A stretch of DNA of 46,055 bases from an uncultured Xanthobacter sp. (GTDB lineage Bacteria > Pseudomonadota > Alphaproteobacteria > Rhizobiales > Xanthobacteraceae), in the NCBI GenBank assembly GCA_937872325.1, contig CALMSN010000222.1, forward strand, positions 1 to 46,055, read 5' to 3'. A program made the translations under genes and the position numbers. How positions within the stretch are numbered: the first letter of the stretch is position 1; every line of letters begins with the position of its first letter. The notes beneath the pieces were generated by a model that worked only from the letters and a program-made list of their open reading frames with translations, was not told the origin of the DNA and ran no database searches. Positions 1 through 46,055 of this stretch are shown piece by piece.

Positions 1-68
1 GGAGGAAACCTACGAGAGATTGGGGTGTGGGGCCGCGGCAGAAACCTACACGAATCTCACCCTCAATG
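1..68. other. DNA outside the phage right end (probable host flank)
   Basis: These 68 bases lie outside the outermost right-end transposase-binding site. No gene is recognisable. The sequence contains GAAACCTAC twice (5-13 and 41-49). Read on the minus strand it does not continue the purH gene seen at the other edge of the window, so it is probably host DNA from another locus. The exact boundary with the phage (69, or possibly 67) is inferred from alignment of the two ends, not from a target duplication. Confidence 0.5.
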
Positions 69-150
69 TGTAGCGCGCAAAATCGAACTGGACTCCGCGC
101 AGGATCGGATTGGACCACCCCAAGTGTAGCGCGCAAAATCAAACTGCAGC
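69..150. repeat. attR: Phage right end with three transposase-binding-like sites
   Basis: Three related copies of a roughly 20-bp site lie at about 73-93, 97-115 and 130-149. The first and third share TGTAGCGCGCAAAATC followed by GAACTGG or AAACTGC; the second is GCGCAGGATCGGATTGG. The same motif occurs in inverted orientation at the other end of the phage. The outer two copies are adjacent and the third is a short distance inside, the arrangement of MuA sites R1-R3 in phage Mu. The terminus is placed at 69 because TGTAGCGC aligns base for base with the terminal TGTGACCC of the opposite end. Confidence 0.75.
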
Positions 151-175
151 GGAAGCCCGTGTTTGAAACGCCCAT

Positions 176-910
176 TTAACGCCCCTCGGCTGCGGCCTCC
201 TCCAGCCGCCGGCAGGCAATATCAAAATACTCAGGCACGACCTCCATCCCAATGTAGGGGAGGCCACGAGCGGCACAGGCGCGGCCGACAGCCGCCGACC
301 CCATGAAGGGGTCAAGAATCGGCCCTCCCATTATGGCAAGAAGCCCGTCCATCACACTGACCGGCTTACCGGCGATGTGGTGCTTGACCATAGGCACAGG
401 CGCCCTGAACACACCCGGGGCGGTCGGACCGGCCAGCGGCCGTGGACCATTGGTCGCCCAGATCACATACTCGGCTTGGGCGCGATAGCGGCCCTGCTGC
501 GGTCGGCCCCGCTCGGTCTTGTCCCAGGGCGCGATGCCACGCCATACCCAGCCGGCCGCCTGCACCGCATCCGTGGTGATCGGTAACTGGCGCCAGTCCG
601 AAAACACCGCGAGCAGGCCGCCCGGCCGGGTGAGGGTGCGCGCCCGCTCCATCCAGAGCCGCGACCAGGCCAGATAGCCACGCTGGTCCCGTGTGTCGCC
701 CGCAAACTCAGGGTAGAGGCCGCGATGCGCACTCGACTGGTACTTGGCGCTTGTGGGGGCGGAGCGATCGCCCCTATGGGCGCCACCGCTCGAATATGGC
801 GGATCCGTCAGCACGTCGCCGACAGATCCTGGCTCCAGATCGTCGAGGATCTGGAGCGCATCGCCGAGATAGAGCGTGGCTGTGCCGATGGTCACTTTTT
901 CGCGGCGCAT
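176..910 (-). CDS. DNA methyltransferase of the beta class (in the mom position)
   Basis: A 244-residue SAM-dependent DNA methyltransferase. The catalytic motif IV is DPPY (residues 36-39) near the N-terminus, and the SAM-binding motif DPFMGS begins at residue 200 near the C-terminus. This order is typical of beta-class N4-cytosine or N6-adenine enzymes. The chosen ATG (910) lies inside the end of the com gene (19-base overlap), so translation is probably coupled; an in-frame upstream extension to 1063 is Arg-rich and overlaps com, and was rejected. In Mu this slot holds mom, an unrelated modification gene. The likely role is to modify phage DNA late in infection against host restriction; the target sequence is unknown. 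It is the last phage gene before the right end. Confidence 0.88.
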   Translation of the reverse strand: MRREKVTIGTATLYLGDALQILDDLEPGSVGDVLTDPPYSSGGAHRGDRSAPTSAKYQSSAHRGLYPEFAGDTRDQRGYLAWSRLWMERARTLTRPGGLLAVFSDWRQLPITTDAVQAAGWVWRGIAPWDKTERGRPQQGRYRAQAEYVIWATNGPRPLAGPTAPGVFRAPVPMVKHHIAGKPVSVMDGLLAIMGGPILDPFMGSAAVGRACAARGLPYIGMEVVPEYFDIACRRLEEAAAEGR

Positions 911-1077
911 GCGTCGTCTCCGGAGGATCGACGCTCGGGGCGCTCGGGTGCGGGCTCTGCCGGCCTCAGATGAGAGAGCGTGCCGCAGCGGCGGCACTTG
1001 ATTTCCACGTGCCCGCTCAAGGCGCGCGCGTCGGCGCGGAACAGGAGAGCGCCGCATCTGCATCTTACGTCCATCAC
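892..1077 (-). CDS. com: Com-like zinc-finger translational regulator
   Basis: A 61-residue protein with cysteines at 6, 8, 28 and 31 around an ALLF core and an EIKCRRCGTL segment, the pattern of the Mu Com family. The first cysteine pair is C-x-C rather than the C-x2-C of Mu Com. In Mu, Com binds its own mRNA and opens the overlapping mom start; here it overlaps the methyltransferase gene by 19 bases, so an equivalent role is inferred. The start is GTG 1077 or ATG 1074, with AAGGAG just upstream. The C-terminal third is charged and has no recognisable domain. Confidence 0.85.
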   Translation of the reverse strand: MMDVRCRCGALLFRADARALSGHVEIKCRRCGTLSHLRPAEPAPERPERRSSGDDACAAKK

Positions 1078-1099
1078 TCCTTAATCATCCAGCCCTAAG

Positions 1100-1186
1100 C
1101 CCCCTCGCGGGGGACCGTGAGCTGTATCCGGTCGCGCGGGTTGTGCTTGCCGGCGTTCCCGCGTTGGGGCGCCTCATCAGCGCCCC
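1100..1186. promoter_or_regulatory. Intergenic hairpins between gapR-like gene and com
   Basis: The 124-base gap between com and the upstream gene holds two inverted repeats: GGGGCGC (1166-1172) with GCGCCCC (1180-1186), and CCCCC (1100-1104) with GGGGG (1109-1113). Neither has a T tract on the minus strand, so they are weak terminator candidates. A separate late promoter for com and the methyltransferase would have to lie here by analogy with Mu Pmom, but no convincing -10/-35 pair is seen. Confidence 0.35.
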
Positions 1187-1201
1187 GCCCCACTCATCCG
1201 G

Positions 1202-1465
1202 CTACACGAAGATCCCCAGCGCCTGCATGTACAGGTCCACGATGGCCTCGTGCCCCTTCCTCTGGTCGATGTCTTCCTTGCGGATCTTCAGGATGGTGCG
1301 CAGCGCCTTCACGTCGAAGCCGTTGGCCTTGGCCTCGGCAAAGACGTCCTTGATATCGTCCCCCAGTGCACTCTTCTCCTCCTCAAGCCGCTCGATCCGC
1401 TCGATGAACGACTTGAGATGCTCCTTCGCAAAGCCTGCGGGGGCGGTCGTCATCTCCTCAGTCAT
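1202..1465 (-). CDS. GapR-like (DUF2312) DNA-binding protein
   Basis: An 87-residue protein beginning MTEEMTTAPAGF, with a long charged helix (roughly residues 17-45) and a second helical part containing KALRTILKIRKED. This matches the DUF2312 family, whose Caulobacter member GapR is a nucleoid-associated protein of about the same length that clamps overtwisted DNA. The start ATG overlaps the stop of gpD (TGATG at 1465), so it is cotranslated with the tail operon. A role in phage DNA topology, packaging or the switch from transposition is inference. DUF2312 is largely alphaproteobacterial, supporting the host assignment. Confidence 0.85.
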   Translation of the reverse strand: MTEEMTTAPAGFAKEHLKSFIERIERLEEEKSALGDDIKDVFAEAKANGFDVKALRTILKIRKEDIDQRKGHEAIVDLYMQALGIFV

Positions 1466-2487
1466 CAGTCCTTGGCCTCCTCGCCTGATCCCACCGTCAC
1501 CGTGGTCACAAAACCGCGCCCCTTGGTGCACTCATGCTCCACACTCTCTGCAACCCAGCGGCCATCGATGCCGTCGCCAAAGCCTGTCGCAATGACGTGC
1601 GCCTCTGCGCGGGCGGTAGGGGCGCCCGGCATCTCGAAATGACCGCTGCCGCTGTTGTTCCCGAGAGCATAGGCTTCGGCATCTACCGCCCGCTCCGCAT
1701 CCGCTTCGGATCGATAGATCTGCTGCATCACGTGGTAGGGCCCATCCCGGCCGGTTGCCCGCTTCGCCATGCGTCGGCGGCCGGCGGCCTTGTCGTGCCA
1801 GGCCGCCGCCACGTGGCCATATACCGGGCGTGGGTCGATCTCGATCTCCCAGCCGTAGCCAGCGCGCTTGCTGATCATGATCGGTGGCAATGCCTGCCCG
1901 CTCCCAGCCGCGCCGGAGCCGCTGGCCATGACCACCAGGCTCCCCCCGGCCGGCTTTACGATGGCACCGATCTCGGCCCCGAGCTCCGATCCGAAATCAA
2001 TCACACTTTGATCCCACCGCATGCGGTACCCGACCTTGATGCGCGCGAGCTCGGGCGAGATCGACAGGCCGAGCCCCGCTTCGCGGGCGAGATCGCCGAA
2101 GATGTCGCCGGCGGTGGCATCCTCATCGTAGTGCTTGCGGGCGTGCCCCTTCAGCTTGTCCACGAAATCCGCGGCCCTCAGCTCGATGGTAAGGGCCTCC
2201 ACCTCCCGTGAGCCGCCTCTGTGGGAGGTCGTCTCCACCTGGTAGATCCCCATCAGCACCGGCCCTTGGTCGGCCCAGCCCATATAGATGCTGTATTTCT
2301 CTCCCTTACGCGGGCGGGCGAGCTGGCGGCCGGGATCAGCGCAGACGATGGTCGCGCTGTCGCTCTCCCGGCCCTTGTTATCGGTCACCTTCACCGAGAT
2401 GAGTCGCTGGCCCACAGGCCCTGAGAAGATGTCCAGGGTTCCGCCTTGCCGTACCGCACGGAGAATGGGACGCCGCCAGCTCGCCAT
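1465..2487 (-). CDS. D: Tail hub protein GpD (P2 late control D family)
   Basis: About 340 residues, the usual length of P2 gpD-type hub proteins that link the tail tube or baseplate to the spike. Recognisable features are the N-terminal IFSGPVGQRLISVKVTDNKG and DSATIVCADPGR segments, a central domain with AGDIFGDLAREAGL, and a conserved C-terminal GRWVAESVEHECTKGRGFVT. The ATG at 2487 is preferred to GTG 2499 because GGGA sits about seven bases upstream of it. It is the last of the P2-ordered tail genes (U, X, D) and overlaps the GapR-like gene by one base. Confidence 0.9.
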   Translation of the reverse strand: MASWRRPILRAVRQGGTLDIFSGPVGQRLISVKVTDNKGRESDSATIVCADPGRQLARPRKGEKYSIYMGWADQGPVLMGIYQVETTSHRGGSREVEALTIELRAADFVDKLKGHARKHYDEDATAGDIFGDLAREAGLGLSISPELARIKVGYRMRWDQSVIDFGSELGAEIGAIVKPAGGSLVVMASGSGAAGSGQALPPIMISKRAGYGWEIEIDPRPVYGHVAAAWHDKAAGRRRMAKRATGRDGPYHVMQQIYRSEADAERAVDAEAYALGNNSGSGHFEMPGAPTARAEAHVIATGFGDGIDGRWVAESVEHECTKGRGFVTTVTVGSGEEAKD

Positions 2488-2489
2488 TC

Positions 2490-2705
2490 TCAATCCCACG
2501 GGTTCACGGTGGGGATCGGCGCCAGGGGAGCCGTTCGCACCGGCATCTCAACCACGGTGCCACGGGGGATCAGCGGTCCGTGCTCGGCAAGGCCCGGGTT
2601 GGCCGTGAGGATCGCCTCGGTGTTTCCGTTGCCCTCCGTGCCGTAAACGCGTCGCGCGAGCTCGTCCACGCGGAGCAGATCCTCATCCACGGTCACGGTG
2701 GTCAT
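2490..2705 (-). CDS. X: Tail protein X (LysM-like)
   Basis: A 71-residue protein with the compact LysM-like fold pattern of P2 GpX: a start TVTVDEDLLRVDELARRVYG, a middle with ANPGLAEHGPLIPRGTVVEMP, and a proline-rich end. GpX members are essential tail-completion proteins of contractile phages. Its ATG overlaps the stop of gpU by four bases (ATGA), and gpD starts just after, matching the P2 order U-X-D. Confidence 0.88.
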   Translation of the reverse strand: MTTVTVDEDLLRVDELARRVYGTEGNGNTEAILTANPGLAEHGPLIPRGTVVEMPVRTAPLAPIPTVNPWD

Positions 2706-3112
2706 CCGATCACCCCGCGGCCGACGAACACGAGTTCGAAGTCGAAGGTATGATGCCGCCCAAGCCCGTCCGGCGCGAACCGCTCTTCGGCGTGGCCGAG
2801 GCGTCGCACGAAGACGCTGCCCTGTACCTCGCCCACCAGCCCACGGCCGAGCCGGATATAGGACACCACATCCTGCCGTTCATGGTGGCGCTTGATCGCC
2901 GCGTATGCGGTGAGCCCGTCCATGACATGGGGGCGGCACGCGGCACGCAACGACAGCACCGCTTCGCCCAGACCTGTCGGCTGGTAGAACGGCCCCCGGC
3001 CGAACAACTCACCGTCAGGCCAGCTGGCCTCGCTCTGATAGTCGGCGTGCTCCGTCTGCAGGCCGATGATCTCGAAAAGTGCCGTGCCGACACTGGCCAG
3101 AGGGTGACTCAT
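2702..3112 (-). CDS. U: Tail terminator-like protein GpU
   Basis: A 136-residue protein of the P2 GpU family, which caps or connects the tail. The start ASVGTALFEIIGLQTE, the YQPTGLGEAVLSLRAACRP stretch and the end FDFELVFVGRG are typical. It follows the tape-measure gene with an ATGA overlap and precedes X, as in P2. Confidence 0.88.
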   Translation of the reverse strand: MSHPLASVGTALFEIIGLQTEHADYQSEASWPDGELFGRGPFYQPTGLGEAVLSLRAACRPHVMDGLTAYAAIKRHHERQDVVSYIRLGRGLVGEVQGSVFVRRLGHAEERFAPDGLGRHHTFDFELVFVGRGVIG

Positions 3113-5196
3113 GCCAATGCGCCTCCTGTGTCAAAGAGCGCCCTGTTGCGCGCCTCCCGAACGGCCCGGCCTTCGGCGCGGGCGAGCTCGCGGTGCAGAG
3201 CGCCCGCATCCTGCACCCCGTGAACGTGAATGGTCTGGTTGACCGCGACGCGCTGCCCGCCGCCGGTGGCACTCATCTTGGGCTTGCGCGGCGGCAGTGG
3301 CGCCGAGGCCGGAGGGGCGGCGTTGCCGCCAGATGGCGCGAACTGCGGCGCGATCGTGGGCGAGACCGTGAAGTTGAACATGGCCTTCATCCGCTCGGCG
3401 ATCTGCTGCGCGGCCTGCACCGCCGCCTCCCCCTCGCTGGCTACCGCGGCGGCGACCGCGCGCATGGATTGGGCCACCGCCTCAGCGGCGCCCGGCATCT
3501 TCATGGCGCTTTCAAGCTCGCTTTTAAGGGTGTTGATGACGGCCTGCAGCGCCAGCATCTTGTTCTGTGCGCCGAGGTCGCCCTTGTCGGCGGCAGCCTG
3601 GACGCTGGCCAGCTCCTTTTCGAGCTCGATCAACTGCTGCACCATGCCGATGACCGGATGATCCTTGGCCGCGATCGCCCCCTGGAACTGGCGGTTGAGC
3701 TCCGGATCCTGCTTCAGCTTGTCCTTGTCCTCAGGAGACAGCGACTGGCCGCCGGTCAACTTGTCGGACAATGCCTTTACGTCGGCGGCGCGGTCGAGGG
3801 TCGTGTTGATCTTTTCGAGGACTGACGCGAGGCCGTCCGCCATGGCGCCGATCGCCGGGGTGATCGCCTTGCCGATCCGGGTGCCGAGCACCGCAAACTG
3901 GTTGCCGAGCTTCTCCAGCTTCGACGATGTCAAATCATCGAAAATCTTGAACGCCTTCTCGACGCTGCCCTTGTTGCCGACCTCGTCCTTGACCAGCTGC
4001 AGCGCCCGCCGGACCTGGTCGATCGATCCGGCGAGGCGCGCGGCATCGTCCGCATACTCCAGGCCAAACAGATCCAGCAGCGCCCCCATACGCTTGTCGT
4101 CGGGCAACTTGGCGACCCGGTCCAACACTCCAAGGATAGCGTCGACCGGACCTTTTCTAATCAACTGTTCAACCTGCTTGGAGCTAAGACCCAGGCTCTT
4201 CAACCCCACCTGAAAGTTTTTGCCCTGCTTCGAGGCAGTTTGGAGTTTGGAAATCAGCGCGTTGAAGCCGGTGGCCGCCACCTCCGGAGCAGTGCCCATG
4301 GACAGCATCGCCGCGCCAAAGGCGGCAGTCTCTCGCTCCGCCAAGCCGAACGTCTTGGCTGCGGCCCCCACTTTGGTCAGGAATTTAACAATGTCTGCTT
4401 CTCTCGATGCGGTGTTGTCGCCGAGCACGTTGATGGCGTCGCCTATCGCTTCGATTCTGTCTTGGGTCAGCCCGAAGACGGTACCGAGCTCGGCCAGAGA
4501 TTGGCCCGCCTGCTCCGCCGTCATTCCAAAGGCGACGGCCGCCTTGGCGGCGAAGGTGCCGAACCGCACCAGGTCCTCTGTCGGCCGGCCGGCGAAGCCC
4601 GCCTGCGCCACCAGCTGGGCGATCTCCTCCTTGGCCAGCGGCGTCGCCCGGCTGATCTTGAGGATCTCCCGCTCCAGCGCCGCGAATTCGTCCTGCGGCA
4701 TGTCCACGGCCTTTCGGACCTCGGCCATGGCATCCTCGAACTGCATCGCCTCGCGGATAGCGCCCTTGATCGCCAGACCGGCGGCGATGATCCCGCCCGT
4801 GGCGACGCCCGTCGCCGCCGTGACCCCGAGAGCGGCCCCCCCGGCACCGAGGGCGGAGCCGACCTCTGTGCCCGCAGCAGCGACCCGGCCGAGGCGCGCC
4901 CCCACCGCGGCGCTCGCCACCCCGCTCGAACGCCCGAACGCACCCCCGGCCGCACCAGCACCCGCCCCGCGACCAAGCGCCCGGCTGGATTGATCCAGTC
5001 GCTTGACGCTGGCATTGGCCCGGTCGGCCTCTCCGGAGATTTTCTTCAGATCTCGGGCGAGCTTGTCGCCGCCGCCGGTCCCATTGAGCTTTCGGGCCGC
5101 GGCGCCGACGCCGGCGAGGTCGCCCTTGGCCTCGCGAGCCGGCCCCTTGAGAGCGTTGATGAGCCTGAGGCGCAGGGAGACGTCGAGACTGGACAC
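3109..5196 (-). CDS. T: Tail tape-measure protein
   Basis: About 695 residues, the largest helical tail protein. An N-terminal coiled-coil segment is followed by an Ala/Gly-rich hydrophobic stretch (roughly residues 95-150), a conserved tape-measure core (MAEVRKAVDMP, TPLAKEEIAQLVAQAG, GMTEQAGQ-type repeats) and a low-complexity C-terminus rich in Pro and Lys. The GTG at 5196 is preferred to the GTG at 5202 because GGGAGG lies six bases upstream of it but directly abuts 5202. It sits between the E/E' chaperone pair and U, as in P2. Its length should scale with tail length; a fairly short contractile tail is inferred. Confidence 0.92.
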   Translation of the reverse strand: MSSLDVSLRLRLINALKGPAREAKGDLAGVGAAARKLNGTGGGDKLARDLKKISGEADRANASVKRLDQSSRALGRGAGAGAAGGAFGRSSGVASAAVGARLGRVAAAGTEVGSALGAGGAALGVTAATGVATGGIIAAGLAIKGAIREAMQFEDAMAEVRKAVDMPQDEFAALEREILKISRATPLAKEEIAQLVAQAGFAGRPTEDLVRFGTFAAKAAVAFGMTAEQAGQSLAELGTVFGLTQDRIEAIGDAINVLGDNTASREADIVKFLTKVGAAAKTFGLAERETAAFGAAMLSMGTAPEVAATGFNALISKLQTASKQGKNFQVGLKSLGLSSKQVEQLIRKGPVDAILGVLDRVAKLPDDKRMGALLDLFGLEYADDAARLAGSIDQVRRALQLVKDEVGNKGSVEKAFKIFDDLTSSKLEKLGNQFAVLGTRIGKAITPAIGAMADGLASVLEKINTTLDRAADVKALSDKLTGGQSLSPEDKDKLKQDPELNRQFQGAIAAKDHPVIGMVQQLIELEKELASVQAAADKGDLGAQNKMLALQAVINTLKSELESAMKMPGAAEAVAQSMRAVAAAVASEGEAAVQAAQQIAERMKAMFNFTVSPTIAPQFAPSGGNAAPPASAPLPPRKPKMSATGGGQRVAVNQTIHVHGVQDAGALHRELARAEGRAVREARNRALFDTGGALA

Positions 5197-5198
5197 GA

Positions 5199-5399
5199 TC
5201 ACCCTCCCGCGAGACGTCGCAGGAAAGCCCAGCGCTCGCCGTCAATATCCCGCGCCACAGCCCACCACCGGATCAAATCGTCCCAGGGCATCCCCATCAC
5301 CTCGCTGAGTGGCGTCGCGAAGGTTGCAGCCACCCGCCCGGCAATCTCCCGCCAGTCGTTCAGGTCGAGCCGGAGTAGACGGCCTGCCACGTTCGGGGC
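5199..5399 (-). CDS. E' extension reached by -1 frameshift
   Basis: A 66-residue reading frame (APNVAGRLLRLDLNDW...) entered from gene E by a -1 shift at the slippery heptamer T_TTT_TTG (minus strand, 5405-5399). The heptamer is in the exact phase needed: E reads GAT TTT TTG. The fusion would be 200 residues (134 from E plus 66). A GTG at 5390 could start it independently, but no good ribosome site is seen. P2 makes E+E' with the same kind of heptamer. The product is a tail assembly chaperone that coats the tape measure. Confidence 0.85.
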   Translation of the reverse strand, partial: APNVAGRLLRLDLNDWREIAGRVAATFATPLSEVMGMPWDDLIRWWAVARDIDGERWAFLRRLAGG

Positions 5400-5800
5400 A
5401 AAAAATCGTAGGCGGCCTCCGCCACCGCCACGCCGTCTTCACCATCGAGCCCGCGCAGCACCTCGGCCGGGAAGCCGGTCATCGCGGCGTACGCATCAAA
5501 GATGTCAGGCAAGGAGCCGCCAGCGGTGAGGTTCGCCACCTGGGTGGTGATGAGCCGCCGCACCGTGATCACGTCCACCCGCTGCCCGTCCCACACGAAC
5601 GGCCAGATCAGCGGCACGGAGCGCTCCCGCTCTCCCACGAAGTCAAGTGTAGCCACGGGCTGAGCCTTGCCGGGCCGGCTCGCCTGCTGCGGCGGTGGAT
5701 CGGGCTCGTCAGCGGGTGCTCGCGGCGGCACCGGCGGCAGTTCGTGGGCCGGCACCTGGGGGTACTGGTCGATCGGCTTGTTGGGAATGTTGTTCATCAC
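5360..5800 (-). CDS. E: Tail assembly chaperone E
   Basis: A 146-residue protein with a proline-rich N-terminus (residues 1-45) and a chaperone core (VPLIWPFVWDGQRVDVITVR ... DIFDAYAAMTGFPAEVLRGL). This is the phage tail assembly chaperone family found between tube and tape-measure genes in P2-like tails. Near its end, codons 133-134 (TTT TTG) form a -1 frameshift site leading into E'. The start overlaps the tube gene stop by four bases. Confidence 0.87.
   Translation of the reverse strand: MMNNIPNKPIDQYPQVPAHELPPVPPRAPADEPDPPPQQASRPGKAQPVATLDFVGERERSVPLIWPFVWDGQRVDVITVRRLITTQVANLTAGGSLPDIFDAYAAMTGFPAEVLRGLDGEDGVAVAEAAYDFLPRTWQAVYSGST
5399..5405 (-). promoter_or_regulatory. -1 ribosomal frameshift site T_TTT_TTG
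   Basis: Six A residues preceded by C on the plus strand give TTTTTTG on the minus strand. The heptamer is in phase with gene E (GAT TTT TTG CCC). A -1 slip leads straight into the open frame that ends at 5199, whereas the zero frame stops 36 bases downstream at 5360. Phase, position and neighbouring genes all match the known P2 E/E' frameshift. Confidence 0.85.
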
Positions 5801-6318
5801 GCGCCCCCGATCGCGAGGATGCGGGCCATGTCCCCAAAGGGCATTTTGCCGTCGATGATGGTCGAGCCAGGGCCTGCAAAGTAGTCCAGCTTGTGCACCG
5901 ATCGCCCTTCGAACATGTCGTGGTACAGCACGATCGTCGACATCTCGTACTCGATGCCAGTGGCCTTCATTCGCTGTTTGGTCTCATCCTTAATGGAGTT
6001 GATGAGGCCCTTGAGGATGATCACCCGCCCCTTGCTCTCGCCGTTGCTGTAGTTGCGCAGGTACTCATAATAATAGGCGGTGATGTAGTCTCCCGGCTCG
6101 CGCCCGCACAGCGCTCGGATGTCGGGGTCGTTGTTGCGCAGCTTGATGGTCGCGGTCATCGCCTGCCAGCCTTCGGGCCAGTTGACTTCCCAGTTGCCCG
6201 CTGCAGACCCGAAGGCCTCGGTCGCCCTGGCAAAGTCGGGAAGCGTCACCTCGTCGAGGGCCTTCCAGGTGTTCAGGGCATCAAACCACCAGTTGGCGCC
6301 GCGAATTACATTGTCCAT
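5797..6318 (-). CDS. FII: Major tail tube protein FII
   Basis: A 173-residue protein of the P2 FII tube family: the N-terminus DNVIRGANWWFDALNTWKAL, a central TATIKLRNNDPDIRALCG, and GPGSTIIDGKMPFGDMARIL near the end. Many copies stack into the inner tail tube inside the contractile sheath. It directly follows the sheath gene and overlaps gene E by four bases. Confidence 0.9.
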   Translation of the reverse strand: MDNVIRGANWWFDALNTWKALDEVTLPDFARATEAFGSAAGNWEVNWPEGWQAMTATIKLRNNDPDIRALCGREPGDYITAYYYEYLRNYSNGESKGRVIILKGLINSIKDETKQRMKATGIEYEMSTIVLYHDMFEGRSVHKLDYFAGPGSTIIDGKMPFGDMARILAIGGA

Positions 6319-6345
6319 CGTCGCTCTCCGGCGTGCAGGTGGGGA

Positions 6346-7641
6346 TCAGACGGCGGCGGTGAAGTCACCGCGCACGTTGTATTGCTGCATCGTTGCCTCG
6401 ATCTCGTCTGCGAGGAGATCAAAGGCGGCCTCGTAGCGGCCCATGTAGACGCCGATGTCGGTGACCGGCGGGGCCTCCTCGAAATTCATCGTCACGTTGA
6501 GGCCGCCGCTGCGCAGGATGGCGTTCGAGTTGAGATTGCGCTCCCACTTGACCTGACCGCCGAGGATTGCCGGCTCCGGCAACGTCTTGAGCTCTCCCAG
6601 GAAGTCGTCCACCGCCTGCAAAAGCACCGTCACCAGATGGACGCCGAGGTTCTTTCCGGCGTACTTGACGAGCGTGCGCGGCACGACCTCGCGCACCGCC
6701 TTGCGGGTGCGCACCACGTTGATCGCCCGCCACAACGGGTCGGAAGACGTGTTGAAAAACCCCCAGAACGTCTTGCCCTGCGGCGAGTTGACGGTGCGGG
6801 CGGTACGATCCTTGGTGATCTGCACCAGGGAATTGACGCCGCGCTGAATGAGGAAGTTCGCCTCGCTGTCCGGATCGGGGATCGAGAACTGCACTGAGCG
6901 GGAAGGTCCGAGAATGCCCTTCAGCGCAATATTTCCGGGGTTGTAGTAGGGCGCGCCGCGGGCCTTGTCGTTGCGGGCAATGAGTGCGGCGATGGCGGCG
7001 GAGGCCGGCCGGGTAACGATGTTCGCGCCGCTCTGGTAGCGAGCACCCTGGCCCACAGCGACGAGATTCATGCTCTCGGAGAAATCAGCGGCCCACTCCA
7101 CGGCAGCGGTCTTGTTGCTGGACGGCGTGTCGCAGATGCCGATGGCTGTGACGATACGCTCGCACAGGGCATCGATCGCGGTGGCCGCGGGGTTGGCGGC
7201 AGCGCCCAATCTTTGGGAGGTGAAGCCCGGGGCGATCAGGAGATCGGGTTCCGCTCCCGTTTCCGACTGCGCGTCCAGGAGCGCCCACAGGCCGGTCTTG
7301 TTGGCGGCCGAGCCGACGATCGCCGCCATCTGGTCATCGATGTCGTGATCATCGTCGAGCGCGGGCACCTCGGGCACCACCGCCACCACCGAGGCCACGA
7401 TGCCCTCGCGGGTGATTGCGTCAACCGTCTCGGCAAGCGTGCCGGTCGCCCCGATCGCGGTCACCATCTCGGTGTCGTCGGTCGTGAAATGCACCGGCGT
7501 GTCGACGGGAAAGAGGTCACGATCACAGTCAGGCGCTGAAAACGCCCCGCCGATAGTCGACATGTCGGCGATGATGAGCGGCTGCTGCTCGGTGGTCTGC
7601 AGGAACGTGCGCACGCCAGCGTGCGGGGTATTGACGGGCAT
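6346..7641 (-). CDS. FI: Contractile tail sheath protein FI
   Basis: A 431-residue sheath protein. The start MPVNTPHAGVRTFLQ is typical, and GGAG lies about eight bases upstream of ATG 7641; an upstream in-frame ATG (7695) falls inside a hairpin and was rejected. Conserved parts are the LLIAPGFTSQ segment, the central GPYYNPGNIALKGILGPSRS-like loop, the NFLIQRGVNSLVQ and FWGFFNTSSDPLWRAINVVR regions and the C-terminal sheath handshake domain. It identifies the virion as a myovirus and is the first gene of the FI-FII-E-T block. Confidence 0.93.
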   Translation of the reverse strand: MPVNTPHAGVRTFLQTTEQQPLIIADMSTIGGAFSAPDCDRDLFPVDTPVHFTTDDTEMVTAIGATGTLAETVDAITREGIVASVVAVVPEVPALDDDHDIDDQMAAIVGSAANKTGLWALLDAQSETGAEPDLLIAPGFTSQRLGAAANPAATAIDALCERIVTAIGICDTPSSNKTAAVEWAADFSESMNLVAVGQGARYQSGANIVTRPASAAIAALIARNDKARGAPYYNPGNIALKGILGPSRSVQFSIPDPDSEANFLIQRGVNSLVQITKDRTARTVNSPQGKTFWGFFNTSSDPLWRAINVVRTRKAVREVVPRTLVKYAGKNLGVHLVTVLLQAVDDFLGELKTLPEPAILGGQVKWERNLNSNAILRSGGLNVTMNFEEAPPVTDIGVYMGRYEAAFDLLADEIEATMQQYNVRGDFTAAV

Positions 7642-7685
7642 GAGCAAGATCTCCGCAATGCCCACCTGGTGTAGTTGCGCCAAGA

Positions 7686-7725
7686 CGCACGCCATCCGGT
7701 GACGCTGGTCACCGGATGGCGTGCG
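7686..7725. terminator. Perfect 18-bp inverted repeat before the sheath gene
   Basis: Arms at 7686-7703 and 7708-7725 are perfectly complementary over 18 bases with a GCTG loop. It begins seven bases after the stop of the upstream gene and ends about 45 bases before the sheath start. There is no T tract. Its core, GGTGAC-N4-GTCACC, is shared with the dyad upstream of the protease gene, so it may be both a terminator for the fibre genes and an activator site for a promoter serving the sheath operon. Confidence 0.6.
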
Positions 7726-7731
7726 GATCAG

Positions 7732-8658
7732 CTACGGCAGCAGCGTCTGTGGCGTCGTCCACGTGTCGCCATGGAGGTCGCCACCAGCGCCGAAGGCGGC
7801 AGCGAACATTGCCTGATCCTTGGCGAGAGCGGTGGCAAATTCTTCCGCCGGAGTTCCTCCCGTCCCGCCGTGGGCACGAGATGTATAACGCAGATCCTCG
7901 ATCTTGCTCCGATACCAGACCAGGCTCGACGCTTTATTCACGTTGGCGGTGGCCCACTCATAAGCTCGCCCGATGATCGCTGCCGCCGATCGCACCGTCG
8001 AGATGGAGGCGGGCTTCGTACCGGTCCATGCACTGACCGCGCCCGCGACCAGGACCGGCGTGCCGATCGCCGGGATTGCGACGGGCGTGCGCCCCAGATT
8101 GGCCACCGCGGCAGGCGGGATCAGGTTCTCGGCTCGGAAGATCGTGTTCCCGAGGGGGTTGCTTGTGGCATGGGACGAATACATGAGGTTACTCATGGGC
8201 GTCGTGTTGCCTGCCCCCTCGGCCCGGGTGCGAACGCACCACATGGAAAAATACAGTGCCCCGCCGGGAATCGCGTCGAGGATGTATTGGTCCAGCGCGC
8301 TCGGCAGATCGATGCCCCACGCATCCGTGCCGGAGGTCTGACCCACCTGCGAGGACACCACATGGACCCCGCCGCGCGCGGTCCGCTCCACTCGCAGCGA
8401 AGCGTCACCGGCACTGCGTGTGTAGATCAGCGGCAAATCCATATTCGCCGCCACCCCACCGGTCCGCAGCGCCGCCACCTCGCGGGCCACGTTCGGGATG
8501 GTGCCTGCGGTTGGGACTACATTGGGCGTAGTGAATCCACCGGCTGGATGGCGACAATCAGCGAGAAGGAGTGTGCCGGGGGACATTCCTCCGTCTGGCA
8601 TCAGATAACCGAAGGGAGCTGCAGGCAGAGTATAGTCAATGACGGTTGCAAAAATCAT
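7732..8658 (-). CDS. Unknown protein between fibre and sheath genes, possible receptor-binding or fibre accessory protein
   Basis: A 308-residue protein that I do not recognise. It starts MIFATVIDYTLPAAPFGYLM four bases after the fibre gene stop, and it is rich in Ala, Gly, Thr and Ser with short beta-like stretches (DLPLIYTRSAGDASLRVE). Its place, after two fibre-type genes and before the sheath gene, is where P2-like phages carry fibre-assembly chaperones or extra adhesins. It lacks the compact helical look of a chaperone, so an adhesin or fibre-tip protein is favoured as an inference. Confidence 0.65.
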   Translation of the reverse strand: MIFATVIDYTLPAAPFGYLMPDGGMSPGTLLLADCRHPAGGFTTPNVVPTAGTIPNVAREVAALRTGGVAANMDLPLIYTRSAGDASLRVERTARGGVHVVSSQVGQTSGTDAWGIDLPSALDQYILDAIPGGALYFSMWCVRTRAEGAGNTTPMSNLMYSSHATSNPLGNTIFRAENLIPPAAVANLGRTPVAIPAIGTPVLVAGAVSAWTGTKPASISTVRSAAAIIGRAYEWATANVNKASSLVWYRSKIEDLRYTSRAHGGTGGTPAEEFATALAKDQAMFAAAFGAGGDLHGDTWTTPQTLLP

Positions 8659-8661
8659 GGA

Positions 8662-10284
8662 TCACCAGCCCTTGGCCCGCATGACGCGAGCGATGAAAGT
8701 GCCGGCCACGATGTTGGCCGAGCCATTGAGATGGAGGGTGTCGCCGCTCCCGACACGAAGCGAGCGGGGGATCGTATCGGCGGCCATGTCTGTCAGGTCG
8801 TCGGCGGTCGGCGGGATGCCCGCCTCCGAGAGCCCGCTGTCGATGAGGTATCGCCGCACGTCGACATAGCAATCGCCGAAGAGACGTGAGAGGTCACCGT
8901 TGAGTGCCAGGATGCTCGTGTGGGCTGAGGACCCGGCGACCTCGGTCACGCTATTGACGACCGACAGAACCAGCACACGCACCTGCCGGGTCGACAGGTA
9001 GTCGACCATCGAGAGGATGTCGGCGATAACCGTGGCGCGATTCGCATGGTTATTGCGGCCAGACCAAATCAAAAGCGTCTTCACGCGGTTGTCGCTGGCC
9101 CAGCTCGGTACAAAGATTGAGCCGGGTGGACATGCGACCGCATCACCGCTCCCGATGCGGCTGAAGGTGTAGACGAGGCTGCCATCAATGGTCAGCGTCC
9201 CTTGCACACCGGCCAGCGTCCCGACGACGGACCACACGTTGTGCAGGACGTGCGGCGCCACCGAAGTGCAGGTGACGCTGCCCGAGGAAGGGATCGCGTC
9301 ACCTGACACGGTGACCGCGATTGGAATGCCGCCCTGCCTGCCGGCGACTTGTGTCGACGTCTGGCCGCCCACGCCTCGGTTCTCGACCGGCCGCCCGAGC
9401 GCAGCGGCTACGGCAGCGGGCAAAGTGGTGCCCCAGGCCGCATTGCCCTGGATCATCGAGTCGCCGAACGCGACCACGTCGGGGGTCGGGAAAAACGTAG
9501 ATAGAAGTGGATCGGTGGCAGAGGCGATTACGGCCGACGGGATGATCGCTGCGTCATCCAGGGCCACCACCATGCGCCCTTTCTGGGTAAATCCATACAG
9601 CAGCCTCCCGTCGCGGTCGCAGGCGCCGGATATGTACCCACCGGCCGCCGCCAGTTCCCGCCATCCAGATCCGCTCGGGGCGAGGCGCCCGCCCACGGCG
9701 GCTTCGATGGGCGCCGCCGGGATGATGGCATCCGCCGCGAGCTTGGCCCGCAGCTCGCCGGCCAGATTGAGCCCCCCGGCAACGCCGCCGGTAATATCAA
9801 TCCAAGGCCACGACCAGTCATAACCCTCCGCCAGAGGGCGGGCTCGCATGGTCGCGAACCGATCATCCAGCGCAGCCTTGAACCCTGCAGGGGTCCCCCA
9901 CCGATCTGTCACGGCGCCTTCGATCATATCCCTCTGCGTGGCAGTTCGGATCCCGATCTGTCCGGAGGACACATACCCATCGCCCGCGCCTGCAGAGACA
10001 TCCTCATCGGTAGCCCTTGTCAGTTGCGCAGCACTCGCGGAGGCGGAAGCGGCGAAGGTGGCCGCAGCCTCCGCGCTTGTCGCGGCCGAACTCGCGGCGG
10101 TCGCCGCAGCCTCTGCGCTCGTGACCGCCGCCTGGGCGCTGACGCTTACCTGATCAGCGGTCACATCGATCGCCGCAGCGGTAGCCTTGGTCTCTTCCAG
10201 CAGAGGGGCGGCCTCGTCCAGCAGCGCGCGGGCCGTCTCCATGCTCGCCTGCGCCACTGTCTCGGTCGTATCAACAGTCGCCAT
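8662..10284 (-). CDS. Tail fibre or spike with SGNH-hydrolase domain
   Basis: A 540-residue protein. Residues 1-95 form an Ala-rich coiled-coil stalk (repeated SAEAAATAAS-type units), followed by a linker. A C-terminal SGNH/GDSL hydrolase then carries the nucleophile motif FGDSM (Ser276), a GRNN block and a terminal GDTLHLNG motif giving Asp515 and His518. Such domains in phage fibres deacetylate surface polysaccharide during adsorption. The ATG at 10284 is one base after the upstream fibre gene; an ATG 39 bases further upstream overlaps that gene and was rejected. Deacetylase specificity is inferred from the fold only. Confidence 0.82.
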   Translation of the reverse strand: MATVDTTETVAQASMETARALLDEAAPLLEETKATAAAIDVTADQVSVSAQAAVTSAEAAATAASSAATSAEAAATFAASASASAAQLTRATDEDVSAGAGDGYVSSGQIGIRTATQRDMIEGAVTDRWGTPAGFKAALDDRFATMRARPLAEGYDWSWPWIDITGGVAGGLNLAGELRAKLAADAIIPAAPIEAAVGGRLAPSGSGWRELAAAGGYISGACDRDGRLLYGFTQKGRMVVALDDAAIIPSAVIASATDPLLSTFFPTPDVVAFGDSMIQGNAAWGTTLPAAVAAALGRPVENRGVGGQTSTQVAGRQGGIPIAVTVSGDAIPSSGSVTCTSVAPHVLHNVWSVVGTLAGVQGTLTIDGSLVYTFSRIGSGDAVACPPGSIFVPSWASDNRVKTLLIWSGRNNHANRATVIADILSMVDYLSTRQVRVLVLSVVNSVTEVAGSSAHTSILALNGDLSRLFGDCYVDVRRYLIDSGLSEAGIPPTADDLTDMAADTIPRSLRVGSGDTLHLNGSANIVAGTFIARVMRAKGW

Positions 10285-10285
10285 G

Positions 10286-11293
10286 TCAGTGTCCCCAGGC
10301 CATCCAGCCGAAATTGCACTCATAGTTGGCGGTCACCCCGCCCAGAGACTTGCGCCGCCGCACCAGCATCGACGTCGTGTCGATCGCTTCGATGGCGAGG
10401 GACCAGGAATTGCCGTTGGCCGTCGCGTCCGGGTCATGGACGGTCGCCGTGGCGGTGAGGCAGGCGACCGGGAAGGGCAGCGGAAACGCGATCGTGGCAT
10501 CGGCGGCGCCGCCGCTGTACCTGCCCCATTGCAGGATCAGCCCCGAAGGCAGCCGCTGGAATCCGTTGACGCCGATCGAGGCAGGCAGCAGCGCGTTCAC
10601 GGCCTGGCCGGTCCGCAGCGGGGTCATCAGCACGTCGGAGACGGCTGCGGTCTCCGCCTGCTCCTGGCTGGCCAGCACCGGCTCGGCGAGACCAGGCAGG
10701 CCCAGATTGCTTCGCCCATGGGCCCGCTGCGGCGCGGTCAGCCCCTGGACCGCATCGACCCGTAGCCGCGCAGCGAGCGATGTCGCGACCGCCGCGGCAA
10801 AGCCGGGGTCGTTGCCCACGGCTCCCGCGAGTGCAACAATCGTCGCAAGACCTGGCGGCGCCGCGCCCCCCAGTATCGCGGCAGATGCGGCGTCGACCAG
10901 AGTCTCAACCGCTTCTGTGGTCGGCCGAGCGTCCCAATCCGCGCGCCGCGCCGGCGTCAGCCAGATGCGCGCGGCCGTCTCGGCCACTGCCGAGGCAGGA
11001 ATCGAGCCGCTGTTGATCTGCTCCACCACGTCCTGCGCCGTGGCGGCGGCTGCCGCCAGCGCTGCAACCTGAGCGGAAAGTGCTGCGAGTTGCGGACCGA
11101 CATTGGCCTCGATCACCGATAGCGCCTGGCCCGTTCCGGTCGCGATCAGCCCTTCGAAGTCTGCGGTGACCCCCTCCATGCCGGCGAGACGGGCGGCGAT
11201 GTCGGCGAGAACAGCATTCCAGGTCGCGACATCGAGGCGGGTGTCGAGGTTGCCCTGATAGTTGTTAGATCGGCTCGGCTGAGGCGATGGCAT
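10286..11293 (-). CDS. Tail fibre protein with gp53-like C-terminal domain
   Basis: A 335-residue fibre. The N-terminus (PSRSNNYQGNLDTRL) is followed by an Ala-rich helical shaft (residues 55-180). The C-terminal receptor-binding module begins NGFQRLPSGLILQWGRYSG and continues FPLPFPVACLTATATV, the signature of the gp53-like fibre tip domain. It lies at the fibre (P2 H) position after tail protein I and the large baseplate protein. Its start overlaps the small upstream ORF by 29 bases. Confidence 0.85.
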   Translation of the reverse strand: MPSPQPSRSNNYQGNLDTRLDVATWNAVLADIAARLAGMEGVTADFEGLIATGTGQALSVIEANVGPQLAALSAQVAALAAAAATAQDVVEQINSGSIPASAVAETAARIWLTPARRADWDARPTTEAVETLVDAASAAILGGAAPPGLATIVALAGAVGNDPGFAAAVATSLAARLRVDAVQGLTAPQRAHGRSNLGLPGLAEPVLASQEQAETAAVSDVLMTPLRTGQAVNALLPASIGVNGFQRLPSGLILQWGRYSGGAADATIAFPLPFPVACLTATATVHDPDATANGNSWSLAIEAIDTTSMLVRRRKSLGGVTANYECNFGWMAWGH

Positions 11294-11441
11294 CGGCGCC
11301 GTGCTCCCTGACGATGTCGTTGAGGAGCGCGCCTGTCATCTCGTGATCGGCGCGCGGCGAGAAGCGCAGGGGGATGGGGCCGAGGCGCACCACGATAGCG
11401 AGGCGCACGCGGTAGATCTGCTCCGGGCTGTAAGAGGTCAT
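11265..11441 (-). CDS. Small protein between baseplate and fibre genes
   Basis: A 58-residue reading frame, MTSYSPEQIYRVRLAI..., preceded by AAGGGA seven bases upstream of its ATG. It contains IPLRFSPRADHE and ends ADAIASAEPI. The high coding-like composition, good ribosome site and tight packing between two tail genes make it likely real. The function is not recognised; small fibre-linker or chaperone roles occur at this position in other phages. Confidence 0.65.
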   Translation of the reverse strand: MTSYSPEQIYRVRLAIVVRLGPIPLRFSPRADHEMTGALLNDIVREHGADAIASAEPI

Positions 11442-11452
11442 TGAACGGTCCC

Positions 11453-13702
11453 TTAAAGAGCGTACATCGCGACGCTCTCCACAAACGGGAGATCGGAGAT
11501 GTCGGTGGTGGACATCTCGACCCGGGCGCGGGCCGAGCTGGCCGGTGCCGCCAGGGTGAAGGTGCTCAGAAGCCGCCGCTTGTCCGGGTTGTCCGGATCG
11601 ACGCTGATGCTGGTTGCGGCCGGCGTCAGCACATCGGCACCGACCATCAGCCGGTTGGCGGCGGTATGCTTTGCGACGTCATAGGCATCCACAACGGTTT
11701 CGAGCTGGACGTTGGATGTCGCGATCCCGAAATTATGCGCCTTCGCAACTGCCGCCATGGTGCTGCGCGGCCGGAACGTCTCGCCGCGAGCGCTGGCATC
11801 CATCACGATGGCGGGCATCAGGTCGGTCGTGCCGGCGAATACAGCACGCAGGCGCACCAGGGCCGGCAGGCCCGGCAGCGGATCGGCATCGCCCTCGTCG
11901 ACCGCGATCGGCGTCCAGCTGGTCGCTCCGCTCGGCTGCACCTCCCAGGTGAGGCTGGTGCCACCAGGTGCCCACCCGGCGGTGAGAATGCGTATTTCCG
12001 TCATGCCGTTTTCGAGGGTCAACGGCTGCATTTCCACCGCCGTGCGCGTGGCAGCGAAACGGGCGGCGTTGATCCGCATCGCGAAGTCCCGCGTCGCCTC
12101 GCCCATGGCGAAGGCGCCGTCGGTGAACAAGAACATGGTGCCCTGGGCAAATTTGTTGCCGGAGACCGTCGCCAGCGCGTGGTTGCCGGTGGTCACCAGG
12201 ACGAAAGCGTAGCGCGCGCCACTGTCGAGAAGAGACGGACGGAACGCGAACCTGCTCCAGCCGGTGGTGATCTGCGCTGGCGCAAGGGATGTGTTGGCGA
12301 TCACCTTGGTGAGATCAGGCGCCCCGCTCTCGGTGCACTCGCAAATCATCAGATGCACATCACCGGTGGAGCCTACCCGGACGAAGTCCAGGTCGACGGA
12401 CGTGAGGATCATCGGCTGCGCGTTCAGCCAGGTCTGCGCATAGGTGGAGCCATTGACGCCCACCTCGTCCGACACCTCGTCCCAATATGTCTCCAGCCAC
12501 TCGCGCTTGATCACCTTGGCGTAGGTCACAAACCTGAAGCCCGGAATCTTGCCCCGGACCCGCGTCACCTCAAAAGTCTCACCCTTGCGGGTGAAGAGCG
12601 CGCCGGGGACCTTGTCGCGCAGCCACCATGCGATGTTGTCGCAGCGGGTGACTGTCTTGCCGTATTCGATCGAGGTGCGGGCAATCTGCCGCTCCACCGC
12701 CGTCGACACGGTGTGCACGAGCTGCGAGACGTTGACAGAGCCGCCGTCTCCCTCGACCTCGATCCGGGTCACCTCCTCCCAGTCGGGCATCAGCAGCGTG
12801 CCGGCGAGGCGGATCGCCGGCGAGGCCGGATCGAGCAGGGCAAGCTGGGCGTCGCGCTCCGCCGCCCAGCCAAAGCGCAGCCCCTCATGAACCCGGGCGA
12901 GCCAGGCTGCGTGCGCCGTATCCCATTCGTCCGGGAGCAACGCCGGCTCGAACCAGTACGCCACCGCATCTTCGGGCACAGCCGCGTCGCGCCGCAGGAT
13001 CGCGAGATCCCGCTTGATCTGGCGCATGATGTCCGGGTGCGGGATGTCGCCGAGGCGGGCGGCGATGTTGGCGACGTCGGTCTCCAGCGTGGTGGTCCGC
13101 CGGATGGTGGCATCGACGTCGGCCTCGATCCGGGCGAGACGACCCTCGACTTCGTAGAGCCCCTTTATCCGGCTCGCATTGTCCATCTCCACCGCCACAA
13201 TGCCGGTAGGCGCGAGCTCGACGTAAGCAAGGCAGCACTCGTGGGCGGCGATCACCGGCTTGAGCGGCGTGGGCGAAGCCAACGCCTGCTGGATCACGAT
13301 CTCCACATGGCGACGCTCCACCTTTGGCACCGCCTGGGAGACCGTATCACCGGTCTCCGCGTCGACCTCGATCATGCGCTGTTCGGAGACGGTCTCTGCA
13401 GCACCGCGCAGCAAAAGGGCGATCCACCGGCGGTCGCCCAGTACGAGCGGCAGGTGAACCTGAAGGTTGAGCGGGATCGCGACGTCGGCTGCGTAGAGGA
13501 CATCGCCGACGAAGAGGTTCCCCGGATTGATGCGGATCTCCACCGCGCTGTCCTGCGACACAGTGAAGGCCGACCAATGGTGCGGATAGCCCAGCGCCGC
13601 ACCTGCCAACGCGGCGTCGCCGTCCCGGCCGTACTCGCCGATGCGGTCAAAGTCCGTGGGCTGGGCAACCTCCGCCTCGGCAAACTTGATGATCTTGCTC
13701 AT
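11453..13702 (-). CDS. Large baseplate or tail structural protein
   Basis: A 749-residue protein starting MSKIIKFAEAEVAQPTDFD. The N-terminal half has a helical segment (VEGRLARIEADVDATIRRTT) that looks like a short coiled coil and a WEEV...VEGDGGSVNVSQLV region. The C-terminal half is rich in beta strands with TWLNAQPMILTSVDLDFVRV, ARYAFVLVTTGNHALATVSG and a fibronectin-like stretch. It lies between tail protein I and the fibres and is probably a baseplate-to-fibre adaptor. An in-frame upstream extension to 14209 is Arg/Pro-rich, overlaps gene I and was discarded. Confidence 0.75.
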   Translation of the reverse strand: MSKIIKFAEAEVAQPTDFDRIGEYGRDGDAALAGAALGYPHHWSAFTVSQDSAVEIRINPGNLFVGDVLYAADVAIPLNLQVHLPLVLGDRRWIALLLRGAAETVSEQRMIEVDAETGDTVSQAVPKVERRHVEIVIQQALASPTPLKPVIAAHECCLAYVELAPTGIVAVEMDNASRIKGLYEVEGRLARIEADVDATIRRTTTLETDVANIAARLGDIPHPDIMRQIKRDLAILRRDAAVPEDAVAYWFEPALLPDEWDTAHAAWLARVHEGLRFGWAAERDAQLALLDPASPAIRLAGTLLMPDWEEVTRIEVEGDGGSVNVSQLVHTVSTAVERQIARTSIEYGKTVTRCDNIAWWLRDKVPGALFTRKGETFEVTRVRGKIPGFRFVTYAKVIKREWLETYWDEVSDEVGVNGSTYAQTWLNAQPMILTSVDLDFVRVGSTGDVHLMICECTESGAPDLTKVIANTSLAPAQITTGWSRFAFRPSLLDSGARYAFVLVTTGNHALATVSGNKFAQGTMFLFTDGAFAMGEATRDFAMRINAARFAATRTAVEMQPLTLENGMTEIRILTAGWAPGGTSLTWEVQPSGATSWTPIAVDEGDADPLPGLPALVRLRAVFAGTTDLMPAIVMDASARGETFRPRSTMAAVAKAHNFGIATSNVQLETVVDAYDVAKHTAANRLMVGADVLTPAATSISVDPDNPDKRRLLSTFTLAAPASSARARVEMSTTDISDLPFVESVAMYAL

Positions 13703-13710
13703 CCGAACCT

Positions 13711-14349
13711 CTACAGACGGTGGCGCGGCACATAGCCGCCAAGGGTATGGGTGCCGTCGAGCGCGGGTGCGTCGCCCAGGGTCAAGGGACGAAACCTGCC
13801 GTGGTCGACGCGGTACTCGGTCTCGGGGGCCTTCGCGGCACAAAGGGCGATGAGGGTCCGGCGCAGGGGCTCCCGGGTAGGCGTGTTCAACGTCCCACGG
13901 GCGATCTTGCCGCGACCGAGGACAAGGGCGCGCCGCGGCGTTCGGGTCTCCACCGCCACCAGGTGGCGGGCGAGATGCGCGGGATGGCCGATAGGCGTGC
14001 GGCCGATACGCGCGCCTCCCATCACGAAGCGGGCCGGATAGGCGACCACATGGCGCAGCTGCGCATCCACGTAGCCGAGAAGCGGGCCTGTAGCCGCCCG
14101 GGTGCCGACCTTCCCGGCCAGTTGCGGCGCCTCGGCAATGACCTGGCGCTTGCGCGCCTCGCCCCAGTCCGCGAACCAGATCAGCACGCCGTCGTGAACC
14201 GCCAGCCAAGGCAGAAACCGCACCGGCGCCATCGCCGGGTCCACCACCGCGCGGATGGGCACCGACAGGTCGTCGGCCATCGCGGCGGCGAGCGCGATCT
14301 CGATGGGGGTGGCGGCATTGCGCAGCAGCGCAGAGGGGTCACCGCTCAT
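13711..14349 (-). CDS. I: Tail protein I
   Basis: A 212-residue baseplate protein of the P2 I family. The diagnostic N-terminal part is LLRNAATPIEIALAAAMAD followed by DPAMAPVRFLPWLAVHDGVLIW (the P-x-x-x-LPWLA signature). It follows gene J with an ATGA overlap. The C-terminal half is basic and less conserved. It contributes to the baseplate wedge with J and W. Confidence 0.9.
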   Translation of the reverse strand: MSGDPSALLRNAATPIEIALAAAMADDLSVPIRAVVDPAMAPVRFLPWLAVHDGVLIWFADWGEARKRQVIAEAPQLAGKVGTRAATGPLLGYVDAQLRHVVAYPARFVMGGARIGRTPIGHPAHLARHLVAVETRTPRRALVLGRGKIARGTLNTPTREPLRRTLIALCAAKAPETEYRVDHGRFRPLTLGDAPALDGTHTLGGYVPRHRL

Positions 14350-15272
14350 GCCGCAACCTCGACCGAGATGTCCGCGGCGGTGAGCACCGGGACCGCGTAG
14401 GGGTGAGCCGGGATGTCCTCAGCGGGCGAAAAGATGTCGGCGCGCAGCACGGAAAGGCCATAGGCCGCGCTCGCCAACAGGTCTCGCGGCACCTCCGCGC
14501 CGGCATAGAGCCGTGCGGCGCCCGCGGCGCCGACTCGCGTCTCCACCTCGGCCCGGACCGCCTCCGGGTCGGGGCCTTGGGGGATCCTGATGGTCATGGC
14601 GACGGAATAGGTCCGGCGCTGCGCCGCCATGACGTTGACGCAGGTCGCTTCCGGCTTGACGTGGTCGCGGCGCACCGCAGTGCGCACCCGCGCGATCTGC
14701 TCCGGAGTGGGCTCATCGCCCGCCGGTCCGACCAGGACAATATCCGTATCGCCCCGACGGCCGTGCACTGCCCGGCCGATGACTTTCGCGTCAAGAAGAG
14801 CTGGCCAGGCGGTGAGCGCCTCGTAGAGATACCGCGCAGCACTGCCGGCCGATGGTCGGGCGAAGGCGAGCAGGTAGCGCCGGAGCAGCCGAGCGTCGCT
14901 CTCCATCAGCGCCGGCTCCGTCGCGGTCGCGGGCCGCAGGGTGAGGCGCTCGACGCCGAGCCGGGCGACCACGTTGTCCAGGTCGGGGCCGAGGGCCAGC
15001 GGGGCGAGCACCGCCGCCACCGCATCATTGACACGGGCGCGGTCCAGGAGCCTCAGGTAGGACCACGGCTGGCTCGCCAGCACCGCGGGATCCGATCGCG
15101 TCGCGCCCACGTCGTAAGGTGGCAGGGTGGCGTCCTTGGTCCGCAACACCTCCCACGCCGCCTTGAAGCGGGCAATAAAGCCGCTTTGAAGGGACTTGTA
15201 ATCGAGATCCTCGATCGCCAGCGGCCGCGGCAGCCGGGAGAGGTCGATGAAAGTGTTTAGGGGAACGCTCAT
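14346..15272 (-). CDS. J: Baseplate assembly protein J
   Basis: A 308-residue Baseplate_J family protein: N-terminal LSRLPRPLAIEDLDYKSL, a middle ESDARLLRRYLLAFARPSAG and a C-terminal part with YSVAMTIRIPQGPDPEAVRA. It forms the baseplate wedge core of P2-like contractile tails. It overlaps the W gene by four bases on one side and gene I on the other. Confidence 0.9.
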   Translation of the reverse strand: MSVPLNTFIDLSRLPRPLAIEDLDYKSLQSGFIARFKAAWEVLRTKDATLPPYDVGATRSDPAVLASQPWSYLRLLDRARVNDAVAAVLAPLALGPDLDNVVARLGVERLTLRPATATEPALMESDARLLRRYLLAFARPSAGSAARYLYEALTAWPALLDAKVIGRAVHGRRGDTDIVLVGPAGDEPTPEQIARVRTAVRRDHVKPEATCVNVMAAQRRTYSVAMTIRIPQGPDPEAVRAEVETRVGAAGAARLYAGAEVPRDLLASAAYGLSVLRADIFSPAEDIPAHPYAVPVLTAADISVEVAA

Positions 15273-15682
15273 GACGCCCCCGCCCGTACGCCGGCCGCCT
15301 CGCCGGCCGCCAGCACGAAGACACCGTCCCGGGGTTCAACAAGGTCGTAATTGCCGAGACGACCCTCAGGGTAATAGTCACCCCACAGGCCAAGATGCAG
15401 GGCTCCCTGCCGGTCGGCCTTGACCAGTTGCAGCCGGGAAATGCGATACTCAGGCTCTTCGCGGTGCACCGCCTCGGTGGCGTCCTGGTAGATCCGCAGC
15501 ACCACGGGAGCAACCAGGTTGTCGCCGAGATGGCTCACCAGCTCGGCCCCGAAATCGAGCGCCATCACGCACTCACCAACCTGTGTCTCCAGGATGATGC
15601 CAATGGACTGGGCGCAGTGCGGCCAACCCGACAGAGGGCGGCCGTTGCGACCATCGATCCCGGTGCGGTAGCGGATCGCCAT
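15269..15682 (-). CDS. W: Baseplate protein W (gp25-like)
   Basis: A 137-residue GPW/gp25 family protein. It begins with a typical IRYRTGIDGRNGRPLSGWPH followed by SIGIILETQVGE and RISRLQLVKADRQG. Homologues act as the lysozyme-like wedge component that attaches J to the tail hub. It is placed between the V spike region and J, as in P2. Confidence 0.9.
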   Translation of the reverse strand: MAIRYRTGIDGRNGRPLSGWPHCAQSIGIILETQVGECVMALDFGAELVSHLGDNLVAPVVLRIYQDATEAVHREEPEYRISRLQLVKADRQGALHLGLWGDYYPEGRLGNYDLVEPRDGVFVLAAGEAAGVRAGAS

Positions 15683-15683
15683 G

Positions 15684-15974
15684 TCAGGTCCCGGATGAGG
15701 CCTTGCGGGCCTTGCGGGGCGCGCCAGCCGGCGGTGCCTGCGCAGCCTCTTCGGACGAAGACGGCTCGCCGCCGCGGGCGCGCGTCCTCAGATCCCGAAG
15801 CTGCGCACTGTCCTCGCTCCATGCCTGGGACAACGTTTGCCCCTCCGGAACAAGTGTGCCCTGCTGCAGCTCATAGGCGGCTTCTGCAGGAGTGAGCTCC
15901 AGCACATCCCCGGGCTTGGCGCGGCGGCCGGCGACGCGGGATCCAGCCCGGTCGGTGACAGCGTATCGGCTCAT
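15684..15974 (-). CDS. Small protein between spike V and W
   Basis: A 96-residue protein. The N-terminal half (SRYAVTDRAGSRVAGRRAKPGDVLELTPAEAAYELQQG) looks like a small compact domain also seen near capsid or tail genes of other phages. The C-terminal half is low complexity and basic (SSSEEAAQAPPAGAPRKARK). It overlaps V by four bases. The domain somewhat resembles the C-terminal part of the 18416-18886 product. The function is unknown. Confidence 0.7.
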   Translation of the reverse strand: MSRYAVTDRAGSRVAGRRAKPGDVLELTPAEAAYELQQGTLVPEGQTLSQAWSEDSAQLRDLRTRARGGEPSSSEEAAQAPPAGAPRKARKASSGT

Positions 15975-16534
15975 GTGACATAGACCTTTTCGGCGGGAGA
16001 CAAGTCGTCGCGCAAAGCGCGGCGAGCGGCATCGGGGGAGCCGAGCTTGAGGGTGCCATCGGCAACGATGCTCTCGGCCTTCGTCGTGACCTTGCCGTCG
16101 GCGATGGTGATGCTGGCATCGCCCACGGTCGCGACGATCCTGCCGTCGGCGATGGTGAGACGGGCGCCTCCGCGCTCGATGACGACATCCTCCTCGCCCG
16201 CTGGCGCCGGATGGTCCTGGTCGTAGGCGCCCCACTGGGCAAGGCTGTCCGCCCCGACGACGCCGGCCGCCGACATCAGATACATCTGCTCGCCCTCCGA
16301 GGGACGGATCTTGATCTTGAGAGCCCCGGCGCTCGCCGGCTGCACCCTGACCCAGGGTGAAAGCACCTTGCGACCGCTCTCCGGGTCCTCCCCGAAGTCG
16401 AGACGCACGCGCCAGTCGCCAGCCTCGCTCTTGACCTCGTGGACCTTTCCGGCCATCCGCATCTGCCCCATCTGCCGGCGCAGCCGGGCGACCTCACGCC
16501 GCAGCAGGGCGAGCTCGCTGGCGACTGCGCTCAT
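15971..16534 (-). CDS. V: Baseplate spike protein V
   Basis: A 187-residue Phage_base_V protein. After a short helical start come an OB-like domain (GKVHEVKSEAGDWRVRLDFG ... PWVRVQPASAGALK) and a repetitive beta-helix spike (GGARLTIADGRIVATVGDAS, ITIADGKVTTKAES). It is the tail-tip spike that pierces the outer membrane and binds hub protein D. The usual C-terminal metal-binding HxH tip is not seen, so the tip may be supplied otherwise. Confidence 0.9.
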   Translation of the reverse strand: MSAVASELALLRREVARLRRQMGQMRMAGKVHEVKSEAGDWRVRLDFGEDPESGRKVLSPWVRVQPASAGALKIKIRPSEGEQMYLMSAAGVVGADSLAQWGAYDQDHPAPAGEEDVVIERGGARLTIADGRIVATVGDASITIADGKVTTKAESIVADGTLKLGSPDAARRALRDDLSPAEKVYVT

Positions 16535-17121
16535 GGGGTCTCCTCCGGCTGAGGATCGCCCGGCAGGTACACGCCGCCGACAAGGTCATCAGGGGGCGGC
16601 GAGGCGAAATCCCAAAGTGGCGCCCCCAGTGCGTAGAGCGTCTGTGTCCAGGTGACGCCATAGAGCGCGACGCCCTGTTCAAGCGCGCGCACCGCGAAGA
16701 TCGGCCGATACTCGGGCTGCGGACTGAGTGCGGGGTCGCTGATGTCATCCAGCCCCCAGCGCGCCGTCTGCGGGTCATCAAGGACGTTGAGGATGCCGAC
16801 GCCCAGCGCATGCGCGATCTCGTCACGTTCGATCCGGCGGCCGCCCACCACCTGATCCTCCACGATGAGGTAGCCCGTCCACTCGACGATGCATTCGTAT
16901 TGGCCGGCGAGTTCGCGGCTCACGCGCACCCGCGTGGCTGCCACGGCAATCGTCGGAGCCCTGAAGATCTGCTTTTCGAGGAGGTCGGTGAGGTCGACCC
17001 GACCGGGATGGCGCACCACGTCCACTCCGGGAAACAGGGGGCCGAGAGTGGCGACGATGGCCTTGTGCGCGGTCATCAGCCGGGCATCGGCAAGGCGCTG
17101 CGCCAGGGTCATTGGCTGCAT
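16531..17121 (-). CDS. Phage protein of the Mu gp37/DUF1834-like type
   Basis: A 196-residue protein located between virion morphogenesis gpG and spike V, the position of Mu gp37/DUF1834 head-tail or tail-terminator proteins. Its features (LFPGVDVVRHPGRVDLTDLL, then APTIAVAATRVRVS and VEWTGYLIVEDQ) fit an alpha/beta terminator fold. The family call rests on position and general pattern, so it is moderate. It is coupled by a four-base overlap to V and a one-base overlap to the upstream gene. Confidence 0.65.
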   Translation of the reverse strand: MQPMTLAQRLADARLMTAHKAIVATLGPLFPGVDVVRHPGRVDLTDLLEKQIFRAPTIAVAATRVRVSRELAGQYECIVEWTGYLIVEDQVVGGRRIERDEIAHALGVGILNVLDDPQTARWGLDDISDPALSPQPEYRPIFAVRALEQGVALYGVTWTQTLYALGAPLWDFASPPPDDLVGGVYLPGDPQPEETP

Positions 17122-17615
17122 CAGCGCGCTCCCAGGGCGTTAAGCCAGTCTGTGGCAAGGTGGACGATGTCCCGCTCATCTGCGGCGCTGACGCCGACGA
17201 ATGCGCGGGCGGGAATGGTCACCTTGGCGGCGCGGACCACACGACCCAGGAGCCGGAAGACCAGCATCGGCGACTTGCTGGGTTTGATGATCGCGCCGAA
17301 CTGATGGACATGGGCGAACTCCCAGGCGGCGCCCACTTCGACCTGGTCGCGGCTGGCGATAAAGGCGAGCGAATCGCGCAGATGGCGCCCCGTGCGCAGC
17401 AGGGTCGATGTCCCTTCACGATTGGCTGGCCACGCGGTGCCGTCAGGGGCCGTCTTGGTCTCCTCGATCCGTTCCCGGGTCGAGGACTCCAGCAAGGCGC
17501 CGATGTTGGTCATCAGGTCGGTGCTGTCGGCATCGCCCATCCGGGCGAGCAGAGTTTCCGCTGCCGCCATGTCGGCCACGTCGACCGCGATACGCACGCC
17601 GCCGGCCGCCATCAC
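17121..17615 (-). CDS. G: Virion morphogenesis protein gpG
   Basis: A 164-residue Phage_tail_S/virion morphogenesis protein. The signature is LESSTRERIEETKTAPDGTAWPANREGTSTLLRTG, given here in two parts: residues about 43-58, then the WP and TLLRTG motifs; it is followed by VGAAWEFAHVHQFGAIIKP and IPARAFVGVSAADERDI. It helps complete heads or tails in Mu and P2 (S). It is coupled to the DUF1320 gene upstream. Confidence 0.88.
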   Translation of the reverse strand: MMAAGGVRIAVDVADMAAAETLLARMGDADSTDLMTNIGALLESSTRERIEETKTAPDGTAWPANREGTSTLLRTGRHLRDSLAFIASRDQVEVGAAWEFAHVHQFGAIIKPSKSPMLVFRLLGRVVRAAKVTIPARAFVGVSAADERDIVHLATDWLNALGAR

Positions 17616-18079
17616 CAGCCCCTCAGACGGTCGCGCGTCATGACGCGGTCTGGCGCCACAACCAGCGCCTCGTTTGGCGAGCCGGTCCCGCCCGTGACAC
17701 CGTCATCCACACCACCCGAGCCCGGAGACACGTCGAACGTGAGCCCACCGGCACCGGCGGCGATCGCTTCCAGTCGCTTCAGGGCGTCATCCCGGGCGTC
17801 CTTGACGCGTTCAGACGAGCGAGAAAAGGACAAGGCCACCCGGTAGAGCGCGATGTCGATCGCGTACGTCCGCAGGATGTCGCGCGACGCCGCCGACAGG
17901 TTGTCGAGCTCCGACGCCGTGTAACGGCGGAACAGGATCCCGTGGATGTCGGCGCCGGCGGCCTCGATCGCCCGCTCGACCCGAACAGTGTCGAGCGCGC
18001 CCGTCACTTCGTCGGCGCCCAGCAGGACGAGCTGTGCCGGATGGGCGGCCTCGATATCGGCGATGGTGGCATAGCTCAT
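17612..18079 (-). CDS. DUF1320 head-tail protein (Mu gp36 type)
   Basis: A 155-residue protein with the typical start MSYATIADIEAAHPAQLVLL, a middle VRVERAIEAAGADIHGILFRRY, and a helical C-terminus, as in DUF1320 of Mu-like phages. The family is thought to be a head-tail connector component. It lies 13 bases after acb2 and overlaps gpG by four bases. Confidence 0.88.
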   Translation of the reverse strand: MSYATIADIEAAHPAQLVLLGADEVTGALDTVRVERAIEAAGADIHGILFRRYTASELDNLSAASRDILRTYAIDIALYRVALSFSRSSERVKDARDDALKRLEAIAAGAGGLTFDVSPGSGGVDDGVTGGTGSPNEALVVAPDRVMTRDRLRGW

Positions 18080-18092
18080 TTGCGCTCGCCCT

Positions 18093-18323
18093 TCACCGCG
18101 TGACGTGCTTGACCGCCCACATGACGGCCTCTTCGATCTTGGTGGCGGCGATGGAGAGCTCGCGGCTCTGGCCGGCCGCCTGGATCAGGCTCAGGAACCC
18201 GGCGCCCTGATCCTTGATGGCCTGCATCTGCTCCTTCTCCTCCGCGGAGAGGACGCGATACTGGTGGCGCATCGCGTTGTTCACGGTGCGTTGATCGGAC
18301 GTGGAGCTCACTTGGTCGGACAT
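18093..18323 (-). CDS. acb2: Acb2-like anti-CBASS cyclic nucleotide sponge
   Basis: A 76-residue protein whose last 55 residues match the Acb2/Tad1-type hairpin domain: HQYRVLSAEEKEQMQAIKDQG, then SRELSIAATKIEEAVMWAVK. Conserved features include Tyr22-Arg23, Lys37-x2-Gly40, Ser53-Arg54 and Trp69. From established knowledge, Acb2 of Pseudomonas phage PaMx33 binds CBASS second messengers as a hexamer, and a Tyr and a Lys in the equivalent segments matter for binding. It is expressed with head genes; AAGGGA lies seven bases before the ATG. An in-frame extension to 18401 runs through a terminator and was rejected. A role blocking CBASS (and perhaps Thoeris-like) signalling is inferred from the family. 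Confidence 0.88.
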   Translation of the reverse strand: MSDQVSSTSDQRTVNNAMRHQYRVLSAEEKEQMQAIKDQGAGFLSLIQAAGQSRELSIAATKIEEAVMWAVKHVTR

Positions 18324-18341
18324 GAGGATCCCTTCGCTGCG

Positions 18342-18375
18342 AAAAAGGTGGACGGGGCGGCGGACCGTCCCGTCC
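18342..18375 (-). terminator. Intrinsic terminator between capsid block and acb2
   Basis: On the minus strand GGACGGG (reverse complement of 18369-18375) pairs with CCCGTCC (complement of 18350-18356). An inner CGG/CCG pair closes a TCCG loop, and a run of five T follows (18346-18342). This is the clearest rho-independent terminator in the window. It lies between the small capsid-region gene (stop at 18416) and acb2. Partial read-through would set capsid-region and downstream genes at different levels. Confidence 0.7.
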
Positions 18376-18415
18376 GGGGGCGCCCGAGGGCACCGTGCCA
18401 TCGCAGCGCGCGCTA

Positions 18416-18886
18416 CTACTTGGCCTCAGGCCAGTCGCCGGAGATGGCGCCCGCCTGGCGCAACTCGCCGTGGCGACCATGGGACAGTGCGATGGGATCG
18501 CCCGGGTCGTAGGACCGGCCGTCGAGCAGCACCCGCGAGGTCGCCAGGAATTCGTGGGTCGGCTCGGGGGCGACGGCCGTCGCCGCCCCCGACGCCTTGC
18601 CGCCTTTCCCCGCCACCTTCTGTGTCGGGGTGGTCCCGGGCGATTCCGACCTTGCGGAATCGTCGGGCGCGGCCTTGCCTGAGCCATCGCCCGGAGCAGG
18701 AGGGACGGGCGAACCCACCCCGCCCCGTTCGGACGCCGGCGGCCCCTCGGGTATGGAGTTCGGGGCGGCGGGCTGAACCCCGCCCGCAGCTTCGGCCGGC
18801 GCCTCCGCTGCGGGACCGCTACCGGCGCTGGGGGCCTTGCGAGCCGTACCAGACCGCCCCTGCTGTGTATTCTTGGAGGCTGCCAT
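18416..18886 (-). CDS. Low-complexity capsid-adjacent protein
   Basis: A 156-residue protein with a disordered Ala/Pro/Gly-rich N-terminal two thirds and a compact C-terminal domain (HEFLATSRVLLDGRSYDPGD, then PIALSHGRHGELRQAGAI). Similar small domains occur beside capsid genes of Mu-like phages. The start ATG 18886 is directly downstream of the capsid stop. It may be a head decoration or connector protein; this is inferred from position only. Confidence 0.68.
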   Translation of the reverse strand: MAASKNTQQGRSGTARKAPSAGSGPAAEAPAEAAGGVQPAAPNSIPEGPPASERGGVGSPVPPAPGDGSGKAAPDDSARSESPGTTPTQKVAGKGGKASGAATAVAPEPTHEFLATSRVLLDGRSYDPGDPIALSHGRHGELRQAGAISGDWPEAK

Positions 18887-18887
18887 G

Positions 18888-19850
18888 TCAGGCCACCGCA
18901 TTCTGGATCAGGTAGCCGACGTCCTTGGCCACCACGAGTTCCTTGACCCGCTCGCCGGCGCGCACCAGCGTGCCGCCCTCGAGGCCCATGTGAGGATCTT
19001 CGATGCGGCCGGCGACCTCAGCCCCGAACTGGGCCGTCAGGCCCCAGGTGATCCCCTGATCCGTGCTGGCCTGGGGGTTGATGTGGAGCGCGGCGATGTG
19101 CTTGCCCCACACCCGATTGAGCTGCGCCCCCTGTCCCTTGGCGGCCGTGTTCACGAACCCTTCGCCGATCAGCAGCTTCTGGATCTCGAACAGGTCCGCA
19201 AACTGCTGGCGGGTGAGGAGGCCATCCTCGGTGAGGCCCCCCTTCACGGCCTTGAGCAGCTTGGGGTGCCGGCGCAGCACCGTCCAGGCCGCAAACCCCA
19301 TCGTCACCACGTTGGGGCGATAGACCAAGGTGCCGTCGAGAGCGGACTGGATGACACCGATCGGGTCGGAATTCGCGTAGTCCGAGAGCTGCGATGTTCC
19401 GGCCAGCGTCACCCGGCGGCTGGCTGCATAGTTGTTGGGGTCCTGCACCAGGCCGGCGACGCGGACCTCACGACCGAGCTTGACGATCTCCATAACCCCC
19501 TCGACGGCACGGGCCTCGGGGTCGTAGGTGGAGGTGCCGGCAGCGCGCGCCGCGGCAGCTGCCCGGATGTCGGAGCTGGGCACCGGACTGTCGATGCCGT
19601 AGTCATTGACCTCGTCGGTCTTCTCGGAGCCGGTGAACTCGACCTGCCCGACCCGTCCGCGCCGCCCGACGCGCAGTTCCGGCACCGAAAAGCCCTCGGC
19701 GAGCGGGTACTCGGTCCATCCGAAGCGCTCCTGCGCAACATCCCGACGCGGCAGCACCTGGTCAGCGATGAGGTTGGCAGCGGGATTGCGATAGGCGATG
19801 GCGACGGCGGTAAGGACCGGATCGACGGTAAACGGACGGCGGGGGGCCAT
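18888..19850 (-). CDS. Major capsid protein
   Basis: A 320-residue capsid protein starting MAPRRPFTVDPVLTAVAIAY. Typical features are an N-terminal ANLIADQVLPRRDVA, a GWTEYPLAEGFSVPEL segment and a helix-rich C-terminal half with GFAAWTVLRRHPKLLKAVKG and RVKELVVAKDVGYLIQNAVA. It follows protease/scaffold and decoration genes, the usual head order. It is unlike Mu gpT in detail and belongs to the capsid type of other alphaproteobacterial and Pseudomonas transposable phages. An upstream extension to 20162 overlaps the decoration gene and was rejected. Confidence 0.88.
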   Translation of the reverse strand: MAPRRPFTVDPVLTAVAIAYRNPAANLIADQVLPRRDVAQERFGWTEYPLAEGFSVPELRVGRRGRVGQVEFTGSEKTDEVNDYGIDSPVPSSDIRAAAAARAAGTSTYDPEARAVEGVMEIVKLGREVRVAGLVQDPNNYAASRRVTLAGTSQLSDYANSDPIGVIQSALDGTLVYRPNVVTMGFAAWTVLRRHPKLLKAVKGGLTEDGLLTRQQFADLFEIQKLLIGEGFVNTAAKGQGAQLNRVWGKHIAALHINPQASTDQGITWGLTAQFGAEVAGRIEDPHMGLEGGTLVRAGERVKELVVAKDVGYLIQNAVA

Positions 19851-19881
19851 GGGAACCTCGGTTTGATGAGAGGGGCCGCCG

Positions 19882-20241
19882 TCAGGCGGAATAGTAGCCC
19901 GGCGCGATGTGCAACGGGATGACGTCGCCGACGGCGCCGGCGGCCAGCGCATAGCCGACGATCCGCACGCCGGCGCCGGCCACCGCCTGCACCGCGCGGC
20001 CCTGTGCATCGGCGACAAGCGGCTTGCCTGCGGCGACGTTGCCACCGCAGGTGACCTCGCCGAGGCCGACCATGAGAACGTCGAGCATGCCGCCGGCATC
20101 CGCCCCCAAGGAGTCGGAGACGCCCACCACATCTGCGGTGGCGGCCGCCGCCTGGGCGGCACCGCCGGCGCCGAGGACGACGATGCGATAACCTGCGACG
20201 GCGGCTGACGCCGGAAAGGATTTGATGAGCAGCGGGGTCAC
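19882..20241 (-). CDS. Capsid decoration (DUF2190-like) protein
   Basis: A 119-residue protein rich in Ala, Gly and Val, with an AGGMLDVLMVGLGEVTCGGNV core and the ending GDVIPLHIAPGYYSA, which resembles DUF2190/capsid cement proteins. It sits between protease/scaffold and capsid, the standard site, and overlaps the protease gene by four bases. Confidence 0.8.
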   Translation of the reverse strand: MTPLLIKSFPASAAVAGYRIVVLGAGGAAQAAAATADVVGVSDSLGADAGGMLDVLMVGLGEVTCGGNVAAGKPLVADAQGRAVQAVAGAGVRIVGYALAAGAVGDVIPLHIAPGYYSA

Positions 20242-20729
20242 TTGGCGCCTCCCTTGACGGCGATGACGGCGTCAGCCGCAGAGATCTGGACGCCCTCGGC
20301 CGCGAGCCGGGCGCGGTAGGCGATTGCCCGCCCCGCCAGCGCCACAGGCGTCTCGGCATCGCCGGCGTCGTCCGGGACTTCGCGGTGATCGAGACCACTT
20401 GCCGCCAGGCCCGCCGGCGTGACCAAGAGCATGGCTTCGACCTGGGCAACACCCTCGTCGGTCGCGCACATGGCCTCGAAGGCGCTACGCTGGGCCGGAA
20501 CGATTTTCTTGGCCTTCAGTGCGTCGCCGATCAGCGTCTCAACCCGGACCTTACGGCCTACCGCCTTGATGGTGTCCAGCTCGGTGGACACCGCGGCAAG
20601 CGTGGCAAGCGCCTGCTCGTGCACCGCCTTGTCCACTTTGGCCGCGCCGAGGGCGGCGATCGCGGAGAGGCATGCGGCGTCGTCGGCGGTCTCGGCAAGG
20701 CCGAGCGCCAGGGCGATGGCTTTGGGCAC
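20238..20729 (-). CDS. Z: Scaffold protein from internal start (Z type)
   Basis: A nested 163-residue product starting at GTG 20729, in frame within the protease gene (residue 169 of it). GAGGAG lies six bases upstream of that GTG, an unusually good ribosome site for an internal position. The segment VPKAIALALGLAETADDAAC then begins the helical scaffold part. Mu makes scaffold Z from within gene I in the same way. Start usage is inferred. Confidence 0.65.
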   Translation of the reverse strand: MPKAIALALGLAETADDAACLSAIAALGAAKVDKAVHEQALATLAAVSTELDTIKAVGRKVRVETLIGDALKAKKIVPAQRSAFEAMCATDEGVAQVEAMLLVTPAGLAASGLDHREVPDDAGDAETPVALAGRAIAYRARLAAEGVQISAADAVIAVKGGAK

Positions 20730-21233
20730 TGTGGACTCCTCAATGGCACCGGACGCGTCGGCGACGGCCGGCATGGCAAGGGCGGGGGCGGTGACGAGGG
20801 CGACCGAGTGCATCCAGGTCGCGGCCCCCGTCTCCGTGTGATGGAACGTGGGGGAGACGTAGCGATGGGTGCGGGCCGCGAGCACCGCCTGGCCCTCCGC
20901 CAGCCAGTCGATCCGCGTGGCGTAGAGCCCGTCCGGACGGGCGGCGAGCGCCTTGATCCAGCCGACCGCGTCGGCACGCTCCCCCAGCGCCGCACGGCGC
21001 GACGTGGCGTGGTCGAGGTCGAGTGGGATGTCGATGCCATCGGCAGCAAAGCGTGCAGCGAGGACCGCTGGGTCAAAGCTGTAGGTCCGGCCGTCCCGGG
21101 TCCGGACCTCGCCAGCCGGCGCGATCTTGATTTCAGACGGCAGCGCTCCGCCAGCAGCCAGATCGGCCACCTCCCCGGCGATGACGCCGGTGGCATAGCA
21201 GGACTGCGTCCGGGGCTGGTGTCGGTGCGGCAT
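20238..21233 (-). CDS. I: Prohead protease / scaffold (Mu gpI family)
   Basis: A 331-residue Mu_I protease. The N-terminal domain includes IKIAPAGEVRTRDGRTYSFD, LDLDHATSRRAALGERADAV with the candidate catalytic His in DHAT, and a RYVSPTFHHTETG segment, followed by MHSVALVTAPALAMPAV. The C-terminal part is a helical scaffold. Self-cleavage and cleavage of head proteins occur during maturation in the family. It starts a head operon and has a dyad about 44 bases upstream of its start. Confidence 0.9.
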   Translation of the reverse strand: MPHRHQPRTQSCYATGVIAGEVADLAAGGALPSEIKIAPAGEVRTRDGRTYSFDPAVLAARFAADGIDIPLDLDHATSRRAALGERADAVGWIKALAARPDGLYATRIDWLAEGQAVLAARTHRYVSPTFHHTETGAATWMHSVALVTAPALAMPAVADASGAIEESTVPKAIALALGLAETADDAACLSAIAALGAAKVDKAVHEQALATLAAVSTELDTIKAVGRKVRVETLIGDALKAKKIVPAQRSAFEAMCATDEGVAQVEAMLLVTPAGLAASGLDHREVPDDAGDAETPVALAGRAIAYRARLAAEGVQISAADAVIAVKGGAK

Positions 21234-21265
21234 GGGGCGACACTAGGCCCGCCGCACCCCTGCTT

Positions 21266-21287
21266 CCCGGTGACACCCGTCACCGGG
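21266..21287. promoter_or_regulatory. Dyad CCCGGTGAC-ACCC-GTCACCGGG upstream of protease gene
   Basis: A perfect 9-bp inverted repeat with four-base spacer, centred at 21276.5. It is about 32 bases upstream (minus direction) of a weak -10-like CCTAGT (21247-21242) and 43 bases upstream of the protease start. The core GGTGAC-N4-GTCACC recurs at 7700-7713 and, degenerate, at 29769-29784. Mor/C-family activators bind dyads just upstream of -35, so an activator site for a late promoter is inferred. Confidence 0.5.
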
Positions 21288-21350
21288 GCGTCTGCGGCTG
21301 TCGCGCCGGTCTCGCGTGGACTGCGCGATCATTACCCGCACAATCGCGAA

Positions 21351-21368
21351 GTTAAAGGCCCATTTAAC
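21351..21368. repeat. Inverted repeat GTTAAA-N6-TTTAAC
   Basis: Arms at 21351-21356 and 21363-21368 are perfect and AT-rich against a GC-rich background, in the 222-base gap between the Cys-rich gene and the protease gene. It could be an operator or part of a promoter. No protein partner is evident. Confidence 0.35.
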
Positions 21369-21455
21369 GCCGTGGGCGGCTGATCAGTCTTGCTGGCGAC
21401 GTCGCCCGCGCCCCGGCGCAGATCGGCCGCCAGACGCGCTTATTATCAATCTTGC

Positions 21456-21725
21456 TCAGTCTCCCTCCGGAGCCGGGCGCCGATCTGCGAAGTATGGCGG
21501 CAGGAGCCGGGTGCGGCAGCCCTTGGGCAGGAGGTGGGATCCTGTATTGCTGTAGCTGTAGGGACAGTCCCTGGTCAGGTCGTGGATGACGTCGCTGAGG
21601 GCGGCGTCCGCTCCATATCGCTCGGCGAGCCGGGCAAGGCGCATCCGGCCTCGCCGGCCGCAGCGGTCGCATGCGAGCCGGACCCAGATCGAAGGATGGT
21701 TGACGAGGGCATTCTCGGCGGCCAT
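21456..21725 (-). CDS. Small Cys-rich accessory protein in the MuF-protease gap
   Basis: An 89-residue protein, MAAENALVNHPSIWVRLACD..., with a CDRCGRRG zinc-finger-like knuckle (Cys19, Cys22) and two later cysteines (about 54 and 69). It resembles small zinc-binding proteins common in alphaproteobacterial prophages. It is not tightly coupled: 118 bases separate it from MuF and 222 from the protease gene. In Pseudomonas D3112/B3-type phages this gap holds anti-CRISPR genes. The function is unknown. Confidence 0.7.
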   Translation of the reverse strand: MAAENALVNHPSIWVRLACDRCGRRGRMRLARLAERYGADAALSDVIHDLTRDCPYSYSNTGSHLLPKGCRTRLLPPYFADRRPAPEGD

Positions 21726-21842
21726 CCGCCATATGTAGCCCGTTGCCCCGCAGCAGGCGATGATCTATTTTCCCAGGCGTGGCGGGGAACCACTGCCTTA
21801 CGGCACCGTCCCGCACTGAGGGGCAACCCAGGTGGGGAGGGG

Positions 21843-23195
21843 TTACGGCCTCCCCTCCGCCACAGCGCCTGCCGCCCGGATCGCGTCGCCATCCTCCCGC
21901 TGCCCGGCGAGGTACTTCTCCGGTGCCCGCATCATGGTGGCGACCCGATAGCCGCCCTTTCCGTCGGGCGCGAGGATCAGGTAAGTCCATTTCGCGTCGT
22001 CCGCGATCCGCATCATGATCTGGAGCGCGCCGTCGCGCCTGCGCCGCCGCACCTCACCGCGCTCGATGAGCTCCTGGATCTGCGCCCATTGCCACGCTGC
22101 CATGTGGTGGCCGGAATTATGCGCGACCGAAAAATCCGTCGCCGTCACCACCGTCCGCCCCGGCGCGAGCGTGCTCACCAGGTCGTCGGGGAGCACGGCG
22201 ATCGGCATCGGCGCATCATCCCAGACCCTCAGATAGGCCGCCGGGTCCGCCCGGTCCGCCTTGCTCAGCGCCGACCATTGTGCCTCCCGGCGCTGTGCCC
22301 GCCAGATGAAGCTCTCGAACCCGGGAGATCCGACCTGTCGCTGCACCATTGCGCGGGCCACCGCTGGCGGCTGCTCGATCAGGCGGTCCACAAGCTGCTG
22401 GCCAAGTGTCTTGGCTCGGCCGATACCGGGATTCGTGTGCCAACCAGGATCGATCCCCCTCGGGACCATCGTGCGCTCGCCGGTCCGCCGGTTGACGTAG
22501 GGCCGCGCATCTTCGGGCGGTGCGGCGTCGGTGTACCAGATCCCGTCCGCGCCACGCGCGGCGTCGAGGTAGCGATCCCGCTGGCTCAGGGAGATCTGCC
22601 TCACCGCGCATTTGCAGCCCCAGCCATTGGGCGGAAACATCCAGCGCCAGGCCGGATCATCCACCGGCAGGATGACGCCGACGAACCGCAGATGGTCCGC
22701 ACGCGGCTCTGCCGATGTGGTGCGGACATATAGGAAATACGGCAGCGCCGCCTTCGTACGCTGCGCTCTCTCCCATTGGCCCGCCGCACGGGCGGAGCGC
22801 ATGTTGCTCCAGAAGGTGGTCTCCAGCCTGCGAGCCTGCGAGAAGTCCACCCGCTTGACGCGCCCGCTTTTCGGGTCCGCCACGTCCCGCGGCCCCCACC
22901 AGCCGAGCGGGGTGAGGCGCCGGAGCATCTCCTCCCGGAAGGCTTCGAAGCCCTTGCCCTCGGCGATCGCCTTGTCGATGCCGGCCCGGAATTCGGAGAG
23001 CACCTTGGCGTCGATGACGCCCGCGACCGTGAACGCGTGCGCGTGCTCCTCGCCCCAGACGTCCCGCCAGTCGAAATTCGGAGCCAGCTCCTTGCGCCGG
23101 AAAAAATCCAGCACCTCCGGGGGAGCATCCATGCCCTTGCGGACCGCGCCAGCGAGAGCCGCAAGGAGGAGGGCGAAGATCTGGCGTCGGCGCAC
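21843..23195 (-). CDS. F: MuF head morphogenesis protein with C-terminal nuclease-like domain
   Basis: A 450-residue protein. The N-terminal MuF/SPP1 gp7 region includes DAPPEVLDFFRRKELAPNFD, RRLETTFWSNMRSARAAGQW and the PPNGWGCKCAVRQIS motif. The C-terminal part (about 330-440) carries FSVAHNSGHHMAAWQWAQIQ, ELIERGEVRRRRRDG and WTYLILAPDGKGGYRVATM, which resembles the PBECR barnase/RelE-like nuclease domains fused to MuF proteins. The start is GTG 23195; ATG 23132 (MDAPPEV) is an alternative. It follows the portal gene. Confidence 0.82.
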   Translation of the reverse strand: MRRRQIFALLLAALAGAVRKGMDAPPEVLDFFRRKELAPNFDWRDVWGEEHAHAFTVAGVIDAKVLSEFRAGIDKAIAEGKGFEAFREEMLRRLTPLGWWGPRDVADPKSGRVKRVDFSQARRLETTFWSNMRSARAAGQWERAQRTKAALPYFLYVRTTSAEPRADHLRFVGVILPVDDPAWRWMFPPNGWGCKCAVRQISLSQRDRYLDAARGADGIWYTDAAPPEDARPYVNRRTGERTMVPRGIDPGWHTNPGIGRAKTLGQQLVDRLIEQPPAVARAMVQRQVGSPGFESFIWRAQRREAQWSALSKADRADPAAYLRVWDDAPMPIAVLPDDLVSTLAPGRTVVTATDFSVAHNSGHHMAAWQWAQIQELIERGEVRRRRRDGALQIMMRIADDAKWTYLILAPDGKGGYRVATMMRAPEKYLAGQREDGDAIRAAGAVAEGRP

Positions 23196-23200
23196 GGGGG

Positions 23201-24850
23201 TCAGTCAGCCACGTCGCCGAGGCCGCGGGCGATGGCGGTCAGCCGGGCGAGGCGCTCGGCGAGCTGATTGCCTCCGCCCTTGCCGGCGATCTGCGGCAGC
23301 AGCGCGATGATCTCGTCATAGCTACGCGCCTGGGCGAGGCCCGCGCGTAGCTTCGCAAAGATCGGGTCCGCGACCTCCTCCCAGTCCGCCATCTCCTCGG
23401 CGAGGACCGTGTCGAGCTCCGCGTCGACGTCGAGCGCGCCAGTGTCGGCCGCGAGCGCAGCGAAGGCGCGGCAGCCGGTGCAGGCGCATCCGCCCGGGTG
23501 GCGCAGGCCGGCGCCGAGCCCGGCGCGGCCTTCATCCTCCTTCGCGCCTGATTTAACGGGCCTTTGCGGGGGCTTTTGCGGCGATCCTTCATCCTCTTCC
23601 GCCTGAGCCGCGGCCGGCGGCATCAGGACGTCCTCGTCCTCGGCCGGCTCGGTCAGGCCGATCCGCTCGCGCATGTCCCGCTGCGAAACCTTCAGGCCGA
23701 GGGGCACCAGGACGCCCACCGCCGCGGCCAGCTCCTTGATGTCCTCCGGCTCTGCCACCGGGAGCTCGATGCGCGGATAGACGTCCTGGACGCCGAAGTT
23801 GAATGCCACGAAGGGCTCTACCAGATCGCGGTTGAGGGTATTCGCGAGCTGCCGGGCGTCGGCCTTGAGGATGTCGAGGCGGACCTCGTTGTGCACCTTG
23901 GCCTGCGCCTCCGAAGATCCGTCGTCGGAGGTCATGGTCTGACCGACCACCAGCTTGGAGATCTGGCGGTCGATATAGTTGAGCAGCCCGCCGAACACCG
24001 CCTCTCCCTGGGTGCCGGAGACCTCATGGAACTCGATTTCCATGCCTTGCGGGATGATCGCTGCGGCGTCGTTGGAAATGGAGGTCACCGCCCTCAGCAG
24101 GGTGCGCTTGTCCGACTCCGAGGCGCCGGGGTGATATCGGCCAACCCGAAGCGGGACGCCGTAGATCTCGGCAAATGCCGCCCAGTCCTTCAGCCCGAAC
24201 GACTGCAGCAGGAAGGCCCACGCCGCCGCGCGGGCAAAGCCGCGGCGGATGGGAATGCCCATCTTGGCACGCGGCAGGTGCCGCAGGAACGCCCACTCCG
24301 GCAGCGGGTCGCCGTCGCGGCTGCCGTCGCGGGCCAGGCGCAGTTCCTGCATGGCGACGCGATCAAACCGGAAGTATCGCGGGTCGCGCCAGATGTAGCG
24401 CGACGGCCGCAGGCTGCCGCGCTCGTATTCCCAGACCATCTCCACCACCGAGACACCTTTGGCGATGCCATCGGTAAGCGCGCCGGCGGCCTCCAGCAGC
24501 TGCGAGTCCTCCATCAGCTCGCGCACCGCATCGGCGATCCTTGCCGGCACGCCCTTCGGGACTTGCAGCGACATCTCTATCGTCTCGATGGCGAGGCGGC
24601 GGGTCTGCACCTGGCTGGCATAGTGCAGGTAGCGCTCCTCCATCTCCTCGGCGAGGGTGAGGTAGTCCCGGATCTCCCCGGTGTCGGCCCGCCGCAGCGT
24701 GGCGGCCAGGCGCTCCGGCGTCAGGCCGGTGGCGACCCGGTCGGCGAGGGTCGCCCGGACGCCGGCAACCGTCGGCGTGGCGATCTCCCGGCCTAGCGCG
24801 CCCCGCTCGATGGGTCGGCCATACTGGTCGACGATGGAGGATTTCACCAT
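23201..24850 (-). CDS. Portal protein (DUF935, Mu gp29)
   Basis: A 549-residue DUF935 portal: N-terminal VDQYGRPIERGALGREIATP, a central IRDYLTLAEEMEERYLHYAS and QVQTRRLAIETIEMSLQVPK, then the DWAAFAEIYGVPLRVGRYHP and KLVVGQTMTSDDGSSEAQAK motifs that mark this family. The C-terminal extension includes GCACTGCRAF, a Cys-containing segment also seen in other Mu-like portals. It forms the DNA gate of the head and overlaps the TerL gene by seven bases. Confidence 0.92.
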   Translation of the reverse strand: MVKSSIVDQYGRPIERGALGREIATPTVAGVRATLADRVATGLTPERLAATLRRADTGEIRDYLTLAEEMEERYLHYASQVQTRRLAIETIEMSLQVPKGVPARIADAVRELMEDSQLLEAAGALTDGIAKGVSVVEMVWEYERGSLRPSRYIWRDPRYFRFDRVAMQELRLARDGSRDGDPLPEWAFLRHLPRAKMGIPIRRGFARAAAWAFLLQSFGLKDWAAFAEIYGVPLRVGRYHPGASESDKRTLLRAVTSISNDAAAIIPQGMEIEFHEVSGTQGEAVFGGLLNYIDRQISKLVVGQTMTSDDGSSEAQAKVHNEVRLDILKADARQLANTLNRDLVEPFVAFNFGVQDVYPRIELPVAEPEDIKELAAAVGVLVPLGLKVSQRDMRERIGLTEPAEDEDVLMPPAAAQAEEDEGSPQKPPQRPVKSGAKEDEGRAGLGAGLRHPGGCACTGCRAFAALAADTGALDVDAELDTVLAEEMADWEEVADPIFAKLRAGLAQARSYDEIIALLPQIAGKGGGNQLAERLARLTAIARGLGDVAD

Positions 24851-26457
24851 AGCGATCGGCCTCCGCCGGGGGTCTCAAAAATTGATTGATCATCGTCGGT
24901 GACGTCTTGGGCGCTCATATAACCGTAGGCGATGGGCGTCAGGGTGGATGCATGCCACATGAGCACGCCGGCAATCGCGGTGTCGCCGTGACGATCAAAT
25001 CCGTCCGGCCCCTTGAACCGATGATTTTCAGGCACGCGGATGACGCCATTCACGTAGGCGAGCGCCTGGTGGTCCTGCAGCACCCCTTCATCGCGAGGGA
25101 GGATCAAGGTGCGGTCCGTAAATGCCTCAACGTAGGCGGTGGAGTTGATGCGATACCAAGCGGGCGAGGCCTTGACCTCAACGATTCGCTCTGCTCCGTA
25201 CCGCTGCACTGCCTTTTCGGCGAGGTAGGCGCCATTGCCGTTTGCGTCGAGAGCGCCGCCGGAAAGTCGCGGCAGCCGATCGCCGATAAAAAACAAGATT
25301 TCCCGCTGCTGATCAAACGGGATGTTGCGGAGCTCGACGACGAAGACTACGCGGCGCACCAATGATCTCTCAAGTACCGCTGGCATAATAGCCGTCACGT
25401 CTCCGCTACGTGCGAAGTCCTCGCCGAAATAATGCGGGCGATGCGGATCGAGCTTTGCGAGAAGCGGTGCCAAATCACGCTCACAGAACTCTAGGGCCGC
25501 CGCTTTCCGGATGTCCTCGGGCAGATTCTTGAAGTCGTCGTCCTGGGACCACCGGACGATGGGGATCTCACTCTGCATGCAGGATTCGATCTGCACTCGG
25601 GTGAGCGCAGCCCCTGCCGCCTCCGCCGGGATCCCATCCAACTCCTGTCTCATGATGGCAAGGCGCGGGCCGTAGGAAGCACGGATCCGTATCTCCCATG
25701 CGGCCTCCGCTTCGGCCGACCAAGTCTTGCCCTTGACCAGGCACACCCGCTTGTAGAGCCCGTTTTCAATCGCCTGCTGGAACGGGATAAAGTGCAGGCT
25801 GAACGGGGTGCGCTTTGCTTTGGCCTCCCGGATCAATTCGTTGAATGGGCTGAGGATGCCATTGTGCGTGCTGATCACACGGATCTTGCTCTCCCAGATC
25901 AGCAAGGCGTTGACACTGTCGAGCACCGCTCGGACATCGCGGTGGAACGCAGCCTCGTCGATGCACACGGTACCTTGAAGGCCGCGGATATTCTCAGGTC
26001 TTGAAGAAAGAGCCTCGACACGGCAGCCGCTTGCGAAGCAGATGCGGAATGCTGGAATCTTCCGGATAGTTCCATCCTTGAGTTCATCATCGAACAGGAA
26101 CTCTTCTATAGTTCCCAACTCTGATGCAACGATCCGAGCAAAGTGACCAACATAGCCGATGAACTCTCGCCCCTTGTCCTTCGTGTCGCCGATATAAAAG
26201 CAGTTCTCTCCGCCTGCCGATTTCTTTGCGGCGGCAATGAGTGTGTGGTCGAGCGCCTCGGCGAACGTCACACCGGTGCGCCGTCCCTTTTCGGCCAGCT
26301 TCAGAAAGCTGTCGTCTTCCAGCCATTCAGCCTGATGGCGCATGAGGATGCCATCCGCGAGGGGGTCAAGATCCTTCGGGATCTCAGCTCCGCGTGGAAG
26401 CTCTTCCGGCAGGGCCGCGGTCATGCGCGGCAGCACGGGCTTATCCTCCTGCGCCAT
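24844..26457 (-). CDS. Large terminase (Mu gp28)
   Basis: A 537-residue packaging motor. The ATPase Walker A-like KGRRTGVT is at residues 57-64 and Walker B VCIDE at about 164-168, followed by the ISTHNG coupling motif. The nuclease domain begins FGEDFARSGDVTAI, with a later GFDRHGDTAIA acidic motif. Mu-type terminases cut host-flanked DNA for headful packaging. Several stretches (about 25.0-26.3 kb) look less GC-rich than the surrounding genes, suggesting a different recent history. It overlaps TerS by 17 bases. Confidence 0.92.
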   Translation of the reverse strand: MAQEDKPVLPRMTAALPEELPRGAEIPKDLDPLADGILMRHQAEWLEDDSFLKLAEKGRRTGVTFAEALDHTLIAAAKKSAGGENCFYIGDTKDKGREFIGYVGHFARIVASELGTIEEFLFDDELKDGTIRKIPAFRICFASGCRVEALSSRPENIRGLQGTVCIDEAAFHRDVRAVLDSVNALLIWESKIRVISTHNGILSPFNELIREAKAKRTPFSLHFIPFQQAIENGLYKRVCLVKGKTWSAEAEAAWEIRIRASYGPRLAIMRQELDGIPAEAAGAALTRVQIESCMQSEIPIVRWSQDDDFKNLPEDIRKAAALEFCERDLAPLLAKLDPHRPHYFGEDFARSGDVTAIMPAVLERSLVRRVVFVVELRNIPFDQQREILFFIGDRLPRLSGGALDANGNGAYLAEKAVQRYGAERIVEVKASPAWYRINSTAYVEAFTDRTLILPRDEGVLQDHQALAYVNGVIRVPENHRFKGPDGFDRHGDTAIAGVLMWHASTLTPIAYGYMSAQDVTDDDQSIFETPGGGRSLW

Positions 26458-27052
26458 CGCCCGTAGCCTTTGGCTTGGGTCGAACGCCGAGGAAGTCCCT
26501 GCGCAGCTGAGCGATGGCCTCGGGCGACAGGCCCCCTTCCTTTGCCACCCGATCGATCACGATCTTGGTTTTAGCGTCATACTCCTCCTGGAGCTTCCGG
26601 CGGCGATCGGAGGAGATCTTCATGCCCTGGATGATCGACTGATAGGCTCGCGCCAGTTCCATGGACTCCTTGGCAGAGAGACCACCGTTCTCGGCGATTT
26701 CAAGCACCAACGTCTTCAGGAACTCACCCAGGACCACGGAACTCTCATCCGCCGTTTTGTGGTCGAACTGGCTGCCGAGCCCTTCGTAAAGTGCTTTCGC
26801 TTCGGCCATCTTGCGGATTGCTGCAGCACGGCGCATCGCGAGCCTATTGAGCGACGAGCGTGATGCTTGAGGGAAATCTGAGGTGATACCCTCGGCCCAC
26901 GCAGCAGCACGCAGTCGCTCATTGACCCCATCAAGGATTTCAAGCTGGGAGAGCTTACGCTCGGCGAGCGCCGTATAGGCCCAGACTCGGGTTTCGTCAG
27001 CCCATTCCGGCAGGGTGTCCCAAAAAGTGAGGCGTCCGCGGCCTTCCGCCAT
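26441..27052 (-). CDS. Small terminase (DUF3486, Mu gp27)
   Basis: A 203-residue DUF3486 protein starting MAEGRGRLTFWDTLPEWADE. It has the typical WAYTALAERKLSQLEILDGV and FPQASRSSLNRLAMRR segments, which form the DNA-recognition helices, and a basic end. The ATG 27052 lies one base after the upstream stop. It recognises the phage end for packaging with TerL. Confidence 0.9.
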   Translation of the reverse strand: MAEGRGRLTFWDTLPEWADETRVWAYTALAERKLSQLEILDGVNERLRAAAWAEGITSDFPQASRSSLNRLAMRRAAAIRKMAEAKALYEGLGSQFDHKTADESSVVLGEFLKTLVLEIAENGGLSAKESMELARAYQSIIQGMKISSDRRRKLQEEYDAKTKIVIDRVAKEGGLSPEAIAQLRRDFLGVRPKPKATGDGAGG

Positions 27053-27053
27053 T

Positions 27054-27362
27054 TCATGTCCCCGGGCGCGAGGGGCGCTTGACGCCGTCGAGGACGATTT
27101 CTCGATCGAGATGCCGTCGGCCACGGTCGGTAAGCGTTGCGATCTTCACGGATTCTGCGGGAATGACCGTGACCGCCCCCACCTCGGCGAGATAATCGAG
27201 CTCCGCATGTACCCATGGGCGCTCGCGCTTGATCATCCAGCGCTCGCGCAGCTCGCGGACGATCAGGTTGCTGCTGAGGGTCTCGTCTGTTTCCTCGGCC
27301 AAGGTGCGCAGGATGATGAGCCGCGCCTCCTCGCGCAGCCATGTCTCGCGGCTGTTGCTCAT
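27054..27362 (-). CDS. VpaChn25_0724-family phage protein (Mu gp26/27 region)
   Basis: A 102-residue winged-helix-like protein, MSNSRETWLREEARLIILRTL..., ending IVLDGVKRPSRPGT. The pattern (LREEARLIILRTLAEE, ELDYLAEVGAVTV, ATLTDRGRRHLDREIVLDGV) is that of the small phage family always found just before DUF3486 terminase genes in Mu-like phages. The function is unknown; a DNA-binding packaging factor is plausible. Confidence 0.85.
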   Translation of the reverse strand: MSNSRETWLREEARLIILRTLAEETDETLSSNLIVRELRERWMIKRERPWVHAELDYLAEVGAVTVIPAESVKIATLTDRGRRHLDREIVLDGVKRPSRPGT

Positions 27363-27730
27363 CGGGACGCCTCCTCGAAGAGTCGCTCGTGTACCCGGTT
27401 GGCCATGGCAGCCACCGGCTTGAGCCGCTCGTCCATGGTCTCCATCCGGCCCTCAAGGCGGGCGATGGCCATCTCCAGGCGATGCGAGACGTCCTTGTCC
27501 GGCACGTGCTCCAGTCGGCTCTCCGCGCGCGAGACGCGGTCCTCTGCCTTGTCCACTCGGTCCTCAAGGGCCTCCAGGCGATCGGCGCTGGCCTTGGTGG
27601 CCAGAGTCGCCACCAGCTCCTTGATCGTGTCGGCGCTCGCCTTGCCGCGCGTCATGACGATGGTGGTCACCATCGCCGACAGCGACAGCGTTGCCATCAC
27701 CACCTGCATCAGATGCGGAAACTCGATCAT
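27359..27730 (-). CDS. DUF2730 membrane-anchored coiled-coil protein
   Basis: A 123-residue protein with one N-terminal transmembrane segment (LMQVVMATLSLSAMVTTIVM) followed by a long heptad-repeat coiled coil (LEALEDRVDKAEDRVSRAE, ARLEGRMETMDERLK). This is the DUF2730 layout of Mu-like phages, near lysis genes. A spanin-like or holin-associated role is possible but unproven. It overlaps neighbours by four bases on both sides. Confidence 0.82.
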   Translation of the reverse strand: MIEFPHLMQVVMATLSLSAMVTTIVMTRGKASADTIKELVATLATKASADRLEALEDRVDKAEDRVSRAESRLEHVPDKDVSHRLEMAIARLEGRMETMDERLKPVAAMANRVHERLFEEASR

Positions 27731-27945
27731 CGGTACGCTGTCCTCCGGCGCTCGCGGCGCTCCTGACACTCAACGCACCGCGTCGCCGATGGCAGCGCCG
27801 CGCGCCGGAGCGGGGCGATGGGCGCCCCGCAATCCTCGCAATCGTCCTCGCCGTCCCGTTGCAGCCGTGCGCGCACTGCCGCGACACCGCCGGCCCGGAG
27901 GCGCTCGTCCAGGCCTTGCGCCCGATCCGCGTCGTCCACGCTCAC
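27727..27945 (-). CDS. TraR/DksA-type zinc-finger protein
   Basis: A 72-residue protein with a C-terminal four-cysteine zinc finger (CEDCGAPI ... TRCVECQERRE), typical of short TraR/DksA-like phage proteins that bind RNA polymerase in the secondary channel. Its GTG start overlaps the endolysin stop (GTGA at 27945), so it is translationally coupled. A modulating effect on host or late transcription is inferred from family only. Confidence 0.85.
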   Translation of the reverse strand: MSVDDADRAQGLDERLRAGGVAAVRARLQRDGEDDCEDCGAPIAPLRRAALPSATRCVECQERRERRRTAYR

Positions 27946-29684
27946 ATCCGCCTCGCCTGCCGGTAGTCGTCGGCCGCCTCGCCCTCGGCGGCGCCAAGCT
28001 TGCGCCAGATCACAAACGAGGTGACGGCGAGGCCGATCACCACCAGCCAGAGCGGCACCGGCCCGAGGGCCGCCTGCAGGGGGGCGAGCTTGTCGGTGGC
28101 GGCGGTGATGTTGTCGAGAATCCCGGCGGCGGCGGCGAGCACCATGCCGATGAGGCCCTGCGCCCAGGACCACAGTTTGGCGAGCCGCAGCGCCTTGACC
28201 GCCGGCACCTTGGCGGCGATCTGATCGAGCGTCGCCCCGGCCCGGGTCGGATCGATAGCGCGAGGCTTGCCGCGGGCAAGCGCCACCAGGAAGTCCGGAT
28301 CCACCGCAGTCACCGCCGGCAGATCGTAGTCCTGTCGGTAGGCCAGGATGGCGTCCCGGGTGCGCGGCCCCCACTTGCCGTCGACATTGCCGACCAGCGT
28401 GTAGCCGAGATCCCACAGCCGCTGCTGCACGTAGCGGAGCATCTCCTCCGAGAGCGGCAGCGCGCCCGGGGCCGTGCCCGCCGGCAGGGGCGTCGCCGGC
28501 GCCCGCGCGGCGGGTTTCCCCGTCTTTGGGAGCGACTGACCCTTGGCCGAGGTCCGCGCCGCCTGGAAGTGCATCCCGTCCGGCCGCGACCAGGCGCCGC
28601 CCCACTCCCAGCCCTCCGCCGCGAACGCCTCGATCACCCGGCGATCCATGGCAGGGGTCTTGTCGCCGAGACTGTTGCGGTCCGGGTCGAAGTCCACCGC
28701 GCAACCCCATGCGTGCATGGACAGCGCGTTGCTGCCGCGCATGACCCGGAAATTGTAGCCGCCGCCGAGCAGGTGCAGGCCGGCCTCCCGGATCGCCGCC
28801 TCATCCCGGCCGAAGGCCTCCCAGATGACGTCGAGGATCCGGCCGAGGCTGGTGGCGCACTTGCGGTGCACCCGGATCCCGGACGTCCTGGTCTCCGGCT
28901 CCCAGGCCAGCACCAGCTGCCAGGGGGCCTTGACCAGCACCAGGTTGTTTTTTTCCCAGGCGGGATTGGCCTGCCCGTTTGTCCCGCGGGGATTGCCGTA
29001 AAAATCGTTGCAGGCGCTCTGCAGCGGCCAGTCGGCCGACGAGGGGGGCGACATGGGCGCATCCGTGGGTTCGGGGGAGGATAAGGCCGCCGTGGCGGCG
29101 GGATCGGACGGCGGGCGGATGCTGGGATCCAGGTCCATCAGCCGCCGGAGCAGCACCATCGCGCCCGGCTGGGCGCTGACTGCGTCGGGATCCCAGACAT
29201 TGTCGCGGATATACTTGCCGCGGCTGTAATGGCAGGAGAAACTCCAGAGATACGGCGTCGACATCCCCTGGATGCGCCGGGTGCGCCAGCCGTTGTAGCC
29301 CTCCAGGGCGTGGGCGATGCGCTCGATCGTCCAGTCGCGGATCTTATCGAGCCCGTCATGACGCAGCGCGTCGACGGCGCTCTCCTCCCATTTGTAAGGC
29401 GGCGCGCCGGCCGCCGGGCGGCCCTTGGGCTCCTGCACCGTGCGCGCGGTCAGCGGATCGCCATTGTGCAGATGGCTCGCAAAATCGAGCCCAGCCTCCA
29501 TGGCGTGGATGATGCCGACCACATACCAGGGCACGCCGATCTGCCGCTGAACGACGTCATAGGCCGTCTTTGCGGCCAGGATCTTGCGCGCCGTGGCATC
29601 GATCTTGGCGAGCCTGTCGATGACCATGCTCGCCCACAGGGCCGCATACTCGCTGCGCAAATCTGTGTATCGGATGCTGGTCAC
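27942..29684 (-). CDS. Multidomain endolysin with M15 peptidase, PG-binding and membrane segment
   Basis: A 580-residue lysis protein. Residues about 1-190 form a lysozyme-like glycosidase domain with a candidate catalytic Glu63 (IIHAMEAG) and a SHLHNGDPL motif. Residues about 225-375 are an M15 D,D/L,D-peptidase with zinc ligands His324, Asp331 and His372 (MHAWGCAVDFD, GMHF). A PG_binding_1 repeat follows (about 410-455) and a transmembrane helix near 550-570 ends the protein. Two cell-wall activities and a membrane anchor in one chain is unusual. The GTG start 29684 has GGGGAG about nine bases upstream. It opens the late region after the Mor gene. Confidence 0.85.
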   Translation of the reverse strand: MTSIRYTDLRSEYAALWASMVIDRLAKIDATARKILAAKTAYDVVQRQIGVPWYVVGIIHAMEAGLDFASHLHNGDPLTARTVQEPKGRPAAGAPPYKWEESAVDALRHDGLDKIRDWTIERIAHALEGYNGWRTRRIQGMSTPYLWSFSCHYSRGKYIRDNVWDPDAVSAQPGAMVLLRRLMDLDPSIRPPSDPAATAALSSPEPTDAPMSPPSSADWPLQSACNDFYGNPRGTNGQANPAWEKNNLVLVKAPWQLVLAWEPETRTSGIRVHRKCATSLGRILDVIWEAFGRDEAAIREAGLHLLGGGYNFRVMRGSNALSMHAWGCAVDFDPDRNSLGDKTPAMDRRVIEAFAAEGWEWGGAWSRPDGMHFQAARTSAKGQSLPKTGKPAARAPATPLPAGTAPGALPLSEEMLRYVQQRLWDLGYTLVGNVDGKWGPRTRDAILAYRQDYDLPAVTAVDPDFLVALARGKPRAIDPTRAGATLDQIAAKVPAVKALRLAKLWSWAQGLIGMVLAAAAGILDNITAATDKLAPLQAALGPVPLWLVVIGLAVTSFVIWRKLGAAEGEAADDYRQARRM

Positions 29685-29768
29685 ACGTCGGCGCTCCCCA
29701 CGGGCAAGGGCGCCTAGGCGGCGCGGTCGGTCGCGGGGACCTTGCCTTTTTGGGGGGACGCGGCATCC

Positions 29769-29804
29769 GGTGACGGGTGTTCCCGGGTCGGGCAATTCGC
29801 CCGG
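29769..29804. promoter_or_regulatory. Putative late-promoter control region before endolysin
   Basis: The 131-base gap between Mor and the endolysin holds GGTGACGGGT-GTTCCC (29769-29784), a degenerate copy of the GGTGAC-N4-GTCACC dyad, and next to it CGGGC-AATTC-GCCCG (29790-29804), a 5-bp stem palindrome just after the Mor stop. In Mu the matching gap carries the middle/late promoters that Mor and C activate. No convincing -10 is seen. Confidence 0.45.
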
Positions 29805-29815
29805 CGGACGCTAGC

Positions 29816-30235
29816 TCAGAACAGGTCGCCCTGTCTCGGGTCCTTGCGCAGGCGCTTGGCGAGGCGGTAGGCGCTTCGGCGCGTCATGCCGGCGGCGCGG
29901 GCCGCGGTCTCGGCGCTGGCGCCCCCGTCCATGGCCGCGGCCATCACCTGCCGCGCCCGGGCGAGTGTGGGGGTGACGGTCTCGGCCATGACACCTGATG
30001 GCCCGCGCGGCAGATCCAGCTCCACGCCCCGCAGCACCCCGGAGGGGGAGCCCACGCGGTAGTGCTGCGCCAGCGCCAGCGCCGCCTCGCGCCCCAGCAG
30101 CGTCTCCAGCCAGTGGCCCGGCGGCACGTTGGCCGGGATGCTGATCCGCGCCCCGCCCCGCACCCTGCACAGCATCAGCGCGGCATCGGCGCCGATCACC
30201 GACACCAGCTCGTCATAGAGGCTTGGCTCACTCAT
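29816..30235 (-). CDS. mor: Mor-like middle operon transcription activator
   Basis: A 139-residue Mor/C-type activator. The N-terminal dimerisation part (LYDELVSVIGADAALMLCRV ... NVPPGHWLETLLGREAALAL) is followed by a C-terminal helix-turn-helix (ARAAGMTRRSAYRLAKRLRK). It closes the early operon directly before the late genes, the place of Mor in Mu. Only one such gene is seen, so it may do the work of both Mor and C. Confidence 0.88.
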   Translation of the reverse strand: MSEPSLYDELVSVIGADAALMLCRVRGGARISIPANVPPGHWLETLLGREAALALAQHYRVGSPSGVLRGVELDLPRGPSGVMAETVTPTLARARQVMAAAMDGGASAETAARAAGMTRRSAYRLAKRLRKDPRQGDLF

Positions 30236-30476
30236 CCTCGCCCCCTCGCAGGGCGTCGTGCGACCACCGGTTGCCGCGGATCACGGTGACCACGTGGCCA
30301 TCGCGCAGGATGTAGCGGTAGCCGTCGACGATGATCCCCACGGCGCCGGCCAGATGTGCCTGACGGGTCTTGTCCTGGATGGCGTGGCGGATCGCCTCGA
30401 CATCGACGCCATGAACCCGCTCCATCTCGCGCAGCAGGCAGTGATCCGAGACGATGGGACCGGTGCGGCGGCTCAT
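30228..30476 (-). CDS. Small unknown protein (possible RelE-like fold)
   Basis: An 82-residue protein, MSRRTGPIVSDHCLLREMER..., with HGVDVEAIRHAIQDKTRQ and a strand-rich end (IIVDGYRYILRDGHVVTVIR). The helix-then-sheet pattern recalls DUF4258/RelE-type small proteins, but the catalytic residues cannot be judged. It is cotranslated with Mor (eight-base overlap) and the gene upstream. Confidence 0.65.
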   Translation of the reverse strand: MSRRTGPIVSDHCLLREMERVHGVDVEAIRHAIQDKTRQAHLAGAVGIIVDGYRYILRDGHVVTVIRGNRWSHDALRGGEDE

Positions 30477-30715
30477 CGGGCGAGCACCTCCCGGGCGAGG
30501 GTTTCTGCCGCCGCCTTGGCGTGGGCCAGATCGACGACGCGGGTCCGCGATAACCAGGCGGCAGGAGCGTCCACCGACAGCACCAGCTTGCCGGAGACGG
30601 CGGACCGCCACACATAGGCGGTGATGCCGGCCGGTCCCGAGGCGGTCATCGCCTCATCGTCCCAGCTGAGGAGGGGGGCGCTGTCGATGGCGTCAAAGAG
30701 GGTTTTAACGGCCAT
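30473..30715 (-). CDS. Small unknown early protein
   Basis: An 80-residue protein, MAVKTLFDAIDSAPLLSWDD..., with an internal ITAYVWRSAVSGKLVLSVDA strand pair. It overlaps GemA by 11 bases upstream and the next gene by four. Unknown function; coupling suggests it belongs to the early/middle operon. Confidence 0.65.
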   Translation of the reverse strand: MAVKTLFDAIDSAPLLSWDDEAMTASGPAGITAYVWRSAVSGKLVLSVDAPAAWLSRTRVVDLAHAKAAAETLAREVLAR

Positions 30716-31361
30716 TTTTGCCCCCTTCCAGCTTGCGGCGCAGGAGCGCGCCTCCGGCCTGGATCACGACATTGATGTCCGCATCCGGACGGCCGCCGCG
30801 TCCCGGCATGTCCGCGTCGTCGACGCCGGCGGCCTGGAGCCGCGCATGCAGCGCATCCCACACAGCCAGCCTGTTGAGGTGCGCGTCATCCTTGTGGGGC
30901 CACTCCACCCCGGCCTCGCGCGCCAGCCAGGACTTGAGCGCCTCAATCGCCTTGCGGGCGGCCGCCGACTCCCGCAGAAACCGCACATGCGAGATGCCGG
31001 TCTGCCGCTCCACGAACGCCAGCAGCGCCGCGTCGGTCCGGTTGCGGATGACGCCCAGGTGCCAGCCCGATAGCCACAGGGCGACGAGCTTGGGCGCATA
31101 GGGGCCGTCCATGATGCGCGCGCCCTTCGCGGCCGGCGCCGGCGCGCCGCCCTGGATCGTCTTGAGCCGGTCGATGACCCGGATCGCCTCTCCGGAGGTC
31201 AGTTCGCGCGAGGAGCGCTTGCCGCCGGCCACCGAGGCGATCAGATCGCGCCGGCTGTCCTCGTCCAGGCCGAGGCGCTTGGAGATGGTGTGGATGGCGC
31301 CGATCTGCTTGGCGGTGGCAGGAAAGGGGACGCAGCAGGAGATGCGGTTTGAGGCGACCAT
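30705..31361 (-). CDS. gemA: GemA/Gp16-family regulatory protein
   Basis: A 218-residue protein of the Mu Gp16/GemA family. The signature is the N-terminal TAKQIGAIHTISKRLGLDED plus LIASVAGGKRSSRELTSGEA, followed by IRVIDRLKTIQGG, then a C-terminal domain with ALLAFVERQTGISHVRFLRE. In Mu, GemA affects host gene expression and DNA supercoiling. It is coupled to its upstream neighbour by one base. Confidence 0.9.
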   Translation of the reverse strand: MVASNRISCCVPFPATAKQIGAIHTISKRLGLDEDSRRDLIASVAGGKRSSRELTSGEAIRVIDRLKTIQGGAPAPAAKGARIMDGPYAPKLVALWLSGWHLGVIRNRTDAALLAFVERQTGISHVRFLRESAAARKAIEALKSWLAREAGVEWPHKDDAHLNRLAVWDALHARLQAAGVDDADMPGRGGRPDADINVVIQAGGALLRRKLEGGKNGR

Positions 31362-31645
31362 CAGTCCTCCCCCCTGTAGGTCAGCTGCAGCAGCTCGGGC
31401 GCCTTGTCGATTTTCTTGACCGGGCGGGTGGCCGCCGCCTTCGCGGCGCGGACCGCCTCCCGGGCCTCTACCTGCTGCGCGGCGTCCATGTCGGACAGCG
31501 ACCGGACTATGGAGGCGAGCGCAAAGGAGTTGGCCACCTCGATCTCTATCTTGATCGTGGCCTTGCCGCCCTTGCCGCCGGAGACGGTGTAGTGCTTGAG
31601 GCGGGCCTCATCGCCCGACCAGCCGAGGACCTTGTAGCTAGACAT
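31361..31645 (-). CDS. Small unknown early protein
   Basis: A 94-residue protein, MSSYKVLGWSGDEARLKHYT..., with a GGKGGKATIKIEIEV strand region and a helical Ala/Lys-rich end finishing LLQLTYRGED. Not recognised. It overlaps its neighbours on both sides and has balanced, coding-like composition. Confidence 0.65.
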   Translation of the reverse strand: MSSYKVLGWSGDEARLKHYTVSGGKGGKATIKIEIEVANSFALASIVRSLSDMDAAQQVEAREAVRAAKAAATRPVKKIDKAPELLQLTYRGED

Positions 31646-31889
31646 CGGCGACCTCCCCGACCATCTCGCCGATGACCTCCTCGCCGAGGCCGCGGCCGAG
31701 CGCGATCTCCTCGGCTCGCGCCCAACTGGCGGCGATGATCGTGCCGCCGCGATGGGCGTCGCCGACCCGCAGGTGCGTGAGCCAGACGAGGCTGCGGGCA
31801 ATCAGGATCCGCCGCACGGGCTCCGGCAGCGCGTAAATGTCGTCGACGACGATGCCGTCGACCATGGGGATGATGGGATGGATCACCAT
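31638..31889 (-). CDS. Small unknown early protein
   Basis: An 83-residue acidic protein, MVIHPIIPMVDGIVVDDIYA..., ending GLGEEVIGEMVGEVADV. Not recognised. It starts five bases after the preceding gene and overlaps the next by eight. Confidence 0.62.
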   Translation of the reverse strand: MVIHPIIPMVDGIVVDDIYALPEPVRRILIARSLVWLTHLRVGDAHRGGTIIAASWARAEEIALGRGLGEEVIGEMVGEVADV

Positions 31890-31894
31890 GGCGC

Positions 31895-32131
31895 TCAGGC
31901 CTGGCCCGGGAACGGCTGCCCCGCCCTGCTCATCACCAAGCGGGCCATGGCAACCAGATATTGATCCCCGTAATGTCCCCGCGCGTAATCCCCGACAACC
32001 GCGGCGGCGATGCTGCAAGCTACGTCCGGATCCATGCCGCACCGAATTGCAGAGGCAATCGCATCCGACAGCTTATTTGCGAGTTCCGCCGGAAAGGGGC
32101 CGGTCACCGTCCCCTCCAAGGTCTTGGCCAT
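31895..32131 (-). CDS. Small unknown early protein
   Basis: A 78-residue protein, MAKTLEGTVTGPFPAELANK..., mostly helical (LSDAIASAIRCGMDPDVACS, AAAVVGDYARGHYGDQYLVA). Not recognised. Its ATG overlaps the previous stop by one base (TGATG). Confidence 0.62.
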   Translation of the reverse strand: MAKTLEGTVTGPFPAELANKLSDAIASAIRCGMDPDVACSIAAAVVGDYARGHYGDQYLVAMARLVMSRAGQPFPGQA

Positions 32132-32337
32132 CAATCTCTCCTCAAGATCAGATCCCGGCTCGCATCGAGCTCGGTTGCGATCAGCCGGGCGGTGACGGCC
32201 GCCAGGCGCATCTCCAGGGCGGTGCGGCGCCGCGCGAAGGGCGGGCAGCGCTGCAGCGCCATCACGAGGCGGCCGCGCTCGGCGCGCAGCGCCTCCATGT
32301 CCCGCGCGTCCTCCCAGATCAGCAGGGCGCGGGTCAT
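32131..32337 (-). CDS. Small helical unknown protein
   Basis: A 68-residue, strongly charged helical protein, MTRALLIWEDARDMEALRAE..., rich in Arg. Not recognised. It begins five bases after the DUF2786 gene. Confidence 0.6.
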   Translation of the reverse strand: MTRALLIWEDARDMEALRAERGRLVMALQRCPPFARRRTALEMRLAAVTARLIATELDASRDLILRRD

Positions 32338-32342
32338 CGCGG

Positions 32343-33083
32343 TCAGTCCCCGGCGGGCGGCGGCAGGGCCGCTGGCGTCGCCGGCGCCTTGGCCACCGGG
32401 CCGTGGATCGGCGCCTGGACGCCCGCGCGATACCCGGTGATCCGCGCGGTCTTGGATGCATCGCCCCGGCCGGAGGCGCGGGCGATGGCCTGCTGCCGGG
32501 TCAGGTGCAGGCCGAGCCGCTCCTGCGCAGCGATGACCGGGGCCATGTGGAGGGCCAGATATCCGGTGAGCTGATCGAGCGGCACTTCGCCGCCCAGGCG
32601 CCGCCAGAGCCCGTCATGGAGCTGGCGGCGGATCCCGGCCGCAAAGCCCTCGGCATGGCTCTTTGCGATCTGCGCGCGGGTCTTTGCCGTGCGCCGGCGC
32701 TTGTAGACCTCGGACGCGCGGCATGCCGCAGCCGATTCCCGGGCGAGCCGGGCGATCACATCGTGGACGTATTCGGCGACCATGACATCACCGGCCCGCC
32801 CGAAATACACGATGGTGCGCCGGGCGCCCTTGCCGTTCTGCCAGCAGGTGCAGTGGGCGAAGTGCGCCACCATTGGCCAGATCGCGTCAATGGGTGAGCG
32901 GCGTCCGCTGACGCCAACCTCCGCCTGATCCATGTCGAGCTGCTCTTCGGTCAGCCCGTGCCGGGAGAGCAGTTCGGCCGCCTTGTCGGCCGCCGCCATC
33001 GCCTCGGCCTCGGTGCAGCCCTTGGCCGTCGTCATCTCGCGCAGGGCCTTGATGCGCGCCTTGATCTTGCTGATGTCGCTCAT
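32343..33083 (-). CDS. DUF2786 protein
   Basis: A 246-residue protein. The N-terminal DUF2786 motif is IKARIKALREMTTAKGCTEA followed by EAMAAADKAAELLSRHGLTE; the rest (WQNGKGARRTIVYFGRAGDV, EVYKRRRTAKTRAQIAKSHA) is the companion domain usually fused to it. This family is common in early regions of Mu-like phages of Gram-negative bacteria. The function is unknown. It overlaps the upstream methyltransferase gene by four bases. Confidence 0.85.
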   Translation of the reverse strand: MSDISKIKARIKALREMTTAKGCTEAEAMAAADKAAELLSRHGLTEEQLDMDQAEVGVSGRRSPIDAIWPMVAHFAHCTCWQNGKGARRTIVYFGRAGDVMVAEYVHDVIARLARESAAACRASEVYKRRRTAKTRAQIAKSHAEGFAAGIRRQLHDGLWRRLGGEVPLDQLTGYLALHMAPVIAAQERLGLHLTRQQAIARASGRGDASKTARITGYRAGVQAPIHGPVAKAPATPAALPPPAGD

Positions 33084-33781
33084 ACGAGGTCGACCTCGCT
33101 ACCGAAGAGAGGGAGGGGCGCCGGCGGGCACCAGCGGATGACGTCCGAGGCGCGGTGCAGCGCGGCCCGGCAGGGCGGGATCCAGATGACGTCGGTGCGC
33201 CCGTAGGCGAGCCCGCGCAGCCACACAAACCAGGCATAGGAGGTGGCGGTGGAGGCCTCCGGGTCCCACCGCCCCTTGACCATGGGCACCCGCTCGACGA
33301 AGGGCGCGATGATGTGGGGCGGGCGCACGGCAAAGAGGCGCTTGTAGCGCTCGGCACCCTCCATCCAAGCGGTGCGCACCAGCATCGCGACGCCGCGCCT
33401 GGTGGCGGAGGTGTCGAGGCTCCGACGGACGAAGTCGGCACCGGCGGAGAACGGCGGGTTGGTGATGACCCAATCCACCTTGGGGATCGTATAGGATGGG
33501 TCGAGGTAGTCGGCGGCTTGGTATCCGGCGCCGTAGTCGTAGATGTCGGTGCCGAAGACACCGCCGAAATACTCGCGCAACGGCTCCACCATGTGGCCCT
33601 CGCCGCAAGCTGGCTCCAACGCCATCCAATAACGGAGGCTCAACGGCGAATATCTCTTGCCGAGCACATGCACCATGAGCGCGCGGGTCGCCCATGGCGG
33701 CGTCGGGAAATACTCCAGGCTGTCCGGCGGCTCGATGCGCGAGGCCATGACGGCGCGGGCGCCGTTCGGGAGGATGGTCAT
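33080..33781 (-). CDS. SAM-dependent DNA methyltransferase (NPPF type)
   Basis: A 233-residue protein with a SAM-binding motif I LEPACGEGHM (about residues 55-64) and catalytic motif IV ITNPPFSAG (about 105-113), the order of gamma/alpha-class N6-adenine methyltransferases. No separate large target-recognition domain is present. Expressed early, it would act before replication, unlike the late methyltransferase at the right end. Phage self-protection from restriction is the likely role. Confidence 0.85.
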   Translation of the reverse strand: MTILPNGARAVMASRIEPPDSLEYFPTPPWATRALMVHVLGKRYSPLSLRYWMALEPACGEGHMVEPLREYFGGVFGTDIYDYGAGYQAADYLDPSYTIPKVDWVITNPPFSAGADFVRRSLDTSATRRGVAMLVRTAWMEGAERYKRLFAVRPPHIIAPFVERVPMVKGRWDPEASTATSYAWFVWLRGLAYGRTDVIWIPPCRAALHRASDVIRWCPPAPLPLFGSEVDLV

Positions 33782-33993
33782 GACGCGCGCCCCTCCGGAT
33801 CATCCAGGTAGCGCAGGCGCCACGTCGGGTGGAACGGCATGGTGTGCCGAACGCCCTCGAGCTGGATCATGAGGCGACCGCCGCGGGCGCTGCGGATGGT
33901 GCCCATCTCGGCGCAACCATCGCCGGTGTATTCCACCCGGCCGCCGCGCTTCGCCGGCACGCGATAGGTCTTGCGAATCCAGTCCATGCTCAT
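33778..33993 (-). CDS. Small basic unknown protein
   Basis: A 71-residue protein starting MSMDWIRKTYRVPAKRGGRV, with a beta-rich stretch (YTGDGCAEMGTIRSARGGRL, MIQLEGVRHTMPFHPTW). The KOW- or SH3-like look is only suggestive. It couples by ATGA to both neighbours. Confidence 0.65.
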   Translation of the reverse strand: MSMDWIRKTYRVPAKRGGRVEYTGDGCAEMGTIRSARGGRLMIQLEGVRHTMPFHPTWRLRYLDDPEGRAS

Positions 33994-34274
33994 CGCCCAA
34001 ACTCCCCGCCGCTGTCGAGGTGCTCCTTGACGGCGGCCCGGTGCCCGTCGAGCCACGCGTCGAGCGCCGCGATCTGCTCCTCCATGTCCATGACGACGCC
34101 CATATCGACCTCATTCCAGGTCGCGAGGATGTCGTGGAGGGCGGCCTTGGCGTCCTCGATCCGGGCGGCTGTGCGACGCTCGGCAAGGGGCGTCGTCCAT
34201 TTGCGCATGAGCGGATAGCGCGTGGTGTAGTGGCTGGGGCGGCGGGTCCGGCAGGCATTTCGGGGAGCGCTCAT
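33990..34274 (-). CDS. Small helical unknown protein
   Basis: A 94-residue protein. The N-terminal 25 residues are basic; the rest is helical (ARIEDAKAALHDILATWNEV, DMEEQIAALDAWLDGHRAAV). Not recognised. It overlaps neighbours by four and five bases. Confidence 0.62.
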   Translation of the reverse strand: MSAPRNACRTRRPSHYTTRYPLMRKWTTPLAERRTAARIEDAKAALHDILATWNEVDMGVVMDMEEQIAALDAWLDGHRAAVKEHLDSGGEFGR

Positions 34275-34456
34275 TGCTCGTCCACCTCGATCAGGGCCAC
34301 GGGTTTGCCCTTGCCGACGGTAAACCCTGTGCCGTCCCTGAGCGCTGCCGCCATCCGATCGAATGCCGCTTCAGCCTCGTCGGCCGACCCGAACATGAGG
34401 ATGAGGTGGACCTCCTCCTCGAACAGGTCGAGCGCGGTGGAAATGGTTTTGTCCAT
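34271..34456 (-). CDS. Small acidic unknown protein
   Basis: A 61-residue protein, MDKTISTALDLFEEEVHLIL..., with a strand-helix-strand pattern ending KGKPVALIEVDEQ. ATG 34456 has GAGGGGG six bases upstream; ATG 34462 abuts it. Not recognised. Confidence 0.6.
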   Translation of the reverse strand: MDKTISTALDLFEEEVHLILMFGSADEAEAAFDRMAAALRDGTGFTVGKGKPVALIEVDEQ

Positions 34457-34467
34457 GTCCATCCCCC

Positions 34468-35130
34468 TCAGGCGCGCGCGAGGCTGATGGAGATAGGGGT
34501 CCACTCGCCGTCCGAGTGTTCGCGTTCGAAAAAGTGGAAGTAAGTCTTCGACCCGACGACGCGGATGCTGTCCCGGATCGCATCCATGGCCCGCTGCCAG
34601 CGCTCATCCTCAATCGCCACGCGGAGCAGCATGAAAAGCTCGGACCGATTTACCGCGCCTTCGCTATCCACCTGGAAGGCGCGGTTGACGATGGCGCGGA
34701 TCTCGTCGCGTGAATCTTCCGCCCATTCGGAGAGGCACGCATCGACCAGCTTTTTTGCCACCTGAAGACGCGACCCGAATTCAAGTACATTCGCAACTTT
34801 TACCTGCACCTTCATTGTGCTGTCGTAGCTCGTGAAGGTGATGTTGCCCTTTTTTCCGCCGGCCGGCGCCCCGTACTCTTGCTCTAGCAATGCCTGCAGG
34901 CTGCAGATGTCATCGTAAGTGTGACCCTTGAAGCGAGTGACGCGGTCCGACAGATCCTTGGCGTAATGGATGATCTTTCGGACCATCTCGTCTTCAAGCT
35001 TCTCCGCCACCTCGACGAGGGCGAGCGGCATGAGGGCGCCCTTGGCGTCCGTCATGTACTTCTTGCCGCCGATTTCGATGATGCCGTCGGGATAAGGCAG
35101 TTGGGCGGAATATTCAGCTTGCGGTTCCAT
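34468..35130 (-). CDS. DUF3164 early phage protein
   Basis: A 220-residue DUF3164 protein, MEPQAEYSAQLPYPDGIIEI..., with YMTDAKGALMPLALVEVAEK, the ITFTSYDSTMKVQVKVAN core and the C-terminal MDAIRDSIRVVGSKTYFHFF, all typical. Nearly all Mu-like phages carry one in the early operon; the exact function is not established. AAGGA lies eight bases before the chosen ATG. Confidence 0.9.
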   Translation of the reverse strand: MEPQAEYSAQLPYPDGIIEIGGKKYMTDAKGALMPLALVEVAEKLEDEMVRKIIHYAKDLSDRVTRFKGHTYDDICSLQALLEQEYGAPAGGKKGNITFTSYDSTMKVQVKVANVLEFGSRLQVAKKLVDACLSEWAEDSRDEIRAIVNRAFQVDSEGAVNRSELFMLLRVAIEDERWQRAMDAIRDSIRVVGSKTYFHFFEREHSDGEWTPISISLARA

Positions 35131-35491
35131 CGGTCTCATCCTTGGGTTCGGAGGGGGAGTAGTCGGTGCCGACAAATGCGAGGTACCCGGCATCACTGAG
35201 CAGCAGGCCGAGTTGATCCTCGGCGGTGATGACCGCGTCTTCCGCATCGGAGACGGCGAGCAGGCCGGCCTGCTGGGCCCGCTCGTGGTTGCTGATGGCC
35301 AGGATCAGTTCGGCGGCCGCCTGGGCGATGTCGTGCAGCTCGTGGATGGCCGCCGCCATGGCGACGGTCTCATCAACGGAGACCATCACGGCCAATCTTC
35401 TTGCCGACATGCCAACGGCCGCCTCGATCCGGTGCGAGAGGGCGATGGCCTGGGCGCGGCTCACCTTCGGGGGGGTGATGGGCGCGTTCAT
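35114..35491 (-). CDS. Small helical early protein
   Basis: A 125-residue all-helical protein: RAQAIALSHRIEAAVGMSAR, then ETVAMAAAIHELHDIAQAAA and an acidic tail. Not recognised. It overlaps the DUF3164 gene by 17 bases and its upstream neighbour by four. Confidence 0.65.
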   Translation of the reverse strand: MNAPITPPKVSRAQAIALSHRIEAAVGMSARRLAVMVSVDETVAMAAAIHELHDIAQAAAELILAISNHERAQQAGLLAVSDAEDAVITAEDQLGLLLSDAGYLAFVGTDYSPSEPKDETDGTAS

Positions 35492-35826
35492 GCCGCGTTC
35501 CCGATGACGCCGTATCCGTATGCGGCGAGTGCCTGGCAGAGGGCATCGTGGGTGGAGCCAACTGCCAGGTCGGCCGCCTCGGACGCGGCGAGCCGCTCCG
35601 GCGTATCCAAGCCCATCTCGTTGGCGTCCAGCAGCGCTTCCTCCTGGGCGACGAGATAATTGACGCCGAGGATGCCGAGCTGATCCAGCGCGACCACTGC
35701 CAAGGCTAAATCGAGCGTGTCGTTGGCCGAGGCAGATTCGGCCGCACGCGCCGGCCGCTCTGAGAGAGCGATGCTGGTGGCGATGTCGAGCGCGCGGTGC
35801 AGGCGAGAGCGGTCGATCTCGGTCAT
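35488..35826 (-). CDS. Small helical early protein
   Basis: A 112-residue helical protein: SRLHRALDIATSIALSERPA, DTLDLALAVVALDQLGILGV and ASEAADLAVGSTHDALCQAL. Its general style (helical, Ala-rich, acidic) is like its neighbour downstream, so the two may be paralogous or form a complex. Not recognised. Confidence 0.62.
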   Translation of the reverse strand: MTEIDRSRLHRALDIATSIALSERPARAAESASANDTLDLALAVVALDQLGILGVNYLVAQEEALLDANEMGLDTPERLAASEAADLAVGSTHDALCQALAAYGYGVIGNAA

Positions 35827-35990
35827 GCCGCCCCCCTCTGTGCGATCTTGATGTTGCGCATCGCCGCCTGCCTGCGCACCGAGCTCTCGGAGATGCCGAG
35901 CGCCGCCGCGATCTGGATGACGGTGCGTCCCTCCGCTGCAAGAGCGCGGATGCGCTCGATCAGTGTGGGTGTGACCCTGACGTAGCTCAT
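35823..35990 (-). CDS. Mini helix-turn-helix protein
   Basis: A 55-residue protein, MSYVRVTPTLIERIRALAAE..., containing a clear helix-turn-helix (RTVIQIAAALGISESSVRRQ). ATGA overlaps link it to both neighbours. A transposase-N or resolvase-like DNA-binding helix is suggested; it may be an early regulator. Confidence 0.7.
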   Translation of the reverse strand: MSYVRVTPTLIERIRALAAEGRTVIQIAAALGISESSVRRQAAMRNIKIAQRGAA

Positions 35991-36364
35991 GCTTTTTCCT
36001 TTCCACGGTAATGGGGGCAGCCGCCGTGGCAGGCGCGAAACAGGCGCGCACGCACGGACGACGTGACCGCGAAGGGGCGGCGCTGTTCGTCGCGGCAGCG
36101 GTCGCGGCCGATCTCACCCAACACAGGGCAGATCACCGTCTCGCCCATGTAGGCGCCGCGGACCGCTGCCTCGACGCGGTCGTAGGGGCCGCGATAGGTC
36201 CGGCCGAGCACCTGCGTCAGGTACGACGACGTGATGCCGAGGCGCTGGGCGACGGCGGCCTGCGAGTGGGAGCCCTCGCAGGCGACGACGAGCGCCTCCA
36301 TCCAGTCGGACAGCGGGGCGCCCCAGCCTGCGAGGGCGCGGGTGCGGGCGCGGGAGAGTGTCAT
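35987..36364 (-). CDS. XRE-like regulator with Cys motif, transposable-phage type
   Basis: A 125-residue protein. A helix-turn-helix (SQAAVAQRLGITSSYLTQVL) is followed by a conserved AVRGAYMGETVICPVLGEIG with RDRCRDEQRRPF and a C-terminal RLFRACHGGCPHYR. This arrangement recurs in transposable phages just downstream of transposition genes. Four cysteines may bind metal. A regulatory role is inferred. Confidence 0.8.
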   Translation of the reverse strand: MTLSRARTRALAGWGAPLSDWMEALVVACEGSHSQAAVAQRLGITSSYLTQVLGRTYRGPYDRVEAAVRGAYMGETVICPVLGEIGRDRCRDEQRRPFAVTSSVRARLFRACHGGCPHYRGKEKA

Positions 36365-36948
36365 GACTGGACCTCCCGAGCGTCGTCGCCGGCGCCCACG
36401 ATCGCCCGTGTGTTCGGGTCCCACACGAACTTCGTCCGCATGATCATGGGGGCTAGCGGCCCATTCATGCTGGGCTTCAGCGCCCAGGTTGTCGGGGTGC
36501 CGGGTTTCGCCATTGAAACGGCGTTGAAAAAGCCGGCGCGGCCGAGGCGGTTGACATAGTCTTTTGCCGCCGAAGGCGAGATCGGTTGCGTGTCGATGGA
36601 TGCTGCATGGGCGATTTCGAGATGGCTGAAGCTGCGCAGGCTGCGGATTGCGTTCCACATCATCTGCTGGGCGGAAAGCGGCCGAGGGTTGCCGGTGTCG
36701 TCCAGGTCCGGCGCCTGCACCGGCCGACGCGCGAGCCTGTGGTGCCCTGCCTGGGGCTGGCGGACCGCGTACCCGCCAGCCACGAGGCGGCTGACATAAC
36801 GCTGCACGAGCGCGCGATCCGACCCCGTGAGGGTCATGATGTGCGCCACCGTCCAGGTTCCGCCGGTGTCGAGGCCAAGGATGACCGGCCACCAGCGTTC
36901 AGGGCCGCGCGGCACGTGCACCGCGACCATGTGTGTGTCGGTGCTCAT
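36361..36948 (-). CDS. Winged-helix protein after MuB
   Basis: A 195-residue protein with a helix-turn-helix-like N-terminal domain (TWTVAHIMTLTGSDRALVQR ... YVSRLVAGGYAVRQP) and a second one (SPSAAKDYVNRLGRAGFFNA). It starts one base inside the MuB stop, so it is coupled. It could take part in transposition or early regulation. Confidence 0.7.
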   Translation of the reverse strand: MSTDTHMVAVHVPRGPERWWPVILGLDTGGTWTVAHIMTLTGSDRALVQRYVSRLVAGGYAVRQPQAGHHRLARRPVQAPDLDDTGNPRPLSAQQMMWNAIRSLRSFSHLEIAHAASIDTQPISPSAAKDYVNRLGRAGFFNAVSMAKPGTPTTWALKPSMNGPLAPMIMRTKFVWDPNTRAIVGAGDDAREVQS

Positions 36949-37688
36949 CAGCGTGCCCTTGGCTTTGGCGCGCGGCCCACGAAGTACGCTTCCGGCCCCC
37001 AGCCGGCGAGATCGAGGCTCTTCGTTCCGCGGTTGCGCGCGAGCTCGCCGGCCTTGACGAGGTTCGTGACTATGCGCCGGGCACTGCCGCCGGACTTGTC
37101 GACAATGGCGGCGAGCAGATCGTCGGCGATGGTCAGTCCCCGGCAGATCGAGGCGGCGAGCTGCTGGGCATCGTCAAGGTCGGCCGGCTGGGCGGCGACC
37201 CAGTCCAGCACCCGCCCATGCACCCGCTCAATCGGCTCCATCTTCACCGGCAGGCGCTCTTCGCCGATGAGGATGACGGGGGCCGACGAGCCGTCGTGCA
37301 GGGTCCGGATCATCTCGATCATCCCCTTGTCGACGACCCGATCGCCCTCGTCGATGATGAGCGGACGGCTCGGCTGGTCGCCGAGCAGGTGGATGACTTC
37401 TTCCGCCATGTCCGCGATGGTGCCGCGCCCGACCTGGCCGGCCTCGGCCAGGATCGCCTTCAGCAGAGTCTTCTTTGTCCAGTAGTCCCCGACCTCGACC
37501 CGCAGCGCCCGGGTCTTGTTCTGCGCGAAGATCGATGCGTAGGTTTTTCCGTAGCCGGAAGGCCCGTAAAACACGCCGATCCCACTGACGTTCGGGTCCC
37601 GCTCGATCAATTTTGTCGCAAGCATCATGAATGCCGCGACATTTGCTGTCGCAATAGGTCCCCGAACCGCCGCATCTTGGTTCAACAT
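36948..37688 (-). CDS. B: MuB-like AAA+ transposition ATPase
   Basis: A 246-residue AAA+ ATPase with Walker A GPSGYGKT (residues 42-49) and Walker B IIDEGD (111-116). It matches MuB/ExeA-type target-selection ATPases, which bind DNA, attract MuA and provide target immunity. The usual MuB N-terminal DNA-binding extension is missing (Mu B is about 312 residues), as in several alphaproteobacterial transposable phages. ATG 37688 has GGGGAGA about four bases upstream. It follows the transposase by 27 bases. Confidence 0.92.
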   Translation of the reverse strand: MLNQDAAVRGPIATANVAAFMMLATKLIERDPNVSGIGVFYGPSGYGKTYASIFAQNKTRALRVEVGDYWTKKTLLKAILAEAGQVGRGTIADMAEEVIHLLGDQPSRPLIIDEGDRVVDKGMIEMIRTLHDGSSAPVILIGEERLPVKMEPIERVHGRVLDWVAAQPADLDDAQQLAASICRGLTIADDLLAAIVDKSGGSARRIVTNLVKAGELARNRGTKSLDLAGWGPEAYFVGRAPKPRAR

Positions 37689-37715
37689 TGACTCTCCCCT
37701 CAACGATGTCTTTGG

Positions 37716-39884
37716 TCAGCCGGCGGATGCCGGATTCTGTAGGTCGAGCGGCCCATAGGTCGCCCGCAGGCCCCGGTATTCGGGTCCTTGCGCGTAGCCG
37801 ACGAGCCATTGCGTCTCGTCCGGGCTGATGGCCTCGCCACGGGCGAGGCGCATTTCCAGGCCGCGGGCGCGCTGCCAGCGACCCTTCGGCGTGTCCGGTG
37901 CATGCAGCGGCTGAACGGTCGGCTCCTGCGCCGCCTCCGCCACAAGCCGCGCCCGCATAGCCTCGACCTCCGTGGAGATCGCCGGCTTCGCCGGTGCCGG
38001 CGCCGCCGCCTGGGCCGCGGCCTCGATCGCCGGCGTGGTGTGGACTTCCGTGCGCTTCGGGAACGCCACGAGGGTGCCCTCCTGCCTGGCCTGATGGCGC
38101 AGGGCGAGGTCCACCAGCCGCGGACCGCGCGTGAGGCGCTTGGCTTCGGCCCGCGCATCCGCCGTGCGCTCGGAGATGATGCGCGCCTGCTCCGCCCGCG
38201 CCGCGGCCACGGCGGCCTTGGGGTCGATGCCGGCGAGTTCTGGGCACGTCGCCTCGCCGAGGTACTCCTCGCCGTTCGGCCCGAAGAGGAAGGCGCGGCC
38301 CATGTCGGCCGGGTCCATGCGGACGAACACCTGGGTGCCAGGCATCAGGTGCGGCGCGAGATAGTGGCTGTGGTCGATCCTTATGCCGCGCTTGGTGATG
38401 ACGCGCAGGCCGTCCTTTCCGGCGGCGGGGGCGAGCAGCATGTCAAGGGCGCGTTCATCGACCACGCGGATGGTGTCGCGGGAGGTGGCGGCCGTCTGAA
38501 AGGGCGTGGCGCCGGCAAGGCCTTCGTGTGGGCGGTGGTCGTACTTCTTCGCCACCCACTCGTCGGCGTAGCGCTGCACCTCGGCGGCGGTGAGCTCGAC
38601 GCACAGCGCCTCGCGCGGGTCCTCGCCGAGGCGCTGGGCGAAGCTCTTGCGGGCTTCGATCACCTTCCGGTCGGCAACTGAATGCCCGATGAAGCCCGGC
38701 AGCAGGCGCACCGCGCCATGCTGGAAGGTGCGGATGGCCCGCTCGATGTGGCCCTTCTGTTCCGGGGCGAACGGGTCGGACAGCCACCGCCCGATGCCGA
38801 TGGCGGCAAACACGCGCTGGGTGGCCTTCGCCACGAAGTCCGAGCCGTTGTCGGTCTTCACCGTCTCCGGGACGCCCCAAGCGAGTACGGCCCGCCGCAT
38901 GAGGAGGCAAACGGCTTCCGCCCGCGGGGTGCGGGTGACGTAGACGATGAGGCGCCGCGTGAAAATATCGATGGCGACATAGACGTTATGGCGGCCGTCG
39001 ACGCAGAGCATGTCGACCGGGGACGCGTCGATCATCCAGAGCTGGTTCGGAGCGCGCACATGCGCCATCGAATTGGTGCCCGACAGCCGATATTTAGACT
39101 TGAAGCCGTCCGGATCGGTGAGAGCGCTGAGCTCGACCTTGTGGGCCACTTTCCAGGCCTTCAGGGCAGCCTGAAAGGTACGGATCGGCGGCAGGGCGAT
39201 CAGTTCGCCGGTGGGGGCGACCAGCTCCTCGCCGAACTCGCCCCCCACCAGGTCGCGGATATGGTCCGCGGTGAACAGCGGATTGCGCGAGAGGCATGCG
39301 AGGGCGAAGGTCTTTACCCTGCCGCCATTGGCGGTCTCCAGCACACCCTTACCCCGCCGGTTGGCGCCCTTGTCCACGGCGAGGCGGTGCGTGGCACCGT
39401 CCCGGCGGGCCGCACGCCAGTTGTAGAGGGTCGCCCGGGAAACTGATTTGACGGCTGCGCGGACCCAGTCGGCAACCGCGATCTCACCCGCGCAATACGC
39501 AGCGCAGAATAGGGCGTCGGCGCGCTTTTGCGTGACGCCGGAGGCCGCGACGTAGCGATCGAGCGCGGCGAGGATGGCGAGGCGGGCATCGCGCTGCGCG
39601 GCCGCCGGCGCCGGCGGCTCGATGGCTGGGGCCGGGAGCGATGCGGCGGGTGTGACGCCCACCGAAAGCTGGGCGCCCGTCGCCGCCAGCTCGCGCCGGG
39701 CGTATTCGAGGCGGGCCGCCTCTGGCAGGGCCGATAGCGGGTATTCCCGGCCGCCGCCACGGCCGATACAGGCGCGGGACAGCCAGACCTCGACGCCGGC
39801 TCGGCGGCCGATGTTTCGCTCTGTACCCGCCAATCCCGGCAGCGCCAGCTCTGCGATTTCACGCGCGGTAAACCACTCTTTCAT
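37716..39884 (-). CDS. A: MuA-like DDE transposase
   Basis: A 722-residue transposase. An N-terminal Mu-type winged helix (WFTAREIAELALPGLAGTER) and bipartite DNA-binding region precede the DDE catalytic core with Asp286 (WMIDASP), Asp345 (KTDNGSDF) and Glu381 (GHIERAI); D345 and E381 are separated by 35 residues. A MuA C-terminal beta-barrel (DHSHYLAPHLMPGTQVFVR) and a helical tail follow. The start ATG 39884 is preceded by GGAGG at eight bases. It should bind the end sites at 69-150 and 45597-46000. Confidence 0.95.
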   Translation of the reverse strand: MKEWFTAREIAELALPGLAGTERNIGRRAGVEVWLSRACIGRGGGREYPLSALPEAARLEYARRELAATGAQLSVGVTPAASLPAPAIEPPAPAAAQRDARLAILAALDRYVAASGVTQKRADALFCAAYCAGEIAVADWVRAAVKSVSRATLYNWRAARRDGATHRLAVDKGANRRGKGVLETANGGRVKTFALACLSRNPLFTADHIRDLVGGEFGEELVAPTGELIALPPIRTFQAALKAWKVAHKVELSALTDPDGFKSKYRLSGTNSMAHVRAPNQLWMIDASPVDMLCVDGRHNVYVAIDIFTRRLIVYVTRTPRAEAVCLLMRRAVLAWGVPETVKTDNGSDFVAKATQRVFAAIGIGRWLSDPFAPEQKGHIERAIRTFQHGAVRLLPGFIGHSVADRKVIEARKSFAQRLGEDPREALCVELTAAEVQRYADEWVAKKYDHRPHEGLAGATPFQTAATSRDTIRVVDERALDMLLAPAAGKDGLRVITKRGIRIDHSHYLAPHLMPGTQVFVRMDPADMGRAFLFGPNGEEYLGEATCPELAGIDPKAAVAAARAEQARIISERTADARAEAKRLTRGPRLVDLALRHQARQEGTLVAFPKRTEVHTTPAIEAAAQAAAPAPAKPAISTEVEAMRARLVAEAAQEPTVQPLHAPDTPKGRWQRARGLEMRLARGEAISPDETQWLVGYAQGPEYRGLRATYGPLDLQNPASAG

Positions 39885-40051
39885 GAGCGGCCTCCGTCTG
39901 TGGAGACCGGGGGCGAATCTGCGGCCGGGGCGCTCGCGACGCTTGCATCGCAAAGGAATCGGTCAGACTGCGCCGCGCAAGTGTTGGCGCCGGCCTGTTG
40001 GAGCAGGCCGGCGCCGACCATCCCCGCCTCAACAAGGCCACGGAGATGATC

Positions 40052-40564
40052 ATGGGTATTCTGAACGATGGGCTGAGCGTCTTCGGGGGAATGGTCTCCG
40101 CCGCCAAGACCGTGCGCGACGGCATCCGCAAGCTCTCCGGGGAGGTCGACCAGGAGATGCGGAATAGCCTCAACATTCAGATCGGCGACCTGATCGACGC
40201 GATGCAGGAAATGAGGGAGCGCTACACGTCTTTGCTCGACCGCCTCCGCGAAGTTGAGGCAGAAAACCGCAAGTTGCGAGATTTCGAGATCGAAAAAGAG
40301 GACTACATCCTTGAGCAGCTCGCCCCTGATGCCTTTGCGTACGTGGATAAGGCGCACCGAGGCGCGAAGAGCGGCGCGCCCTACCTGTGTTGCCATTGTT
40401 TCGAGCGCAAGGTGAAGTCTGTACTTCAATTTGAAGATCATGCTGCGCACACGGACAAGCTGAAGTGCCATGCATGCGGAAGCGTGGTGCACAAGGCGGC
40501 GGACCGTGGGCAAACGGTGATGATCGGCCGCGTCAACAACCGTTGGTCGATGGATGATTTTTGA
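40052..40564 (+). CDS. Plus-strand moron: coiled coil plus zinc ribbon
   Basis: A 170-residue protein on the strand opposite to the early operon, MGILNDGLSVFGGMVSAAKT..., with a heptad coiled coil (about residues 50-75) and a C-terminal CxxC zinc ribbon (YLCCHCFERK ... LKCHACGSVVHK). GGAG lies six bases before ATG 40052. It is divergent from the transposase and convergent with the small gene at 40576. The composition looks less GC-rich than its neighbours, suggesting transfer. Similar proteins occur as prophage cargo; the function is unknown. Confidence 0.82.
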   Translation: MGILNDGLSVFGGMVSAAKTVRDGIRKLSGEVDQEMRNSLNIQIGDLIDAMQEMRERYTSLLDRLREVEAENRKLRDFEIEKEDYILEQLAPDAFAYVDKAHRGAKSGAPYLCCHCFERKVKSVLQFEDHAAHTDKLKCHACGSVVHKAADRGQTVMIGRVNNRWSMDDF

Positions 40565-40575
40565 GGTGCGTGGGG

Positions 40576-40776
40576 TCACCATCTCGCGCCTCCCGAAGGG
40601 GCTTTCCCCTCAGCAGCAGACACGCGCACTTCTGCTACAATTCGCTTTGAACGGCGCCAGGACCATCGATCGGAAAGTGCTGCCTCAAGCGCCACCCGGA
40701 GATGCGCCAATGTTTCCGGCGAACACGCCTCTCCGGCGACAGTGAATCCGCGCAGGTGGGACCTATCCTGCATCAT
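40576..40776 (-). CDS. Small early protein upstream of the moron
   Basis: A 66-residue basic protein, MMQDRSHLRGFTVAGEACSP..., rich in Arg and Ala, with helix VALEAALSDRWSWRRSKRIV. It couples by ATGA to the CII-like gene upstream. Not recognised. Confidence 0.6.
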   Translation of the reverse strand: MMQDRSHLRGFTVAGEACSPETLAHLRVALEAALSDRWSWRRSKRIVAEVRVSAAEGKAPSGGARW

Positions 40777-41219
40777 CGCCCTCCCTTGTAGCGGGCGGTC
40801 AGAGCAGCCTTGCGGCGGGCGATCTCGGCTTCGCGCTCTTCCAGGAGGTGGAGCTCGATCAGGTCGGCATACTTGGCGGGCACCACCACATATCCATGCT
40901 GTTCCGGCAGCCAGCCGAGGAGGCTCGTGTCCCCCGTCACCTCGATCAGGGCGGCAAAAGCGTCGAGCGGGATCCGGTTGCTCGCCTTGGCAGGGCTGGC
41001 CCAGGCATCCAGCATCGCCGCAGTGATCGTGCGGTCGAGCATGGCGCTCATCTCCGCGGCCACCTGAGCGCGATCACGCTTCTCCACCGCGCGCTTGATC
41101 AGCCGCGCGATCACGAGGTCCATCGGTCCGCGCACGTCTTCCGCCCGCGGCGCCACCGTCACCTGCGGCTGCCAGTCGGCAAAAAGATCAAGCGTGGCGC
41201 GGTCGCGAGGCGGCACCAT
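40773..41219 (-). CDS. CII/CP76-like phage regulatory protein
   Basis: A 148-residue protein starting MVPPRDRATLDLFADWQPQV. The part PLDAFAALIEVTGDTSLLGW followed by LPEQHGYVVVP resembles Phage_CP76/CII-like activators, and a helical part precedes it. It overlaps the small upstream RHH gene by one base. A similar gene commonly sits upstream of transposase A in transposable phages; an activator role is inferred. Confidence 0.72.
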   Translation of the reverse strand: MVPPRDRATLDLFADWQPQVTVAPRAEDVRGPMDLVIARLIKRAVEKRDRAQVAAEMSAMLDRTITAAMLDAWASPAKASNRIPLDAFAALIEVTGDTSLLGWLPEQHGYVVVPAKYADLIELHLLEEREAEIARRKAALTARYKGGR

Positions 41220-41425
41220 CAGTCCTCCCGCCCATGCGCGGCCGCATCGTCCGCAACGACATCCCGGATGATCGAGGCAACGATGGCGGCGACGGTCTGG
41301 CCGGCCTCGTCCGCGATGGCGGCGAGCTGCCCGTGGGTCTCGGCATCGAGCACGACGGTGAGCCGGCGCGGCGCCGGCTCCTCGGGCTGGACGTCCGCCC
41401 AGGACCATGTGGTGCGGGAAGGCAT
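41219..41425 (-). CDS. Small RHH-like DNA-binding protein
   Basis: A 68-residue protein, MPSRTTWSWADVQPEEPAPR..., with a ribbon-helix-helix-like pattern (RRLTVVLDAETHGQLAAIAD, then AGQTVAAIVASIIRDVV). Its ATG follows GGTAATCTG and a run of nine G (minus strand) that may act as the ribosome site. It overlaps the CII-like gene by one base. Confidence 0.68.
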   Translation of the reverse strand: MPSRTTWSWADVQPEEPAPRRLTVVLDAETHGQLAAIADEAGQTVAAIVASIIRDVVADDAAAHGRED

Positions 41426-41453
41426 CAGATTACCCCCCCCCACGAGAAGCTGA

Positions 41454-41501
41454 GACGGGCGCGCGGGGGCTGATGTCAGGGCAGCATCCCGCGCGCCCGT
41501 C
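41454..41501. repeat. Perfect 14-bp inverted repeat upstream of the RHH gene
   Basis: Arms GACGGGCGCGCGGG (41454-41467) and CCCGCGCGCCCGTC (41488-41501) with a 20-base loop. Together with nearby TTTCTGG repeats (about 41547-41569) it fills the 289-base gap between the RHH gene and the plus-strand gene at 41715. Possible roles are a terminator, an operator or an RNA structure in the leader. Confidence 0.5.
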
Positions 41502-41714
41502 TTCCCCGCTTGCGCCTGGGCGAACAGGCGCGCGCTGGATCCGGATTTCTGGCTTTCTGGATTTCTGGCCCCCCCGAAAGGGGCCGGACGGGCGAGGCCC
41601 GCCCGGCTCAAGTCATGGGAGGATGTGCGGGTAGCCCCGCCGCCCCACCACTGGCGCAGGTGGCGCGCTTCCCTGACAATCGCAGTGCAAACAGACGAGT
41701 CGGGGGAAGCCGAA

Positions 41715-42023
41715 ATGACCGAGAAAGAGTTGACTGAAAAGCAGATGAAAGCGGTTCTGCGCGCCAAGATGACCATCGAAAAACTGGGAGAGGTGGACGT
41801 GGCCTGGAAGCCCCTCCTCGCCGACGCGATGCTGAATCTGTTCGCCAGCCTCGAAACCATCAGTGCAGAGGATGTAACCCGCGTGCTGGAGGCGGGACTG
41901 CAGCAACCCACCATCCGGGTTCTTGGCACCGACATGCGCCTCGAAACCGGGCATATCGCACTACGCGCGGCCATGCGACACCTCGCCGACAGCGTCGCCA
42001 AGCGCGAGCAAAAGAAGGAATAG
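41715..42023 (+). CDS. Plus-strand moron of unknown function
   Basis: A 102-residue protein, MTEKELTEKQMKAVLRAKMT..., with a protein-like composition that differs from the Arg/Pro-rich shadows nearby: helical, charged, ending SVAKREQKKE. GGGGAA lies seven to ten bases upstream of ATG 41715. It is antisense to the early operon and is followed at once by a strong hairpin. Not recognised. Confidence 0.75.
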   Translation: MTEKELTEKQMKAVLRAKMTIEKLGEVDVAWKPLLADAMLNLFASLETISAEDVTRVLEAGLQQPTIRVLGTDMRLETGHIALRAAMRHLADSVAKREQKKE

Positions 42024-42182
42024 GAGGAGGGTCCAACCCTCCTCCTGGCAGGGGAAATGCTCGGCGACGAGGCGTTCGACCTCGTCCTTCGGAGCGCGAT
42101 CGGCGGCAACCTGCTCACCAACCTTGCCGACAGCCGCATCAAGGCGCGCAGAAGCGTTGAGGTGCGCCATTTCGGGTTTCAC
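41961..42182 (-). CDS. Possible small early protein overlapping the plus-strand moron
   Basis: A 73-residue frame, MKPEMAHLNASARLDAAVGK..., linked by ATGA to the upstream gene. Its first 47 residues look coding-like, but its last part (WTLLLFLLLLALGD) is the antisense of the hairpin and of the 3' end of the plus-strand gene. Either the real protein ends elsewhere or the plus-strand gene inserted over its tail. Low confidence. Confidence 0.4.
   Translation of the reverse strand: MKPEMAHLNASARLDAAVGKVGEQVAADRAPKDEVERLVAEHFPCQEEGWTLLLFLLLLALGDAVGEVSHGRA
42022..42046. terminator. 10-bp hairpin after plus-strand gene
   Basis: AGGAGGAGGG (42022-42031) and CCCTCCTCCT (42037-42046) are perfect arms with a TCCAA loop directly after the stop of the plus-strand gene. 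On the minus strand a moderately T-rich stretch (ATTCCTTCTTTTGC) follows, so it could terminate in both directions, including the early operon. Confidence 0.55.
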
Positions 42183-42907
42183 CGTAGGGGTGCCATGCGG
42201 AGCACAGCGGAGAGGATGGCTTCGGCCTGCTCTTCGTAGGCGCGCCAGTTCGGCATCACCTCGCTATTCGGCCCGCAGATCTTTGATCGCGGAGCGTCGT
42301 CGTCAGGATCTTCGCCGTAGCTGGAGCTGGAGCTGATGATGCGAGCGATGTCCTCGGCCTTCATCCTCGCGGCCGGCTGCCGAGCAGCGCGTTCCGCACG
42401 GCCCTTGACCTGGGGGCGGTAGGGATTCTGCGTGACGACCCCTAAGATGCTGGCGCGGATCGCCGCCACCTCGGCGGCGGTCGCGCCCTTCTGCTTGCGC
42501 GGGCCTGCCGCCATCAGCTCGCACAGCGCCTCCGGCGTCGTCGGCAGCGGCACCGCCCGGTACGTGTAGCCCCGTCCGTCCCGCACGAGCTGGCGGAGGT
42601 AGGTGTCGACATCGTCCGCGCCGGCAAACCACCGATCGCCGGAGCCTTGCCCGGAGACGTGGTGGACGACGGGCTGCGGGCGCTCATCTCCAGAGGGCTC
42701 GGCAGGAGGAGCAACGGACGTTGCCGCAGACAGCGCATCGCGGACGATGTTGATCTGATCGTTCACCGCGAGCCATTGGCAGCTGAAGTCTTCCGCGACC
42801 GCGCTCGGGTTGATGTGGGTGAGCAACGCGGAGGTTGATCCAATTAGGCGATCGATCTGACGCCGCAGATCATCCGGTACAACCGGGGCAGACGGGTTGC
42901 GGTCCAT
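42179..42907 (-). CDS. Unknown early protein
   Basis: A 242-residue protein, MDRNPSAPVVPDDLRRQIDR..., with an N-terminal helical region and a conserved-looking middle (AGADDVDTYLRQLVRDGRGY). A basic region with QNPYRPQVKGRAERAARQ precedes a Ser-rich linker and a final helix (WRAYEEQAEAILSAVLRMAP). Not recognised. GTG 42910 or ATG 42907 can start it; both overlap the previous stop. Confidence 0.7.
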   Translation of the reverse strand: MDRNPSAPVVPDDLRRQIDRLIGSTSALLTHINPSAVAEDFSCQWLAVNDQINIVRDALSAATSVAPPAEPSGDERPQPVVHHVSGQGSGDRWFAGADDVDTYLRQLVRDGRGYTYRAVPLPTTPEALCELMAAGPRKQKGATAAEVAAIRASILGVVTQNPYRPQVKGRAERAARQPAARMKAEDIARIISSSSSYGEDPDDDAPRSKICGPNSEVMPNWRAYEEQAEAILSAVLRMAPLR

Positions 42908-43044
42908 CACAGCACGCCTCCCATCCAGAGCCCGGCCACCAGCCCGACCAGGCCGAGCACGAGCACGTACAGCAGCAGCACCGCGAGCATGCGGGCGGGC
43001 AGATCGAGCGCGACGTCGTCGTGCTCGTCGGGGATTGGGGTCAT
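42907..43044 (-). CDS. Small single-pass membrane protein
   Basis: A 45-residue protein, MTPIPDEHDDVALDLPARML..., that is mostly one transmembrane helix (AVLLLYVLVLGLVGLVAGLW). ATGA coupling to the upstream membrane protein suggests that the two act together. Not recognised; superinfection exclusion or envelope signalling is possible at this early position. Confidence 0.68.
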   Translation of the reverse strand: MTPIPDEHDDVALDLPARMLAVLLLYVLVLGLVGLVAGLWMGGVL

Positions 43045-43253
43045 CGGGCCACCATCAGGGTTGCGAGGGAGAGGATCGGCGCCGCGATCAGCGCGGCCGC
43101 CACGATCAGGAGCGCCCGGTGCGCCTCCGCCCGGATCTCGGCGAGGCGGCGGTCCGCGCGATGGATGGGGTGCAGCTCGGGCACAGGGCCAAGGGGCGCC
43201 CCGATGGGATCGATGGCAGCGCGGCGCCGCGCGGTTGACCGATGCACGCTCAT
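43041..43253 (-). CDS. Small membrane protein
   Basis: A 70-residue protein with a charged N-terminal half (residues 1-46) and a C-terminal transmembrane helix (ALLIVAAALIAAPILSLATL). It is the second gene of the early operon, coupled by ATGA to Ner. Not recognised. Confidence 0.68.
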   Translation of the reverse strand: MSVHRSTARRRAAIDPIGAPLGPVPELHPIHRADRRLAEIRAEAHRALLIVAAALIAAPILSLATLMVAR

Positions 43254-43555
43254 GCGGCGGCTCCGACGTCAGCCGGACCGCGTCCGTTTTGGCTAGCGGA
43301 CTCACGCTCCGCGAGGATACGTTTGGCCCAGGGTGACGGCGTCGTGTACCGCTTCGGCCAAAGCACCTCGGGGGCGACCCCGAGGAAATCGGCAATGGCT
43401 CTCTCGCCGGCGATGTGCCGGCGCACAACGGCGGTGCGGCAGGCGGATGGGTGGAGCCCTGCCTTGATGGCGATTTCCGTCAGGGTACTTCCACGCCTGC
43501 GCACCTCGGCCGTGATCGCGTGCTTGTCCCACCGGACAGGCGCCGTTCTGGCCAT
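43250..43555 (-). CDS. ner: Ner/Nlp-like early regulator
   Basis: A 101-residue protein with the winged helix-turn-helix of the Ner/SfsB family: VRWDKHAITAEVRRRGSTLT, EIAIKAGLHPSACRTAVVRR and the hallmark GERAIADFLGVAPEVLWPKR. In Mu, Ner turns down early and repressor promoters. As first gene of the leftward operon, facing the divergent repressor, it fits that role exactly. Confidence 0.9.
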   Translation of the reverse strand: MARTAPVRWDKHAITAEVRRRGSTLTEIAIKAGLHPSACRTAVVRRHIAGERAIADFLGVAPEVLWPKRYTTPSPWAKRILAERESASQNGRGPADVGAAA

Positions 43556-43808
43556 GTTTCAACCTCCGTAACGACCGGCCTGGCAGGGCGGGTTCTTGCG
43601 GCTCTGTGCGCGCGCTTTTGCGGGCGCTTTTGCGTCTATGGGAGGGATTGTTGGCACGTTTAGGCCACATGATCAAGCCGATTTGTGCCTATCCAACTTT
43701 GGATCGGTTTGTTTCATCGCTTAATTGGGCTAATATATTGACACGATTGAGCTATATTAACTCGGACAGTTATCCGCGCACTGCCCCCCCGCTATCCGAG
43801 ATCGCGCA
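43556..43808. promoter_or_regulatory. Divergent repressor/early operator-promoter region
   Basis: A 253-base gap, unusually AT-rich between 43670 and 43780. It holds a perfect dyad ATCCAA-CT-TTGGAT (43691-43704). On the plus strand, TTGGAT (43699) with TAATTG 17 bases later could serve the repressor, and a TTGACA lies at 43738. On the minus strand TATATT-like sequence near 43735 could be the early -10. Two tandem GCGCTTTTGCG copies lie close to Ner (about 43606-43630). Binding sites for repressor and Ner are expected here. Confidence 0.6.
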
Positions 43809-44351
43809 ATGACCGCGGATGGCGATGTCAGCGCGCGAATCAGGGATTGCGCCAATCTTGTGGGCGGCGGGAACGAGCTCAGCCGCAAGTCCGGCATCCC
43901 GCGCCGAAGCCTCGAGAACTACCTCACCGGGCGCGAGCCAAAAGCGTCGGTTTTGCTGGCGATCGCGCGCGCTGCAGACGTGCGCCTAGAGTGGCTCATT
44001 GCGGGCGACGAGCCCATGTGCACGCCGTCCGCCGACGCCCACGCGTCGCTGCAACAGCAGAGCCAGACTGGCGGCCAGAGCCAGGCGCAGCCTCAAAGCT
44101 CATCGACCGGCATGGACCGCGCCCTGATGGGCCGGATCTTCGACGCCGTGTCGACACTCTATAAGGATGAGGGCGCGGCCATCTCGACAATCGACCTCGG
44201 CGAGACGGCTGCGCGGATTTACGACCAGGTCATCCGCTCGCCGGTTCCGCCTGAGGCCCGGCTCAATGCCCTCATGGGCGTGATCGAGGTTGAGCGCGAC
44301 CAGATCCGCGCCGATGCCAAGAACCCCAAACAGCGCAAAGCCTCGGCCTGA
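43809..44351 (+). CDS. c: Lysogeny repressor (c-like)
   Basis: A 180-residue repressor with an N-terminal helix-turn-helix (NELSRKSGIPRRSLENYLTG, then REPKASVLLAIARAADVRLE), a Gln/Ser-rich linker (about residues 80-100) and a helical C-terminal domain for oligomerisation. No LexA-like Ser-Lys protease part is evident. It is transcribed away from the early operon, as in Mu. It should repress the divergent promoter to keep lysogeny. Confidence 0.88.
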   Translation: MTADGDVSARIRDCANLVGGGNELSRKSGIPRRSLENYLTGREPKASVLLAIARAADVRLEWLIAGDEPMCTPSADAHASLQQQSQTGGQSQAQPQSSSTGMDRALMGRIFDAVSTLYKDEGAAISTIDLGETAARIYDQVIRSPVPPEARLNALMGVIEVERDQIRADAKNPKQRKASA

Positions 44352-44353
44352 TC

Positions 44354-44485
44354 GTGGTCAAGGCCCTGCTGTTGCCGCTCCCGCTCCGCCGGGCGGCTCT
44401 GCAGGGCACATGCGTGGCCCTGCACCTGCACTGCGCCGACCGCGCCGCGGAAGGCTGGCCCGCCTTCCTAGCAGCGGGGATCTAG
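44354..44485 (+). CDS. Possible small ORF downstream of the repressor
   Basis: A 43-residue frame from GTG 44354, two bases after the repressor stop, to a TAG inside the first repeat core. It is hydrophobic at the start (VKALLLPLPLRRAAL) and ends WPAFLAAGI. Its stop codon GATCTAG is part of the repeated sequence, which also occurs at 44733 and 45151. Real coding status is uncertain. Confidence 0.35.
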   Translation: MVKALLLPLPLRRAALQGTCVALHLHCADRAAEGWPAFLAAGI

Positions 44486-44507
44486 CGATTACACCAGCCT
44501 TCGGACT
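44471..44507 (+). repeat. Repeat core copy 1 (37 bp)
   Basis: The 37-bp core GCAGCGG-GATCTAGCGATT-ACACCAGCCTTCGGACT differs at one base from copies 2 and 3. Here the hairpin 3' arm is broken (ACTTTC instead of ACTGGT). Confidence 0.8.
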
Positions 44508-44612
44508 TTCAGCGACGTCGGTCGCGAAAAGAGTCCGATATTTTGATATTTTGGCTGATTGTCAGTGGGTTGCCGGTCACGGCAAGGCCGCTGAAATGCC
44601 TTTCACCCACAC

Positions 44613-44657
44613 CGCTGTGACTTTCAGCGATGCTTGATCCCGCTGAAAGTCACAGCG
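44613..44657. repeat. Perfect 17-bp inverted repeat
   Basis: CGCTGTGACTTTCAGCG (44613-44629) and CGCTGAAAGTCACAGCG (44641-44657) are exact inverted arms with an 11-base spacer. Part of the arm (GACTTTCAGCGA) also occurs at 44504-44515 right after repeat core 1. It could be a terminator for repressor transcripts or a protein site. Confidence 0.75.
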
Positions 44658-44689
44658 CCTCAATCAAAAGATTGGCGAAAGACTGAAGC

Positions 44690-44784
44690 GCCTGCAAGTG
44701 AAGGGGCTTGCTGACCGGCCTTTCTGGCAGCGGAGATCTAGCGATTACACCAGCCTTCGGACTGGTCACTGCTGGCGCAGTGGC
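44690..44784 (+). repeat. 95-bp direct repeat, copy 2
   Basis: Matches copy 3 (45108-45202) with five mismatches in 95 bases and no gaps. It contains ACCAG-C-C-TTCG-G-A-CTGGT, which as plus-strand RNA folds to a hairpin closed by a cUUCGg tetraloop. It begins with GCCTGCAAGTGAA. No ORF of the track-like kind spans it convincingly. Confidence 0.85.
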
Positions 44785-45107
44785 GCAACCGTGCCGTTTC
44801 GGGCTTATGTGATTGCGGAGATTTGTCTTTCACCAGCAGTGACCGGCGTCACAGCTGACGGGATTTCGGTCACTCCTGGAGCGCTGCAGCAGTGACCGGC
44901 GGGCCGCTAGGGGAACGATTCGCCCTCCGGCCCTCCTCGCCCAAATTTAACGGAAATGAACGCCCACAGGCGTTGCGTAGTTCACTTGCAGGCTATGGAG
45001 CGACAAATTTAGAGATATGTCGCGCTATATCATTGGTACAATTGCGCTTTATGCAGGGTGCAAGCACCTGCAGGCTGATCGCTGATTTTTGCAGGCTGTC
45101 GCCGCGA

Positions 45108-45202
45108 GCCTGCAAGTGAAGGGGCTTGCTGGCCGGCCTTGCTGGCAGCGGAGATCTAGCGATTACACCAGCCTTCGGACTGGTCGCCGCTGTCGCAGTG
45201 GC
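45108..45202 (+). repeat. 95-bp direct repeat, copy 3
   Basis: Second full-length copy, 418 bases from copy 2, with the cUUCGg hairpin intact and 90 of 95 bases identical. It is preceded by two TGCAGGC boxes. Confidence 0.85.
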
Positions 45203-45596
45203 CACGTAGCAAGCCCGTTATTACAGTTCCGACCTACGGAGCGTCTATGACAGGCCAGTTTTCTCCCATCATACTGATATCTAAGTAGATATTCAGAGGT
45301 CGGAAGCGCTTCCGGGCTAGGTCCGGTTTTTTCCGGGCTGCCGACATGAGCCCGGAAGATACGACCAGCGTCGCGCAGCGTTTTCCTGAATTGGCAAAGA
45401 TGGCCGGTGGCGTCGATGTGTTCGCGGCAGTCCAGCCGCGCACCTTCGGCCGTTAAGTGCCTATAACACATTGATATTGCGATAATATGCGCTTCTGCCG
45501 CGACTTGCGGCAAAATACCGGTACATCACGTCAGACAGGATGGTTAACTGCCGTGAGCGCTGATATTCTTCCACGCCTCTGGTGGTGGCTGGCGAG

Positions 45597-46000
45597 TGCA
45601 ATTCGATCTTGCGCGACGGGGCTGAGGGCGGTTTTCAGTGCAGTTTGATTCTGCGCGCCGCTTTTCGTGGGATGGACATGCTGCCCGCGTTCAACGCCTT
45701 GTACGCACGACCTTATCCGGCGGGTCCCGGCGAGGTCCGGCCCAATCCGACGTCAACTCCCCAATGCAGTCCGGTTCTGCGGGTCACAACAGGTGGGCGC
45801 TGATCAGTCCAGTTTGATCTTGCGCGCATAGGGCCGTCGCCGATTTTGGTCCAGCCTGATCTTGCGGGGGCCTTCGCCCGATTGGCGCCCGTGTTAACGG
45901 CCACAAAACCCCGCGAACACTCGCCCTTCGCCCGCCCGTCCCCACCTAATCCCACCTAATCCCGGGTATCCGCCAGTCCAATCCGGTTCTGCGGGTCACA
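45597..46000. repeat. attL: Phage left end with six transposase-binding-like sites
   Basis: Sites of the form GTCCAGTTTGATCTTGCGCG occur at 45597-45617, 45639-45660, 45765-45788, 45807-45829, 45849-45870 and 45975-46000. They are inverted relative to the three sites at the right end. The terminal copy and the one at 45770-45788 share 19 identical bases (45982-46000). The terminus reads TGTGACCC inward from 46000, next to purH. CCCACCTAAT is repeated in tandem at 45941-45960. These are the likely MuA-type L sites. Confidence 0.75.
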
Positions 46001-46055
46001 CGTCTGCGGCGGCGATCACCTCGGCATCGCGCATGGAGCCGCCGGGCTGGATCAC
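46001..46055 (-). CDS. purH: PurH C-terminal fragment interrupted by the phage (partial)
   Basis: Reading the minus strand from 46055 gives VIQPGGSMRDAEVIAAAD, the conserved C-terminal region of PurH (AICAR transformylase / IMP cyclohydrolase, last two steps of IMP synthesis). The family normally continues about 15-20 residues, ending near RHFRH. Here the frame runs into the phage end and stops at once (GAC GTG TGA). The 5' part lies outside the window. The insertion removes the last residues; activity cannot be judged. Confidence 0.85.

What the first reader, a model, noticed from the sequence alone, without database searches (positions are those of the whole stretch)
18093..18323. Acb2-like anti-CBASS gene inside the head operon of an alphaproteobacterial Mu-like phage
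The 76-residue product carries the Acb2/Tad1-type domain pattern (YRVLSAEE..., IKDQG, SRELSIAATK, EEAVMWAVK). Acb2 of Pseudomonas Mu-like phage PaMx33 is an established sponge for CBASS cyclic oligonucleotides. Its place next to the capsid gene means late expression, or supply through the structural operon. It points to CBASS-type (possibly Thoeris) pressure in the host lineage.
Basis: partly seen in the sequence, partly recalled or inferred. Interest (0 to 1): 0.82.

Follow-up and report, generated by a model that had tools for sequence, protein, structure and literature searches.

The report
Phage sponge gene inside head operon
A Mu-like virus of bacteria carries, among its shell genes, a small gene of the known Acb2 family, whose studied members soak up bacterial alarm molecules; its position between two shell genes is a spot where related viruses carry different extras or nothing.

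Summary
The minus-strand ORF 18093-18323 encodes 76 aa that match Pfam PF24729 (Acb2/Tad1 hairpin) at E 1.6e-19, 70.3 bits against a cut-off of 27. AlphaFold2 gives a confident helical hairpin. The eight best PDB folds are Acb2 and T4 Vs.4. Residues Y22, K37 and R54 align with PaMx33 Y11, K26 and R67. It is very probably a cyclic-oligonucleotide sponge, a new member of a known family; binding is untested. Beyond the finding, acb2 sits in an exchangeable slot between the gene after the capsid gene and gp36. The closest head relative, L133, has 93 nt there; L134 has the same acb2 type; L148 has a different Acb2 lineage; others carry an acyl-carrier-like ORF, a tRNA-Met or nothing. The host assembly holds an edge fragment of a CBASS-type SAVED effector and ThsB-like TIR genes, but no complete system was found.

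The parts
18093..18323 (-). acb2-like gene, 76 aa (P0001), helical hairpin 27-50/54-75
18329..18334 (-). Shine-Dalgarno-like AAGGGA of acb2
   Evidence: read by eye
18350..18375 (-). GC-rich hairpin GGACGGG...CCCGTCC in the 92-nt leader; a similar one lies in L133 (no acb2) and L134 (acb2)
   Evidence: whole-leader energy z -1.6 (window), -2.2 (L133, L134) against mononucleotide shuffles
18089..18094 (-). GAAGGG overlapping the acb2 stop codon, likely ribosome site of gp36
   Evidence: read by eye
17612..18079 (-). Mu gp36-like head-tail adaptor, right flank of the slot
18416..18901 (-). 161-aa ORF in the gp35 position (my gene caller kept only 18416-18616), left flank of the slot
   Evidence: no Pfam or PHROG hit; similar in L133, L134
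18888..19850 (-). major capsid protein, 320 aa as called (ORF listing gives 18888-20162 from the first GTG)
   Evidence: (phrog_1005 E 3.7e-92)
20238..21233 (-). Mu I-like head maturation protease
21843..23195 (-). Mu F-like minor head protein
23201..24850 (-). Mu portal
37716..39884 (-). Mu-type transposase

Best explanation
The gene encodes a short Acb2-type sponge. Shown here: family membership, helical-hairpin fold, conservation of the residues that correspond to pocket positions of PaMx33/T4 Acb2, and its place as an extra gene in the head operon of a Mu-like phage. Inferred: it assembles as a hexamer, is made late with the capsid proteins, and sequesters (does not cleave) cyclic oligonucleotides of CBASS: dinucleotides through the Y22/K37 pocket, trinucleotides through R54 at the trimer interface. 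The host effector therefore stays off while capsids are made. It occupies an exchangeable slot between the gp35-position gene and gp36.
For: PF24729 70.3 bits, cut-off 27; PaMx33 Acb2 and T4 Vs.4 score 66.1 and 71.4 on the same model. Profile of 58 sequences against PDB: Acb2 homolog 43 1.4e-4, Tad1 3.9e-4, Vs.4 1.1e-3, p26 3.9e-3. Model mean pLDDT 85.7, hairpin 90-99; Foldseek ranks 1-8 all Acb2/Vs.4, probability 0.99-1.00. Y22 in 55, K37 in 55 and R54 in 58 of 58 aligned sequences; Y22 and K37 identical in window, L148, PaMx33 and T4. Y8A of T4, the position of Y22 here, disrupts dinucleotide binding (PMC12657218, passages). Slot comparison: L133 lacks it, L134 has it, L148 has another Acb2 lineage. 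Host: SAVED-endonuclease fragment followed by a cyclase-like start.
Against: No binding data. The phmmer hit to known Acb2 is weak (E 0.42), and Foldseek E-values are weak (0.08-0.18; none at or below 0.001) for so small a protein. Only the monomer was modelled; pTM is 0.65 and residues 1-20 are low. The F82 of T4 that stacks on the ligand is T75 here, and the C-terminal tail is missing. A60 replaces the Lys found in 37 of 58 sequences. T4 has Asp at the R54 position, so R54 is not universal in Acb2. No SMODS or AGS_C in the host assembly; the SAVED piece is 44 of 190 positions at a contig edge, and the cyclase-like piece also weakly resembles an antitoxin model.
Confidence: 0.82

Rival explanations
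1. A sponge whose real target is the Thoeris signal (gcADPR) or another cyclic nucleotide, not CBASS.
For: The host assembly holds two ThsB-type TIR genes on contig C324; Tad1 shares the SRE...EEAxMW hairpin (E 3.9e-4).
Against: The model has no strands, whereas Tad1 has an N-terminal beta-sheet beside its two helices (review PMC12043709, passages). The fold search prefers Acb2/Vs.4 (probability 0.99-1.00) to Tad1 (0.14-0.28). The only SIR2_2 hit of the host lies beside nif-like genes and is unlikely to be ThsA (my reading of the ORFs).
Confidence: 0.1
2. A small structural or assembly protein of the head (gp35-type) that merely shares a helical hairpin.
For: It lies between head genes.
Against: Absent at the slot of L133, the closest head relative (MCP 90% identical); no PF24729 match in 19 of 21 capsid-related records, some of them fragments. 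Only 2 of the 80 viral-contig relatives show tblastn similarity to the window's head proteins within the fetched flanks of up to 5 kb. Neighbours of relatives scatter over 141 and 127 PHROG families, none in more than 5 members.
Confidence: 0.04
3. A decayed or specialised sponge that has lost one of the two pockets.
For: A60 in place of Lys; no aromatic at the T4 F82 position; no tail after residue 76; dN/dS about 0.66 against L134.
Against: Y22, K37 and R54 kept; Ala at position 60 recurs in L045 and L134; Thr at position 75 is shared by 55 of 58; frame open, dN below dS in the six pairs where dS could be computed.
Confidence: 0.15

Closest known systems
Acb2 of Pseudomonas phages PaMx33/PaP2 (p26; PDB 8H2J, 8IXZ)
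   Same: Same Pfam family and fold; Y11/K26/R67 equal Y22/K37/R54
   Different: 93 aa with a longer helix-helix loop and a C-terminal tail; next to replication genes in a non-Mu-like phage
T4 Vs.4 (Acb2; PDB 7UQ2)
   Same: Same family; Y8/K23 kept; similar second helix
   Different: F82 and tail absent here; the position of R54 is Asp in T4
Tad1 (PDB 7UAV, 8KBF)
   Same: C-terminal hairpin with SRE...EEALMW
   Different: Tad1 has an N-terminal beta-sheet; no strands here
Short Acb2 group, mostly of Alphaproteobacteria (Sinorhizobium phage Aussie AUSSIE_37 and IMG/VR relatives)
   Same: 55-76% identical over the match, similar length in most, same conserved N-terminus STSDxRTVNNxMRH
   Different: Mostly other head modules and gene positions

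Membership tests
Acb2 (PF24729) | match over the curated family cut-off | tested here: met
   70.3 bits against 27
Acb2 (PF24729) | two long antiparallel helices | tested here: met
   helices 27-50 and 54-75, pLDDT 90-99; best PDB folds Acb2/Vs.4
Acb2 (PF24729) | dinucleotide pocket residues (PaMx33 Y11, K26; T4 Y8) | tested here: met
   Y22 and K37; 55 of 58 each.
Acb2 (PF24729) | trinucleotide pocket residue (PaMx33 R67, role recalled) | tested here: met
   R54, 58 of 58; T4 has Asp there
Acb2 (PF24729) | aromatic at the T4 F82 position that stacks on the ligand | tested here: not met
   T75; PaMx33 also lacks it (Ala), so it does not define the family
Acb2 (PF24729) | hexamer; binds and releases cyclic oligonucleotides unchanged | not testable with these tools
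   needs protein
Tad1 | N-terminal beta-sheet domain | tested here: not met
   no strands in the model, 76 aa
Mu-like phage head operon | Mu portal, F, I protease, gp36, gp27, GemA, Mu transposase | tested here: met

The most novel reading that the evidence does not exclude
Mu-like head operons keep an exchangeable late-expressed cargo slot just downstream of the capsid gene, and anti-signalling sponges have entered it at least twice (window/L134 type and the PaMx33-like type of L148). The sponge is then made from the same transcript as proteins that defence systems sense (capsid for Thoeris, prohead protease for one CBASS), so the antidote is dosed together with the trigger. The subfamily replaces the C-terminal tail of known Acb2 by a conserved N-terminal arm (STSDxRTVNNxMRH), which may form part of a differently tuned pocket.
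Probability: 0.25. Interest if true: 0.6.

Novelty: new member of a known kind. Interest (0 to 1): 0.42.

Why it matters
It places a short Acb2 inside the structural operon of a Mu-like phage, probably of Alphaproteobacteria. Annotated close relatives are few: 4 of 50,697 phage records by tblastn (two of them the same virus), all labelled hypothetical. A preprint calls Acb2 relatively rare and restricted to specific phage groups (PMC11722364, passages); 214 relatives of this short type in IMG/VR suggest a wider spread. A slot shared by two Acb2 lineages, acyl-carrier-like ORFs and a tRNA gives a simple place to look for further phage cargo: between the gp35-position gene and gp36. If sponge and capsid trigger are co-transcribed, the timing of counter-defence can be tested directly.

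Tried and rejected
PADLOC gave no match for the protein. ARAGORN found no tRNA in the window's slot. No terminator- or promoter-like site was found in 17000-20500; the window leader is only weakly more stable than mononucleotide shuffles (z -1.6). A decayed acb2 in the spacers of six genome relatives was sought with the family profile and not found (best E 0.38). gp36 in 385 genomes of the class gave only the own genome, so the slot comparison rests on 297 genomes of the order and viral contigs. SIR2_2 on host contig C160 was set aside as ThsA because it sits among nif-like genes (my reading). A tblastn of the host edge peptides against four SMODS loci gave nothing useful. VIA-align was not available. 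The original Acb2 papers are not held under the two DOIs tried, so the roles of Y11, K26 and R67 are recalled.

Limits of the counts. Of 83 loci with a tblastn hit, acb2 was called as a gene in 81; one search reduced these to 72 by near-identical Acb2. A1 took 133 of 135 listed upstream-side genes (two of L060 left out) and A2 127 of 132 downstream-side genes (five minus-strand genes of L065, L072, L076 and L079 left out); one protein can match several PHROG families, and the tool shows only the first 25 of each tally. A3 used 57 of 99 distinct relatives, chosen by hand for diversity, plus the window. The tree used 93 rows: 90 of the 99, the window, L134 and L114; nine short or remote rows were left out, and its bootstrap had not settled. 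Gene starts of relatives were picked by my script near the expected place.

Full report
What is there. The minus-strand ORF 18093-18323 encodes 76 aa. Pfam PF24729, Acb2/Tad1 hairpin, matches residues 22-76 at E 1.6e-19, 70.3 bits with a cut-off of 27. On the same model PaMx33 Acb2 scores 66.1 and T4 Vs.4 71.4 bits. It is the only PF24729 match in the 4.0-Mb assembly that holds the window.

Fold. AlphaFold2 on 55 sequences gives mean pLDDT 85.7 and pTM 0.65, with helices 27-50 and 54-75 at 90-99 and a poorly placed N-terminus. Foldseek against PDB puts eight chains of Acb2 and Vs.4 at ranks 1-8, probability 0.99-1.00 but E only 0.08-0.18; ranks 9-14 are Tad1 at probability 0.14-0.28. The profile of 58 sequences finds Acb2 homolog 43, Tad1, Vs.4 and p26 among PDB sequences.

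Residues. Aligned with L148, PaMx33 and T4, Y22 and K37 are identical in all. Among 58 aligned sequences Y22 is kept in 55, K37 in 55, R54 in 58. T4 Y8A disrupts dinucleotide binding, and F82 stacks on the ligand (PMC12657218, passages). That PaMx33 K26 and R67 line the di- and trinucleotide pockets is recalled. Differences: no residue equal to F82 (T75), no tail, a shorter helix-helix loop, A60 where 37 of 58 have Lys, and a conserved N-terminal arm STSDxRTVNNxMRH that PaMx33 and T4 lack. T4 has Asp where R54 stands.

Surroundings. The phage is Mu-like: transposase, GemA, gp27, portal, F, I protease and gp36 domains, and all but one of the genes that my caller placed between 176 and 39884 lie on the minus strand (the exception is a 42-aa call at 970-1098). 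acb2 lies between a 161-aa ORF in the gp35 position and gp36. It ends 13 nt before gp36, whose probable ribosome site overlaps the acb2 stop (sequence). Late expression follows from Mu-like gene order; it is inferred.

The slot. I fetched 21 viral contigs with a related capsid protein. In L133, the nearest (capsid 90%, gp36 71% identical), the gp35-position gene and gp36 are 93 nt apart and acb2 is absent; in L134 (capsid 74%) a 62% identical acb2 is in the same place. PF24729 rings in 2 of the 21 records, L134 and L148; the records may be fragments. The L148 protein, at 3350-3607, is of another lineage: 23% identical to the window's, 62.5 bits on PF24729, but only 3.4 bits on the profile of the window's own group; its PDB hit is p26 (E 5.7e-5). 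It too lies between a short ORF after the capsid gene and gp36, with a possible 55-aa ORF behind it. In L149, L151, L152 and L153 the slot holds a phosphopantetheine-binding (acyl-carrier-like) ORF; there gp36 was assigned by position before gp37 and by eye. L149 and the genome relative L128 have a tRNA-Met there.

Genome relatives and tally. gp36 has matches in 9 of 297 genomes of the order, the own one included. In six of the eight others (L123, L124, L125, L127, L128, L129) both flanks are readable and the spacer is 107-253 nt without acb2. Counting the window, which was chosen for its acb2, 3 of 23 readable slots hold an Acb2, and 2 of 22 without it. The 23 are 16 viral contigs with a gp36 or gp37 match (L138 and L139 look like one phage), 6 genome loci and the window; 5 viral contigs gave no right flank. 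The window and L134 proteins are sisters at modest support, 90/71, so these two may share one gain; L148 needs a second one.

Spread. 214 stretches of viral contigs encode a relative; the best 80 are 58-76% identical. Only L054 and L073 of these 80 show tblastn similarity to the window's head proteins within the fetched flanks. Neighbouring genes scatter: 133 upstream-side proteins hit 141 PHROG families and 127 downstream-side ones 127 families at E <= 1e-5, none shared by more than 5; endolysin, DNA polymerase, terminase, portal, helicase and exonuclease are among them. So the family is mobile and not tied to the head. Of 27 genome-contig relatives, 21 have titles of Alphaproteobacteria by my reading; no tool names the window's own class, so the host class is inferred. 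In Sinorhizobium phage Aussie the gene lies between head-tail adaptor and stopper; in another record (ctCJ8213) it lies among early genes near an exonuclease.

Pressure in the host. In the own assembly SMODS and AGS_C have no match. SAVED matches at the first bases of contig C3 (44 of 190 positions, 46.7 bits). PADLOC calls this piece a CBASS endonuclease effector (E 4.6e-18) and the 37 residues after it weakly a cyclase (E 0.0021); the same 37 residues also weakly match a Pfam antitoxin model below its cut-off (E 0.0055). The contig then continues with an unrelated gene. This suggests a broken or misassembled CBASS operon. Contig C324 has two ThsB-type TIR genes; no ThsA was identified. In the host family 18 of 149 genomes have SMODS, 17 over the cut-off, and 5 of 149, the own genome included, PF24729. 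The assembly is 93% complete with 2.9% contamination, so these traces are suggestive only.

Mechanism. Most likely the protein forms a multimeric sponge that holds cyclic oligonucleotides made on infection, so that SAVED- or TIR-type effectors stay off. Thoeris can be triggered by major capsid proteins (PMC12578639, abstract), and one CBASS sensor interacts with a prohead protease (PMC12409349, passage). Placing a sponge in the same operon as these triggers would match dose and timing. This last step is a hypothesis. Carrying Acb2 also has a cost where Panoptes is present (PMC12657218, passages).

In print. Searches of the held library listed no paper that, by title and start of abstract, treats Acb2 in a Mu-like head operon; in none of the 20 papers listed (of 21 found) did 'mu-like' and 'acb2' both occur. 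The review PMC12043709 (passages) says Acb2 occurs in 239 tailed phages. The originals are not held under the DOIs I tried, and I recall, without having checked, that some Pseudomonas Mu-like phages carry Acb2. I therefore file this as a new member of a known kind.

Noticed in passing
L149:5712-6236, L151:691-1815, L152:1392-1643, L153:5857-6162: Phosphopantetheine-binding (acyl-carrier-like) ORFs lie between the gp35-position gene and gp36 of related Mu-like head operons. Why a phage head operon would carry one is unexplained.
   Followed up: partly
L128:2104-2180 (-), L149:5622-5695 (+): tRNA-Met (cat) genes in the same slot of two relatives.
   Followed up: partly
L123, L124, L127, L128 spacer before gp36: A hairpin with a TGGAAG(G) loop and differing stems lies shortly before gp36 (read by eye, not folded); it may hold the ribosome site.
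   Followed up: no
L013:4992-5717, L074:4992-5681: The Acb2 hairpin reads on in frame into a C-terminal extension that looks hydrophobic (242 and 230 aa), possibly a fusion to a membrane protein.
   Followed up: no
G119 contig C35 (SMODS 10591-11073, PF24729 31932-32078): A CD-NTase domain and an Acb2/Tad1 hairpin about 21 kb apart on one contig of a genome of the host family.
   Followed up: no
L157:1-278 (G000 contig C3): SAVED effector end plus cyclase-like start at a contig edge, followed by an ORF on the other strand that looks like a PHA synthase by eye: a broken or misassembled CBASS operon.
   Followed up: partly
window 3358-3450 (-): ARAGORN tRNA-Ala call inside a 697-aa ORF at 3109-5202, probably false.
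   Followed up: no
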